Below, piece after piece: positions 1 through 64,000 of a stretch of 64,000 nt of DNA. The DNA lies in the NCBI GenBank assembly GCA_023151275.1, contig JAKLJI010000014.1, positions 38,964 to 102,963 of the forward strand, read 5' to 3'. This DNA is from Bacteroidia bacterium. GTDB taxonomy: Bacteria; Bacteroidota; Bacteroidia; UKL13-3. Position numbers and translations under genes: made by a program. Position 1 is the stretch's first letter; each line of letters starts with the position of its first letter. Below the pieces are notes generated by a model that was not told the origin of the DNA, searched no databases, and saw only the letters and a program-made list of their open reading frames with translations.

Positions 1-61
1 GCAAATTGTTCTGATTCGGTGAGAATAAAAACTAGGTGTATATTGCGCAAAAAATAAAGCT

Positions 62-547
62 ATGATTCAGCGCTTACAAACGGTTTATTTGGGAATGATT
101 GTGGTAATTCTGGTACTACTGTGCACCATGGAAATCATTGATTATATGCCCGTAGTAAAAGATGGAACCGGACTTCAATACAAACTCAACTTATTTTATT
201 TCAACAAGTTTGAAAAAGGCGTTCTTGTTGAAAGCAAATTGCAAATTGGCCTAATCATTCTTACTTCCATTGCCATTGGTCTGAGTTCCTTTGTAATTGG
301 CATGTTTAAGGACAGGAAAAAACAGATAAAATTTGCCTGGATAAACATGGGCGTTTTGGTTGCTTTGGTAGTTGCATTCTTGGTAAAAGCTATGCTTTAC
401 ATTGGCGATTTTCAAAGCGAGAATATGCGTCTTTTGTCTATCATCGGCTTATCGATTCTTTTCTTCACCTTGTACCTGAATCTTCGCTCCATTATGTTGA
501 TTAAACGCGATGAAGAATTGGTGCGTAGTGCAGATAGAATTCGTTAA
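62..547 (+). CDS. DUF4293-like four-helix membrane protein
   Basis: 161-aa ORF; MIQRLQTVYLG N-terminus and hydrophobic segments typical of Bacteroidota DUF4293 proteins. Confidence 0.8.
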   Translation: MIQRLQTVYLGMIVVILVLLCTMEIIDYMPVVKDGTGLQYKLNLFYFNKFEKGVLVESKLQIGLIILTSIAIGLSSFVIGMFKDRKKQIKFAWINMGVLVALVVAFLVKAMLYIGDFQSENMRLLSIIGLSILFFTLYLNLRSIMLIKRDEELVRSADRIR

Positions 548-593
548 CCAGCGGCAATAGTCATTTTTCTTTGAGTTGGGTTGAAGGTGGTTG

Positions 594-1100
594 CTAACTG
601 AAAACAATTGCTTCAATTAACCAATTCAGACCTAATGCGGCAATCAACCAGCTTGCATGGGGCTTCTCAGGGTACCAATTGCTTGCAGGCAATAAGCAGC
701 AAAAGGCGAGGCTTAATGCAGCCAACAAGGGATAAATTAATAAAAGATAAGCATATCCTCCATCCAGCAAACGGATGACATGCCATACATCACCGCCCTT
801 TTGGAATGTAGCAACAACCACGGGAAGAGGATTTGCAGCAAGTAAAAAGAGCAAAGCAAAATCCCTCTTTTTGATTAGGTACAGAATTAAGATTATAAGC
901 TGAACACCCAACATTAATCCTGGTCCTGCAGCATAAACCAGTGCTTGCTGGGTTGCTGTTGCTGATTCAGGAGACTGCCAATGGGTTAGATTTTGCGGAA
1001 GCCAGTACCCAAAAACAGCACGAGCAACGAGGGCATGGGCAAGTTCATGCAATAAGCGGATGCACATGCTAAGGCCAATTACCCAGCCCAGTCTTAGCAT
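594..1100 (-). CDS. putative M50-like membrane metalloprotease / integral membrane protein
   Basis: HELAH (HExxH) motif in the first hydrophobic segment and a later LLDGG motif; multiple hydrophobic helices. Confidence 0.5.
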   Translation of the reverse strand: MLRLGWVIGLSMCIRLLHELAHALVARAVFGYWLPQNLTHWQSPESATATQQALVYAAGPGLMLGVQLIILILYLIKKRDFALLFLLAANPLPVVVATFQKGGDVWHVIRLLDGGYAYLLLIYPLLAALSLAFCCLLPASNWYPEKPHASWLIAALGLNWLIEAIVFS

Positions 1101-1104
1101 GAAC

Positions 1105-1566
1105 TTAACTTAATTGCTTGGCAATGGCCATTGCCAATCCAAAATGAACACCTTCGTGCGTATTGTTAAAAGTAAGTGCTTCTTCGATGTGATGCAGCTT
1201 AATACCGTAACTGGTTGGATATTCTTCAAAATGCTTGAAAATGCCTTCGATATAATCCATTTTAGTTTTCTCTACCAAAGAAAGTGCAGCTTGTTTCAAC
1301 AAGGCAAGTTCATCAGCAGTTGCTGTAAGCTGTCCATTTGAGCCTTTTCTGTACTTCTCAATAAGCTCAACTGGAAGATTCATGGGCAATCCAGACAATT
1401 TATAACACAGGATTTGCTGGGTTACCACCACATGACCTAAATTCCAGAGAATATTGTTAGTTCTTCCCTCAGGAACAGTGCAAATCTGCTCAAGAGAAAG
1501 CCCTTCAATCAGGTTGAGAAAATTGACACGTGTTTGGGCGAGTAATTCAAGGTGAAAGCTAATCAT
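1105..1566 (-). CDS. DinB family protein
   Basis: 153 aa; NLGHVVVTQQ...HHIEEALTFNNTHEGVHFG pattern typical of DinB-like four-helix proteins. Confidence 0.75.
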   Translation of the reverse strand: MISFHLELLAQTRVNFLNLIEGLSLEQICTVPEGRTNNILWNLGHVVVTQQILCYKLSGLPMNLPVELIEKYRKGSNGQLTATADELALLKQAALSLVEKTKMDYIEGIFKHFEEYPTSYGIKLHHIEEALTFNNTHEGVHFGLAMAIAKQLS

Positions 1567-1703
1567 ACTGCAAGATTAAAGGATTTTATCAAGCCTAAAA
1601 TAAGGAAAATTGGAAAAAGAGAAAAGGTATGCAGTTCACAGGACTGTTGGAGTACAGCTGTAACCAAGGCACATGAAACGGCCTCAGGCTTACTCACAAA
1701 AAC

Positions 1704-1733
1704 AAAGGCCGCAATCTCACGATTGCGGCCTTT
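1704..1733 (-). terminator. intrinsic terminator downstream of the 1754-3682 gene
   Basis: aaaggccgcaatc-tcac-gattgcggccttt, perfect 13-bp stem with T-rich tail on the minus strand. Confidence 0.85.
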
Positions 1734-1753
1734 GAAACTATTTATCAGAAAAA

Positions 1754-3682
1754 TTATTGTACGATGAATTTACGTGAAGCTGTGCTTCCGTTCTGAGTTT
1801 TAACGTTCATGAAGTAAACACCAGCACCAAGTCCGTTCAAGTTGATATCGAACTGGTTAGAACCCATATTTTCAACACGACGAACCTGACGGCCTAACAA
1901 ATCAATGATAGTTGCTTCAGTTGCAGGATTTGAAACCTCTAAGCTAACACGGATATTGCTGCTAGCAGGGTTTGGATACAGGTTCAGGAAGCGGCTGTAA
2001 TCAGCATCTTTCAAACCTACAGGCTGACGCTTGGTAAGGTTGATATTGAAGGCGCTATTGGCTTCACGACCGAAACGTGCATTCAGGGCTCCAACTGTCC
2101 ATTTCAAATTAGCAGTTTGGTCAACACCAAGACCCAATTGAGTTAATAAATCCCAAACCTGAGTTTGTGTAAACACTACCGAATCTTGGTCACCAACCGG
2201 AACTTCAAGAAGTGGATCTTCAAAGTTACCAGAAGCTAAATCAAGCACCCAAACATTTTCAACGCCTTCTGCTGTACTCGCTTTTTCCCACTTAGCAACC
2301 ACGAAATCTGTTGAGTTTTGGAAAATATCAACTGAAGTACCGGTAGCAGGTGAAAGCAAGTTAAAGGCATTCAAGGTGTAGTCACCGGTAAGATCAAACT
2401 GAACTGCAATACGCGGAGCGATATAATTCGCGATAGTATCCAGGTAAGTGTTACCGCGACCAGCAGACATGAAAGGATTGGTAAGCATTGAAAGTGAATC
2501 AGCTTCACGACCATTGGCAGGGATCATTCCAAAAAGAGGAGCCATGTTTGGAGAACCGGCATAAGGTACAGCAGGAGTTGCTTGCATGATTGGACGACTC
2601 CACCATTCCCAAGGTGAACCTTCAAATGGGAATGAAGTTTCGAAACCAAACACGTTGTTCTCATCCGGATTCACTTCATCAGCGCGTGATGAAATCGGAT
2701 CAAGGTAGTAGTATTTATTCAATTTATTATTGATACCAAGAGCATTGGCTTTACGAACCACGTCGTAAGCACCTGAAGCATTAGGGATAACGGTTACACC
2801 TGTTGTAGGCACAATAACATTACCGGTTTTGTAAGGAGCAAAAGGATCGCGGGTTGTGTGCATACTAACTACCGGAAGGCTGGTAGCTTTCATCCAGGCG
2901 GTATCGCCCATAGCACCACCGTAGTTGAAGGTCATGTGAGCATTTGAAGCAACTGAAGCATCAGCAGGATCGTTAAATGGAGCAGCTCCGCCAACACCTG
3001 TCCAATCACCCAATGTATCAACGCTCACCATTGGTGAAGCATCGCCACGTAAAAACTTCAGGTTAGTTTCGATATCCTCACGTGTGCTAACTGAACCGAA
3101 GGCAAGTGAAATGTATCCACCTGTTCCTTGGCCACCAAGAACGATTTTAGAAGTATCTATACCGTAGGTTGAAGCATTGCTTCGGAAGAAACGGATACAG
3201 TTACGTGCATCCTGAAGACCGCGGTAAGTAGCCTTGATTAATTGCTCAGTGGCTTGCTCCTGAACAGTTGTTTGTGGATTCCAACCCAAACGATAGTTCA
3301 TGGCAACAACTACATAACCCATTTTAGCGAAACGGTTAGCCAAACCAACAATAGCACTATCGTTTTTATTTCCGGTAGTTTGCTTGTTAACAACAGCTGG
3401 AAGATAGCTTCCGGTGTGGGCTAAAATAATCAAAGGACGTTTAGTTTCGGTATCTCCAACCGGAGTGTAAACATCACATTTCAAACCTTCTTTAAAAATT
3501 GGAGGAAGACCTGGAACGTTACCGTACAGGATATTGATTGCATAATTGGAGTCGTAAACGATGTTGCTTGTTTTTGAAACATCGCTGAAAACTTCATCCA
3601 TGTAGCGGGTTTGAGCATTCAGATTACCAGCGGTAATCAACGCTGCTCCCAACGCAAATGTTGAAAGTAGTTTTTTGTTCAT
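1754..3682 (-). CDS. secreted alpha/beta-hydrolase (carboxylesterase-like) with T9SS type A C-terminal sorting domain
   Basis: Signal peptide; HTGSYLP, GYVVVAMNYRLGW, DARNCIRFFR...IVLGGQGTGGY hydrolase layout; C-terminal LYPNPASSNIRV...GVYFMNVKTQNGSTASRKFIVQ. Confidence 0.85.
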   Translation of the reverse strand: MNKKLLSTFALGAALITAGNLNAQTRYMDEVFSDVSKTSNIVYDSNYAINILYGNVPGLPPIFKEGLKCDVYTPVGDTETKRPLIILAHTGSYLPAVVNKQTTGNKNDSAIVGLANRFAKMGYVVVAMNYRLGWNPQTTVQEQATEQLIKATYRGLQDARNCIRFFRSNASTYGIDTSKIVLGGQGTGGYISLAFGSVSTREDIETNLKFLRGDASPMVSVDTLGDWTGVGGAAPFNDPADASVASNAHMTFNYGGAMGDTAWMKATSLPVVSMHTTRDPFAPYKTGNVIVPTTGVTVIPNASGAYDVVRKANALGINNKLNKYYYLDPISSRADEVNPDENNVFGFETSFPFEGSPWEWWSRPIMQATPAVPYAGSPNMAPLFGMIPANGREADSLSMLTNPFMSAGRGNTYLDTIANYIAPRIAVQFDLTGDYTLNAFNLLSPATGTSVDIFQNSTDFVVAKWEKASTAEGVENVWVLDLASGNFEDPLLEVPVGDQDSVVFTQTQVWDLLTQLGLGVDQTANLKWTVGALNARFGREANSAFNINLTKRQPVGLKDADYSRFLNLYPNPASSNIRVSLEVSNPATEATIIDLLGRQVRRVENMGSNQFDINLNGLGAGVYFMNVKTQNGSTASRKFIVQ

Positions 3683-3770
3683 AATTAATCGGTTAAATAG
3701 AAGTACAATAAAGGTATAAAAAAAGTAAAAGTCAAAAGGTTTTATTTCAATCTAAACCACTAAAAATCAA

Positions 3771-6617
3771 CTATCTGGCAAAATCAAAGAGAATGGAAAC
3801 ATAGGCAAGCCTTCCAACACGTGGTCCGCCATAAACCTGAATGACCCGATTGTCGAGCAAATTGCTGGCCCCTAGCTTTACGGTTAACTTATCTTCAATA
3901 AAGGTCTTGTTCACTTGGGCATCAAGCATTCCGTAGGAAGGAACAAAGCCGGTAAATTGCGGAGAGCCTTCAAAATTAAACCCTTCCTGCCACTTCCAGT
4001 TGATGCTGTAACCTAGTCCATTCAGCTCTGATTTTCCCAATCGGATATCAATATCTCTTCCATTGACACCCAAATTGTATTTGTATTCAGGAGTATTGAA
4101 AGCCGGAATCAATTCATCGGTTGAGCCTCTTCTATCGAGCTTATTCCAACTGAAATTACCTGCAAAGCCGAGGTATTTTTGCCAGAAATAATTGAGACCA
4201 ATGGAGAACCCTTGCGTGGTAACCATGTCTTTAGCATTGGCAGAAACGCGATACACTTTAACAGAGTTCACAAGCGGAGAAGAGGCAGGCCAGTCCACAT
4301 CAGCACCAATTTTATAGCCGATAAAATCAAAATACCAGCTGAAGTAATAGCTAAGGTCAACAAAGATTTTATCTGAGATATTTCCACGGTAACCAAACTC
4401 AAGGGTTCTTACACGTTCGGGCTTAATCGCCTCAACATTGAAATATTTCAGTTTATCCCTTCCAAAGTTAAAGGCATCAATCATAGAACCAACAGTAACC
4501 AGGCTATCAAAGCCTTTCAGGTTCCCAAGCAAGGTAGCACGACCTACATTCAGATTGATGTATTGGTCTGTTAAGGTTGGATTACGAATGGCGGCACTAG
4601 CAGAAACCCGGATAACATGACTCTTGTGGGTATAAACAGCGGTGGCAGCCGGTGAAAAGAGCAGGTTGAAGTTTTGGTTTTTATCGGCACGGGCCGTAAC
4701 ACTTACTTTAAGTTGATCATCAAAAAACTTGTTTTCAAGTCCCATATAAGCGCCACCTTCTTTGTTACTGATTCGTTGATCTGCAATGGTATCTAAGAAA
4801 ATGGTACCTCTTGAATTGGGGGCATACAATCGGAAACTAGCACCGGTGCGCACCTGAACTGTACCCAATAAAAACTGGTATTCGCCCATGGCATGGTAAA
4901 GTGCCGAACGGTCAAAAAATCGTGAACCACCTTCGCGGTTGGTAAGTCCAATAATGCTATTGAAAGCTGAATCAAACCGGTTTGTGCCCGGGATAAAGCG
5001 TGCAATACCGCCACGCTGGCCACTGTAGGAGGTATCAGTAATCATCCCATTTAACCAATGGTAATAGGAAAGCGAATCATAAAACTTCTCATACAAATAG
5101 GTATTCGCATAATCTTCATACCTCACTCCTGGAGGTTGCGAGCCAATTACCGGACGAATCGATTGAATCCTATTGAATATAAACCGGTTCCAGTTCTCTG
5201 CATAATCAATGGCCCAATTGTTATCGGTTTTGGCATAATTCTGCAACAAAAGTGCTGTTGAGTAAGCATCATAACTTTTACCAGCATCCTCATTGGTGGC
5301 ATATACCCGAACAAAGAATTTATTTTCCTGTCTGAATTCAATTCTATTCTGGAAGAAGAAAATATCTTTCAAGCTGAAGCGGTTATCGCCTTGGTAAACG
5401 GTTGTTCCATTACCAAGATTGGATGAGAAAATGAGCTCTTTATTCTTCTTCACTTTCACATGAACGGCTGCATTAATCTTCAGGTTACGTGAATTATAAT
5501 CCACCAAATCGGTTTCGTTGTACCCTTTTCTTAAGGCATATCCATATCCCAGGTACGACAAACCGGTTTGCCTGAAACGGGAAGTGGAATACTCATCGCC
5601 ATAGCGATTCACCGCATCATATCCACCCGGATTCCTGGGATTTACCGGCGATTGAATCGTGACATCTACATTATCGGCTTCCCAATCGCGAGCACTCATG
5701 GTGAAGAGATTCAATTTGTAAGCAACCTTTTCTTCGCCTTTTTTATTCTTGAAAACCTCAGCATAACGAATGGCAGTTTCAACCAATTTACGCTCTCCAA
5801 ATCGCATTTGAACGCTTAATCCGGGAAATTGAAAAGGGCTTTTGCTTTGCATGTTAATTACCCCATTGAAGGCATTGGGACCGTAGTAAGCGCCACTTGC
5901 ACCAACAATGAGGTCAACTTTCTGCACATCCAATTCCGAAGCACCCAAAAAATTACCAAGTGAAAAATTCAAACCAGGACTTTGGTTATCTACCCCGTCA
6001 ATCAATTGGAGGGACCTTACAGGAGAAGTGCTATTGAAACCACGTGTATTAATAATCTTAAATCCAATACTTGCACTGGTCATATCAACTCCCTTCAAGT
6101 GGGCCAAGCCTTCGTAAAAATTTGCAGCCGGAGTTTCTTTAATCGCAATGGCATCCATGGTTTCCACCGTAAGCGGAGCTTGTTTTTGCTTTTCGGTAAT
6201 GCGAGAGTCGGTAATTTTTACCTCTCCCAATTCCCGCGTATTTTCTTTTAGGCGAATCTGTAAAGGTTTATCAGCTGAGTTAACAACCAAATCCTGAGGC
6301 AAATAGCCAATATAGGAAATGGTGATAGTAACTGGAAGCTTAGCACCAGGCAATTTCAACAAAAAAGAACCTTCGTAATCGGTGCTTGCACCTATTTTAG
6401 TTCCTTTTTGAGAAACCGTTGCACCTATTAGTGCCTCGCCGGTTTTCTGGTCTTTAACTGTACCTTTTAGTGTTAAGGTTTGAGCCCTTAAAGCTAAGGC
6501 AGAAAACATTGCGAATAAAAACAGGAAGGTGTAAAGTTGTTTCAAAATTGAAAATTTGGTCCAATAAACACCATTTGAACCAAAATGCAAAGCATTTTGC
6601 AAAATGTGCAAACGCAA
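3771..6617 (-). CDS. TonB-dependent receptor with N-terminal carboxypeptidase-like regulatory domain (true start probably internal)
   Basis: LKGTVKDQKTGEALIGATVSQKGTKIGASTDYEGSF; plug-domain motifs (GVDMTSASIGFKIINTRGFNSTSPVRSLQLIDGV); beta-barrel C-terminus ending in F-x-x. Confidence 0.9.
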   Translation of the reverse strand: MRLHILQNALHFGSNGVYWTKFSILKQLYTFLFLFAMFSALALRAQTLTLKGTVKDQKTGEALIGATVSQKGTKIGASTDYEGSFLLKLPGAKLPVTITISYIGYLPQDLVVNSADKPLQIRLKENTRELGEVKITDSRITEKQKQAPLTVETMDAIAIKETPAANFYEGLAHLKGVDMTSASIGFKIINTRGFNSTSPVRSLQLIDGVDNQSPGLNFSLGNFLGASELDVQKVDLIVGASGAYYGPNAFNGVINMQSKSPFQFPGLSVQMRFGERKLVETAIRYAEVFKNKKGEEKVAYKLNLFTMSARDWEADNVDVTIQSPVNPRNPGGYDAVNRYGDEYSTSRFRQTGLSYLGYGYALRKGYNETDLVDYNSRNLKINAAVHVKVKKNKELIFSSNLGNGTTVYQGDNRFSLKDIFFFQNRIEFRQENKFFVRVYATNEDAGKSYDAYSTALLLQNYAKTDNNWAIDYAENWNRFIFNRIQSIRPVIGSQPPGVRYEDYANTYLYEKFYDSLSYYHWLNGMITDTSYSGQRGGIARFIPGTNRFDSAFNSIIGLTNREGGSRFFDRSALYHAMGEYQFLLGTVQVRTGASFRLYAPNSRGTIFLDTIADQRISNKEGGAYMGLENKFFDDQLKVSVTARADKNQNFNLLFSPAATAVYTHKSHVIRVSASAAIRNPTLTDQYINLNVGRATLLGNLKGFDSLVTVGSMIDAFNFGRDKLKYFNVEAIKPERVRTLEFGYRGNISDKIFVDLSYYFSWYFDFIGYKIGADVDWPASSPLVNSVKVYRVSANAKDMVTTQGFSIGLNYFWQKYLGFAGNFSWNKLDRRGSTDELIPAFNTPEYKYNLGVNGRDIDIRLGKSELNGLGYSINWKWQEGFNFEGSPQFTGFVPSYGMLDAQVNKTFIEDKLTVKLGASNLLDNRVIQVYGGPRVGRLAYVSILFDFAR

Positions 6618-6658
6618 GTTGACACATCAAAAAAGAATCGGATTGAAATGCCGAAAAA

Positions 6659-7426
6659 TCAAAAACCAAAAAGCTTTTTTGCGTTCGAAGTTGTTATTTC
6701 AGCTACGGTGTGTAAACCTACAGATTTAAGCTCTGCCAATTTCCGGGCAACATCCAACAAATAATAACTTTCGTTTCGCTTTCCTCGGTGTGGAACCGGT
6801 GCCAGGTATGGAGCATCGGTTTCGAGAACTATATGTTCTAAGCCAATATCAGCAATCGCTTCCGGTAGGCCACCATTTTTGTAGGTAAGCACTCCACCAA
6901 GTCCAAGCAGAAATCCGGCATCAACTACTTGCTTTGCCTGAAAAGCATCTCCACTGAAGCAATGAAAAATTCCTCTAAGTTTGGGATGTTTCATTTCCTG
7001 AATGATAGAAATTACATCCTCATTGCTGTTTCTGGAGTGGATTACAATGGGTAAATCAAGCTGAATAGCCCACTGAATCTGCTTCTTAAACGCTGCTATT
7101 TGTTCGTTTTTGAACTCAGTACTCCAATAATAGTCCAATCCAATCTCCCCTACTGCCCAGAACTTGCGCTTTTTGAACCATTTTTGAATTTGGAACAAAT
7201 GCGATTCAACCTGAGCATCTACCGAACAGGGATGCAAGCCCATCATGGGAAAGCAATTGTTTGGAAAATCCCAAACCAAATCAAGCATGGGCTGGATTGA
7301 TTCAACATCTACATTGGGAAGAAAAAGATACTCTACCCCATTTTTAATGGCGCGTTCAACACTCTCTTTGCGGTCGTTTTTGAATTGCTCTGAATAGAGA
7401 TGGGTATGCGTATCTACAAATAACAT
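6659..7426 (-). CDS. TatD family hydrolase
   Basis: FVDTHTHLYSEQF, GEIGLDYYW, PIVIHSRN, GIFHCFSG, LETDAPYLAPVPHRGKRNE. Confidence 0.95.
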   Translation of the reverse strand: MLFVDTHTHLYSEQFKNDRKESVERAIKNGVEYLFLPNVDVESIQPMLDLVWDFPNNCFPMMGLHPCSVDAQVESHLFQIQKWFKKRKFWAVGEIGLDYYWSTEFKNEQIAAFKKQIQWAIQLDLPIVIHSRNSNEDVISIIQEMKHPKLRGIFHCFSGDAFQAKQVVDAGFLLGLGGVLTYKNGGLPEAIADIGLEHIVLETDAPYLAPVPHRGKRNESYYLLDVARKLAELKSVGLHTVAEITTSNAKKLFGF

Positions 7427-7447
7427 CCTGCAAAAGTAAGGAATTGC

Positions 7448-8569
7448 CTAGGAGTACGTCCGGTTTTTCCAATTCATTTTTGTAGGCCAGAGGTAAAATC
7501 CAAGCATAAATAATATGCTAAGCTGTTGATACAGTTCAAAAATGGGCCACAAATACCAAGGTGGAGAAACCTTAACCACCTTACACATGCGAAGCATAAA
7601 TAAGGATTGAACACCAAACTTCATCAGCCAAACCACCAATGCTATTTTCAGGTGGACAAATAGCAGAACAAGCAATGCCGGAAAAAACAGTCCCTGAAGG
7701 CCGAAGATGAGCTTCCAAATTAGCGGCAACTCCTGAGCTCCAATCAACCAGCGTTTGCGTTGGTGCAGGAAACCTCTCAAGGATTTTTGTGCTGAAGAGC
7801 GATTAAGTCCATGAAAACCGGCATGGGTCTGTCCATCAAATCCAGCTTTATTGATGAATCGAAACAATTGAAAATCTTCGGTAACCGAAAAAGGAATATT
7901 GGCGTAACCACCCGATTTTTCGTAAGCCTCGCGGGTAAAGGCCATGTTGTTTCCAACGGCGGTGCTTTTTAGACCTAATTGCTCAAATGCGATTATATTT
8001 CCAAAACCCACCAGCCATTCCAGGTGTTGCATACGCTCAAAAAAAGGACCTCCATCTACCAAGGTAGCTTGACTTAATATACCAATCTGTGGCTTATCAA
8101 ACAAAGGCCACATAGATTTTACCCAGGTAGGTTTAACCTCAATATCGGCATCAGTAACCAATAAAAAGGAATGCTTAGCAGCTTTAACCAGATGAGCTAA
8201 CACATTGGCTTTAGCCTTTGCATTGCCGTGTTGCTCGTTGATATACAAATACTTAAACCGACCATCGCCTGCAATTTCTTTTTGAATAATTGAAGCAGTT
8301 TCATCCTCCGATTGATCATCACCCATTAAGATTTCAAGCTTTCCTTCCGGATAATCAAGCTGCTTTAGGCTTTGAATGCAGTAAGCAATTTGATGAGCTT
8401 CATTGCGTGCGGGAACCAAAACACTTACGGCAGGCCACTCCCGACCTGGCTTGGCATGGAGTTCAAGGGGAACATATCCCATTAAACCCGCAAGCAGCAA
8501 CAACTGAACAAGCAGGTAAAGCGCAAGTAGAGAAATCAGAACTAAATCAAGCAAAACTAAGGCCGACAT
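7448..8569 (-). CDS. processive-type glycosyltransferase family 2 with transmembrane segments
   Basis: VLVPARNEAHQI, DDQSEDET, DADIEV, TEDFQLF and QRKRW (QxxRW) motifs; N- and C-terminal hydrophobic helices. Confidence 0.9.
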   Translation of the reverse strand: MSALVLLDLVLISLLALYLLVQLLLLAGLMGYVPLELHAKPGREWPAVSVLVPARNEAHQIAYCIQSLKQLDYPEGKLEILMGDDQSEDETASIIQKEIAGDGRFKYLYINEQHGNAKAKANVLAHLVKAAKHSFLLVTDADIEVKPTWVKSMWPLFDKPQIGILSQATLVDGGPFFERMQHLEWLVGFGNIIAFEQLGLKSTAVGNNMAFTREAYEKSGGYANIPFSVTEDFQLFRFINKAGFDGQTHAGFHGLNRSSAQKSLRGFLHQRKRWLIGAQELPLIWKLIFGLQGLFFPALLVLLFVHLKIALVVWLMKFGVQSLFMLRMCKVVKVSPPWYLWPIFELYQQLSILFMLGFYLWPTKMNWKNRTYS

Positions 8570-9171
8570 AAGGATTTAAATTGAAAACCTCTTGAGGCAA
8601 AATGCGCTAAAATTGGAGGAAGTATTGCTTTCAAATTGCTGTACGCCTTAACACTATCATGAAACACAAGAATAGAACCCGGCCCGGCACTTTTCATAGC
8701 CTCTATACTTTCCTCCCTATTCAAATCGGGCGCGTAATCTCGCGAAAGGTGGCTCCACATGATGATTTCATAATCCTTCTTGAGCCCCTTTATTTGAGAA
8801 GGAGTTATTCTTCCATAGGGAGGCCTGAATAAACGGCCGGGAACAAACTCAGCAGCTTTTTGAATGTTTGAAAAGTACTGTTCGTTGCTGGTACTCCAAC
8901 CTTTCAAGTGGTTGTAGGTGTGATTACCGAGCGCATGCCCGTTTTGAAGAATTTGCTGAATCATATCGGGGAACCTGAAGGCATTCTCGCCCACACAAAA
9001 AAAAGTAGCATGGGCATCAAATCGTTTTAACTCCTCAAGAACCCAAGCCGTTATCTCCGGGTGCGGACCATCATCAAAGGTTAAAAACAGAACTTTATCC
9101 TTTGTATCAACCTTCCATGTACATGAAGGAGCTAATCTTTGAAGAAAAAGGGGGAATGTGTATTTAAACAT
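8557..9171 (-). CDS. polysaccharide deacetylase (NodB homology, CE4)
   Basis: LTFDDGPHP, GNHTYNH, FRPPYGRI, ILVFHDS; overlaps the downstream GT2 gene by 13 nt. Confidence 0.92.
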   Translation of the reverse strand: MFKYTFPLFLQRLAPSCTWKVDTKDKVLFLTFDDGPHPEITAWVLEELKRFDAHATFFCVGENAFRFPDMIQQILQNGHALGNHTYNHLKGWSTSNEQYFSNIQKAAEFVPGRLFRPPYGRITPSQIKGLKKDYEIIMWSHLSRDYAPDLNREESIEAMKSAGPGSILVFHDSVKAYSNLKAILPPILAHFASRGFQFKSLCRP

Positions 9172-9203
9172 TATTTTTGCCAGCTGACCAAATTTTTACA
9201 AGC

Positions 9204-10661
9204 ATGCTGCGTCAAATATCAAAAAAAACAGGTGTATTCCACATTTTGATGCTGGGAGCATTGGTTAATACCATGGCCCAATCAGGCAAAACCTATAGTT
9301 TACAGGAATGCATTGAACAGGCTTTGGCCACAAATATTACAGTGCAGCAGCAAAATTTGATGAAGCAATCTACTCAGGCAGATTACTTACAAAGTAGAAT
9401 GGCCGCACTTCCTAATTTAAATGCGAGCCTTAGCAACAGTTGGCAAACAGGTTTTGCAATTAATCCAGAAAGTAACGCTGCCCAAAACAACCAATCATTT
9501 CGAACCAATTCGGTTGGAGCAAATTCAAGCATTGTATTGTTTAATGGGTTTCAAACCAGCAACACTATTCGTCTTCAACAATCCAACCTTAAGGCGACAG
9601 GCCAAGATTTGGAAACAACAAAAAACAATATCATGCTAAATATTAGCAATGCTTATTTGAATGTGTTGCTGAATATTGAGCTAAAGAATGCAGCAATGGC
9701 TAGGGTTGAAGCAAGCAAAGCCCAGGTGGAACGGCAGAAAAAAATGTACGAATTGGGAAGTGTAAATAAAAGTCGCTACCTGCAACTAAAAGCTCAACTC
9801 GCTGCAGAGGAATTAAATCTAACCAATGCACAAAACAGCGTAACCCAAGCCTATTTGGAATTGTGGCTGTTGATGAATATTCAACCTAACGCTGAAAATG
9901 CAATTGCTCCCATGAAAGACTTGACGGCATTAACCGATAAAATGGGAGCCGAAGCCCTAAAACCGGAGCAGATTTTTGAAGAATTCACGCAAAAAAGTCC
10001 TGAAATAAAAGCTGCCTCTTACCGCATACGTAGTTCTGAACTCCAGCGATTCGTTGCAATGGGAGGTCGCTCACCACGTCTTTCATTGAGTGCTGGACTA
10101 AACTCTTTCTACACCACGCAAAGTTTACAACCCATAGGAAGCCCTGTGTTAACCAATAGAACCTTGGGCTATTGGGACAACAATGGAACCTTAATCCCTG
10201 TTTTCACAGCATTTCCAAGCTATTCCGGTTACGAAACAACCCCATTTAAAACACAGTTTGATAGAAACTTGGGTACAAACCTCTCCTTGAATTTGAGTGT
10301 ACCTGTTTTCAATGGATGGAGTGTTAACACCAATATCCAAAAGGCAAGGATAAACCACGAAAATGCGAAACTGAACGACAAACAAACCCGTCAAACTGTA
10401 TTTCGGAATATTAGTCAGGCGCATACAAGTATGCTTGCAGCGCGGAAACGTTTTGAATCGAACGAGGCAAATTATGCGGCTAACAAAGAAGCATTTGAAC
10501 TAGCTGAGAAGCAATTTGAACTTGGCGCCTTAAACATGGCCGATTATTTAAACACAAAAAATAGTTTTATTCGTGCCGAAGCTGAATTTACCCAAGCACG
10601 TTATGAATTGATTTTCAGAAGAAAGGTTCTGGATTTTTACATTGGAAATCCTCTATACTAA
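9204..10661 (+). CDS. TolC family outer membrane protein
   Basis: YSLQECIEQALATNITVQQQNL and periodic TolC repeats; ATG at 9204 preferred over the TTG at 9177 because a TAnnTTTGC element lies at 9172-9180. Confidence 0.9.
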   Translation: MLRQISKKTGVFHILMLGALVNTMAQSGKTYSLQECIEQALATNITVQQQNLMKQSTQADYLQSRMAALPNLNASLSNSWQTGFAINPESNAAQNNQSFRTNSVGANSSIVLFNGFQTSNTIRLQQSNLKATGQDLETTKNNIMLNISNAYLNVLLNIELKNAAMARVEASKAQVERQKKMYELGSVNKSRYLQLKAQLAAEELNLTNAQNSVTQAYLELWLLMNIQPNAENAIAPMKDLTALTDKMGAEALKPEQIFEEFTQKSPEIKAASYRIRSSELQRFVAMGGRSPRLSLSAGLNSFYTTQSLQPIGSPVLTNRTLGYWDNNGTLIPVFTAFPSYSGYETTPFKTQFDRNLGTNLSLNLSVPVFNGWSVNTNIQKARINHENAKLNDKQTRQTVFRNISQAHTSMLAARKRFESNEANYAANKEAFELAEKQFELGALNMADYLNTKNSFIRAEAEFTQARYELIFRRKVLDFYIGNPLY

Positions 10662-10667
10662 ACACCC

Positions 10668-12020
10668 ATGGCAAAGAAAAATAACCGTATTTATTGGATT
10701 TTGGGCGGCTCGGTTGGTGTGCTGCTGTTGTTTGCAATCATTGGAAAGAAAGCCGGATGGATTGGAAAGAACGAAGGCACAAAAGTAACCGCAGAGGAAG
10801 CCATTGAACGGACACTGATGGAAACTGTATCAGCCAACGGTAGAGTTCAACCTGAGAAAGAAGTAAAGATAAGTTCCGACGTTTCAGGAGAAATCATGGA
10901 ACTGTATGTTAAAGAAGGGGATTCTGTGGTTGTTGGCAAATTGCTCGCAAGAATTGACCCTGAATTGTACCAGTCTGCACTTGACCGTTCGGAAGCCTCG
11001 TTGAACAATACACGCGCATCGCTGGCAAGCACCCGTGCACGTTTGGTTCAGGCCCAGGCACGATTCAATGAATTGAGCAAAGCCTATGAACGCAATCAAA
11101 ATTTATACAAACAGAAACTTATTTCAGATGCAGAAATTGAAACCGCCAAAAGCACTTATGAGAATGCAAAAGCAGAAGTAGAAGCGGCTAAACAAAGCAT
11201 CCTTGCCGGTGAATTCAGTGTAAAAAGCTTTGAAGCCGGAGTGAAAGAAGCCCGAAAAAACCTCAGCAGAACAAATATTTATGCTCCGGTAAGTGGTATT
11301 GTTTCTAAGTTGAGTGTTGAACAAGGTGAACGCGTGGTTGGAACTTCTCAAATGGCCGGTACAGAAATGATGCGCATTGCCAATCTAAACGACATGGAAG
11401 TTAGTGTAGATGTGAATGAAAACGACATTGTGAAGGTTGGACTTGGAGATACCAGTTCCATTGAAGTAGATGCCTATCCTAACCGAAAATTCAAAGGTGT
11501 GGTAACTGAAATAGCCAATAGTGCAAGCACCAATGCGGCTACAACTTCAGACCAGGTGACCAACTTCGTGGTTAAAATCAGAATCTTGAGAAGCTCATAC
11601 GCAGATTTAAGCAAAAAATTCGGGCGTAGAAAATCAGTATTTAGACCCGGAATGAGTGCAAGCGTTGAAGTTCAAACAGAGCGGGTTGACAATGCGTTGA
11701 GCATTCCAATTGAAGCAGTAAGCATACGTGATATCTCAGCTCTTGACACAACAGAAAACAAAGACTCAGAAAAACCTTCCCTTTCATTGGAAAAGAAAAA
11801 TGAAGATGTTGAGGTGGTTTTTGTAATCGACAACAACAAGGCTTCGATTCGGAAAGTAAAGACTGGTGTTCAAGACGATAAGCATATTCAAATTCTTGCA
11901 GGATTAACCAAAGGGGACCAGGTAATTTCAGGACCTTATAGTTTGATATCAAAGACCATGAAGCATGGCGATAAGGTGACCAAGGTGAAGAAAGAAGAAC
12001 TCTACGAGAAAAAAGAATAA
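10668..12020 (+). CDS. periplasmic adaptor (HlyD/membrane fusion) subunit
   Basis: N-terminal TM helix, SANGRVQPEKEVKISSDVSGEIMELYVKEGDSV lipoyl-like motif, coiled coil, IYAPVSGIVSKLSVEQGERVVG. Confidence 0.92.
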   Translation: MAKKNNRIYWILGGSVGVLLLFAIIGKKAGWIGKNEGTKVTAEEAIERTLMETVSANGRVQPEKEVKISSDVSGEIMELYVKEGDSVVVGKLLARIDPELYQSALDRSEASLNNTRASLASTRARLVQAQARFNELSKAYERNQNLYKQKLISDAEIETAKSTYENAKAEVEAAKQSILAGEFSVKSFEAGVKEARKNLSRTNIYAPVSGIVSKLSVEQGERVVGTSQMAGTEMMRIANLNDMEVSVDVNENDIVKVGLGDTSSIEVDAYPNRKFKGVVTEIANSASTNAATTSDQVTNFVVKIRILRSSYADLSKKFGRRKSVFRPGMSASVEVQTERVDNALSIPIEAVSIRDISALDTTENKDSEKPSLSLEKKNEDVEVVFVIDNNKASIRKVKTGVQDDKHIQILAGLTKGDQVISGPYSLISKTMKHGDKVTKVKKEELYEKKE

Positions 12021-12022
12021 TT

Positions 12023-12052
12023 AAAAGGTTGGACTTCGGTTCAACCTTTTTT
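12023..12052 (+). terminator. intrinsic terminator after the TolC/adaptor pair
   Basis: aaaaggttggac-ttcg-gttcaaccttttTT, UUCG-capped hairpin with U tract. Confidence 0.88.
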
Positions 12053-12150
12053 GTATGAAGGGAATGGATAAAAACCTATTTTCCTTAAGTGAAGGTCATT
12101 CGCTATACTTGCAGCTGAGCAGATTTGCATAGCAATCAATAATTTACTGA

Positions 12151-12864
12151 ATGGCATTACTTTCTATTATCATTCCGGCCTACAACGAAGCCAAAACCAT
12201 CCACAAAATCCTGGAAAAAGTAGATGCCGTTAAGCTAATCAATCAACTAGAGAAAGAAATAATCATCGTAAACGATTGCTCATCGGACAATACGGTAGAG
12301 GTGGTGCGTCAGCTTATGAATTCGTACCCCGAAATACGCTTATTGGAACATCCAATAAACCAAGGTAAGGGTGCGGCAATTCACACGGGAATAAAGGAGG
12401 CAAAAGGTGATTATATTATCATTCAGGATGCCGACTTGGAATACGACCCTACTGAATACAATATTCTACTTAAACCCATTTTAGATGGATTTGCAGATGT
12501 TGTTTATGGGTCGCGGTTTATGGGAGGAAAACCTCACCGCATTCTTTTCTTCTGGCATTCCATTGGAAATGGGGTATTGACCTTTTTGTCGAATATGTTC
12601 ACCAACCTCAACCTTACCGATATGGAAACCTGCTACAAGTTATTCAGGTCGTCTTACTTGAAAGGTTTAACATTAAGCGAAAAACGCTTTGGATTTGAGC
12701 CGGAGGTGACCGCAAAAATCAGCCGAATTCCAAATATACGGATTTATGAAGTAGGAATTTCGTACTACGGAAGGACCTATGCAGAAGGAAAAAAAATCAA
12801 TTGGAAAGATGGATTTCGAGCCATATTCTGTATTTTAAAATATGGCATGTTAAAGATGAATTAA
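12151..12864 (+). CDS. glycosyltransferase family 2, dolichyl-phosphate mannosyltransferase-like
   Basis: [49 protein letters not shown]. Confidence 0.93.
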
Positions 12865-12865
12865 C

Positions 12866-14287
12866 ATGAATGAAAACAAAGCGTTTCAGTGGATTTTTGC
12901 ATCAGGACTTGCCCTTTTCATTTCGCTTAGTTTCTTTACCAATGGCATAGGCCGAGAGGCAGACAGCATTACTCATTTTCTCATTTCATACTATGCTCCA
13001 AAACATCCATACCTATTCTTCGACCACTGGGGCAAACCATTCTTCACGCTGCTAGCAAGTCCCTTTGCTGCACTTGGGTTCTCTTGGATTAAGGTCTTCA
13101 ACACACTTCAAACCTTTCTTTCCATTTGGTTAATCTGGAAAATTGGGCTACAGTACCGGCTTAAACGGCTATGGATGCTGCCCATTTTTATTTTGGTCTG
13201 TCCCATTACCTGGCAAGTTAATTTTTCGGGCTTAACAGAGCCCCTTTTTGCCTCTGTGCTCACATTTTCAGTTTATCTAATATTAAAAAACAAGGCCTCT
13301 GCCGGAGCAATTTTGGTATCCTTTTTACCTTTTGTTCGTTCGGAAGGCTTACTTATTTTGGTGGTCTTTGGGCTATATTTTCTTATTCGCAAAGACTGGA
13401 AGAATTTGGTATTGCTTGCAAGCGGACATCTAATAATGAGTTTATTAGGTTGGCCAATTCAAGGAGAATTCTTGTGGGTTTTCACTAAAATACCTTATGC
13501 TCATCTAAACCCGATTTATGGGAAAGGAACATGGGACCATTTTCTAATCCAGTTCCATTTTATGCATGGCCCTTTCCCTTATGCGCTTATTATTCTAAGC
13601 ATCTTCTTTTTGATTTGGTACTACAGAAACAAGGTCATTCGGGAACTGTTCATGAATCCTTACTTCTATTTGGTTTATGGAACCAGCCTCGCCTTTTTTG
13701 CTGCCCATACCCTATTTTGGGCCCTGGGTATCTTTGGTTCGATGGGATTAACGCGGGTTTTCTTCGGAATTTTACCCCTGTTAAGTTTGATGATGTTAGA
13801 CGGATGGAATGAGCTTCTGGATTGGATTCAATTCAGAAAATCAGCATTGAAAAACTGGGTGGGAGGAACCTTGTTTGGGATAATGCTTGTATTCCCTTTC
13901 CTTGATAATCCTGCATCTTTTAAACTGAAACGCGATTTATTCTTAAGCAATTCTGCACAGGGAATAAAGGATGAACTGGTGCCCTGGATGGAAGCCAAAC
14001 GAAATGAAGCACACCTTTTGGCCTCAGACGTTTCAGTTTGCTATTTCTTGAATCAGGATCCATTTGATAGCAGCAGCTTTTCAAGCCCAAAGCTGCTTAT
14101 GAAATTCATTCAGGAAAAGAAACAAGGAATACTCGTTTGGGACAATTGGTTTACTGAAGTAGAAGATGACTTAGCTCCTTCCCGAATTGATTCTTTAGTT
14201 AAAGCAGGACATCTAAAAGAAGAAAAAAATTGGGTCTGGAAAAATGAAAATGTCAGTGCCAATTATCGGATTTACCGGATTCAATAA
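12866..14287 (+). CDS. polytopic membrane protein, possible GT-C type glycosyltransferase
   Basis: about 10 hydrophobic helices; immediately follows the polyprenyl-phosphate GT2 gene with a 1-nt gap. Confidence 0.6.
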   Translation: MNENKAFQWIFASGLALFISLSFFTNGIGREADSITHFLISYYAPKHPYLFFDHWGKPFFTLLASPFAALGFSWIKVFNTLQTFLSIWLIWKIGLQYRLKRLWMLPIFILVCPITWQVNFSGLTEPLFASVLTFSVYLILKNKASAGAILVSFLPFVRSEGLLILVVFGLYFLIRKDWKNLVLLASGHLIMSLLGWPIQGEFLWVFTKIPYAHLNPIYGKGTWDHFLIQFHFMHGPFPYALIILSIFFLIWYYRNKVIRELFMNPYFYLVYGTSLAFFAAHTLFWALGIFGSMGLTRVFFGILPLLSLMMLDGWNELLDWIQFRKSALKNWVGGTLFGIMLVFPFLDNPASFKLKRDLFLSNSAQGIKDELVPWMEAKRNEAHLLASDVSVCYFLNQDPFDSSSFSSPKLLMKFIQEKKQGILVWDNWFTEVEDDLAPSRIDSLVKAGHLKEEKNWVWKNENVSANYRIYRIQ

Positions 14288-14299
14288 TCCTGAAACCCA

Positions 14300-16351
14300 T
14301 TAATCCGCTAATTCATCTTCGTCATCATCAGCAGGTTGATCATCATTGGTTTCCGGATTTGAAATGCGCATTAATTCAAGCTCCATTAAGGAATCGTTTC
14401 TCAGGGAATCGTTTTTAACAATTTGCATTAATGCAGGGCCTGTTATCGAAATCCTATGAGTTAAACCTATTGTATCCTGTTCTGTAATAAGCTGCCTAAA
14501 GATCATTTTATTAGCCAGATACCTATAGGTTTTCTCCAGATAATCTTTTGGAGAACCATCCTTATTAAAGCGCCACATAAAACCTTTCGGTCTTGGAATG
14601 ATGGTAGCTAAATACAAACACTCACTCAATGTTAAATCAGCAGGTTTCTTTCTGAAATAATACTTCGACGCCTCTCCTATTCCATATACGTTTGGCCCCC
14701 ATTCAATAATATTCAGATAAACCTCAAACATCCTATTTTTAGGAACGAGGTGGTTATTTTCGAGAATATAAACCAATAGAATTTCCTCCAGCTTTCTGGC
14801 CATGGTTTTTTCACGCGTCAGGAATACATTCTTAATCAGCTGCATGCTGATGGTACTCGCACCCCGTTTAAACTTCATGGTTCTGAGATTCTTAGCAATT
14901 GATTGCCTGAATGCTTCTGTCACAAAACCCCTATGATACATAAAGGAAGGGTCTTCTGTGGTTAGCACGCAGTTTCTTAAGTATGGAGAAATCTGATCAA
15001 GAGGCGTGAAGTTGGGGTTTGATGGCCCTACAACAATAGGTCTGGTTTTGCGTCCATTTTCATAGGGATAATGAACAAATTCCTCATTCAATTTATTCAA
15101 ATTGGCTTCCCCAAAACGGGTAATCCTAAACTGGTCTCTTTCAAGCGTACTTTCAAAAACCATATCGTTGGGTTTTGTCTTGTTGTACACAAAATCAACC
15201 CTATAACTAAATGAACCTTCGGCCTCCATGCCTCGGATATGGGTAAACAATCCATCAGGCAAAGCCTCAATAAATTGTTTAGCTGTGGCTTTCTCTGTTC
15301 TAACGCTGAATGAAAAGACGGTATCCGGCGAGGCAACTTCGTATTTTACAAAAGGATGAACCACAAAATTATTGAGGTTGATTACCGATGAACTATCCAA
15401 CGACCAGTAATTGCTGCCAATCAACCAAGAATAATCAAACTCTGCATTTCTAACAATTACATCTTGCCTGGCAATCTTAGAATGATTGATTTTAAACTCC
15501 TTTACAGATGCAGCCCCTTTGATGGTCAATTCATCTCCATCCAATTCAATTTGGTTCAATTTCAAATGAACATTTTCAAAACCCATTTGAAGATTAAAAC
15601 GCTGGTCCAGGTAGGGAATTTTCACCCCAGAAGAATCTGTTCCCGAAAACAAAATATCCGCGGTTTTTTCAGCAGGGTTTGCCGTTCCGTTTAATACCCA
15701 ATTTTGTTTGGAGACAGCCGTTTCAACTATCATAGCCGCATGGAGTTTTTCATCTACCAGCGTCATACTTTTCAAGGTAAAGTTCAATTCTTGACCTTCA
15801 TCGTTTGCTCGAATAGCAAAATTATCAAACTTCAAGTCCTGTGGTACAAGGTTTAAAACCTTTGAAATAATTCTATAGATTTTTTTGGAATAATTGCTCT
15901 CACTTTTGGGCTTTTCTTCACCCATATCTTCCCTAGTTGAATCCTTACCCAAGAACGCATCAAAATTGCGGATTCCGTCTTTTTTTATGAGTTGAGCATA
16001 CCCATCACTCATGTGCACACTTTTCACATGAACTTCACCCAAAAGTGCATACCAAAATTTTATTTCAAGAGAAAAATCCTGCAAAGCAAACAGGGTGTCG
16101 GCCTGAACCGGTTTTAAGGAAACGTGCGACAGATGCAGCCCACTGATTCCAACAAAGGAAGCTGAGCCAACATGAAGTTGCGTATTGTATTTCTCAGAAA
16201 ATTTGGCCTGAATTTTCTCAATTCCTTTATTCAGAAAATAATTCCGAAAAGAGAAAAAAACCGCTATTAAAATAAACAAAATGACACCGGCAAGTTTGAT
16301 TACCAGTGTCACTCTTTTTTTTGCTTTTGGGCTGATAGGAAGGATTTTCAA
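14300..16351 (-). CDS. AsmA-like N-terminal region fused to GT51 peptidoglycan transglycosylase domain
   Basis: N-terminal TM then LHVGSASFVGISGLHLSHVSL...LQDFSLEIKF (AsmA-like); GT51 motifs TTEDPSFMYHRGF, KRGASTISMQLIKNVFL, RKLEEILL, EVYLNIIEWGPNVYGIGEAS. Confidence 0.85.
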   Translation of the reverse strand: MKILPISPKAKKRVTLVIKLAGVILFILIAVFFSFRNYFLNKGIEKIQAKFSEKYNTQLHVGSASFVGISGLHLSHVSLKPVQADTLFALQDFSLEIKFWYALLGEVHVKSVHMSDGYAQLIKKDGIRNFDAFLGKDSTREDMGEEKPKSESNYSKKIYRIISKVLNLVPQDLKFDNFAIRANDEGQELNFTLKSMTLVDEKLHAAMIVETAVSKQNWVLNGTANPAEKTADILFSGTDSSGVKIPYLDQRFNLQMGFENVHLKLNQIELDGDELTIKGAASVKEFKINHSKIARQDVIVRNAEFDYSWLIGSNYWSLDSSSVINLNNFVVHPFVKYEVASPDTVFSFSVRTEKATAKQFIEALPDGLFTHIRGMEAEGSFSYRVDFVYNKTKPNDMVFESTLERDQFRITRFGEANLNKLNEEFVHYPYENGRKTRPIVVGPSNPNFTPLDQISPYLRNCVLTTEDPSFMYHRGFVTEAFRQSIAKNLRTMKFKRGASTISMQLIKNVFLTREKTMARKLEEILLVYILENNHLVPKNRMFEVYLNIIEWGPNVYGIGEASKYYFRKKPADLTLSECLYLATIIPRPKGFMWRFNKDGSPKDYLEKTYRYLANKMIFRQLITEQDTIGLTHRISITGPALMQIVKNDSLRNDSLMELELMRISNPETNDDQPADDDEDELAD

Positions 16352-16367
16352 GATGTTTTAATTGAGA

Positions 16368-16934
16368 TTAAACATGCATGAGTTCAGCCTCTTTGGCGGC
16401 AGTAAGTTCATCAATACGTTTAATGTAACCATCTGTGGTTTTTTGAACTTGCTGTTCCGCAGTTTTGGCATCATCTTCAGGCAATCCTTCTTTTTGCAAT
16501 TTCTTTATACTTTCATTGATATCTTTTCGGATATTCCGAACAGCGACTTTTGCATTCTCAGATTCTGCTTTCACCTTTTTCACAATTTCTTTTCTGCGTT
16601 CCTCTGTTAATGGTGGCAGGATTACACGAATCATTGTGCCATCGTTGCTTGGCGCAAAACCAAGATTTGAAATGATGATTCCTTTTTCAATGGCTTGAAG
16701 CATATTTTTCTCCCAAGGCGTAATTGTGATGGTTCGAGCATCGGGAGTATTAACACTTCCTACCTGATTTAAAGGTACCAACTGGCCGTAGTAATCAACC
16801 TTTACAGCATCAAGCATGGAAGGATGAGCTTTACCTGCACGAATTTTTGTAAATTCACTTGCTGCATGGTCAATGGCTTTGTCCATAAGTTCTTTCAGAC
16901 TGTCGAAAACGGGTTTTAATCTGGGATCGCTCAT
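16368..16934 (-). CDS. frr: ribosome recycling factor
   Basis: IRAGKAHPSMLDAVKVDYYGQLVPLNQVGSVNTPDARTITITPWEK...; ATG at 16934 (MSDPRLK) preferred over the longer ORF. Confidence 0.97.
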   Translation of the reverse strand: MSDPRLKPVFDSLKELMDKAIDHAASEFTKIRAGKAHPSMLDAVKVDYYGQLVPLNQVGSVNTPDARTITITPWEKNMLQAIEKGIIISNLGFAPSNDGTMIRVILPPLTEERRKEIVKKVKAESENAKVAVRNIRKDINESIKKLQKEGLPEDDAKTAEQQVQKTTDGYIKRIDELTAAKEAELMHV

Positions 16935-17164
16935 ACGTGTAAATTTGATTTGCAAAATAACCACAGTGGGCCGATTCTTCCTAGTTTTCGGAAATACTTT
17001 TTCAACCTTGGCTCATTAATAATTTATTGAACTCTTCCTAAACCAAGCAAACAAAAAGATAACCAATTGTATATCAATAACAAGACCAGCACAACCTGTC
17101 CAAGCTTCAAAATCTCGAACAAAGCAGTATAGCCCTCAAAACTTTCCTATCTTCGCGGCACTTT

Positions 17165-18697
17165 ATGGATAGAAAAGTTCGCGTTCGTTTTGCGCCTAGT
17201 CCAACAGGCCCTTTACACATAGGTGGTGTTAGAACAGCACTTTACAATTACCTTTTCGCCAAGAAACACGGTGGTGATTTCTTGCTTCGGATTGAGGATA
17301 CCGACCAAACCCGCTTTGTGCCCGGAGCCGAAGAGTATATCATTGAATCGCTAAAATGGCTGGGAATTGAGCCAGTTGAAGGGGTTGGCTATGGCGATGG
17401 CCCTCATGCACCGTACCGGCAAAGTGAACGTAAATTAATTTACAAGCAATATGCCATGCAGCTCGTTGATGCAGGCCACGCTTATTATGCCTTTGATACA
17501 GCAGAAGAATTGGAAGGAATGCGTGAAAGGTTAAAGGCCTCTAATGTAGATGCAAAATACGATGCCATTACTCGTGGCACCATGAAAAATAGCCTTACCT
17601 TACCTGAGGATGAAGTAAAACGTCGCCTTGAAAACGGCGACCAATATGTTATCCGAATCAAACTCCCCAGAAAAGAAGAGGTTAAGTTTTTTGATGAAAT
17701 CAGAGGATGGGTGAGTTTCAATACCTCGCAAATGGACGACAAGGTGTTGTTTAAAAGCGATGGAATGCCAACCTATCACCTTGCCAATGTTGTGGACGAT
17801 TATTTGATGGAAATCACCCATGTTATTCGAGGTGAAGAATGGTTGCCATCAGCGCCTCTGCATGTTTTGTTGTACAGGTATTTGGGATGGGAAGATAATA
17901 GGCCATCGTTCTCACACCTGCCCTTGTTATTAAAACCTGAAGGAAATGGAAAATTAAGCAAACGGGATGGCGATAGACTCGGTTTTCCGGTGTTTCCACT
18001 TCAATGGAAAGACCCATTTTCTGGAGAAATTTCAAGTGGCTACCGCGAAAGCGGCTATTTGCCGGAAGCCGTAATCAACTTACTCGCGTTCTTAGGATGG
18101 AACCCCGGCACTCAACAAGAGCTTTTCACAAAAGAAGAATTGGCTGAAGCCTTTTCTCTTGACCGTGTAAGTAAGAGTGGAGCAAAATTCGACTTGAACA
18201 AAGCCAAATGGTTTAATCAGCAATATGTAAGAATGCTCGACGATCAAACCTTGGCGAATATTCTTGAAAACCAAGTAAAGGAAAAAACCTCAGGCGTTGA
18301 TTTCTCAAAAGAATTCATTTTTAAAGCTGCTCAATTGGTGAAAGAAAAAGTGAGCTTTACCAAGGAACTTTGGGAATACTCCTTCTTTATCTTTCAAATT
18401 CCAGAAAGTTTGGATGAACAAGTGGTTTCTAAAAAATGGAAACCAGAACTAAAGCCTGTATTGGCCGAAATAAAATCGGCATTTGATGCAATGAATAAAT
18501 TTACCGCAGAAGACGCGGAACGTGTTTACCTTGAGGTACTTGAAAAAAATGGAATTCAATCTAAGCAGTTTTTGCAAATGTTCAGGGTTTGCCTTACCGG
18601 ACAAGCAGGAGGACCACCATTATTTGAATTGGCTGCCTTGGTTGGAAAAGAAAGTTGTTCAGCACGCCTAAACCATGCACTAACTATTTTACCTTAA
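17165..18697 (+). CDS. gltX: glutamyl-tRNA synthetase
   Basis: RVRFAPSPTGPLHIGGVRTALYNYLFA; KLSKRDGD; RIEDTDQTR. Confidence 0.97.
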   Translation: MDRKVRVRFAPSPTGPLHIGGVRTALYNYLFAKKHGGDFLLRIEDTDQTRFVPGAEEYIIESLKWLGIEPVEGVGYGDGPHAPYRQSERKLIYKQYAMQLVDAGHAYYAFDTAEELEGMRERLKASNVDAKYDAITRGTMKNSLTLPEDEVKRRLENGDQYVIRIKLPRKEEVKFFDEIRGWVSFNTSQMDDKVLFKSDGMPTYHLANVVDDYLMEITHVIRGEEWLPSAPLHVLLYRYLGWEDNRPSFSHLPLLLKPEGNGKLSKRDGDRLGFPVFPLQWKDPFSGEISSGYRESGYLPEAVINLLAFLGWNPGTQQELFTKEELAEAFSLDRVSKSGAKFDLNKAKWFNQQYVRMLDDQTLANILENQVKEKTSGVDFSKEFIFKAAQLVKEKVSFTKELWEYSFFIFQIPESLDEQVVSKKWKPELKPVLAEIKSAFDAMNKFTAEDAERVYLEVLEKNGIQSKQFLQMFRVCLTGQAGGPPLFELAALVGKESCSARLNHALTILP

Positions 18698-18700
18698 ACC

Positions 18701-19408
18701 ATGAAAAACTTGATAACTAAAGTTCGCACTCTTTTTGGAGTTTTGGCTCTCTTGCTCATTCTTGGCTCTTGTGAAATGGTTCGCTTTGACCAAGCACCGG
18801 GAGAACGCAGGGAAGAAATGCCTCAACAATACCTTGGCACCTGGATCTTATGCCTTCCCAATGGCATGTATGGCAAAATCGATACCCTGAAAATTGGCTT
18901 TGATCGCCATTCCATACTTATCTTTAATAAGCAGGAAATGAAAGATTTGGCCTATGGTAGAGATTATATGCTGTATGAATGGAACGGGAAATTGGTAATT
19001 GCACTACCCGACCCACAAATCAAAAAATTGCGTAATCTATTTATCGTTGAAAACTACAGAAAGTCGTTGCGCTTGTACGCTATTACAGAAAACATTACCG
19101 GCCCAATTGAAGGAAGCTATCATAGCTATTTTCCGAAACGTACTATAGATGCCACATACGAGCCTTTTGAATTGCCAAATGCTGGCGGACAAACCTTTGA
19201 AATGGATGTAATTGGCAGTGAAAATCGTATTCAAACAGGTTTTTACACCATGAATCAGGAGAATTTTGAACGTATGTTCCGTGAACATTTTGAGAATAAG
19301 AATTTCTTCCTTCTGAATCCTTTTCACCCGCATAGCGTTGTTGCCCAGCCAGCTCCAGTTGCACCAAAACCAAAAGCTACAAAACCAATTAAACCGAAAA
19401 GAAAATGA
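18701..19408 (+). CDS. predicted lipoprotein of unknown function with basic proline/lysine C-terminal tail
   Basis: Signal peptide with LLLILGSC lipobox-like motif; C-terminus [23 protein letters not shown] overlap with the next gene. Confidence 0.65.
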
Positions 19409-19812
19409 GCAGACCTATCCGAGTTTTGGTTGCCAAAATTGGCCTGGATGGCCATGATAGAGGAGCAAAAGTAATTGCAACAGCATTGAGAGATGCTGGA
19501 ATGGAAGTAATTTACACAGGCCTGAGACAAACTCCTGAGATGGTTGTGCAGGCTGCTTTGCAGGAAGATGTGGATGTAATTGGGGTAAGCATTCTTTCGG
19601 GAGCCCACCTTACCGTATTCCCTAAACTTAAGCAACTGCTTGACCAACAAGGCATGAACGATGTTTTAATTACTGGTGGAGGAATTATTCCAGAAGAAGA
19701 CATTGAAAAACTTGCCGAGCTGGGGATTGGAAAATTATTTACACCCGGCTCAAATACCCAAGATATCGCGGATTACATTCGGAATTGGGTTGACCAAAAT
19801 CGAAAACTCTAA
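19405..19812 (+). CDS. stand-alone cobalamin-binding (methylmalonyl-CoA mutase C-terminal-like) protein
   Basis: [46 protein letters not shown] (DxHxxG cobalamin motif), [21 protein letters not shown]. Confidence 0.93.
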
Positions 19813-19895
19813 CCATTTAAATAAAATGGGGAATATTTCATTTTTGAATTGCCCAACTTTCAATTAAAGTTGCACCCGATTTTTAACTTTTACAA

Positions 19896-20687
19896 ATGAC
19901 AACAGCAGCTATGCCACAAAATATTCTGACCGAAATCAAAGATCAGATTTTTTACATCACTATTAACCGGGAAGACAAACTGAATGCCCTAAACATTCAA
20001 ACCCTTTCCGACATTAAAAATGCAGTTCTTAGCATTTACGACAACGCAGAAGTAAGAGGCGTAATCCTAACTGGAAAAGGAACTAAAGCATTTGCAGCCG
20101 GTGCAGACATTGCCGAGTTTGCAAACTTCAATATTGAAGAAGGAACTCGCATGAGTGAAGAAGGACATGCTGTTCTTCGCGCAATCGACAATTGCCCAAA
20201 ACCTGTAATTGCTGCGGTAAATGGATTTGCACTTGGAGGTGGAAATGAATTAGCCATGGCTTGTCACATCCGTGTAGCTGTTGAAAAGGCTCGCTTTGGA
20301 CAACCAGAAGTTAACCTAGGAATCACTCCTGGTTATGCAGGTACACAACGCCTTGCTCAACTTATTGGCAAAGGCCGTGCACTTGAATTCCTCATGACAG
20401 CTGATATGATGGATGCGCAAACCGCATTGAATTACGGTCTTGTAAACCATGTTGTTCCTGCAGACCAATTGATTCCAAAATGCGAGGAAATCCTCAACAA
20501 GATTAAAGCAAAAGCGCCATTAGCCATTTCAAGTGTTATCCGTTGCGTTAACGCCTATTATGAAAAACGTGCTGACGGCAATGATGTAGAAATCAATGAA
20601 TTCGGCAATTTCTTCGGCTCTCAAGATTTCATTGAAGGCACAAAAGCATTCCTTGAAAAAAGACCAGCCAACTTCAATGGCCAATAA
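19896..20687 (+). CDS. enoyl-CoA hydratase/isomerase family protein
   Basis: KAFAAGADIAEF, AAVNGFALGGGNELAMACHIRVA, FGQPEVNLGITPGYAGTQRL. Confidence 0.95.
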   Translation: MTTAAMPQNILTEIKDQIFYITINREDKLNALNIQTLSDIKNAVLSIYDNAEVRGVILTGKGTKAFAAGADIAEFANFNIEEGTRMSEEGHAVLRAIDNCPKPVIAAVNGFALGGGNELAMACHIRVAVEKARFGQPEVNLGITPGYAGTQRLAQLIGKGRALEFLMTADMMDAQTALNYGLVNHVVPADQLIPKCEEILNKIKAKAPLAISSVIRCVNAYYEKRADGNDVEINEFGNFFGSQDFIEGTKAFLEKRPANFNGQ

Positions 20688-20703
20688 GAATATATGCTCC
20701 AAC

Positions 20704-20738
20704 AAAAAAGCCCGCATCGTTCAGATACGGGCTTTTTT
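20704..20738 (+). terminator. intrinsic terminator, possibly bidirectional between convergent genes
   Basis: aaaaaagcccgcatcgttcagatacgggctttttt. Confidence 0.85.
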
Positions 20739-20760
20739 ATTTTGTCAATAAATTTTGTTT

Positions 20761-21297
20761 TTAGTTTCCTGGGGCAGGAGCCGCAGATACGATTCCAAGC
20801 TTCTTCTTAACAGATGAAATCATGTTATCACCTTCTGGCTTATAAAGGAATCCGGCGAGGCTACTATCAAATACATAGCTGTAGCCACCTTCTTTGGCAA
20901 CCTGACTAATTGCATTTTTAGCTTTTTCAATAATTGGCTTCAAAAGTTCAGACTCTTTTTTACGCATATTTTCCTGAGCTGATTGCTGAAACTCTTGAAT
21001 TCTGTTTTGCATATCTTGAAGTTCTTTTTGTTTTACCTCTTTGATAGCTTCAGGCATCGTTTTTTCAGCTTTTTGGTATTCCAGATACTTCTTCTGAAAC
21101 TCTTCACTCATTTTTTTCAATTCATCCTCAAGTGATTTTTGAAAATTCTCCATGTCGGTATTGGCCTTTTTGTATTCAGGCATTACTTGCATAAGCTCCT
21201 GTAAATCCACATAACCGATTTTCTGTGCATTCGCTTTTCCTGCCAACACCAACGCGGCCAGCAGGATTACCATTGATCTGATCAGATTTTTCATCAT
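20761..21297 (-). CDS. OmpH/Skp family periplasmic chaperone
   Basis: Signal peptide, AQKIGYVDLQELMQVMPEYKKA, long coiled coil, YSYVFDSS. Confidence 0.92.
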   Translation of the reverse strand: MMKNLIRSMVILLAALVLAGKANAQKIGYVDLQELMQVMPEYKKANTDMENFQKSLEDELKKMSEEFQKKYLEYQKAEKTMPEAIKEVKQKELQDMQNRIQEFQQSAQENMRKKESELLKPIIEKAKNAISQVAKEGGYSYVFDSSLAGFLYKPEGDNMISSVKKKLGIVSAAPAPGN

Positions 21298-21338
21298 TAT
21301 TCTATTTCTGTGTGTTTATTTCTCCAAAATCGTGCCAA

Positions 21339-21911
21339 TTAGCGATCGGCTCCACCTGACCCGGTTCCACCTTTGGGATTTTTATTTTTTGTTACAGTAA
21401 CCCCCAATTCGGCAAGAACCTCGTCACTCTTGTCGTATCTAGCATTGCTGTATAACATTATGAACTCCCCGCTTCTGGCAAATATAAAGTCGAGGGCATT
21501 TTGTTTAGCAATTTTCTGACACGCATTAAATACTTTATCTTGAATTGGTTTGATCAACTCTTGACGTTTTCTGAACAACTCGCCTTCAAATCCAAACTTC
21601 TTATTGGTGAACTCTTTAAGTTCCTGCTCCTTAGCAAGAATTTCAGCTTCACGCTTTTTCTTCATTTCTTCGGTCAAAAGAATTTGCTCAGCCTGATAGT
21701 CCTTCCTCAACTTTTCAATCTCCTGCTTTTTGGTTTCAATTTCCTTTTGCCAGGTTTCTGCAATATCATCCAGCTTCTTTTGGGCTGATTTATACTCAGG
21801 CAGAAGGTCTAAGATGTATTCGGTATCAACATAGGCAAATTTCTGTGCCTTTGCCGCATTGCTAAGAAACAGCGCAGCTATCAAAAAAAATAGTTTTGTT
21901 GCTTTTTTCAT
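21339..21911 (-). CDS. OmpH/Skp family periplasmic chaperone (second copy)
   Basis: AQKFAYVDTEYILDLLPEYKSAQKKLD, coiled coil, LDFIFARSGEFIMLYSN. Confidence 0.92.
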   Translation of the reverse strand: MKKATKLFFLIAALFLSNAAKAQKFAYVDTEYILDLLPEYKSAQKKLDDIAETWQKEIETKKQEIEKLRKDYQAEQILLTEEMKKKREAEILAKEQELKEFTNKKFGFEGELFRKRQELIKPIQDKVFNACQKIAKQNALDFIFARSGEFIMLYSNARYDKSDEVLAELGVTVTKNKNPKGGTGSGGADR

Positions 21912-21915
21912 GCTA

Positions 21916-24432
21916 TTAAAATTGCTGGCCTAAGAGAAAGTGAAAATTTCCTCCGTTAATTCGATCAGGAAATGGATGGAATGGAGCTCTGTCTATACCC
22001 CAACCATAATCCAAACCAATCAAACCAAACATGGGTAGAAAAATACGAACGCCTGCGCCATAGGACCTGTTCACTTCAAAAGGATTAAACAGCTTGGCAT
22101 CGTTCCAAGCGCCACCGGCTTCAACAAAAAGCAATGGGAATACCGTAGCTTGTGGGTTCAATGAAACAGGATACCTCAACTCCATCGTATATCGGTTGTA
22201 AATGGTAGCTCCGGCCTGGGTATAGGTTCCAGAGGCCTGATTAACCACATAGGGAGTTAAGGAGTTATCTTGGTAACCACGAAGGGCAATCAATTCCCTT
22301 CCATCCAAATTGAAACCTGTTAAACCTGAACCTCCAAGCCAGAAGCGCTCAAATGGGGTTACTCCCTTATTTACATTGTATGCCCCTATGAAGCCGAAAT
22401 TAGCACGGGTCATCAGAACTAAGTTACCTGCAATTCGGTTGAACCAAGTGGCATCAAACTTCCATTTGTAAAACTCCAACCATTTTGTCCGAGTTAGTCG
22501 ATCGGCTGTGGTGTAATCAACCCCATCAAAAAGAGAATATGGAGGAGTAAATTGAACCGATAGCGAAATATTAGAACCACCTCTTGGATAAATTGGCTGG
22601 TCTGTTGAGTTTCTTCCCAATATAACCCTGAAGCTTAAATTCCTAGAACCGCCTGTTGGAATGGTGGTGAAGTAAGCCCTTCCATCAACATCCGTTACGT
22701 TATTGTAATATTGAAACGAAAGCTGGTATTGAATGGTAAAAAAGTCATCCGGCCAACGCAATCTCTTTCCTAAACCGGCGCTCGCACCAGTTGTATATAA
22801 TCCAGCACGATAAGCACCGGTTCTTCCATTGGATTGAATGGAATGGAAAATTGAAGTTGTTAAGGAATTAGGTTTCTTTCCGCCCAACCAAGGCTCGGTA
22901 AATGATGCTGAATACGATTGGAAAAAAGTTCCGTTGGTTTGCGCCCTTAATGATAAACGCTGTCCATCACCACTAGGAATTGGAGTCCAATACTTGGTTT
23001 TAGCCACTTTCCGAGCTGAAAAATTATTCAAGGATAAACCTAAAGTACCTACAACAAAACCTGCTCCCCATCCCCCTGATAGCTCAATTTGGTCATTGGC
23101 TCTTTCTTCCACTTTGAACTCAATATCAACAGTTCCATTCATTGGATTTGGAACTGGATTCACATTCAATGCCTCAGGATTAAAATACCCAATTTGAGAT
23201 AATTCCCTCAATGAACGGGTAATATCAGACTTGCTAAAAAGCTGACCTGGCTTGGTGCGTAATTCTCTCAAAACCACATGGTCTGAGGTCTTTGAATTCC
23301 CTTTTACTGTAACCTTATTAATACGTGCCTGTTGACCTTCAGCTATGCGTATCTCCATATCAATGGAGTCATTTTCAACCAATACTTCAACCGGCTCAAC
23401 CCGGAAAAACAGATAGCCATCATCCATGTAAAGGGTAGAAATATCATTTCCATCCTGGCTTCCATTCAAACGTTGGTCCAAAACAGATTGATCATACACA
23501 TCCCCTCTTTTTATTCGCAAAATACGGGCCAATTCCTCAGCAGAGTATTTGCTATTCCCTACAAAGCGAATGTCTCTAAAAAAGTATTTCTCACCTTCCG
23601 AAATTTGCACTTTGATGGCATAATCTCCCTGTGCATTTCTCCAAACGGAATCTTTTACAATATGTGCGTCTCTGTAGCCAAGCGAAAGGTATTTTTCAAT
23701 AATTTTTTGCTTATCGTCTGAAAAGGTTTCTTCCTGGTATTTGGACTTTACAAACAGTCTTTTCACCTTAGTATCCTTCATCAGTTTACGAAGCTTTTTA
23801 TCTGGGAGTGCCTGATTTCCTTCAAATGCAATGGAACCAATTTTCACTTTACGGCCCCTATCAATAGTAATTCTGAGTTTAGAATTGATTTTTTTAACTT
23901 CATCCGGAATGGTTTCGAACTCAACTTTTACATCTGCGTATCCCTTTTCTGAAAAGTAGTTTACAATTTCCCGATGGGTAGCATTCAACATGTTTTCGGT
24001 GATAATCTGACCGGTTCTTAATGTCATGGCCTCACGCAAATCTTCGGCCTTCGACTTCTTTAAGCCTTTGATAATGAAATTGGATAATCTTGGCTTTTCT
24101 TTCACCGCAATGCGCAACCAAACCTTATCCTCTTCCATTTTTGTAATATCGATTCGGACATCTTCAAATAGCTTTTGCTTCCAAAGATTGGTAATTGCTT
24201 TTGCAATATCATCGGAAGGAATTCTTAGTTTTTGGTTGATGCTAAGACCCGATAAAACAGCAAGTACCGGCTTATCGTAGTATTCGGTTCCTGTAATCTC
24301 AATACCGGAAAGAATATACTCTTTAGGACTACTGAAGTTCAGGTCGAAATAGGTTCGGGTTGAATCCTGAGCAAAAAGGCCCGTGCAAAGAATCAGGCCG
24401 AAATAAAAAAACAGGGCTCTCAATTTGGTCAT
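21916..24432 (-). CDS. bamA: BamA outer membrane protein assembly factor
   Basis: Multiple POTRA repeats and C-terminal barrel (LGRNSTDQPIYPRGGSNISLSVQFTPP; RGYQDNSLTP). Confidence 0.95.
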   Translation of the reverse strand: MTKLRALFFYFGLILCTGLFAQDSTRTYFDLNFSSPKEYILSGIEITGTEYYDKPVLAVLSGLSINQKLRIPSDDIAKAITNLWKQKLFEDVRIDITKMEEDKVWLRIAVKEKPRLSNFIIKGLKKSKAEDLREAMTLRTGQIITENMLNATHREIVNYFSEKGYADVKVEFETIPDEVKKINSKLRITIDRGRKVKIGSIAFEGNQALPDKKLRKLMKDTKVKRLFVKSKYQEETFSDDKQKIIEKYLSLGYRDAHIVKDSVWRNAQGDYAIKVQISEGEKYFFRDIRFVGNSKYSAEELARILRIKRGDVYDQSVLDQRLNGSQDGNDISTLYMDDGYLFFRVEPVEVLVENDSIDMEIRIAEGQQARINKVTVKGNSKTSDHVVLRELRTKPGQLFSKSDITRSLRELSQIGYFNPEALNVNPVPNPMNGTVDIEFKVEERANDQIELSGGWGAGFVVGTLGLSLNNFSARKVAKTKYWTPIPSGDGQRLSLRAQTNGTFFQSYSASFTEPWLGGKKPNSLTTSIFHSIQSNGRTGAYRAGLYTTGASAGLGKRLRWPDDFFTIQYQLSFQYYNNVTDVDGRAYFTTIPTGGSRNLSFRVILGRNSTDQPIYPRGGSNISLSVQFTPPYSLFDGVDYTTADRLTRTKWLEFYKWKFDATWFNRIAGNLVLMTRANFGFIGAYNVNKGVTPFERFWLGGSGLTGFNLDGRELIALRGYQDNSLTPYVVNQASGTYTQAGATIYNRYTMELRYPVSLNPQATVFPLLFVEAGGAWNDAKLFNPFEVNRSYGAGVRIFLPMFGLIGLDYGWGIDRAPFHPFPDRINGGNFHFLLGQQF

Positions 24433-25181
24433 GCGTTTTCTGCGATTTGTTCACTGATCTTTCCAAAGCGGCGCTCCCGATTCTGGAATTCGTAGATTGC
24501 CTGGTAAAGATCTTCAGGGGTGAAGTCAGGCCATAGTTTTGGACTGAAGTACAATTCGCTGTATGCAATTTCCCACAGCAGGAAATTACTAATTCGCTGT
24601 TCTCCACTTGTCCTGATTAATAATTCTGGATGTGGATAGGCAGCAGTAGACAAATGTTCATCGATGGTTTTATCCGTAATGGAGTTGGGGCTAATCAATC
24701 CATTTTTTGCTTTTTCAGCAATTTTTTGAACCGCTTGGGTAATATCCCACTTTGCACTGTAGCTCAAAGCAAGGATAAGTGTTAAACCGGTATTGTTCTT
24801 GGTAGCTTCAATGGTTTTACTTAACTGAGAAACACATCTATCCGGCAAATCATTTTGATTTCCAATGCTTTGAAGCCGGATATTGTTTTTCATCAAAGTA
24901 GGAGTTTCCTTCCCAATGGTATCAATAAGTAATTCCATGAGGGCCTTAACCTCAAACTGGGGGCGGCTCCAATTTTCGGTTGAAAAAGCATAGAGTGTAA
25001 AATACTTGATTCCCAGTTCGGCTCCAGCTTCGGTAATACGCTTTACCGTTCCTACCCCATTTTGATGCCCGAATATCCTGAACTTTCCCTTACCCTTTGC
25101 CCAACGGCCATTGCCGTCCATAATTATGGCAATATGCTTAGGAAGCTTTTTGGAATCTATCTGGTCTTTGTAGTTTATCAC
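24429..25181 (-). CDS. uppS: isoprenyl transferase (undecaprenyl diphosphate synthase)
   Basis: PKHIAIIMDGNGRWAKGKG, LYAFSTENWSRP, ELLIRTSGEQRISNFLLWEIAYSELYF. Confidence 0.96.
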   Translation of the reverse strand: MINYKDQIDSKKLPKHIAIIMDGNGRWAKGKGKFRIFGHQNGVGTVKRITEAGAELGIKYFTLYAFSTENWSRPQFEVKALMELLIDTIGKETPTLMKNNIRLQSIGNQNDLPDRCVSQLSKTIEATKNNTGLTLILALSYSAKWDITQAVQKIAEKAKNGLISPNSITDKTIDEHLSTAAYPHPELLIRTSGEQRISNFLLWEIAYSELYFSPKLWPDFTPEDLYQAIYEFQNRERRFGKISEQIAENA

Positions 25182-25207
25182 TGTATGGAGTAGCTAATCG
25201 GGCGAAT

Positions 25208-26026
25208 TTAATAAAATCTGGCACACTTTACCTTGCTGTTCAGGCGAAAAGTTAAAGAGAATGTGCTCGTCATGTACCAATCGCGGTAATTTGAATCTCC
25301 CCTTTTGTAACCTTTTTTGTTAATGGGCGAACCGTTCCACTCAATTGACCTGTCTGTAAGTGTTGCAGTTATAAGTCCTCCATCCGAAAATCTGCTTTCA
25401 ATATCCGGATAAACCCCACTTACATCATCTAGGTAATCCGTGTAGGTTCTTCTAAAACCCAATTGCCATTCCAGAGCCAGGTTTTTATTTACCATCCATT
25501 TAAATCCCATGCCAAATGGAATGGCAACACCTATGCGGCTGTAGCTTACATCTTCGGTGCGATAATCTATCAAATCAAAGGTTTTACCGTTCAAATTGGT
25601 TTGTGGGTTGAATGAAAAAGCAGCAATTCCACTGTAGAAATATGCGGTATAAGGTTTATTCAAAACAAATGGCCCATACTTAAAAAAATTAAATTCAAGT
25701 ACAGATGCAACTTCATTAATTTGAGAGTAAAAACTCAGGTTCCGACCTCTGTTAAAATCAAAATTTTTATCAGAGCCTGAAACTTTTAAAACATTCAATT
25801 CCGTTTTCCAGGCGAAACTTGGACTTAAGTTTATTCTAGCAAAAATGCCTCCGGTTGGATGTGTTTCCTTTAGAACGACTGAAGGCGACAAATCACCCCA
25901 ATAATTCGAAACTCCACCCTGGATACCAAACTCATAACGGCTGTATTGAGCCTTGACTGACCCGCAATGCATCGTAATCCAATAAAAAAGAATCACGAAT
26001 ACTTTTATGGAATTGGGCAGCCTCAT
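25208..26026 (-). CDS. DUF6089-like outer membrane beta-barrel protein
   Basis: GIQGGVSNYWGDLSPSVVLKETHPTGGIFARINL; follows uppS/precedes nadK cluster context. Confidence 0.85.
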   Translation of the reverse strand: MRLPNSIKVFVILFYWITMHCGSVKAQYSRYEFGIQGGVSNYWGDLSPSVVLKETHPTGGIFARINLSPSFAWKTELNVLKVSGSDKNFDFNRGRNLSFYSQINEVASVLEFNFFKYGPFVLNKPYTAYFYSGIAAFSFNPQTNLNGKTFDLIDYRTEDVSYSRIGVAIPFGMGFKWMVNKNLALEWQLGFRRTYTDYLDDVSGVYPDIESRFSDGGLITATLTDRSIEWNGSPINKKGYKRGDSNYRDWYMTSTFSLTFRLNSKVKCARFY

Positions 26027-26036
26027 TTTGTTTTGG

Positions 26037-26927
26037 TTAAAACTGCGGACAACCTTGACCCTTTGTGCGAATCACGTAGGACAGTGTTATTCCCGCCATC
26101 ATGTAAACATCATTTCTAAACTTCTCTTTGAAGCTTCTTGAATTTCCTTCTACATTTTGATTGCCCCCAAAAGTTTCCCATGACCTGTCGGAAAGTAATC
26201 CGGCAACATCGCCATAAGCAGCTCTAACAATTTGAGGGTCTGCGTAAAATCCACCTACATCGTCCAAATAATTGGTTCTGGTAAACCTTAAACCACCTTC
26301 GATTCCTATGAAGAAATCGTCTCCAATTTTTTGCCTAAAACCAATACCAATTGGAAAACAAACTGTGGTTAAGTCGTACTTCAGCAAATCGTTAAACGTG
26401 GTTGTGCCCTGGCCCTCTGTTCCTAAAGGTTGAAGCTCGTAGGTTTTTCCTTGGAACTCGGTTTTTGGATTGAAGTTAAATACGCCAACTCCCAAAAACA
26501 CGTAAGGCAGAAAAGGTCTGGCACTATACGACATCAGGTCATTCTTGAGGATATTGTATTCAGCGTGAACAGAAAACTCATACAAATCACTGTAGAAATT
26601 CAGATTACGCTTGTTATTGCGCTTCTCATTGAAATTTTTATCGTCGCCTGAAACCCTTCCGTAGCCAACAAAACCTTTGATGGCCCAACGATTATTAATA
26701 TTGTACCTTCCAAAAAGGGCACCACTAAAATGAGTTTCTTTCATTAAAAACTTCTCATTCGAGAGGTCGCCGGCATAATTGGAGGCACCCAGCATCAATC
26801 CAACCTCAACCTGTTGGGCTTGAACTGTAAGCCCAAAACATGCGAAAGCTATTGCAATTGTTTTCTTTAAGGAAATGCGCATAAAGGCAAAAATATAGAA
26901 AAAGGTGGAACTGCAAAGAAACGCCAA
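26037..26927 (-). CDS. DUF6089-like outer membrane beta-barrel protein (paralogue)
   Basis: MLGASNYAGDLSNEKFLMKETHFSGALFGRYNI...RTNYLDDVGGFYADP, clearly related to the adjacent ORF. Confidence 0.85.
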   Translation of the reverse strand: MAFLCSSTFFYIFAFMRISLKKTIAIAFACFGLTVQAQQVEVGLMLGASNYAGDLSNEKFLMKETHFSGALFGRYNINNRWAIKGFVGYGRVSGDDKNFNEKRNNKRNLNFYSDLYEFSVHAEYNILKNDLMSYSARPFLPYVFLGVGVFNFNPKTEFQGKTYELQPLGTEGQGTTTFNDLLKYDLTTVCFPIGIGFRQKIGDDFFIGIEGGLRFTRTNYLDDVGGFYADPQIVRAAYGDVAGLLSDRSWETFGGNQNVEGNSRSFKEKFRNDVYMMAGITLSYVIRTKGQGCPQF

Positions 26928-26989
26928 ATCAATTGGATAATTGCAGAACTACACCCAGTTGAACGAGATGGAAACTTATTAAGTATTCT

Positions 26990-27886
26990 TTAATGCTTAA
27001 AATTCCGGTTATCAAAACCCCACATCAATTTTTCGCGAAGGGTTGAAAGGTAATTCTCTCCGTTTAATCGTAACAATTTAAAAGCAAAATCAGCCTTTCG
27101 AATTGCCAATTGCACCTTAGTATCAATGGATTCTGAGCGTGAATCAAGAGTTGCCAGAAATGAAGTACTTCTTCCCTCTATCTCAAAGGAAATAACGTTT
27201 TGGTCCGAAATAATCATTGGCCGAACATTCAGGTTGTGCGGGGCAATTGGGGTAATAACAAAACTTGCAGATGCCGGATAGAGAATAGGACCTCCACAAC
27301 TTAAATTATAACCTGTTGAACCTGTTGGGGAAGAAATTATCAAGCCATCACTCCAATAAGAGTTTAAAAACTCCCCATTAATGAAAGTGTGGATGGTCAT
27401 CATTGAGGAGGTATCCTTTTTATGAATGACAAAATCATTCAAGGCATAATTCACTCCACCAAACATGTTCCTGTCGCTCTCCAACTGCAAAACCGTTCGC
27501 GAATCAAGGTAATAATGACCCTTTTCTAAATCTTGTAACATTTGGATTGCATCTTCAGCTGCAACCCCAGCCAAAAATCCCAATCTCCCTGTATTGATGC
27601 CAATAACAGGTATTTCTTTATGAAGAATTAGTTCAAGTGCGTGCAAAATTGTCCCATCACCACCTATACTAATAATAACATCCGGGTCAAAAGCACAAAG
27701 ATCCTCGTGAGTTGAGAAAGTAACCTGATTGCTCTTCAAGTTCAAGCCTTTCCGAATGCAATCCTCATAAAACTTTCTGTAAATGGAAAACGTCTTTCCT
27801 TTTCGCTGCTCTAAAAAATCAAAAAAAGCTTGAATCTCCTGAAACCTATCATCCTTGAAATATTTCCCGTATATGGCCAGTTTCAT
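26990..27886 (-). CDS. nadK: NAD kinase
   Basis: ISIGGDGTILHAL, GINTGRLGFLA, NDFVIHK, DGLIISSPTGSTGYNLSCGGPI. Confidence 0.96.
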   Translation of the reverse strand: MKLAIYGKYFKDDRFQEIQAFFDFLEQRKGKTFSIYRKFYEDCIRKGLNLKSNQVTFSTHEDLCAFDPDVIISIGGDGTILHALELILHKEIPVIGINTGRLGFLAGVAAEDAIQMLQDLEKGHYYLDSRTVLQLESDRNMFGGVNYALNDFVIHKKDTSSMMTIHTFINGEFLNSYWSDGLIISSPTGSTGYNLSCGGPILYPASASFVITPIAPHNLNVRPMIISDQNVISFEIEGRSTSFLATLDSRSESIDTKVQLAIRKADFAFKLLRLNGENYLSTLREKLMWGFDNRNFKH

Positions 27887-27887
27887 A

Positions 27888-28550
27888 TTATTCCTGAATG
27901 TACTTCATTAACCAATTGTAGCGGTCAATCAAAGAATGATTTTCATTTTGAAGGGAGGATGAGTAAACAAGCTGATAGCCAAACCGCTCATAACTGGAAA
28001 TGAGGTAGGACACATCCTCCTTATTGAGTTTAAGTGAAACAAAAACCTTTCCCGAATCATCGTGAGCTGGTTCAAGCATGAGATGCAAAATGCGAATGTT
28101 ATTGCTTTCGGCAAGGTGGCTTAATTCAGCTGGCGAATAATTTACCAAGTCCATTTCCAAAACCAAAGAGGCACCGGGTTGAATGAGTGCGGTATTGACT
28201 TGCCAATTCATCCCGGTATCCGCGGATTTTATTAGGCCCATGAATCGTCCTTCTGCATCTGTTATTGCGATGACAGAAACAGAAGTTTCATAAAAGCGGG
28301 AAATCAACTCAAACAAATGCGAATAATGTGGCAACTCCCAAAGCGGATTAACCGGCAACATGGAATCACCGCAGGTTTCATTGTACCTGGATTCGGCAAT
28401 CTCCTTATTCATCCAGCCAACAATAATCCCATTTTCAATAACCGGCAATAGATTCAAACCGCAATCCTCAAAAAACATGGAGGCGGTTTCATTGCTGTCT
28501 GAACGCTTTAATGGGAAAAGGTCAGGCGATATGAGTTGATAGGCAAACAC
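27888..28550 (-). CDS. CBS-domain protein
   Basis: SMFFEDCGLNLLPVIENGIIVGWMN...SVSVIAITDAEGRFMGLI; immediately upstream of nadK. Confidence 0.8.
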   Translation of the reverse strand: MFAYQLISPDLFPLKRSDSNETASMFFEDCGLNLLPVIENGIIVGWMNKEIAESRYNETCGDSMLPVNPLWELPHYSHLFELISRFYETSVSVIAITDAEGRFMGLIKSADTGMNWQVNTALIQPGASLVLEMDLVNYSPAELSHLAESNNIRILHLMLEPAHDDSGKVFVSLKLNKEDVSYLISSYERFGYQLVYSSSLQNENHSLIDRYNWLMKYIQE

Positions 28551-29314
28551 TAATTTGGAAACAATTTTGCGTAAAACGAGGATGCAATATGGTTAAATTC
28601 TACAGGTCGCTCCATCATGGGAGCATGCCCGCATTGGTCGATATAATGCTTTTCTGAATTGGGAAGGAGCTGATGAAATTCTTCACAAACCTCGGGTGGT
28701 GTAATGGTATCCTGCTTTCCCCAAATTAAACAAACAGGCATTTTAAATCCGGGTAAGTCTTTTCGCATATTGTGACGGATGGCTGATTTGGCCATGGTTA
28801 AAATACGGAGAAGTTTACCTTTATCTTGAATCGTCTCAAAAACCTCATCAACCAATTCATCTGTTGTAGAAGCCGGATCATAGAACGTTAAACTGATGCG
28901 TTGCTTCAGGTATTCCTTGTCCCCTTTTCTTGGGTAAGAAGCTCCGAATGCATTTTCATACAATCCCGAACTCCCGGTTAGCAAAAGCGAATGAACTTTT
29001 TCAGGATACTTTTTTACATAAACCAAGGCTACGTGACCGCCCAGTGAATTACCCAAAATATTAACACGATTAAACCCTTTGAATTCAACAAAGTCATGGA
29101 TAAAATTCGCCAGACCCTCAACAGATAACTTGAGGATATTCATTTCAAATATGGGCATCAGTGGAATTACCACCCGGTACCTCTGGCTAAAATGATTTAG
29201 CACATCCTGCCAGTTGCTGAGGGCTCCAAATAATCCGTGAAGTAAAAGAAGCACTTCTCCTTCACCCTGGTCAATGTATTGGAATTTATCCTCTTTCTGA
29301 ATTTGATAACTCAT
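28550..29314 (-). CDS. alpha/beta fold hydrolase
   Basis: VLLLLHGLFGALSNW, NILGNSLGGHVAL (GNSLGG), IWGKQDTITPPE, CGHAPMMERP. Confidence 0.93.
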   Translation of the reverse strand: MSYQIQKEDKFQYIDQGEGEVLLLLHGLFGALSNWQDVLNHFSQRYRVVIPLMPIFEMNILKLSVEGLANFIHDFVEFKGFNRVNILGNSLGGHVALVYVKKYPEKVHSLLLTGSSGLYENAFGASYPRKGDKEYLKQRISLTFYDPASTTDELVDEVFETIQDKGKLLRILTMAKSAIRHNMRKDLPGFKMPVCLIWGKQDTITPPEVCEEFHQLLPNSEKHYIDQCGHAPMMERPVEFNHIASSFYAKLFPN

Positions 29315-29339
29315 TCAAATATAATCTAACCAAATATAC

Positions 29340-29924
29340 TTATTTTTTGTTTCCGGCAAGGCTTTTAACGAGGTCTGAAAAATTCTTCAAAATTTGCAGT
29401 CCATCAGGAGTTTGACAGCTTTCAGGATGAAATTGAACTCCCCAAATGGGAAGGTATTTATGCTTGATGGCCATTACTTCTCCCTCACAACTTGCCGTTT
29501 GCACCAAAACTTCAGGCAAATCTATCAGTTTAAGCGAATGATACCTTGTGGCCTGAAAAGAATCATGGATTCCTTCAAACATGCGATCACCATTATGGCT
29601 CATTGTATCTGTTTTGCCATGCCTTGGCAATTTGGCGTGAACCAATTTTGCGCCAAACAATTCACCAATGGCTTGATGACCCAAACAAATGCCTAAAATT
29701 GGCAACTGAGTTGAGAACCGCTGCAAAATAAGCATCATAAATCCAGCATCTGCTGGAGTAGAGGGACCGGGTGAAATTACCAATGCATCGTAATCGCAGG
29801 CCTGCTGCAAAAGCAATGACTCCTCATCGTTCCTAAAAACAACACATTCTGCACCGCATTGCTCCAAGTAATCCCGAAGCATATAGGTGAAGGAGTCGTA
29901 ATTATCGAGCAGTAGAAATTTCAT
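29340..29924 (-). CDS. pabA: glutamine amidotransferase, anthranilate/aminodeoxychorismate synthase component II
   Basis: LLLDNYDSFTYML, ISPGPSTPADAG, LGICLGHQAIGELFGA, WGVQFHPES. Confidence 0.88.
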   Translation of the reverse strand: MKFLLLDNYDSFTYMLRDYLEQCGAECVVFRNDEESLLLQQACDYDALVISPGPSTPADAGFMMLILQRFSTQLPILGICLGHQAIGELFGAKLVHAKLPRHGKTDTMSHNGDRMFEGIHDSFQATRYHSLKLIDLPEVLVQTASCEGEVMAIKHKYLPIWGVQFHPESCQTPDGLQILKNFSDLVKSLAGNKK

Positions 29925-31083
29925 CTTTAAATAAACTTAAAGAAGCATTCAAAACAGCATCAAGTCCAATTTCTTCAATGGTGCATGGAGAACCGTATTG
30001 GGTTATTCGCGCGCATTCTGCCGGATTTTGCTTGTAGGCTTGAAAACGTTCCGGATAAATCTCAATTATTTTTCCTCTCGAAATTGGATAGGGAGAAAAT
30101 CTTCCAAAATGCCTTCCCATTAACAGGCAAACTTGCGGTGTACCAGAGGCAGCAGCAAAATGATAGGCACTGGAATCGTTAGTAATCAAAATACTTAACT
30201 CTGCAATAAGTTTACTCAATTCAGGAAGGCTAGTTTTTCCGCAGAGGTTTTCAACTTTTACTTGAGGAAGTCCCATACGAATTTCCTCACCCAGTTTAAA
30301 ATCATCGGGACCGCCTAGCACCAAAAAGCTTGCCTCCTTGTGCACTTCTGACAAACGTCTTGCTAATTCAATAAAATTAGCAATTGGCCATTGTTTGATT
30401 TTTTCTCCGGCGCCCGGAAAAAGGCCGATTCGCATTTGTGCAGGCTTACACCAAACATCTGGAGTTTGTGGAAACTGAAGGTCTGTTTCAATTCCTAAAA
30501 ACTGCTTGAAAAACGCAGTGTTTTTATCAAATTCAAAAAGTGGAATCCCCGGCTCGGCAGTGAGATGAGAATACCATGAATCAGCAATGTTCTTGAAAAC
30601 CGGTAAATCATTTGCGGCATCGCCAATCGAGCCCCAAGCTTGCTCTGAACCACTGGCACGAACCAATGAATCACCCCAAATGACTTCCCTTGAATAATTT
30701 GCCTGCGCCACCACAGATGCCCCCTCAAGCCGGACCTCGGCTAATTTTGACTTCCTATAATCAGCATCATCAACAAAGCGCTTTCTATTGATCCAAATAA
30801 AGTCATCGACCCAAGTCGAATCCCAGGCCTCGGCGAGCGATTTCCAGGCTTCGTTGCCAACTAGTGTGATACGGTAATCATGATACTTCTGACTTTTTTT
30901 TACTTGTTCCAAAAAATTCCGAAAGAGCAAGTAATCACCAATAGCTTCGGTTTTCACAAGCACAAGACTCTTGTCTCGCCTTTTGTATTCGGGAAGAAAC
31001 TGGTCGGCAACTAAAAAACGAACGGTTTTTAGAAAATGCCGGAGTCTAAAATAGCGTTTCCAATTCATGAAAACAGATTGCAT
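29902..31083 (-). CDS. glycosyltransferase family 9 (heptosyltransferase-like)
   Basis: LVKTEAIGDYLLFRNFLEQ, IGLFPGAGEKIKQWPIANFIELARRL, LITNDSSAYHFAAASGTPQVCLLMG. Confidence 0.88.
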   Translation of the reverse strand: MQSVFMNWKRYFRLRHFLKTVRFLVADQFLPEYKRRDKSLVLVKTEAIGDYLLFRNFLEQVKKSQKYHDYRITLVGNEAWKSLAEAWDSTWVDDFIWINRKRFVDDADYRKSKLAEVRLEGASVVAQANYSREVIWGDSLVRASGSEQAWGSIGDAANDLPVFKNIADSWYSHLTAEPGIPLFEFDKNTAFFKQFLGIETDLQFPQTPDVWCKPAQMRIGLFPGAGEKIKQWPIANFIELARRLSEVHKEASFLVLGGPDDFKLGEEIRMGLPQVKVENLCGKTSLPELSKLIAELSILITNDSSAYHFAAASGTPQVCLLMGRHFGRFSPYPISRGKIIEIYPERFQAYKQNPAECARITQYGSPCTIEEIGLDAVLNASLSLFKDEISTAR

Positions 31084-31096
31084 TGGGTATTAAACA

Positions 31097-31125
31097 TAGC
31101 AGGCCGGCAATTTGCCGGCCTGCTA
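31097..31125 (-). terminator. intrinsic terminator/hairpin downstream of gap
   Basis: tagcaggccggcaa-t-ttgccggcctgcta, perfect 14-bp arms. Confidence 0.75.
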
Positions 31126-31143
31126 ATAATTAGGTAAGACTGC

Positions 31144-32190
<1,047 letters not shown>

Positions 32191-32250
32191 TTAAATCAGG
32201 AGTTAAAAAGAACAGCGCCAAAACGAATTTAAGTCGTTGATTTTGGCGTC

Positions 32251-32259
32251 GCAAAGGTA
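32251..32259 (-). promoter_or_regulatory. predicted Bacteroidota -7 element for gap
   Basis: TACCTTTGC on the minus strand matches TAnnTTTGC; no clear -33 TTG seen. Confidence 0.55.
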
Positions 32260-32285
32260 GCTTTTTAAAATTTTAGAAAAAAAGT

Positions 32286-32316
32286 TTTGCATTATCCAAA
32301 GAAGCTCTATCTTTGC
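32286..32316 (+). promoter_or_regulatory. predicted promoter for tRNA-Glu
   Basis: TTTG (32286-32289), 18-nt spacer, TATCTTTGC (32308-32316). Confidence 0.75.
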
Positions 32317-32335
32317 AATCCCGAAAACGAAACAA

Positions 32336-32410
32336 GGCCCGTTCGTCTATCGGTTAGGACACCAGATTTTCATTCTGGGAAGAGGGGTTCGACTCCCCTA
32401 CGGGCTACCA
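32336..32410 (+). tRNA. tRNA-Glu (TTC), CCA encoded
   Basis: GGCCCGT...ACGGGCT acceptor stem; anticodon arm CCAGA-TTTTCAT-TCTGG; GGTTCGACTCC T arm; 3' ACCA. Confidence 0.97.
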
Positions 32411-32435
32411 AAACCGGATAATATCCGGTTTTTTT
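32410..32435 (+). terminator. intrinsic terminator after tRNA-Glu
   Basis: aaaaccggat-aat-atccggttttttt. Confidence 0.88.
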
Positions 32436-32445
32436 ATTTTATGGC

Positions 32446-32477
32446 TTTGATATTTTATCTCAGCCACTTACATTTGC
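32446..32477 (+). promoter_or_regulatory. predicted promoter for rpsO
   Basis: TTTG (32446-32449), 19-nt spacer, TACATTTGC (32469-32477). Confidence 0.8.
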
Positions 32478-32505
32478 AACCTAATTATTCTAAAACTAAC
32501 AAATC

Positions 32506-32781
32506 ATGCATTTGACCACTGAAGCGAAGAAAGAAATCTTCGAAAAATTCGGTAAAGCCAAATCTACTACAGATACCGGCTCCGCTGAAAGTCAGATCGC
32601 TCTGTTCACAGAGAGGATTAATCACATCACTTCTCACTTGAAGAAAAACAAAAAAGATTTTTCTGCCGAGTTGAGTCTGGTGAAATTGGTAGGTAAAAGA
32701 CGTTCATTGTTGAACTACCTGCAGCGCAAAGATGTATTTCGCTACAGGGCGATCATCAAAGAACTTGAAATTCGTAAGTAA
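32506..32781 (+). CDS. rpsO: 30S ribosomal protein S15
   Basis: STTDTGSAESQIALFTERINHITSHLKKNKKDFSAELSLVKLVGKRRSLLNYLQRKDVFRY. Confidence 0.98.
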   Translation: MHLTTEAKKEIFEKFGKAKSTTDTGSAESQIALFTERINHITSHLKKNKKDFSAELSLVKLVGKRRSLLNYLQRKDVFRYRAIIKELEIRK

Positions 32782-32832
32782 CTCTTCTGTTCTGGCTTCA
32801 AAACCGGAACCTTATTATCGTATTTTTATTTT

Positions 32833-32864
32833 AAAAGGGGCAGGCCAACAGGTGCTGCCCTTTT
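32833..32864 (+). terminator. possible leaky terminator/attenuator between rpsO and pnp
   Basis: aaaaggggcag ... ctgccctttt hairpin with one bulge; short, weak T tail. Confidence 0.5.
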
Positions 32865-32891
32865 ATGTTTATAACCGAAGCCGACAAGAAT

Positions 32892-35180
32892 ATGTCACAA
32901 GCAACAATTAAAACCTTTGAAATTGATGGTAAAACCATCAGCATTGAAACCGGTCGTCTGGCACGCCAAGCAGATGGAGCCGTAGTCGTAAAACAGGGAG
33001 ACACCATGATTCTGGCTACCGTGGTTTCTGCTAAAGATGCAAAAGCAGATGTAGATTTTATGCCTCTAACAGTTGACTATCAGGAAAAATTTGCCTCTGT
33101 AGGTAGAATTCCAGGTAGTTTCCATAAACGTGAAGCTAAACTTAGCGATTACGAAGTATTGGTAAGCCGTATCGTAGACCGTGCTTTGCGTCCACTTTTC
33201 CCTGAAAATTACCATGCCGATACGCAGGTAATGTTATCGCTTATCTCTTCAGACCAAAATATTCTTCCGGATGCATTGGTTGGACTCGCAGCTTCAGCTG
33301 CAATTATGGTAAGTGATGTTCCTTTTAATGGCCCTATTTCAGAAGTACGCGTAGCTCGTATTGATGGCAAATTGGTTATCAATCCCTACAAAGATGAACT
33401 TGAACGCGCCGATATTGATTTGATTGTTGCTGGTACTGCTGCCGACCTGAACATGGTGGAAGGTGAATGCGATGAAGTGAGCGAAGCAGATATGCTTGAA
33501 GCTTTGAAATTTGCCCATGAAGCAATCAAACTTCAAATCAAAGCTCAGTGGGAACTGTGTGAAATGCTAGGTGGCAAAAAACCGGTTCGCGAATACAATC
33601 ACGAGCGTTCTGATGAAGAATTAGAAAAAGCAATTCATGCCTTTGCCTACGATAAGATTTACGCCATTGCTAAATCAAAATTGAGCAAAGCTGAGCGTTC
33701 AGCCGCTTTCAAAGCGGTTCGCGAAGAATACAAAGCCAGTCTTCCTGAAGATGCGGTGGTAGACTCTTTCCTCATGAATAAATACTTTCACGATGTAGAG
33801 TACAATGCTGTTCGCAAAATGATTTTGGATGAAAAGCAACGTCTTGATGGTCGTGCTCTCGACGAAATCAGACCAATTTGGTCGGAAGTGGGCTACCTTC
33901 CCGCAGCACACGGTTCAGCAGTGTTTACCCGTGGCGAGACTCAGTCGTTAACCACAGTAACCCTGGGTTCAAAACTTGACGAGCAATTGCTTGATTCTCC
34001 AATGAATCAAGGCTACGCAAAATTCATGCTGCATTACAATTTCCCTAGCTTCTCTACAGGTGAAGTAAAGCCAAATCGTGGCCCTGGACGTAGAGAAATT
34101 GGACACGGAAACCTTGCACTTCGTGGCATTAAGCGCGTTTTGCCTTCTCGCGAAGAAAATCCGTATACCATCCGTATTGTAAGTGATATTCTAGAATCGA
34201 ATGGCTCTTCCTCAATGGCAACAGTATGTGCAGGTTCTTTAGCATTGATGGATGCAGGTATCAAAATTAAAAGTGCCGTTTCAGGTATTGCAATGGGCTT
34301 GATTAGTGACGAAAGCACCGGTAAATATTCTATCCTTTCAGACATTTTGGGCGATGAAGATCACTTGGGTGATATGGACTTCAAAGTGGTTGGTTCAAAC
34401 AAAGGAATTGTGGCCTGCCAGATGGACATCAAAATCAATGGTCTAAAGTGGGAAATGGTTGAAGAAGCTTTGAATCAAGCCAAAGCCGGACGTTTGCATA
34501 TTATGAACGAAATGAATAAAACCATTTCTGCTCCTAATGCCGACCTTAAACCTCATGCTCCACGCATTGAAACCATTTATATTGATAAAGAATTCATTGG
34601 AGCTGTTATTGGCCCAGGTGGTAAAATTATTCAAGGTATTCAGAAGGAAACCGGAACTGTAATCAGCATTACAGAAGAAGGTGAAAAGGGAATAGTTGAA
34701 ATTGCATCCAACAATGGCGAAGCGATGGCAAAAGCCCTCAAAATGATCAAAGGAATTGTTGCAGTTCCTGAATTGAATGCTACCTACAATGGTGTTGTAA
34801 AATCAATCGTTGACTTTGGAGCTTTTGTTGAAATTCTTCCAGGAAAAGACGGCCTTCTTCACATTTCGGAAATCAGCTACAAGCGTCTTCCAAGCATGGA
34901 AGGAGTGCTTCAGGTTGGTGAAGAAATACAGGTAAAACTGATTGAGGTTGATAAGAAAACTGGTAAACTTAAACTTTCTCGCAAAGCACTTCTACCAAAA
35001 CCTGAAGGTTGGGTAGAACAGCCACCGCGTGAAAGTCGCCCACCACGTCGGGAAGGTGATAACCGTGGCAACGACCGTGGAGGAGATCGCAGACCAAGAC
35101 ACGAACAACGTGAACGTCGCGAACCCAGAGAAAACAACGGTGAACAAGGACATAATCCGGAAACACCAAGTCAGGATTAA
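32892..35180 (+). CDS. pnp: polyribonucleotide nucleotidyltransferase
   Basis: [30 protein letters not shown] domain [20 protein letters not shown]1 domain; ATG at 32892 preferred over 32865. Confidence 0.97.
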
Positions 35181-35193
35181 TTCCGAATAGGTT

Positions 35194-35227
35194 AAACAGC
35201 CGCAGAATTGCAATTCTGCGGCTGTTT
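35194..35227 (+). terminator. 34-bp perfect palindrome, likely terminator between pnp and gpsA
   Basis: AAACAGCCGCAGAATTG|CAATTCTGCGGCTGTTT, 17-bp perfect arms. Confidence 0.75.
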
Positions 35228-35273
35228 CGTTTCTAATCCAAGCGAATCAAATCAGGATTTCTTATTTTGCAGC

Positions 35274-36296
35274 ATGATCAAAACGCTTGAACGTGTAGCA
35301 GTAATTGGCGGAGGAAGCTGGGCAACCGCATTGGTAAAGATTCTTTCAGAACATAAGGTCTTGCCTGAAACCAATTTAAAGAGTGTGAAATGGTGGGTCC
35401 GCAGCGAAGAAAAAGCTTCTTACATTCGTTCAAACAAGCATAATCCCGACTACCTGAGCTCGGTTGAAATCCATCCGGATGCGGTAGAGGTTTCTTCAGA
35501 TTTGAACTATGTCATTTCCGAAAGTGACTTGTTGGTAATAGCTGTTCCGGCGGCCTTTCTTGAAGCTAGTTTAAGTGGTGTACCGGCTGAATTGTTCGCT
35601 GGTAAAATTATTGTTTCCGCTATTAAAGGCCTTGTTCCAAGTACCAAACAAATCGTTGGCGACTATTTCATTCAACACTATGGGATTCCTTCAAACCATA
35701 TTTTGGTAATTTCGGGACCCTGCCATGCAGAGGAAGTGGCCTCCGAAAAATTATCGTATTTAACTATTGCAGGTGAAAGTCAGGAAACTGCACGCGCCTT
35801 TGCCACTTTGCTCTCGTGTAGATTCATTCGTACAGTAGTTTCAAGTGATGTTCGAGGAACTGAATACGGTGCTGTTTTGAAAAATATTTACGCAGTGACA
35901 GCCGGCATTTGCCATGGACTTGGCTATGGCGATAATTTTCAAGCTGTACTCATGAGTAATAGCATTCGGGAGATGAAACGCTTTTTAAAAAACATCACTG
36001 ATGTTAACCGCAAAATCAATCACAGCGCGTATTTAGGTGACTTATTGGTAACCGGCTATTCCATCCATAGCCGAAACCGAAGCTTTGGAAATATGATTGG
36101 CAAGGGCTACACTGTACAATCTGCACAACTGGAAATGAAAATGATTGCAGAGGGCTATTACGCAACCAAAAACATGTACGAACTCAATCAAAAAGCCCAG
36201 GTTAAAATGCCCATTTTGGATTGTGTGTATTCAATACTTTACGAAGGGAAACCGGCAGCTAAACAAATTGCCAAGCTAACCGAAAAATTGGTATAA
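35274..36296 (+). CDS. gpsA: NAD(P)H-dependent glycerol-3-phosphate dehydrogenase
   Basis: VAVIGGGSWATALVKIL, VSAIKGLVPSTKQIVGDY, ISGPCHAEEVA, GAVLKNIYAVTAGICHGLGYGDN; ATG at 35274 since the long ORF start lies inside the palindrome. Confidence 0.95.
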   Translation: MIKTLERVAVIGGGSWATALVKILSEHKVLPETNLKSVKWWVRSEEKASYIRSNKHNPDYLSSVEIHPDAVEVSSDLNYVISESDLLVIAVPAAFLEASLSGVPAELFAGKIIVSAIKGLVPSTKQIVGDYFIQHYGIPSNHILVISGPCHAEEVASEKLSYLTIAGESQETARAFATLLSCRFIRTVVSSDVRGTEYGAVLKNIYAVTAGICHGLGYGDNFQAVLMSNSIREMKRFLKNITDVNRKINHSAYLGDLLVTGYSIHSRNRSFGNMIGKGYTVQSAQLEMKMIAEGYYATKNMYELNQKAQVKMPILDCVYSILYEGKPAAKQIAKLTEKLV

Positions 36297-36300
36297 AACT

Positions 36301-38964
36301 TTATTCCGATTGTTCGTCCTTGATGCCTAAATTTTCATTTTCTTTTGAAACTGAAGGCTCAGAAAAATTCTGTAACTTTTCTAGTTCTTGTAAACGTTTT
36401 TCAAGTTTTTCCTGCTTTGATTCAAACTTCACCAAAAAGGTATTTCGAGAATAATGAGAAATCCAGATATAGGGAATCCAAACCGCACAACTAACAATTG
36501 ACTGGCTCAAAGCTTTTAAGGCATCACTCTTAGTTGCCTCATCCATTGCCAAATTTGAAGAAGCTAAGTATTCAAGAATTGCATATACTAGCACACTCGC
36601 TAAGTAAACCGAATAAAAAATCGGAAATGAATTCCTGCGTTTGTAAAAAAGGATATTTAGGAAAATAGTGGTGGTAACCGCATAAATACGAAATAGGTAC
36701 TCAACAAAAAACAAGTTGGCTATATCAGGATTGTAGAAGGCACTTCCCTTGTTACTTATATTGTTCCAAAGTCCTTGATTGAAAAAATCTGAGGTAAATA
36801 AATGGTACACGTGAACTGGAACCGAAACACCTAATCCTAATGCGATAAGAACCAACCAAGAACCAATTGAATTTGGCTCGTCCTCTATGGCCTCAAATGA
36901 AAATGAGGGGTTCCACCTATAAAGCAAATAGAATAAAATTACTAAACCAGTAAGTAACAGGTTCCCATACAAAAGAAAAGTTGTATTCAGGCCGTCTTTT
37001 TCTGGATCAACAGTTGACCCGGCACCGGAATTGGTGTCACTCGACCAACTGAATTGATAAGAACCAAATTGATTCAATTTCTCCAAGTCAGCGTAAAATG
37101 TAGCAGATTGGTCAGGATCAACCTCAGGTTTCAGGCTTCTGTATTGGTAGCTAACCAAAACATCCTGGTCAGATTCATTTTTTGTGCTATAAACAAATTT
37201 AAATGCCGGGTTTTCAACCTCTATAGTTTTAGGATTTATTGGCCAGCTCTCCGGCAATCGAACCCGAATATCCAACTGAATTTGCTTTGGATATGCCAAG
37301 GCGAAAGGAGTCAATCTTTCTCTTTTTTCCGGTTTGACAATCGAATTCATGATTGAATTTGAATAGAGTTCCAAATTCATCACTTTCAATTCTTCATTGT
37401 AGTGCCAAAGCGATTGGATGGTATAATACTCCTTAACCAGTAATTCATTCGCCATTCTATCATCCTCAATCTGGATTTCAGCAGTTCGACTTGTCCCTGG
37501 ATACAGTTTTTTGTAATAATCCAAGTAACTAGCTTCCATTGACTTTTTACTATTTGAAGCCAATTGCCCACGCATTGCATCGGCATCAGCGCCATTATAA
37601 ATGGTAACCACCTCAAGATTTACAGGGCCTATTGAATCTTTAACAAAATAATTTTCAGTGATCTTTGTTATTGCCACAGAGGGATTAGAAGCCAGCATAT
37701 TTAAGTTTTCCCCAACAAATTCCGGTCCTATGCGCAGGCCGTAACCATAATCAGGAATCTGAAAATTGCGCAAATCACCTCCTTGGTTAGAGATTGTTGG
37801 ATCTACATAAAAATGCTCCCCACCATAAGAAAAGCCAACTATTGCATGGTTAAACCACAATCCATCTGCAAGAAGGCCTGGTAATGATTTTCCATAGCTA
37901 GTTGAAACGAGAACAGGATAAGCGTTATAGCCAGCCTCCATAAGCATGCTTACCAACAATAAACTTTTGTCTTTACAATCGCCAAAACGCTGTTTCAATA
38001 CAACATCCGGATTGTGTGGTTTATGTGAGTGAATTCCAGCTTCAATTCCTGTATACCTTACCTCATCTTGAACAAAACGTATGCAATTCATGATAAAGTC
38101 AGTTTCACTTGTCGATCGTTCTTTGATTCTAGCAATAGCCTTTTTTATATCAGCTGAGGCACCAGAGAACATGAACAACTCTTTTGCCCATGATCTAACC
38201 TGCTCCCAATTTCTAAATTCAGTTATTGCAAAAACGGGCCAGGTAAAATACCAACCGGGAGTATTTTCCTCACCTTGAACCGACTCAAGACTTGAGGTTT
38301 TAAAATACATTTCTTTATACGTTCCTTTTGGACTTGTCTTGAAATTGATACTTTTTTTTCCAAAAGCTCTACTAATAAAGAACCTATCCGTTGGAGCTAA
38401 CAATCGGAATGAAATCAAAGGAACTGGTTCTGAAAAACCTACAGACTCAATCGTAGAGAAAACTCCCTTAAAAACAGGATTAAATCCTGTCAAGGTATAT
38501 TCATATTCAATAATATCTCCTTTGCGTATGTCTTTTAGATTCACAAAGGAGGTGAGCTTTCCATTGTATATTTGATCTTGAAGATTGGCCTCCTGGTGCA
38601 AGAGCTCTATTTTCAAATTTGGCAATTGGTCTGTTGATTTACCGTTCCGCCAAATCAAAATCCGGTGTATCTTTAGCTTCTGATAAGCCGGATCAAAAGC
38701 AATTGAAAGGCTGGATGCTTCCTGTACACCAGTTTCATTAATTACTTTAATTGCACTGTGGTAATACTCTTCCTCCTCCATCAAATTATACTGATGGTCT
38801 ATTAGTAAAGCACCATACCCAAGGCCAATCTCATGCTCATTCAATTTTGCTTCAAAAGGCACCAACTCTGGCTTAACCCAATTGGGTCTTGGCCCTTTAA
38901 CCTGTTGTGCAAAAGAATTGAAAGTGGAAAGGAAAAGTGTTAGGAGAACAACTAGAAATTTCAT
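36301..38964 (-). CDS. DUF3857/transglutaminase-like protein with C-terminal transmembrane helices
   Basis: Signal peptide; DUF3857-like N-terminus; transglutaminase core QDEVRYTGIEAG...QRFGDCKDKSLLLVSML...NHAIV...YVDPT; four hydrophobic C-terminal segments. Confidence 0.85.
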   Translation of the reverse strand: MKFLVVLLTLFLSTFNSFAQQVKGPRPNWVKPELVPFEAKLNEHEIGLGYGALLIDHQYNLMEEEEYYHSAIKVINETGVQEASSLSIAFDPAYQKLKIHRILIWRNGKSTDQLPNLKIELLHQEANLQDQIYNGKLTSFVNLKDIRKGDIIEYEYTLTGFNPVFKGVFSTIESVGFSEPVPLISFRLLAPTDRFFISRAFGKKSINFKTSPKGTYKEMYFKTSSLESVQGEENTPGWYFTWPVFAITEFRNWEQVRSWAKELFMFSGASADIKKAIARIKERSTSETDFIMNCIRFVQDEVRYTGIEAGIHSHKPHNPDVVLKQRFGDCKDKSLLLVSMLMEAGYNAYPVLVSTSYGKSLPGLLADGLWFNHAIVGFSYGGEHFYVDPTISNQGGDLRNFQIPDYGYGLRIGPEFVGENLNMLASNPSVAITKITENYFVKDSIGPVNLEVVTIYNGADADAMRGQLASNSKKSMEASYLDYYKKLYPGTSRTAEIQIEDDRMANELLVKEYYTIQSLWHYNEELKVMNLELYSNSIMNSIVKPEKRERLTPFALAYPKQIQLDIRVRLPESWPINPKTIEVENPAFKFVYSTKNESDQDVLVSYQYRSLKPEVDPDQSATFYADLEKLNQFGSYQFSWSSDTNSGAGSTVDPEKDGLNTTFLLYGNLLLTGLVILFYLLYRWNPSFSFEAIEDEPNSIGSWLVLIALGLGVSVPVHVYHLFTSDFFNQGLWNNISNKGSAFYNPDIANLFFVEYLFRIYAVTTTIFLNILFYKRRNSFPIFYSVYLASVLVYAILEYLASSNLAMDEATKSDALKALSQSIVSCAVWIPYIWISHYSRNTFLVKFESKQEKLEKRLQELEKLQNFSEPSVSKENENLGIKDEQSE

Positions 38965-38979
38965 AGGCTATTCAATAAA

Positions 38980-40599
38980 TCAGGTTCTAATTACGCCCGG
39001 ACGAAACTCCTTCTGCAAGGGAGCATGATTAGCGGCTTCAATTCCCATACTAATCCATTTCCGGGTTTCAGTTGGATTGATGATGGCATCTACCCACAAG
39101 CGTGCCGCTGCATAATAAGGTTCAGTTTGATGCTCGTAACGTGCTGTAATTTTCTCAAGTAAGGCTTGATGTTTTGCTTCATCAATCTCCTCTCCTCTTG
39201 CTTTAAGTGCGGCCTCCTCAATCTGAAGCAAAACCTTAGCCGCTTGAGCTCCTCCCATCACGGCAATCTTCGCATTAGGCCAAGCCACGATTAACCTTGG
39301 ATCATAGGCTTTTCCACACATAGCGTAGTTACCAGCTCCATACGAGTTGCCGGTAATTACTGTAAACTTTGGAACCACTGAATTGGCCTGAGCATTAACC
39401 AACTTAGCCCCATCTTTAATAATTCCACCATGTTCACTTCTCGAACCTACCATGAAACCGGTAACATCCTGCAAAAACACCAATGGAATTTTCTTTTGAT
39501 TGCAATTCATGATAAAGTGAGCGGCCTTATCAGCACTATCTGAATAAATTACGCCTCCAATTTGCATTTCCATTGGATTATCACCTGCACTTTGCTTGGG
39601 CTTCTTGGCTTTAACAACCAAGCGGTTGTTGGCAACAATTCCAACGGCCCATCCATCAATACGTGCATAGCCGCAGGTGATTGTCTTTCCGTACAACTCT
39701 TTATAAGGGTCAAAGCTTCCTTCATCAACCAATCTTTCAATGATTTCCATCACATCAAAAGGCTTTGAGAAGTTTGCTACCGCATCGTACACATCATCCA
39801 TTTTCTTGCCAGGAAGCTTTGGCTCGGCTCGGTTGAAACCGGCTTTCTCATAGTCTCCAATTTTATCCATGATGCTGCGAATTCTATCCAGGCAGGCAGC
39901 ATCATTCTCAAACTTATAATCAGTAACTCCACTAATCTCACAATGTGTAGATGCCCCTCCCAAGGTTTCATTGTCGATATCTTCTCCAATTGCAGCCTTA
40001 ACCAGGTATGAACCCGCTAAAAAGATTGAACCTGTCTTGTCAACTATCATGGCTTCATCACTCATTATGGGCAAATAAGCTCCGCCAGCAACACAAGACC
40101 CCATTACAGCTGCAATTTGGGTGATTCCCATGCTACTCATTACCGCGTTGTTTCTGAAAATTCGTCCAAAATGTTCTTTATCCGGAAAGATTTCATCTTG
40201 CATAGGCAAATAAACACCAGCTGAATCAACCAAATAAATAATAGGTAATTTATTCTCTATAGCAATTTCCTGAGCCCTTAGATTCTTCTTTCCGGTAATT
40301 GGAAACCAAGCACCGGCTTTTACAGTGGCATCATTGGCTACAACAATGCATTGTCTTCCGCTCACATAACCCATTACCACTACAACACCCGCACTTGGGC
40401 ATCCACCGTGTTCAGCATACATCTCATATCCTGCTAATGCACCAATTTCAATTTGAGGGGAGTCTTTATCAAGCAAATAATTGACGCGCTCTCTAGCAAG
40501 CATTTTCCCTTTTTCCTTCTGTTTTGCGGCAGCTTTAGCCCCACCACCTTGATAAATCTTGTCTAAACGGGTTTCTAATTCCTGAATCAGATTCTGCAT
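38980..40599 (-). CDS. acyl-CoA carboxylase beta (carboxyltransferase) subunit
   Basis: YLVDSAGVYLPMQDEIFPDKEHFGRIF, SCVAGGAYLPIMSDE, TGFMVGSRSEHGGIIKDGAKLVNA, AKIAVMGGAQAAKVL; methylcrotonyl/propionyl type. Confidence 0.93.
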   Translation of the reverse strand: MQNLIQELETRLDKIYQGGGAKAAAKQKEKGKMLARERVNYLLDKDSPQIEIGALAGYEMYAEHGGCPSAGVVVVMGYVSGRQCIVVANDATVKAGAWFPITGKKNLRAQEIAIENKLPIIYLVDSAGVYLPMQDEIFPDKEHFGRIFRNNAVMSSMGITQIAAVMGSCVAGGAYLPIMSDEAMIVDKTGSIFLAGSYLVKAAIGEDIDNETLGGASTHCEISGVTDYKFENDAACLDRIRSIMDKIGDYEKAGFNRAEPKLPGKKMDDVYDAVANFSKPFDVMEIIERLVDEGSFDPYKELYGKTITCGYARIDGWAVGIVANNRLVVKAKKPKQSAGDNPMEMQIGGVIYSDSADKAAHFIMNCNQKKIPLVFLQDVTGFMVGSRSEHGGIIKDGAKLVNAQANSVVPKFTVITGNSYGAGNYAMCGKAYDPRLIVAWPNAKIAVMGGAQAAKVLLQIEEAALKARGEEIDEAKHQALLEKITARYEHQTEPYYAAARLWVDAIINPTETRKWISMGIEAANHAPLQKEFRPGVIRT

Positions 40600-40720
40600 G
40601 TATTAGTTTGGTTTGGAATGCCGACAAAAGTAGTCGGATTGGGGAATTATCAAAATGGAAATACAGTCGATTGAACCATTGGTAGAAAAATGAAAAAAGA
40701 TGGCTGAATGAATGAAAGTA

Positions 40721-40752
40721 TTTGCTCAGGAACAAGTTTTGATTACTTTTGC
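40721..40752 (+). promoter_or_regulatory. predicted promoter for SRP RNA
   Basis: TTTG (40721-40724), 19-nt spacer, TACTTTTGC (40744-40752), 4 nt before the mature RNA stem. Confidence 0.85.
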
Positions 40753-40756
40753 ACTT

Positions 40757-40851
40757 GGGTGAGCCCTGTACGACCAGCTCCCTCTAATCCCCCAGGTCTT
40801 GACCGAAGCAAGGGCGTGAGGTTGTAGCGGTGCGATGCAGTAAGCTTGCCC
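40757..40851 (+). ncRNA. ffs: bacterial small signal recognition particle RNA (4.5S-like)
   Basis: Terminal stem GGGTGAGC/GCTTGCCC (8 bp with wobbles); conserved CCCAGGTC...GAAGCAAGGG apical domain; followed by TTTTTT. Confidence 0.88.
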
Positions 40852-40872
40852 TTTTTTGTGCCCTTTCAGCAC

Positions 40873-43368
40873 CTAAAATCGCATCATCAAGCGCAGGTTC
40901 AATCTTCTATTGGTCAAGTAATTCGGAACAGCATAGCGATTTGCTTCTACATCCTGAATCCAAATGTAACTGATGGTATTGTTTACTCCGAGGATATTAA
41001 ACACCTCAAGTCCAATCCAAGCTGATTCAATATTCCGCTTCCAGAAATTATCTCTTTTCTTCAAGCCTTCGGGAATCAAGACCTTATTAAAACCTATATC
41101 TACCCTTCGATAACTCGGCATTCTGCTTAAATCGTTGTTCCTGTTTTGATCGGGCACACCAAATGGGAAACCAGTTCCATATACCAAATTCAGGTTCATG
41201 CGGTAGTTTTTATTCCTCCTGAGGTAATCCTGAAAGAAAATTGCGAAAGTCACGCGTTGGTCTGTTAACCTTGGAATGTACTCGGCTTTCACATCATTCC
41301 CGGCAATATCCTTTTGCCCGGTAATTTTCTCTTGCGTTTTTAACAATCCCAAACTTGCCCAGCTTTCCACACCTTTTACAAATTCCCCATTTATTCTAAA
41401 ATCTAAACCGGCTGCATAACCTGAGCTGTTGTTATTGGCGAGGTAACGTATTCTTACGTTGTCGATTTCGTAGGGAACGAGATTCGACAATTGCTTATAA
41501 TAGGCCTCAGCCACAAACTTAAATGGCCTATTCCAAGCCGTAAAATTCATATCTCCTCCAAGCACGTAATGAATGGCTTTTTGTGCACGAAGTTTGGTAT
41601 TTAGTTCGCCTTGGTAGTTGCGCAATTCTCTATAAAACGGGGGTTGATAATAATAACCCCATGCCGCTCGTACTACCCAGTTTTTACGCAAGGCAGAAGC
41701 CGTTTCTTCACCTTTGCTGATTTTATCGGAAATGCGCTTGTTATAAACCTTATTGGGTTCAAACGAAAACTGTACCCTTGGACTCACAACTGCTTCTTGG
41801 TTCAAGCTCCAGTAGTTAGCACGAAGTCCATAAGTTAACTGCATGTTATATGCCTTATTTAGGGTTTGTGAATTTTGCACATAACCATTAATCCGATACG
41901 AGCTAATTCCTAGGCGGGTACTCAGAAAAGAGTTGAGTTCAAACAAAGAATCCTGAACCAAAACAGGGCGTGAGAAACCGGCAGAATCATCGTAAAACCA
42001 TTCATGCAGTCGGTCTTTTATTTGTTCGGTTTGAAAAAAAGCACCCCATTGAAGTTGATTCGAACCAAAGGAATGATAACCTCTATGGCCTACATTGTTA
42101 ACCCTAGCGCTGATGTAGTTTCTAGCGTTATTGATAAAATAACCTACACCACGTAAACTTCTGGCTCGAGCAAAATCATCAGAACCCAAATCCGTTTCAA
42201 TATCGCTTAAGCGGTAAGCCCCTTCAACAGTAAACACTTCGCTTTCATCAGAAGAAAAGCTAGATGCAATTAACTTCAATTGTGTTCTGCTTGTCGGCTT
42301 ATAAACCAAGCTTGCAGCGTGCGTGCTGGTTTGATACGACATCAAATCAGCCCCGTCAAAAAAGATTTGCAATTGGTAAGCTGCGTTAACTGTTCCAAAA
42401 ACAGTTTCACGATTTTGAGGAATAAAGAAATAGTTATTACGGGCAAAGCTTCCCAAATACGACAAACTGAGATTGTCTGTAAAATGATAGGTCAATAAAG
42501 TTTGAACATCGTAAAAACTTGGTTTGTAATCGCCCTTTACATCAAGCGTTCCCAACACATAGGCATTACTCCAATACCTTGCGCCCAATAACCAGGTAAA
42601 GCGATAATCGGAACTTGCACCCTCTACATGAGCCATAACTCCAAGCAAACCTGTATTCAAAGAAGCTGCAAATTTCTTCGGATCTTTGTACTTGATATCA
42701 AGAACCGAACTTAGTTTATCTCCATACCTGGCTTCAAATCCACCGGCTGAAAACTTCACATTTTGAACCAGTTCGGAATGAATAAAACTAAGGCCTTCCT
42801 GTTGTCCGCTTCTGGGAAGGAAAGGACGATAAATTTCGATATCATTGACATAAACCAGATTTTCATCAAAATTCCCTCCACGAACATTGTATTGAGCACT
42901 AAGCTCATTGTTTGATGTTACCCCCGGCAAAGTGGTCAAAATCTTCTCAAAACTTCCACTTACATTGGGCAAAGAACTCGATCTTCTGGGATCAATGATA
43001 TAAGAAGACGCTCTTCCTCTGCCACTTTCATCCATAAATACAAACTGGTCTAATTCAACACCGAAATTCAGGGTAACATGCAACTTGTACTCTTGACCAG
43101 GTAACAAAGCTGGAACTTGTAAGCGCTTTGGCTTACTGCCCACAAATGAAAAAACAACATCTAAAACCCTTCCGGAAGGAACCTGAAGCTTGTATGAGCC
43201 ATCCAATTCACTCAAGGTATTTTGCTTCACCCCTAAAACTTGGATATTTACATCTGCAACTGGTTTCCCAGAAGAATCGCTTACTATTCCATATAAGCTT
43301 GCATCTTGGGCAAATAAAGCCACCGAAAATCCAAACCAGAAGTACAGAAGCAATAGATTTTTTTTCAT
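40873..43368 (-). CDS. TonB-dependent receptor with carboxypeptidase-like regulatory domain
   Basis: LYGIVSDSSGKPVADVNIQVLGVKQNTLSELDGSYKL, plug motifs TTLPGVTSNNELSAQYNVRGGNFDENLVYVNDIEIYRPF; ATG at 43368 (MKKNLLLLYFWFGF signal peptide). Confidence 0.9.
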   Translation of the reverse strand: MKKNLLLLYFWFGFSVALFAQDASLYGIVSDSSGKPVADVNIQVLGVKQNTLSELDGSYKLQVPSGRVLDVVFSFVGSKPKRLQVPALLPGQEYKLHVTLNFGVELDQFVFMDESGRGRASSYIIDPRRSSSLPNVSGSFEKILTTLPGVTSNNELSAQYNVRGGNFDENLVYVNDIEIYRPFLPRSGQQEGLSFIHSELVQNVKFSAGGFEARYGDKLSSVLDIKYKDPKKFAASLNTGLLGVMAHVEGASSDYRFTWLLGARYWSNAYVLGTLDVKGDYKPSFYDVQTLLTYHFTDNLSLSYLGSFARNNYFFIPQNRETVFGTVNAAYQLQIFFDGADLMSYQTSTHAASLVYKPTSRTQLKLIASSFSSDESEVFTVEGAYRLSDIETDLGSDDFARARSLRGVGYFINNARNYISARVNNVGHRGYHSFGSNQLQWGAFFQTEQIKDRLHEWFYDDSAGFSRPVLVQDSLFELNSFLSTRLGISSYRINGYVQNSQTLNKAYNMQLTYGLRANYWSLNQEAVVSPRVQFSFEPNKVYNKRISDKISKGEETASALRKNWVVRAAWGYYYQPPFYRELRNYQGELNTKLRAQKAIHYVLGGDMNFTAWNRPFKFVAEAYYKQLSNLVPYEIDNVRIRYLANNNSSGYAAGLDFRINGEFVKGVESWASLGLLKTQEKITGQKDIAGNDVKAEYIPRLTDQRVTFAIFFQDYLRRNKNYRMNLNLVYGTGFPFGVPDQNRNNDLSRMPSYRRVDIGFNKVLIPEGLKKRDNFWKRNIESAWIGLEVFNILGVNNTISYIWIQDVEANRYAVPNYLTNRRLNLRLMMRF

Positions 43369-43429
43369 GAGTTTTTCAAAACGGAAATCAATCCTATTTC
43401 TTATTCTATTTACAGCAACGATAAGTGTT

Positions 43430-44245
43430 TCAAGGCATGGAAACAAACGCAGAATCACCCTTATTGATGAGTCCATTGCCCTGAACCAGACAATTCATTC
43501 CAAACAGAATTTTATTTCCACTTTTTCTGTATGTACTTAAAGTCCTTAAGGGTTCAACACCTGCCTCACCTGTAAGAGGATCAAGGGTGGTAACCTGGCA
43601 TCTGGCGCAAGGTTTTACGGGCTGAATGCGAAAATCTGAAAATTTAAAATTGGCAACTTTATCCTCCTCATGGGGAGGGAGTCCATTCACAACAAGATTG
43701 GGTCGAAAACGCACTGTTTCGAGATTTGCTCCACTTTTTTGACGAATTAAATCGAGTGAAGATTGGCCTACAAGTAAAACAGGAAAACCATCAGAAAATC
43801 CTGTGGATTCGCCTGGAGCTGCGAATTTCAAATCAACCTGACGTATGGTACCAGGAACCTTCTTCACCAATTTAACTTCCTTATTCAAAAATGCACTGAA
43901 CCAGGAATTTATTCCCTCATCTGCAACCATGGCAGATACGCTATCCTCCCAAACTTGAACTTGTGCAAATTGATTTGTAGTGAATTCAATTGGAATTACT
44001 AATTGCTCACCACTTTGTTTATTTAGAACCTGCATTGAAATTGCATTTGGTTCAAAGGCAAGAACAACTAAATCCACCAGCTTATGTTCCTCTCGCAAAG
44101 TGATAAACTGATAATTTGCATCAACAAGCATCCATTGCCTGTCGAACAACAATCCCTCTTTATCAATCTTCCAGGAATTTACCTCAAAACCACCAAGCGA
44201 TTTAATGGGATAAACCCAAATCTGGGAAAGACTTACATGCATCAA
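43430..44245 (-). CDS. MOSC domain protein (YcbX-like)
   Basis: IWVYPIKSLGGFEV...DRQWMLVD, FRPNLVVNG, KPCARCQVTTLDPLTGE. Confidence 0.93.
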   Translation of the reverse strand: MMHVSLSQIWVYPIKSLGGFEVNSWKIDKEGLLFDRQWMLVDANYQFITLREEHKLVDLVVLAFEPNAISMQVLNKQSGEQLVIPIEFTTNQFAQVQVWEDSVSAMVADEGINSWFSAFLNKEVKLVKKVPGTIRQVDLKFAAPGESTGFSDGFPVLLVGQSSLDLIRQKSGANLETVRFRPNLVVNGLPPHEEDKVANFKFSDFRIQPVKPCARCQVTTLDPLTGEAGVEPLRTLSTYRKSGNKILFGMNCLVQGNGLINKGDSAFVSMP

Positions 44246-44895
44246 AGCGATTTTAAGCCCTCAATTGTAGCCAATGGGTTCTTGGAGCCAAACACATAAT
44301 TTCCGGCAACCAGCACATCTGCACCTGCCTCGAGGAGTCTTGGCGCTGTTTCTTCATTCACTCCTCCATCTATTTCAATCAAACAAGAAGATCCAGCAGC
44401 ATCTATCATTTCACGTAGACGTGCACACTTCGCATAAGTGTTCTCAATAAACTTCTGACCTCCAAAACCGGGGTTTACACTCATCAAACACACCACATCC
44501 ATATCCAGTATCAAATCTTCCAACAAACTCACATGAGTATGCGGATTAACAGCAACACCCGCTTTCATTCCGGCTTGCTTTATGGCTGCAAGGGTGCGGT
44601 GCAAATGGGTAGAGGCTTCTATATGCACGCTCAAAATATCAGCACCGGCTTCCTTAAAATCCTGAATATAGCGCTCCGGCTGAACAATCATCAAATGCAC
44701 ATCAAGCGGCTTTTTTGCTATTTTCTTGATGGATTTAATAACCGGGAATCCAAATGAAATATTGGGAACAAAAACACCGTCCATTACATCTACATGAAAC
44801 CAGTCGGCGCGACTTGAGTTTATCATCTCACAATCACGCCCTAAATTAGCAAAATCAGCGGATAAGACCGAAGGAGCGATTAAAGGTGCATTCAT
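44242..44895 (-). CDS. rpe: ribulose-phosphate 3-epimerase
   Basis: IAPSVLSADFANLGRD, WFHVDVMDGVFVPNISFGFPVIKSI, LMSVNPGFGGQKFI, EIDGGVN. Confidence 0.97.
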   Translation of the reverse strand: MNAPLIAPSVLSADFANLGRDCEMINSSRADWFHVDVMDGVFVPNISFGFPVIKSIKKIAKKPLDVHLMIVQPERYIQDFKEAGADILSVHIEASTHLHRTLAAIKQAGMKAGVAVNPHTHVSLLEDLILDMDVVCLMSVNPGFGGQKFIENTYAKCARLREMIDAAGSSCLIEIDGGVNEETAPRLLEAGADVLVAGNYVFGSKNPLATIEGLKSL

Positions 44896-44926
44896 GCGAC
44901 GAAATTAGGTGTATTTTTGCGAACTG

Positions 44927-46369
44927 ATGGCAAAACATATGAAATTCAGCAGCCTTTTTATGATAAGCATCGCCTCGATATTGGCCTGGTTTGGCTGTAA
45001 AACACCCCAAATTGAAGCCCCGGATCAAAGTAAAATAACCTATTCAGCTCCACCTAGGTTGGTTTCTGGAATTGCCGCACCCGTGAGAGTAAATTTGAAA
45101 GAAGTAGGACAATCCTTGAATTCAAAATTTAAAGGGATGCTCTTTCAGGATTTATCCTTTGACGACAATGGCAAGGATCAACTAAAACTGAACATTTCTA
45201 AACGAAACGATTTTCAAATTTCCGGCAGTGGAAACAGCATTTCGATAACTGCACCATTGCAAATTTCGGGGGTCTATCGCCTTCAACAGCGAATTCTGGG
45301 AATCGACATCAACAAAGAACAACCCTTTAACTTGAGTGCAACGATTATTCTAAATTCAATTCCATCTGTGGATCAATCCTGGAACCTCAACCTAAAATCC
45401 AAAACCCAAGTTCGTTGGGAAGATCTACCCACTCTGGAAATTGGAAACTTCAAACTGGACTTTCCTTCCTTATTTGCCAGTATAATTCAGAATCAATCCG
45501 ACAAGATTAGCCAGTTTATCGACAAGGAAATCCCTAAGCAAGTGAACCTACGTGCACAAGCTCAAAAGAACTGGGATTACTTGAAAGCACCACTTCTTCT
45601 GGATGAGAAAACGAATAGTTGGTTAAAGATTTCCCCGAGGCAGGCTTACCTAAGTCCTATTCAAGTTTCTGATTCTATGCTCAGCATTCAAACAGGATTG
45701 AGCTCGGTGATAGAGGTCGTATCCGGCAAAAAACCTGACTCGGAGTCACCAACAGTAAGCCTTCCTGAACTTAAAACGGGTAACAACTTAAAAGAGGAAG
45801 TTAATTTGAATTTGATGGCTGAAGTCCCTTTTAGTCAAATCAACGAGCAATTAAAAAATAAAATTGGCGCAAGCGGTTATATGCTGGAATCAAGCGATTA
45901 TAAAATCATCATACGCGAGGCTCAGGCATTTCCATACGGTGAGAAATTATTGCTTGGTTTGAAGTTGGATGGTAAGGTGAAAAAATCCGGACTTGGAAAA
46001 AACATCAATGGAGTTGTTTACCTAGAAGGAAAGCCCGTTTTCAATTCATCAACAAAAGAAATTGAGGTTCAGGCTTTCGATTTCAACCTGAAAACAAGAG
46101 ATTTACTCGTAAAATCAGCTTCCTGGTTGCTCAATTCAAAAAGTTTTAAATCAAACCTGGAACAGCAGATGCGATTTAACCTATCCAAACAATTAGACGA
46201 TGCAAAATTGCTTGCAAATCAAGCTTTGAATAAGAGTTATGGGCAAAACCTGGTATTGAATGGTTCTGTAGAAAGAATAGAGCCCGGAACTGTTTTCATA
46301 ACTCCAGATGCGGTGAAAGTTCAAGTAACAGGACGCGGTAAAATAGGCATCCTGTTACGTAACTTTTAA
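44927..46369 (+). CDS. DUF4403-like predicted lipoprotein
   Basis: MAKHMKFSSLFMISIASILAWFGC lipobox; DUF4403-like body; the GTG at 44909 is rejected since TATTTTTGC (44912-44920) is a promoter-like element. Confidence 0.8.
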   Translation: MAKHMKFSSLFMISIASILAWFGCKTPQIEAPDQSKITYSAPPRLVSGIAAPVRVNLKEVGQSLNSKFKGMLFQDLSFDDNGKDQLKLNISKRNDFQISGSGNSISITAPLQISGVYRLQQRILGIDINKEQPFNLSATIILNSIPSVDQSWNLNLKSKTQVRWEDLPTLEIGNFKLDFPSLFASIIQNQSDKISQFIDKEIPKQVNLRAQAQKNWDYLKAPLLLDEKTNSWLKISPRQAYLSPIQVSDSMLSIQTGLSSVIEVVSGKKPDSESPTVSLPELKTGNNLKEEVNLNLMAEVPFSQINEQLKNKIGASGYMLESSDYKIIIREAQAFPYGEKLLLGLKLDGKVKKSGLGKNINGVVYLEGKPVFNSSTKEIEVQAFDFNLKTRDLLVKSASWLLNSKSFKSNLEQQMRFNLSKQLDDAKLLANQALNKSYGQNLVLNGSVERIEPGTVFITPDAVKVQVTGRGKIGILLRNF

Positions 46370-47085
46370 AGACTCATCATTTCTTTAAACTTAACGGCCT
46401 GCCGGCGGCTAACTTCTACCTTTGTTCCATCTTTCAGGTACATCAAAAATCCACTATTGAAAAAAGGCTCAATTTTATCAATGTAATTTAGGTTGATGAT
46501 TTGCTGACGATTAGCCCTGAAGAACAATTTATTACTCAAGCGCTCATCGAGGGAATTCAGGGTTCGATGAATTAAGGGTTGATACCTGTCGAAATGAATC
46601 TTTGCATAATTACCTGCGCTTTCAATTAGGCGGATATCTTCAAGTTTAATGTACCAACATCTGTCGCCATCACGAATAAATACCTTTTCATCAGGTTGCA
46701 AAACATCACGTTGGGCCTGAACTCGAATATCCTCAATTTGCTTTCTTGCTTTTTGAACAGCCTCTCTCAATCTATCCGCAGAAATAGGCTTGAGTAGATA
46801 ATCAATGGCATTTTTCTCGAATGCCTTAATAGCAAATTCATTGTAAGCTGTTGTGAATACAACTACCGGCGTTTCAATGAGCTCTTCAAGCAAATCAAAG
46901 CCATTTTTCTCTGGCATATTGATATCAAGAAACAACAATTGTGGCTTATGCCTGTCAATCAACTCCAATGCTTCATCAACATCGGCGGCTTCAGCTACAA
47001 TTTGAATGTCGGTAAACTCTTTCAACATTCCTTTTAAACCCTCACGGGCCAAACGTTCATCATCAACAATAATAGTGCTTATCAT
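46366..47085 (-). CDS. LytTR-family response regulator
   Basis: Receiver domain (DDERLAREGLKGML, LLFLDINMPEKNGFDLLEEL, VFTTAYNEFAIKAFEKNAIDYLLKPI) plus LytTR domain. Confidence 0.96.
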   Translation of the reverse strand: MISTIIVDDERLAREGLKGMLKEFTDIQIVAEAADVDEALELIDRHKPQLLFLDINMPEKNGFDLLEELIETPVVVFTTAYNEFAIKAFEKNAIDYLLKPISADRLREAVQKARKQIEDIRVQAQRDVLQPDEKVFIRDGDRCWYIKLEDIRLIESAGNYAKIHFDRYQPLIHRTLNSLDERLSNKLFFRANRQQIINLNYIDKIEPFFNSGFLMYLKDGTKVEVSRRQAVKFKEMMSL

Positions 47086-48116
47086 AATGGTATTTCAATT
47101 AGTGCGAGTACCTGATTCTCTCCCAAATTACAAATTTCAAAACTGGCTTTATCATCGTAAAGGAGATGCAATCTCTCCCTTGTATTTTCAAGTCCCAAAC
47201 CGGTTGAATCCTCATTCAAAACAGGTTCATACTTTCCGGTATTAACTATTTCTATTCTTAGTTTATCCTTCAAAGCAAATGCACGAATTCGGATCTCCCC
47301 ACCCTGTTTTATTTTTGAAATACCGTGTTTAACAGCGTTTTCTGCAAGGGTTTGAAGCATCATTGGTGGAATTTGAACATGCCTAACGGAATCATCTATT
47401 TCAAATTTATAAACTAGACGCTCATCAAATCGAATTTTTTCAATCAATAAGTAATTTTCTACAGTGCTCAATTCCTGTTCAAGACGAACCGTTTTTTGCT
47501 TATTCATTTGCAATGAACTTCTAAGCAAATCTGATAATCTGGATATTGCTTCCTTTGCCATATCAGGCTCCAAATCAACGAGGGTGCGGATTCCATTCAA
47601 GCTATTGAACAAAAAATGTGGATTAAGCTGAGTTCTAAGGTTATTGTACTGGTTCTCTCTCAAAATTGCCTGCATGTGATACCGGCTGCGCTCAGCTTCT
47701 AAGGATTTCTCCCAGTATTGAAACAGGTGATAGACCAAGGCCCACATCAGAATGTACTTGCTCCAATTAAAAAGATAATTCAGTATCAACACCAAATCAA
47801 TTGGTAATTGACCCATAAGAGGAACTGTTAATCTATCTAACCAAATATTAAAAGTAGTAAGCAAAGCAGAAACCACTATCACTCCAAAGATTGCCCTGGG
47901 AATTAATGAAGATAAAGGGAGTTTGAGCCACTGAGTCCGAATTAAAAACAGGCGATACAAATGGGTAAAGCTTAACCCAAGAACAAAATTAACGACCACA
48001 TTAAACACTAATAGTTTATTGTACCCGAAAGTATTTCCGTATCCGATAAATTCTACCAGAACAAAGAAAAACCATCCTCCAATCTGGCAAATCCAATATA
48101 GGTTTGCTTTAGTCAT
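47082..48116 (-). CDS. LytS/YehU-type sensor histidine kinase
   Basis: Transmembrane N-terminus; LRTQLNPHFLFNSLNGIRTLV, PPMMLQTLAENAVKHGI, GLGLENTRERL; 4-nt overlap with the response regulator gene. Confidence 0.95.
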   Translation of the reverse strand: MTKANLYWICQIGGWFFFVLVEFIGYGNTFGYNKLLVFNVVVNFVLGLSFTHLYRLFLIRTQWLKLPLSSLIPRAIFGVIVVSALLTTFNIWLDRLTVPLMGQLPIDLVLILNYLFNWSKYILMWALVYHLFQYWEKSLEAERSRYHMQAILRENQYNNLRTQLNPHFLFNSLNGIRTLVDLEPDMAKEAISRLSDLLRSSLQMNKQKTVRLEQELSTVENYLLIEKIRFDERLVYKFEIDDSVRHVQIPPMMLQTLAENAVKHGISKIKQGGEIRIRAFALKDKLRIEIVNTGKYEPVLNEDSTGLGLENTRERLHLLYDDKASFEICNLGENQVLALIEIPL

Positions 48117-48215
48117 GTTATTCAGTAAAGTTAAGGATAAATCAAAAAATAGGAACAGGCCTTACACCAAAGGAAAATCATGAAGCTATGGGGTAAATAA
48201 AAACGATGAGCAAAA

Positions 48216-48243
48216 AAAAAGCTGCCCCGAAGAGCAGCTTTTT
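48216..48243 (-). terminator. intrinsic terminator downstream of atpC
   Basis: aaaaagctgc-cccgaaga-gcagcttttt. Confidence 0.85.
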
Positions 48244-48261
48244 CTATAGTGCGAAAAGAAC

Positions 48262-48492
48262 TTAAGCCAAAACAGTGATTTTGTTATTCAAAACTTCAAC
48301 AACACCACCACCAATAGAAAACTCCTTTTTTCCTTCACGAGATTCAACAACTACAGTTCCTTTATCCAAACTGGAAATTAAAGCAGCGTGATTGTTCAAC
48401 ACTTGGAATCTTCCTTTGCTCCCTGGAAGTGTTACAGCAGTAACCTCACCAGAGAAAATGTCCTTATCGGCTGTAATAATATCTAATTGCAT
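48262..48492 (-). CDS. atpC: F1 ATP synthase epsilon subunit (short form)
   Basis: LDIITADKDIFSGEVTAVTLPGSKGRFQVLNNHAALISSLDKG. Confidence 0.95.
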   Translation of the reverse strand: MQLDIITADKDIFSGEVTAVTLPGSKGRFQVLNNHAALISSLDKGTVVVESREGKKEFSIGGGVVEVLNNKITVLA

Positions 48493-48500
48493 GGTTTTGA

Positions 48501-50070
<1,570 letters not shown>

Positions 50071-50261
50071 CCATTTCAAAAACTAATTTCCAAAAGTAAA
50101 ATTTAAAAGACGAAGCTAATTGAATGTCAAATCATTAGCAACCCATTATCAATCAAGCTAAAAAACCAGGAAGAACTGGATTTTAGTAGCGCCAAGGTCA
50201 GTAATTGAAGAATTTTTAAAAACAAGAAAACTTAAAAATGGTAGAAAGGTAAACAGATAAA

Positions 50262-50783
50262 TCAATCTTTCGTGAAAAGTGCCTTCAATTCAGTGGCATC
50301 ATCCGGCTTCATTTTTCCTGCCAGGATAAGACGCAGTTGTCTACGCCTTAAAGCACCATCAAACCTTTTCCTTTCTTCCTCAGTTTCAGGCTCCAACTGA
50401 TTTACCAAAACCGGACCTCCATTTCTATCCAATGCAACAAAGGTATAATAGGCCTCATTGCTAAGAAATTTCTCACCACTAGGAATATTTTCAGCCCAAA
50501 CTTTAATATAAACTTCCATACTGCTATGGAAGGCACGTGAAACTTCTGCCTGTAAAGTAACCACATCTCCCAGTTTAATGGATTTTCCAAAACTTACACT
50601 GTCAACAGACGCAGTTACAACTGTTTTTTGCGCATGTTTTTGGGCCGCAATTGCAGCAGCAATATCCATCCAATGTAGCAAACGTCCTCCCATCAAATTA
50701 TTTAAGGTGTTCGTATCATTAGGCAATACCATCTCATTCATGATGGTTCTGGAATGAGCAGGATTTTTAACTGTTTGCTGCAT
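50262..50783 (-). CDS. acyl-CoA thioesterase (hotdog fold)
   Basis: NLMGGRLLHWMDIAAAIAAQKHAQKTVVTASVDSVSFGKSIKLGDVVTLQAEVSRAFHSSMEVYIKVWAE; ATG at 50783 (upstream ORF portion is tRNA sequence). Confidence 0.93.
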   Translation of the reverse strand: MQQTVKNPAHSRTIMNEMVLPNDTNTLNNLMGGRLLHWMDIAAAIAAQKHAQKTVVTASVDSVSFGKSIKLGDVVTLQAEVSRAFHSSMEVYIKVWAENIPSGEKFLSNEAYYTFVALDRNGGPVLVNQLEPETEEERKRFDGALRRRQLRLILAGKMKPDDATELKALFTKD

Positions 50784-50819
50784 AAAGGTAATTTGACTCC
50801 TTAGTAAAAAGGAATAATC

Positions 50820-50894
50820 TGGTGCACCCAAAGGGAGTCGAACCCCTATCATCAGAACCGGAATCTGACATTTTATCCATTAAACTATGGGTGC
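50820..50894 (-). tRNA. tRNA-Arg (CCG), CCA encoded
   Basis: GCACCCA...TGGGTGC acceptor; anticodon arm TCAGA-TTCCGGT-TCTGA; GGGGTTCGACTCCC T arm; 3' ACCA. Confidence 0.96.
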
Positions 50895-50900
50895 AAGGCT

Positions 50901-50909
50901 GCAAATATA
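50901..50909 (-). promoter_or_regulatory. predicted -7 element for tRNA-Arg
   Basis: TATATTTGC on minus strand, 6 nt upstream of the tRNA 5' end; TTTG about 21 nt further upstream. Confidence 0.65.
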
Positions 50910-50950
50910 GCCAGAAAGCTGATTTACCACCAAACAATTGATGACATAAA

Positions 50951-50975
50951 AAAAGGGGGCACAAGGCCCCCTTTT
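50951..50975 (-). terminator. intrinsic terminator of the giant secreted-protein gene
   Basis: aaaagggggc-acaag-gcccccttttc. Confidence 0.85.
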
Positions 50976-50992
50976 CTATTGGTTTGAATGAT

Positions 50993-53900
50993 TTATTGTT
51001 TAATCAATTGCTTGTAAACATTGGTATCTCCAATTTGGATTTTCACCATATAGCTACCAGCAGATCCGAAGTAACTTTCATCAAGTACTACATCATGCTT
51101 GCCACCTGATAATCTACCAAGATTGGTCATTTTCATTTCTCTACCCAACATATCAATCACAGACACTTTTACAAGTTCAGACTGAGCCAATTCAAAGTGT
51201 AGTGAAGCTGTATTGGTGAATGGATTTGGATAAGCCGACAGATTAAACTGGCTAGCTAATTCATCCTGAACTCCCACTTTACAATCAACCAATACAGGCT
51301 GAATTCTAGTCACCTTGCAACCACCGATATCTTCAACAGTTAAACGAACATTGAATGTACCACGATCTGGATAGGTGAACACAGGTTCAGGTTGTTTTGA
51401 GGTTGAAGAATCTCTGTCACCAAAGTTCCAAGTATAGCTAATAGCATTTTTGATGCTTGGGCTGAACTTCAACTTGGAGCTGTAATCGCAATACGGGAAC
51501 AAGTTCTTGTCAACATATTGGGTATCGATTGTCAATGTAGGAGGTGCGCTAACTGTGATAGGAATAATACGAACATCGTTGCAACCACCGGTTACAGTTG
51601 TTACTGTTAACTTCAAGTTATACGAACCTGGGGTAGCATATTTAAATGTACCAGGAGCGCAAACAGTTGAGGTATCACCATTTCCGAGATCCCATGAACA
51701 CTTAAATTGATCTCCATCAAAAGTGTAGCTATTGTTCGAGATAACAATATCATTGTTAGCACAAACTGCTTCAGGAGTAGCGCTGAAGGTTGCAACCGGC
51801 TTGTAGTTAATGGTAACTACTTTGCTTACCGAATCACGACAACCGTTCAAAGCATCAACTGCCTTCAATACTACAGTACGAGAACCTGTTGCTACGAACA
51901 CTTTGCTTGGCGTTGCAGAAGAAGAGAAGGTATTATCTCCAAAATCCCAGCTGTACTGAACATTTTGAGCACCACCTGAGAATGTGGTTGTGTTTGTGAA
52001 CGCAACTTGATCATCCTTACAAGCATTTGCTACTGTGAATCCTGCAAATGGTCTATCGTTTACGGTTACTGCGCGAACCATTGAGTCAACGCAACCGAAT
52101 GAACTAATTGCTTTCAACGTAACGCTGTAAGTTCCTGAAGTTGGGAATTTATAAACCGGATTAGCACCTAAGCTAGTCTGACCATTGCCCCAGTTCCATT
52201 CAAAACCTAATGTACCGGATTGAATTGTACTGCTGTTCGACAAAGGCACATTATTCGATAAACAGTGTGGAGTTGAGGTAAAGTCAGCTTTAGGTTTAGC
52301 AAAAACGTAGAACGGTTTAGAAGCAACGTTTGAACAACCACTTGAATTGGTAATTGTCAATCTTACTGTGTATGTAGTATCAAACTTGGTGAAATTGAAT
52401 CTAGCCACATCACGGTTATCAGTTACATTTCCAGGGAACTGCCAGTTGTAGCTTGTTCCGGTAGGTTGACTGTTGGCTGTAAACAAAGTCGAATCATTTG
52501 CACAAGGAGTTGATGCAGTGAAATCAGCAACCGGAGCTGGAAGAACCTGAATGGTTGTTTCTTTTGTTGAAACTACCCCAAAGCGATTTGACAAGAACAA
52601 CTTGATTGTATACGAACCTGGGGTTGTATAAATCTTCTGAGGATTCAATCCAATACCAGGAGTTGTGTTATCACCCCACTGCCAAGTGAAGGTATAAGGA
52701 CCATTCACTAATGGATTTGGACGGATTGAAGGTTCAGCAGTGAAGCTTAGAATATTCAATGCACAGAGATTTCCAGTTGGAATATTGAAATCTGCAATTG
52801 GAGGAGTTACCACTCTGAATGAACGATACATTACTGAATCGCAGTTTGAATCCAACAAACGCATTGTAACAGTAAACTGGTAAGTAGTATCAATGTGATC
52901 ATTTTTTGCGAACACACGGATATAACCAGGTGTTGTAGACGTTGGATTTACAACTGCAAAATCAGTGAAAGGTTTTCTTGGATTTGCAGTTACATTTTGA
53001 GCGGAAACAGAAGCGATTGTCCAACGTGTGCCATAATCTGCATTGGTATAAAATGCAGGAGGAACAAACTGGTAGGTCAAGGTATCTCCAGATTTGAAAC
53101 CATCAGGATTGTTGTTATCGCCAATGTTGTAACTTCCAGAGAATGGAGTTCCAGCAATAACAAATGGACCATTGTAGAATCTGTTCACAACAATAGAAAC
53201 GGTATCGAGCATAAAGTTCCTGCAATAGCTTGGAGGAGCATTAAATCCAGTACCATTTGCAACTGAGAACATATTTACAGCTTGAATAGTAACTGGAAGC
53301 GTATCTACAGCTGGTGGATACAAATTAATGTTAAGAGAAGAACCAGTTCCTTCGCGGAAGTTCATGGCCAATCCTGTATTAACATTGTAGGTAAAGTATC
53401 TAAAACGGCTATCTGTATTTGGAACAACAATGGTAGCTGAATCTCTGAAGCACTGAGCAAACATGGTTGGAGTGATTCTCTGGGTTTGCAAATCTTCAAA
53501 AATCTCGATATCGTCAATCATCATGTTTTGACCGCCACCTGCTGCGTATCCTTCAAAACCGATACGTAAACCAGCAAGACCGGCAAATTCTGCCAAACAC
53601 ACTTCACGAACATCCCAACCTGGGAAGTTGAATGAACCAGCAGCATCTGGTAAACGACGAACAGTTTTCAAAGGAACAGAGAAGAATCCACCACCAAAAG
53701 TAATGGTAACTGAAATTGAGTCATTCTTGGTGGGAACGTCACTATTTTGTGTTACACGGAAACGCAAGGTTGGAGATTTCAAATTGGTGAAGTCTAGACA
53801 AGGAGAAACTAAACGTGCAGAAGAACCGGCGCCGTAGTTAGAAGCTCTAAACATAGCTGCTTTCTGGCCTGTAAACGCACCAATTGGAGGATTTGAAATT

Positions 53901-56900
53901 GAACCGAATGAACCTATCTCCCAATCTGCATTACCAGACATTTTCTGAACTGTCCAAATTGGGTTATTAGCACCCTCGAAACCATTAGTGTAAGGGAAAT
54001 TTGAAATACTGATATTTAGAGTATCCCATTCTTTACCAAATGGATAGGTGCCGATATTTGGCGGATTACGGAAATCTCTTGCAGAAACACGGTACTCAAG
54101 CAATGCAGAACCCGGGATTGGAGGGAAAGCATAAGTTCTTAAGGTTCCATCATTAATAGTGGCCTGTAAACTTGCAACTGCGCCACCGTTAATTCTGTAG
54201 TAAAGTGTATCTGAAGCAGCCAAACGATCATAAATTCTGAATGTCTGAGTTACACCAAAAGCATAACAGCTGGTTTTATCAGAAGAATTGAAAACCCTTG
54301 GTTGTACGCTATCAATGTAAACACCATTCTCATACTCGTGAGCACCCATTGTTGGGATTGCAAAGTTTCTGAATGAACCATTAATATCACTAGTTACTGA
54401 GAACAATGGTTTAGCAGAACCATGCAATACTGATGTTGTACCAGGAGCGATGAACAAGTTATTATCTGAAATGAATGGAGCTACAAAGTTCAAAGAAAGA
54501 GTATCCTGTCCAGTGAATGACATGATTTCTGTCCAATGATTGTAACCCGCTTTAGCAGTAGTTGCTACGTTAGAACCAACCAAATCATTGCTTGCCGGAG
54601 TAACAGCAGCGGAATAGTAGTTGTTGTGATTGCTCTCCTTAAATGGATTGAAAGCACCACCACAAGCTACTGCATAAGCATTTGTTGCAACATTCGCACC
54701 CAAACGGTTTTGGAAGATATTGTTGTAAGAACGAATACCTCCGATAATAGAAGGAGAAATACCAACACAAGCACTGATAGCACCAGTTGTTGTCATTGAT
54801 TTATCCAAAGCCAGGTTAATGGAGTTGTAATAAAGATTTACATCTATATCAACATCGCCATTCCTTCTGATGATTGTAGAAGGTGCATGGAAATAAATAC
54901 CAAAAGGATTCAATGCAAAGTTTGCAGCTGTAGTGCTTGCAGTACCTCCAGAGGTAATACCATAAATCATGTTATTTACGATATTGATACCTCTTTGAAT
55001 ATTCGAAGAGTCAGTTCCAAAGTTCAAATAGATACCATAAGCTCCACTTGCAGCAATCGTTCCAATATTGAAGATACGGTTCGAGTTGATAGTAACGACT
55101 GAGTCTAAACCAGTGTACTGTCCAGCAATGGTAGCCAACTCAATACCCTTAGGATTGGAGAAGGTACGAACGTTGTTACGAATGATATTTGAAGAAACGG
55201 TAGCATTAGCCTGACCAACTAAATAAATACCAGCAGCATCATTGATACCACCAAAGTAGTTGGTACTTGCTGTGCCACCTGGAGCAACTGTTCCACCAAT
55301 AGTATTACCATTAATAGTCAAGTTTTGGTCCATAGAATCTCTTCTCGAATATGCTCTTAAGTAAATACCATAATTAACAGCTCCAATAAAGTTATTGTCG
55401 ATGGTAAGGTTATCGTTTCTACCAAAGCTATTGTTTGAAGGAGTAGCTAAACCACCTGAGTAAATACCAGCGAAGGTTTGAACTGCAGCTGTTGTTGAAT
55501 TACCAAGGATATTCGTGTTACGGATTGAAATGTTGGTAGTATTTGGTCTCAAACTGGTAATAGGGTCTACACCACTAATGATGTCAATTACCTTATTATT
55601 TGCAGCAGTAAAGCTTGAAGGAGCTTGGATTACCAAATCACGAGTGGTAGTACCATCATTTGAACCGTCAATGGTAAACCATTTTGCACCACTGAAACGA
55701 ATTACTGATGCATTTGGTAATGCAGAAGCAGGAACAGCTGGAACAATCTTGATGGTATCTGCTCTACCTGCGGCAAGAGTTAAAACAACCAAACGTGATG
55801 GATTCATTCTTGGATAATCAAGGACTGTGATTGGTCCTGTGAATGAATCAGTTTCTCCAACATAACCTGATGAAATCATCAACTTAATTGTTTTGAATCC
55901 ACCAAACGATCCATCAATACCTTGTGAATTTAGGTATTCAATCGCTTTACGAACTGTGCTAAATGAACCGCTAGTTGGGTCTGTAGCAGCTGGAGGGTTC
56001 TGAATGCCATTGATCAAATAAGTAGATCCACCTTGTAAAGGAGGATTAGCAGTACCATTTTCAAGTGCACCAATCCAACGTCCCAATGAAGTTGTGCTTC
56101 CGCATTGGAAACGCTTATTTCCATAGATATCATCGCAAATCAATGTAGCAAATGCAGCACCACTTGGAATCAAACTTGAAGAAACCATTTCAAATTCAGG
56201 AGTAGTATCGCTCAGGAACTTGGTTGGCCAGAAAAACGAATTTCCATCTGAGTTTGGAGCAATCGCTGTTGAACCTCTCCAATCGTTGATGTTGGTACGA
56301 ACAGCAGTTGCAAGTCCACCGATGTAATTGGTATTGTTTCCACCTGCAAAGTAGTTGTTGTTGTTGATTGCAAATGGAAGAACATTGTTTTGACCATTGA
56401 AAGGACTTGTTGCAAAGCCCGCAAAGATTGCATAACGACGACCTGAAGTTGCCGTCATGTTGATGCGGTTAATCAAAATATTGTTAACGGCAGAAATACC
56501 ACCACGGATATTTGCATTCAGGTAAAGAGCGGCACAACCTGAGTTTGCGCTAGCCATACCTGTACCTGAAAGGTTAACTGTATTGTGTAACAGGTTAATT
56601 CCTGGTCTTGGATGAGGACCGGCTGCTTCAACCATAATGCCATAAGGATTTTGGTTACTTGCAAAGTTAGATGCAACACCTGCGCCAAGAATTCGACCTA
56701 CAAAGTTGTTTTGGAGAATAATACCACGAGAGTTAATAGTATCGGTTGCAATCAAGAAAATGCGGATACCTGTACAGAATGTACCTGTGGCAGTAGTTAA
56801 GTTGTAGATTTGGTTACGTGAAACAACAATATCGCTGAAAGGCACTGAACTTGTTTCATCCAAATCAATTCCTCTGAAGCCGTTTGAAACGTTTGTTAAA

Positions 56901-59542
56901 CCAACACAGTTCTTAATGATATTGCTATCGATAATTGCTGATTTCAAACCTCTGGCGAAAATACCAGCCTGGTTAGCTGCACCACCGATATAAGTAGTTG
57001 AGTCAGTTCCAGAAGGAGGAATGTTACCACCAATCAGGTTGCCTTGAATTCTAAAGTTCAACGCGTTATTGAAACCACCTGCGAAAATACCAGTTCTCAC
57101 AGCACCGATTTCGTTACCAATAAACTGGATATTTTCATAACCTGTTAATGTGGTAATTAATGGAGTTGTTGTAGTGATAGGATTTCCAAGGTAGATACCC
57201 ACTGAAGTATTTACAAGTTGGGTAGTGGAATGACCAAAAATTCTACAATTTCTTATCGTAATATCATTACTAGGAATGTCACTTGCTGCAATTTGGATGA
57301 CTCTTGCATTCGCTGTGCTGGCAGAAGAAGGCAAACGGAAAGTTATTCTTCTGTTTGTTCCACCATCAATAGTTACCCATTTAGCTCCCTCAATACTTAA
57401 AACAGCAGAGTTAGAGAAGTTCAAGGCGTTTGGAGGACGCACGGTAGCAGAGAATCCTGTTGCAGGTCTGATTAATACAGGTGTTCCTAAGTTTGCATTC
57501 GGATAATCAATCATGGCAGGTAACCATCCTGTTTCACCAGCATAACCAGGCGCAAATTCGATAACCACATTACCGCTACCTGCAACACCATAAGCATTCA
57601 AATAAGTAATTGCGTCAGCAAGTGTTGCGAAAGTTCCATTCTGATTCAAACGAGTTGGATAGCTATTGAAGCCATTAATCTGATAAACACGAGGGGCAAG
57701 CATACCTACGTTTGCGTTAACTGAATCACCAAACCATTGGTGGCAGCCAATTGCTGCAAAACGTCCCTGACCTGTTCTTGAGTTTCCAAAAATATCGGTT
57801 GTTACCTTGAAGTTGATTGAGTTAAAGATGCTCAGATAAAACTGGAAGAATTCATTCAATGCAGCACCTCGGAAATAGTTAACGTGATTCCTACCATTTG
57901 GAACTCTTAAGATTGAGTCCGAAAGCTCAAAAGCAGGAATTGCAGTCAAACTTGAGGAGTCAGAGGCAGAGAAGTTCATATAAGATCTAATAGAAGACCT
58001 GTCACTTGCTGCACCCGTGCGGGCGATATACATTTTACCTCCACCACGCGTATCGGTAAAGTAGTTGTTAAAGTTTGAGTAAGTAAATGGAGTAGCACCG
58101 CTTCCAATAACCAAGTTATAAATGCTGTAACCTGTAGTATTTGCAGGCAAAGGACCCATGGTATTGGCAAATGAGTTATTCATCATAATAATACCACCAG
58201 TTACCGTTGAGTGCGAAACAAAACAAGCCGAGTTACCATTAGCAGGAAGTGTATTTCCTGTCAAATTGATACTGTTATAGAAAATCTCAAATCCGGCATT
58301 TGCAGTACTTGTTCCATTATCGAACAAAATACCCATTGGATATCTGTAACCGGTTAATCCAGCAACAGCAGCCGTTGCAGATAAGTTTGAAATAGAGTTA
58401 TTAGCAATTAGAATTGCACGAGGAGTTGTGTAATTGCCTAAGCTAACACGAATAGCACTTACACCTCCTGAGCCAGTAGCGTTCAGGTTGTAAATAGTAT
58501 TCCTTGTGATTTGAATATTTGAGTCAACTGAGAAATTGGCAGTTGAACCTTCATGTGTTAAAAAGATTGCACGGTAATCAACTGAAGCAGGAACTAGGTT
58601 ACGGATAGTGTTGTTATCAACAACAGCAGTTGAAACAGTATTCAGGTAAATACCCGCTACGTTAGAACCACCACCTGTAAAACCGGTAAAGGATCCTCCA
58701 AGAGGATTTGAATAACCACCGATAATATTGTTTGAGATTACAATGTTTTTCTCAAACATATTTACAGTAGTTGCCCTACCACGCATGTAAACACCATAGC
58801 TGGTTCCCAGGATTTCGTTGTTAATCACAGACAGGTTCTCACTGCGTGATAAAGCCACAAAACCCGGAGCTGTTGCAGCACCAAGATAAACACCAGCAAA
58901 GGCCGGGAAAGTTGTCAATGTGTTGTTACCAACCAATTGGCAATTTCTTACAGAAAGGAACTGACATTTCTGTCCGGTATTTGGCATAAAGTCAACCACA
59001 CGGGAGTTAGTTCCCGAGTTTGTAGGCAACCTAAAGCTCAAATTCCTTTGTCCGGGAATCCCTTCACCATCGATAGTAAAATACCATGCAGCATTAAAGC
59101 GAACCAGTGCGCCGTTAGCAGGAACACTTGCTGTTGTAATGACAAAGTTTTGTCCAGCAGCTGGTTTAAGGACAATTGGTCGGGATGCATTAGCAAACAT
59201 GTTCGACCAACCACCTACTCCGGTAGGAGCTCCAATGTTGATGACACTAGGTTCTGTACCACTGTACCCCGCACTAAGCAGGAAAGTAATCTGGCCCGTA
59301 GCAGAAGTGAAATCAACCCCATTTGCATTGAGGTAACTGATTGCACCATACTGCGGCCCAGTAGCAGAACCCATCAGGTTAAAAAATGTGTCAACTGGAG
59401 CAACTAAATCGCTGGCTCCGTTAACCACGTAGGTCGTGTTCCCCTTCAGGGTTTGACCCAGAGCGGCAAATGTCCCCGAAAGGCCGAGGCCAATCGTAAG
59501 AACTAGGGCTCTAAGAATTGATTTCTTGTAGAAATATTTCAT
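50993..59542 (-). CDS. giant (2849 aa) T9SS-secreted protein: three parallel-beta-helix modules, jelly-roll (choice-of-anchor/MAM-like) domain, PKD array, type A sorting domain
   Basis: Signal peptide; repeated right-handed beta-helix strings (NNxIxxxxxGIYxxG); FPYTNGFEGANNPIWTVQ...MMIDDIEIFED; several PKD motifs (YTFTWQWGDNT, YSWDFGDN, YTWNFGDRDS); C-terminal LSAYPNPFTNTASLHFEL...YKQLIKQ. Confidence 0.93.
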   Translation of the reverse strand: MKYFYKKSILRALVLTIGLGLSGTFAALGQTLKGNTTYVVNGASDLVAPVDTFFNLMGSATGPQYGAISYLNANGVDFTSATGQITFLLSAGYSGTEPSVINIGAPTGVGGWSNMFANASRPIVLKPAAGQNFVITTASVPANGALVRFNAAWYFTIDGEGIPGQRNLSFRLPTNSGTNSRVVDFMPNTGQKCQFLSVRNCQLVGNNTLTTFPAFAGVYLGAATAPGFVALSRSENLSVINNEILGTSYGVYMRGRATTVNMFEKNIVISNNIIGGYSNPLGGSFTGFTGGGSNVAGIYLNTVSTAVVDNNTIRNLVPASVDYRAIFLTHEGSTANFSVDSNIQITRNTIYNLNATGSGGVSAIRVSLGNYTTPRAILIANNSISNLSATAAVAGLTGYRYPMGILFDNGTSTANAGFEIFYNSINLTGNTLPANGNSACFVSHSTVTGGIIMMNNSFANTMGPLPANTTGYSIYNLVIGSGATPFTYSNFNNYFTDTRGGGKMYIARTGAASDRSSIRSYMNFSASDSSSLTAIPAFELSDSILRVPNGRNHVNYFRGAALNEFFQFYLSIFNSINFKVTTDIFGNSRTGQGRFAAIGCHQWFGDSVNANVGMLAPRVYQINGFNSYPTRLNQNGTFATLADAITYLNAYGVAGSGNVVIEFAPGYAGETGWLPAMIDYPNANLGTPVLIRPATGFSATVRPPNALNFSNSAVLSIEGAKWVTIDGGTNRRITFRLPSSASTANARVIQIAASDIPSNDITIRNCRIFGHSTTQLVNTSVGIYLGNPITTTTPLITTLTGYENIQFIGNEIGAVRTGIFAGGFNNALNFRIQGNLIGGNIPPSGTDSTTYIGGAANQAGIFARGLKSAIIDSNIIKNCVGLTNVSNGFRGIDLDETSSVPFSDIVVSRNQIYNLTTATGTFCTGIRIFLIATDTINSRGIILQNNFVGRILGAGVASNFASNQNPYGIMVEAAGPHPRPGINLLHNTVNLSGTGMASANSGCAALYLNANIRGGISAVNNILINRINMTATSGRRYAIFAGFATSPFNGQNNVLPFAINNNNYFAGGNNTNYIGGLATAVRTNINDWRGSTAIAPNSDGNSFFWPTKFLSDTTPEFEMVSSSLIPSGAAFATLICDDIYGNKRFQCGSTTSLGRWIGALENGTANPPLQGGSTYLINGIQNPPAATDPTSGSFSTVRKAIEYLNSQGIDGSFGGFKTIKLMISSGYVGETDSFTGPITVLDYPRMNPSRLVVLTLAAGRADTIKIVPAVPASALPNASVIRFSGAKWFTIDGSNDGTTTRDLVIQAPSSFTAANNKVIDIISGVDPITSLRPNTTNISIRNTNILGNSTTAAVQTFAGIYSGGLATPSNNSFGRNDNLTIDNNFIGAVNYGIYLRAYSRRDSMDQNLTINGNTIGGTVAPGGTASTNYFGGINDAAGIYLVGQANATVSSNIIRNNVRTFSNPKGIELATIAGQYTGLDSVVTINSNRIFNIGTIAASGAYGIYLNFGTDSSNIQRGINIVNNMIYGITSGGTASTTAANFALNPFGIYFHAPSTIIRRNGDVDIDVNLYYNSINLALDKSMTTTGAISACVGISPSIIGGIRSYNNIFQNRLGANVATNAYAVACGGAFNPFKESNHNNYYSAAVTPASNDLVGSNVATTAKAGYNHWTEIMSFTGQDTLSLNFVAPFISDNNLFIAPGTTSVLHGSAKPLFSVTSDINGSFRNFAIPTMGAHEYENGVYIDSVQPRVFNSSDKTSCYAFGVTQTFRIYDRLAASDTLYYRINGGAVASLQATINDGTLRTYAFPPIPGSALLEYRVSARDFRNPPNIGTYPFGKEWDTLNISISNFPYTNGFEGANNPIWTVQKMSGNADWEIGSFGSISNPPIGAFTGQKAAMFRASNYGAGSSARLVSPCLDFTNLKSPTLRFRVTQNSDVPTKNDSISVTITFGGGFFSVPLKTVRRLPDAAGSFNFPGWDVREVCLAEFAGLAGLRIGFEGYAAGGGQNMMIDDIEIFEDLQTQRITPTMFAQCFRDSATIVVPNTDSRFRYFTYNVNTGLAMNFREGTGSSLNINLYPPAVDTLPVTIQAVNMFSVANGTGFNAPPSYCRNFMLDTVSIVVNRFYNGPFVIAGTPFSGSYNIGDNNNPDGFKSGDTLTYQFVPPAFYTNADYGTRWTIASVSAQNVTANPRKPFTDFAVVNPTSTTPGYIRVFAKNDHIDTTYQFTVTMRLLDSNCDSVMYRSFRVVTPPIADFNIPTGNLCALNILSFTAEPSIRPNPLVNGPYTFTWQWGDNTTPGIGLNPQKIYTTPGSYTIKLFLSNRFGVVSTKETTIQVLPAPVADFTASTPCANDSTLFTANSQPTGTSYNWQFPGNVTDNRDVARFNFTKFDTTYTVRLTITNSSGCSNVASKPFYVFAKPKADFTSTPHCLSNNVPLSNSSTIQSGTLGFEWNWGNGQTSLGANPVYKFPTSGTYSVTLKAISSFGCVDSMVRAVTVNDRPFAGFTVANACKDDQVAFTNTTTFSGGAQNVQYSWDFGDNTFSSSATPSKVFVATGSRTVVLKAVDALNGCRDSVSKVVTINYKPVATFSATPEAVCANNDIVISNNSYTFDGDQFKCSWDLGNGDTSTVCAPGTFKYATPGSYNLKLTVTTVTGGCNDVRIIPITVSAPPTLTIDTQYVDKNLFPYCDYSSKLKFSPSIKNAISYTWNFGDRDSSTSKQPEPVFTYPDRGTFNVRLTVEDIGGCKVTRIQPVLVDCKVGVQDELASQFNLSAYPNPFTNTASLHFELAQSELVKVSVIDMLGREMKMTNLGRLSGGKHDVVLDESYFGSAGSYMVKIQIGDTNVYKQLIKQ

Positions 59543-59567
59543 ATGGGTTAAAGAGTAATCAATAATA

Positions 59568-59598
59568 CCAAAAGTAAGGATTCAAAGGCATAAAACAA
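59568..59598 (-). promoter_or_regulatory. predicted promoter of the giant secreted-protein gene
   Basis: Minus strand TTG, 19-nt spacer, TACTTTTGG. Confidence 0.7.
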
Positions 59599-59627
59599 GA
59601 AGTTAGACAAGCCTTAGCTTAAATTTT

Positions 59628-61184
59628 TTATTTTTTTTTAAGGATATCCTTATCGGGCTTTTGAGGCCTGAGCTGAGGCAGCCATCTGAATCCCTTGAGT
59701 TTCAAGTCCTCCGGCTTAAGCTCATCAGGTGGGTATAAAGTTGCATCCGGGTTATTAAAAAATGCTGCTGAGTTCAATTTTCCCGATTCAAACCGAAAAT
59801 TCATCTCCCCACAGTCGATTACATTGATTCCGATGTAATGCACACTATCCTCTTTTTCATAATGAATACTCTGGCAGTTTCCACTAACAAACAAATCCCG
59901 AATGCGTGATGAATCCAACTTTCCTGCCATCATTCTACCTTTAATTTGGTTGAAATGAATTCCTTTCTCTTTACTAACCAAAAATGCATCGCTTAACAAT
60001 CGGAAAGAATCGATGGAATTGTTCTTCAAATAAAATCGAATGGTATCCGAACTAATCTGGTTTTCACCATTCCACATGATTGGAGAATAGAATAAGGAGA
60101 TACAGGAATCATCTGCTAAATAAACCAGAGAATCTGTAACTACTTGAATTTCCTTTTGGAAAATCTTCACCCTTCGGTAGGCCTGAATGTATTCCTTTTG
60201 CAATTTCTGCTTCTGAAAAACTGCAATAGTATCCGCAAAAATATATAAGCTATCCTTCCCGTCTGATCTAAAAACATAAGGTGTTCCAGTTACATAGGTA
60301 TAACCTTTTAATCCGTTGGTTTGGGCAAAGCTACCGTAGACATGCAGTTTCTGTGCTGAATCAAACAAATGAAAATTTTTAATTCCCCGACCAAATTTTG
60401 TTTTACGATTGTAAAACAGACTATCCGCCTCTAACATCCGTCTATCCGAAAAAAGAACAGGCTTTCCACTAAGTTGAGTAATATCTGTTTTTGTATCGTA
60501 CCAGCCACGATCACACAGAATCCGGTCTTTGGCTGATTTAATATCAGCTGAGCCAAAGAAACTTACCTTTTTACTTCCTGTATTATAAAGTAATGTATCA
60601 CTGGTCATGGTATATTCAGGATTTACAAACGCAACCTCTTTTTTGAAGTAAAAATCGCGTGTTCTTGCATAATAGTAGCCGTATTTACTCGTAAGGGTAC
60701 CTGAAGTACTTATTATTTCCCCTCCTTGGTTGTAATAACCGTACTGTAAATTCATATCATAATCCAACTGGGAGGTTGTAAGAGACATGGAATTATCCCA
60801 TAGTTTAACATTGCCATCTAATTCTGCCAACTTTGAATTCCCATTGTAAATCAGGTGTTGCCCTGTTATCCAAACCGAATCGTTATGATTGATTCTAACA
60901 TTTGAAAAAGCCTCTACCCTATTTTCTTTATCGTAAAAAAAAGCACTATCACATTCCAGAATGGTTTTATCCTGCTTCATTTTTACAGAGCCTAATAATT
61001 TTGTATACTGATTATCCTTTTGATTTACCACCTCAGCTTCAGAGGCAAATACAATCTCAAGTGGAGTATTTTTGCCGGCAACCTGAGCATATCCATTGAT
61101 TGAAAGCACACCGAACAGGAAAAGAAAAAGTGCAGAAAGCTTCTTTTTTAAACAGGTATGCTGCGAAATATCAAAATAAAACAT
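59628..61184 (-). CDS. OstA/LptA-like protein (putative LPS transport)
   Basis: Signal peptide; NTPLEIVFASEAEVVNQKDNQYTKLLGSVKMKQDKTILECDSAFFYDKENRVEAFSNVRINHNDSVWITGQHLIYNGNSKLAELDGNVKL is OstA-like. Confidence 0.88.
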   Translation of the reverse strand: MFYFDISQHTCLKKKLSALFLFLFGVLSINGYAQVAGKNTPLEIVFASEAEVVNQKDNQYTKLLGSVKMKQDKTILECDSAFFYDKENRVEAFSNVRINHNDSVWITGQHLIYNGNSKLAELDGNVKLWDNSMSLTTSQLDYDMNLQYGYYNQGGEIISTSGTLTSKYGYYYARTRDFYFKKEVAFVNPEYTMTSDTLLYNTGSKKVSFFGSADIKSAKDRILCDRGWYDTKTDITQLSGKPVLFSDRRMLEADSLFYNRKTKFGRGIKNFHLFDSAQKLHVYGSFAQTNGLKGYTYVTGTPYVFRSDGKDSLYIFADTIAVFQKQKLQKEYIQAYRRVKIFQKEIQVVTDSLVYLADDSCISLFYSPIMWNGENQISSDTIRFYLKNNSIDSFRLLSDAFLVSKEKGIHFNQIKGRMMAGKLDSSRIRDLFVSGNCQSIHYEKEDSVHYIGINVIDCGEMNFRFESGKLNSAAFFNNPDATLYPPDELKPEDLKLKGFRWLPQLRPQKPDKDILKKK

Positions 61185-61230
61185 TTGTCAAAACTAGCTA
61201 TTTTTGGGCAAAAGAGGCCTCGCAATAATT

Positions 61231-62538
61231 ATGCCCATTCCCAACTCAGCTTTTGCTTTGTTCCATAAATTCAAAAAATACAATGAATTGCATGGTCTAT
61301 TTAATGAGGGAGAAACTGTGCTCCTGGCATGCAGCGGAGGGATTGACTCAATGGTTTTATTTCATCTACTCCTTCAATTGAAACAACCTTTTGCCGTTGC
61401 GCATGTAAATTACCAGCTTCGAGGAAAAGAGAGCGATGACAACCATGAATTTGTAAAAGCATGCTGTATAAAGTATCAAATAAAACTTCATGATTTGATT
61501 GCAGCTCTCCAAAACGGCCCAGGAATTCAGGAAAAAGCACGAAATGTTCGTTATCGATTTTTTGAAGCGGTTCTGAGAGAAAATAATTATTCAAAATTAC
61601 TAACTGCACACCATGCCGACGATCAACTAGAAACAATGCTTTATAACTTAGCAAGAGGAAGTGGGTTAAAAGGAATTGGAGGGATGAAGTTGAAATCAAA
61701 CTGGATAACCAGACCCTTATTATTTGTTGCTAAGGAAAAAATAATCGAATTCGCAAATGCAAATCAGATTGAATTCAGTGCAGATTCAAGTAACGAAAAA
61801 ACTGATTACTCAAGAAACCTTATCCGAAACAAAGTAATTCCAATTCTTAATTCCATCAACTCTCAACTAAGTTCTCATGCCTTTTTCACTTCTCAAATTG
61901 TTCAAAATTCAATCTATGAACTTGCAACAAGAAGACTTAGCGTTCCATTTAAACTTCTTAAGGAGGAAATCCTTCGACAACCCTACCCTTTTGAATGGAT
62001 AAATCAAAAACTTTCTGATTTTGGGTTCAGCAGATCTCAACTTGAAAGCATTTTTGAACTACTTAAAAACAATAAATCAGGAAAAATTTTCCAGGGTAAA
62101 CTTGCAAAACTAATTCTTACCAAATCTGGCATATTAGTATGTGGTAATTACTCATCCATTCCTATTCGCAGATTAGTTTCAATCCCTGAAACAATTGAAA
62201 CACCTTTGGGAAATTTTGAATTTTCCCTGATTGATTCCTTGGATGACAATTTGTACAAGCATGAACAAGCGCTTTTTCTGGATATTGACAAAATTCAAGG
62301 TTCACTTTACTTGACCAAAATACCTCCAGGTATGCGGTTTAAACCACCAGGCTTAAAGGGTTCTAAAAAGGTTAATGATTATCTAAGTGACAAAGGAATT
62401 TCAATTTTGGAAAAAGAAAACACCTATTGCCTTGTTAACGAAAACAAACTTGTGGCCATTCTACCTTATGTGGTTTCAACAGAATTTTTGCCTGATGTTA
62501 ATACAGAGTTTGTACTTTCAATTGCCTATAAATACTAA
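61231..62538 (+). CDS. tilS: tRNA(Ile)-lysidine synthetase
   Basis: VLLACSGGIDSMVLFHLL PP-loop, AHVNYQLRGKESDDNHEFV, TAHHADDQLETMLYNLARGSGLKGIGGM; C-terminal TilS domain. Confidence 0.95.
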   Translation: MPIPNSAFALFHKFKKYNELHGLFNEGETVLLACSGGIDSMVLFHLLLQLKQPFAVAHVNYQLRGKESDDNHEFVKACCIKYQIKLHDLIAALQNGPGIQEKARNVRYRFFEAVLRENNYSKLLTAHHADDQLETMLYNLARGSGLKGIGGMKLKSNWITRPLLFVAKEKIIEFANANQIEFSADSSNEKTDYSRNLIRNKVIPILNSINSQLSSHAFFTSQIVQNSIYELATRRLSVPFKLLKEEILRQPYPFEWINQKLSDFGFSRSQLESIFELLKNNKSGKIFQGKLAKLILTKSGILVCGNYSSIPIRRLVSIPETIETPLGNFEFSLIDSLDDNLYKHEQALFLDIDKIQGSLYLTKIPPGMRFKPPGLKGSKKVNDYLSDKGISILEKENTYCLVNENKLVAILPYVVSTEFLPDVNTEFVLSIAYKY

Positions 62539-62578
62539 ATGATTTTGAAAGCTGAACTTTTCAAATAATTCATTATAC

Positions 62579-62618
62579 AAAAAGGGCCATAGTGTTAATT
62601 CTACGGCCCTTTTTCTTT
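62579..62618. terminator. bidirectional intrinsic terminator between convergent genes
   Basis: aaaaagggccatag-tgttaatt-ctacggcccttttt, 14-bp stem with one mismatch, A and T tracts on both sides. Confidence 0.85.
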
Positions 62619-62629
62619 TTGTTGAATTC

Positions 62630-64000
62630 TTACTGAACTACGATTCTTCTGGTAAAGGTTCCAGATTTTGTTTTCAAGGTAGCCAGGTAAACTCCTGAAC
62701 CAACACCTGACAAATCGAGCTCATTTTCGCCCAAATTATTTTTGTCAATTGAGTACGATATCACTTTTCGGCCTTGGATATCATTCAATTCAATTTCTGC
62801 ATCTGATTCAAGTTGAGTTACCAATCTAAAATACAATTTACCGCTTGTCGGTACTGGATAAACTGTAAGGAGTTTCTCAAACTCAATCAAATCCTCAGCA
62901 CCACCTGAAACATCATTTACCTTAATATACCTAACTGCATCCTCACTTTTGTTTCCACTCAAATCGGTAACACGATAGGTAACACTAAACAATCCAGGAA
63001 TATCTCCAAACCAACGGTTGCTTGAGCCTGGAATCAGTGGCAATGTATTTTCAACCACCAATCTTGTCCTCATTTCGAGGTCTGAATTGTAATCATCCAC
63101 CAACTCAACTCCTGGATCAATGAACTCTTTCCACCTATCCAAATTAATTGTGTTGCTGCCTAATATTTTAACAAATGGCGCAGTATTATCAATGATTTCA
63201 ATTTCACGTCTGGCAGTATCTCTGTTTCCATCAGGATCTGAAACGATGTACAATCTGGTTATTTTTCCAAGTGAGTTAACTGGAATTACAGCTGGAATCA
63301 TGGTTAATGTTAGAGTATTCTTTGGCCAAACATTGTCATTGAAGCTCACTCCCGGATCTTCAAAAGGCCTGTAAACACTCCATTTCAATGGATTATCTCC
63401 TTGAAGCTGAATAGTTGGCGCCACTTTATCAAGCACCTTAATTTCAACCATTATTTCATTGGCAATGTTTCCAGACAAATCTCTGGCTTGGTAAATGACA
63501 AAGAAGGATCCCACTTTATTAACATCAATTGGACCGGAAATCCATGTTGGTTTTAGCCCTTTCCAAAAGTTATCTGTTACAGTTACCACCTTTTCTAGGT
63601 CAATTGAGGTTTGAACCTGATGCTCAAAGAAATTTTGTCCAGGCTTAAAGTTTGGTGTAATTACTGGTCGGGTAGTATCACCTACAACCACTAGTCGGTT
63701 TACAGTTGCGTTCTTGCCAAATGCATCGGTAATAGAATACAACCTTGAATATTGACCAAGTTTTGTGGTATCTACAATGCCCTCAACAAGAACATTAAAA
63801 GAAATATCATTTCCTTGGTTGTCTCTCGCAACAACTCCAGAATCAATGAAAGAATTATACACTTCAACGTATTGCTGACTTGGTCCTTTCAATGAAATTG
63901 AGGGTCCAGTTTGATTCAATACCACAAATACTGTTCTGTACAAGGTATCTGATACATTGCCATAGTAATCTGTTACAATATACTTCAAGTAGTTCGGACC
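62630..64000 (-). CDS. DUF5011/Ig-like repeat protein with T9SS type A sorting domain (5' end beyond window)
   Basis: Repeats of the TAPxIxLxGxNxxxxxxxxxFxDPGVxxxDN type; C-terminal VYPVPTSGKLYFRL...GVYLATLKTKSGTFTRRIVVQ; ORF begins mid-domain near the right edge. Confidence 0.88.
   Translation of the reverse strand, partial: GPNYLKYIVTDYYGNVSDTLYRTVFVVLNQTGPSISLKGPSQQYVEVYNSFIDSGVVARDNQGNDISFNVLVEGIVDTTKLGQYSRLYSITDAFGKNATVNRLVVVGDTTRPVITPNFKPGQNFFEHQVQTSIDLEKVVTVTDNFWKGLKPTWISGPIDVNKVGSFFVIYQARDLSGNIANEIMVEIKVLDKVAPTIQLQGDNPLKWSVYRPFEDPGVSFNDNVWPKNTLTLTMIPAVIPVNSLGKITRLYIVSDPDGNRDTARREIEIIDNTAPFVKILGSNTINLDRWKEFIDPGVELVDDYNSDLEMRTRLVVENTLPLIPGSSNRWFGDIPGLFSVTYRVTDLSGNKSEDAVRYIKVNDVSGGAEDLIEFEKLLTVYPVPTSGKLYFRLVTQLESDAEIELNDIQGRKVISYSIDKNNLGENELDLSGVGSGVYLATLKTKSGTFTRRIVVQ

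Follow-up and report, generated by a model that had tools for sequence, protein, structure and literature searches.

Giant repeat surface proteins are commonly regarded as variable in repeat number, and among proteins with a beta-helix fold, polysaccharide lyases, hydrolases and epimerases are frequent. Proteins exported with a T9SS type A signal are described, in the abstract of PMC9143113, as anchored via a covalent link to anionic lipopolysaccharide (LPS). The giant T9SS substrate described here is a conserved component and not a variable repeat protein, because its triplet of modules had a single origin and has not changed in number within a clade of Bacteroidota. Its entire gene lies at 50993..59542 on the minus strand of the window, the 64,000-nucleotide stretch of DNA that was analysed, and consists of one open reading frame of 2849 aa with full-length collinear orthologues. 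Searches of the open-access literature for T9SS and beta-helices, judged by titles and abstracts, turned up nothing on this protein.

Domain layout and homology of the modules

The protein starts with a putative N-terminal signal peptide (about aa 1–30, MKYFYKKSILRALVLTIGLGLSGTFAALGQ; 59453..59542, minus strand), recognised by inspection from its K-rich n-region and hydrophobic core; orthologue N-termini looked alike. Setting the borders at the opening and closing motifs gave three modules on the minus strand: module 1 (aa 37–605; 57728..59434), module 2 (aa 619–1163; 56054..57688) and module 3 (aa 1174–1740; 54323..56023), with lengths of 569, 545 and 567 aa and linkers of 13 and 10 aa between them. 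Alignments and the module tree define all three; the right-handed beta-helix was assigned to modules 2 and 3 from an AlphaFold2 (AF2) model and Foldseek, and to module 1 by homology to these two.

The remainder of the protein, also on the minus strand, is beta-rich. An AF2 model of aa 1741–2290 was all beta (pLDDT 81.2), with local matches to MAM-containing ectodomains. It comprises a predicted Ig/FN3-like beta-sandwich linker (about aa 1741–1848; 53999..54322), a MAM-like jelly-roll (about aa 1849–2030; 53453..53998) and a further beta-rich region with no named family (about aa 2031–2285; 52688..53452). The direct MAM hit was weak (Pfam, E = 0.03); an InhA-like MAM domain scored above the cut-off at the equivalent place in the relative L106, which together with the MAM-containing PDB matches bears out the jelly-roll of the original prediction. 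The PKD array announced there was also recovered (about aa 2286–2757; 51272..52687), as a PKD_4 match in six stretches (Pfam, E = 2.3e-55) with WDFGD-type motifs at aa 2287, 2449, 2532, 2617 and 2705. So was the type A sorting signal, a C-terminal domain (aa 2771–2849; 50996..51232) that reached 39.5 bits with TIGR04183, over the curated cut-off of 23, and 26.2 bits with Pfam Por_Secre_tail, just under its 27. The window genome also encodes the T9SS translocon component SprA (SprA_N, 546 bits), and assignment as a T9SS type A surface protein is well supported. An intrinsic terminator (GGGGGC-CTTGT-GCCCCC-TTTTTTT; 50948..50971, minus strand), read from the sequence and in agreement with a hairpin scan, follows the gene on its 3' side. 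Beyond it, in the 50262–50894 region, lies a thioesterase-like ORF whose listed start (50852) falls within a tRNA-Arg gene (50820–50894); given relatives of 172–177 aa, its true start is probably further in.

The claim that the ORF contains three homologous modules held, with borders close to those first proposed. BLASTP aligned the modules over nearly their full length at 27–31% identity (E = 6e-33 for modules 1 and 2, 1e-42 for 1 and 3, and 4e-50 for 2 and 3). The corresponding Smith-Waterman scores were 432, 488 and 554, against a maximum of 104–119 among 200 shuffles; like halves of modules scored 171–351 and crossed halves 42–64. Because the alignment is in register and crossed halves fail, the homology is specific and does not reflect generic beta-helix composition. 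At the DNA level the modules could not be aligned except for one 22-bp match, and this loss of alignment rules out a recent duplication. Of the predicted motifs, the opening block, the GYxGE block and a closing motif were found, the last being better written as D-(I/Y)-x-G-x-x-R...(I/M)G(A/C); its D and R were invariant in 34/34 modules.

The AF2 model of modules 2 and 3 (aa 619–1741; 20 orthologous sequences; pLDDT 85.2, pTM 0.76) contained the expected repeated module, here as two right-handed beta-helices of the same pattern. In each, an N-terminal capping helix (model residues 23–33 and 579–589) leads into a run of short beta strands, with another helix close to the end (467–474 and 1052–1059). 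Foldseek against the PDB returned right-handed beta-helix proteins (E from 4e-7, with low global TM-scores), including PL6 alginate lyases, GH55, GH136, AlgE4, polygalacturonases, tailspikes and the PfbA adhesin. According to the model, therefore, the fold of modules 2 and 3 is a right-handed parallel beta-helix.

Copy number, origin and distribution of the modules

Searching 64 genomes of the family with the three-module profile gave matches in 55 at E ≤ 1e-20; a search at order level took in the same 64 genomes. Of the matching regions, 20 were examined for orthologues. Exactly three modules were present in all 19 full-length orthologues, which came from eight genera; the 20th region, in genus g6, encoded a single-module protein of 2424 aa. 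Orthologue ORFs measured 2794–2927 aa, apart from those of two species whose module 1 carries an insertion (3315–3318 aa). This insertion of about 400 aa occurs in the sister species G025 and G026 of one genus (L056, aa ~299–709; L057, aa ~358–741), and the L056 copy had no Pfam match. Identity to the window protein was fairly even along the collinear full length, with few gaps. Of four close pairs, three gave dN/dS estimates of approximately 0.03–0.11 and one, G036/G043, gave 0.22–0.40; all are rough values, dS being mostly near or above 1.

In a maximum likelihood tree of 60 modules, the first, second and third modules each lay on one side of a branch (support 100/100, 99/96 and 100/100). 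This split was present in 100% of bootstrap trees, and similar genus groupings recurred inside each part. The triplication therefore predates the split of the carrier genera, with no visible homogenisation afterwards; concerted evolution or gene conversion is ruled out by the separate clades. When relatives were added, the 36 sampled triplet modules stayed in one clade (SH-aLRT 99). Outside it fell two single-module proteins, one from G031 in the same family and one from G139 in a different family, as well as the leading module of a protein from G036. This G036 protein (L107, 7149–13199) is a 2016-aa hybrid, its first module close to the triplet and its other two from distant branches. An origin of the single-module relatives as remnants of module 3 after loss of two modules was rejected (p-AU 0.009–0.02). 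The G031 and G139 proteins aligned unbroken past module 3, over window aa 1165–2043 and 1165–1935, respectively. Because the single-module proteins branch outside the triplet, their grouping with module 3 is rejected and the alignment runs past module 3, the best reading of the sequences is that the ancestor was a single-module protein with a similar following segment; its living relatives would mark the likely pre-triplication state. Growth by whole-module triplication, as originally proposed, thus stands as regards triplication itself but not as simple growth: one event preceded the split of the carrier genera, and the number was then frozen at three.

The gene's position is also constant. 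An OstA-like gene (OstA_2/LptD_N by Pfam; 59628..61184, minus strand) lies directly upstream on the same strand, at 55–192 bp in 19/19 orthologue loci (85 bp in the window), with tilS divergent on its far side in all 19. The OstA-like gene and tilS (61204–62538) were paired in nearly all family members examined. Further out, at 62630–64000, an Ig-like T9SS type A protein runs off the window, and a relative occupied that place in most carrier loci. In g3, g6, g7, g9, g12 and the outgroup, OstA was present and no three-module gene was seen behind it; for g9, whose contigs end within about 1 kb past OstA, the evidence of absence is the search for modules across the genome. In these groups tilS again accompanied OstA, except in g12, where none was found in the stretch around OstA. 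An OstA+TilS tree placed all carriers in one clade (SH-aLRT 99) with G030 (g5), whose contig ends 0.4 kb past OstA, as the sole possible non-carrier inside. On this tree the giant gene seems to have appeared once, in the carrier clade.

The module itself extends well beyond these genera. At E ≤ 1e-30, matches to its profile, mostly end to end, occurred in 47 of 295 class-level genomes and in 10 of 198 in a phylum sample (the samples partly overlap). As to whether other Bacteroidota carry different copy numbers, proteins with one to about six modules were found, partial matches counted. Many of these relatives aligned from profile position ~17 onwards, which makes the first TYxING stretch largely characteristic of the triplet subfamily. 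The named matches in the genome collection were metagenome-assembled Bacteroidetes. The window modules matched no Pfam family at E ≤ 10, the 34-module profile no PDB sequence, and NCBIfam yielded no family for the modules, only scattered weak hits; PDB sequence matches of the whole 2849-aa protein were confined to the PKD array. We take the closing motif to resemble the choice-of-anchor Q domain (NF041518), which hit one of 34 modules (E = 0.0017) and not module 3 of the window. Judged by its profile matches, the module is not private to the giant gene but belongs to a Bacteroidota family that is widespread and has no model in Pfam or NCBIfam; a module of ~540 aa that both databases lack is hereby defined. 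The window genome (G000, contig 12) encodes a second, distant multi-module protein (L126, 8588–14926; about 2112 aa to the contig end).

Possible roles of the protein

Columns conserved in at least 85% of modules were mainly G, N and I, the pattern of a structural ladder, plus the closing D...R. The sequence and the predicted fold suggest an anchored surface rod or adhesin as the most likely role; for the adhesin or carbohydrate-binding part we infer function from architecture. The reading that we favour, and hold to be rather probable, is that of a secreted, surface-anchored multidomain rod with a non-catalytic binding role, its triplet having arisen once and been kept. By established T9SS biology, the protein would cross the outer membrane via the T9SS, its C-terminal domain would be cut off and the mature C-terminus joined to lipopolysaccharide. 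The PKD array could then serve as a stalk that keeps the three beta-helices at a distance from the cell, where they would form an extended, non-catalytic surface for binding, most likely to a polysaccharide or to a different cell. The triplet would have originated a single time, in the common ancestor of the carrier genera, out of a protein with one module, and purifying selection would have kept it at three.

The protein might instead be a multi-site enzyme that degrades or modifies polysaccharides, with every beta-helix working in the manner of a PL6 lyase, an AlgE-type epimerase or GH28. The best PDB fold matches were indeed enzymes (PL6 alginate lyases, GH55, GH136 and AlgE4), at low global TM-scores, and PKD domains are found in secreted enzymes such as ColH. 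We nevertheless regard this reading as unlikely. Besides the missing Pfam match at E ≤ 10, which extends to the PL6, GH28 and AlgE profiles, His, Lys and Glu were absent from the module columns conserved at 85% or more, no Lys was conserved at 95% or more in module 1, 2 or 3, no GHG signature was seen and RIK occurred in 1/34 modules. The closing D...R is the only polar constellation common to the three modules, and the neighbours (OstA, tilS, the thioesterase-like gene and atpD) do not form a polysaccharide-utilisation locus. A catalytic site in one module alone may have been missed by conservation.

A structural component of the envelope, resembling a matrix or an S-layer and linked by the adjacent OstA-like gene to LPS biogenesis, would account for the fixed place behind OstA in 19/19 loci and for a uniform conservation with few gaps, where receptor-binding adhesins would be expected to change fast. 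Its probability is likewise low: relatives without the giant gene still have OstA, which can therefore do without it; the two products show no sequence link; and the intergenic gaps leave space for a separate promoter. The OstA linkage may be only one of neighbourhood. We hold it slightly less likely still that the triplet is a lineage-defining surface machine of an undescribed Bacteroidota-wide beta-helix family, its modules having acquired distinct, non-interchangeable roles after one triplication and being functionally tied to LPS export via the constantly adjacent OstA-like gene. That the modules are generic low-complexity beta-helix matches without a true repeat unit, as their degenerate, Asn/Gly-rich rungs might suggest, can be dismissed: it is refuted by the full-length, register-specific alignment with its shuffle and crossed-half controls, and contradicted by module clades orthologous across species and by the repeated capping helices of the AF2 model.

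Comparison with known systems

The favoured rod shares its predicted fold with right-handed beta-helix proteins such as PL6 lyases, AlgE4, polygalacturonase, tailspikes and pneumococcal PfbA. It differs from them in that its modules have no PDB sequence match and no shared catalytic residues that we could see, and in carrying three tandem helices of ~550 aa in one chain. SprB-type gliding adhesins are likewise giant T9SS-exported surface proteins of Bacteroidota; the SprB sorting signal is type B, whereas the giant protein has a type A signal and, in the Pfam scan, no SprB repeat. Closest are the single-module ORFs of G031 (L075, 2424 aa) and G139 (L106, 1988 aa), which have in common with it the nearest-branch module, the segment after module 3 and the type A domain. 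They differ in their single module, in their location elsewhere in the genome and in their C-terminal halves, which contain GBD_T9SS_assoc, and GEVED and Ig-like domains, respectively. With T9SS type A proteins in general (Por_Secre_tail, TIGR04183) the giant protein shares a putative signal peptide, a beta-rich multidomain body with PKD and the type A domain. It is set apart from these by its N-terminal 1700 aa, whose module family has no model in Pfam or NCBIfam, and by a copy number that stays at three from genus to genus. With one origin and constancy over eight genera, this three-fold design is well suited to the question why a big surface protein stays constant.
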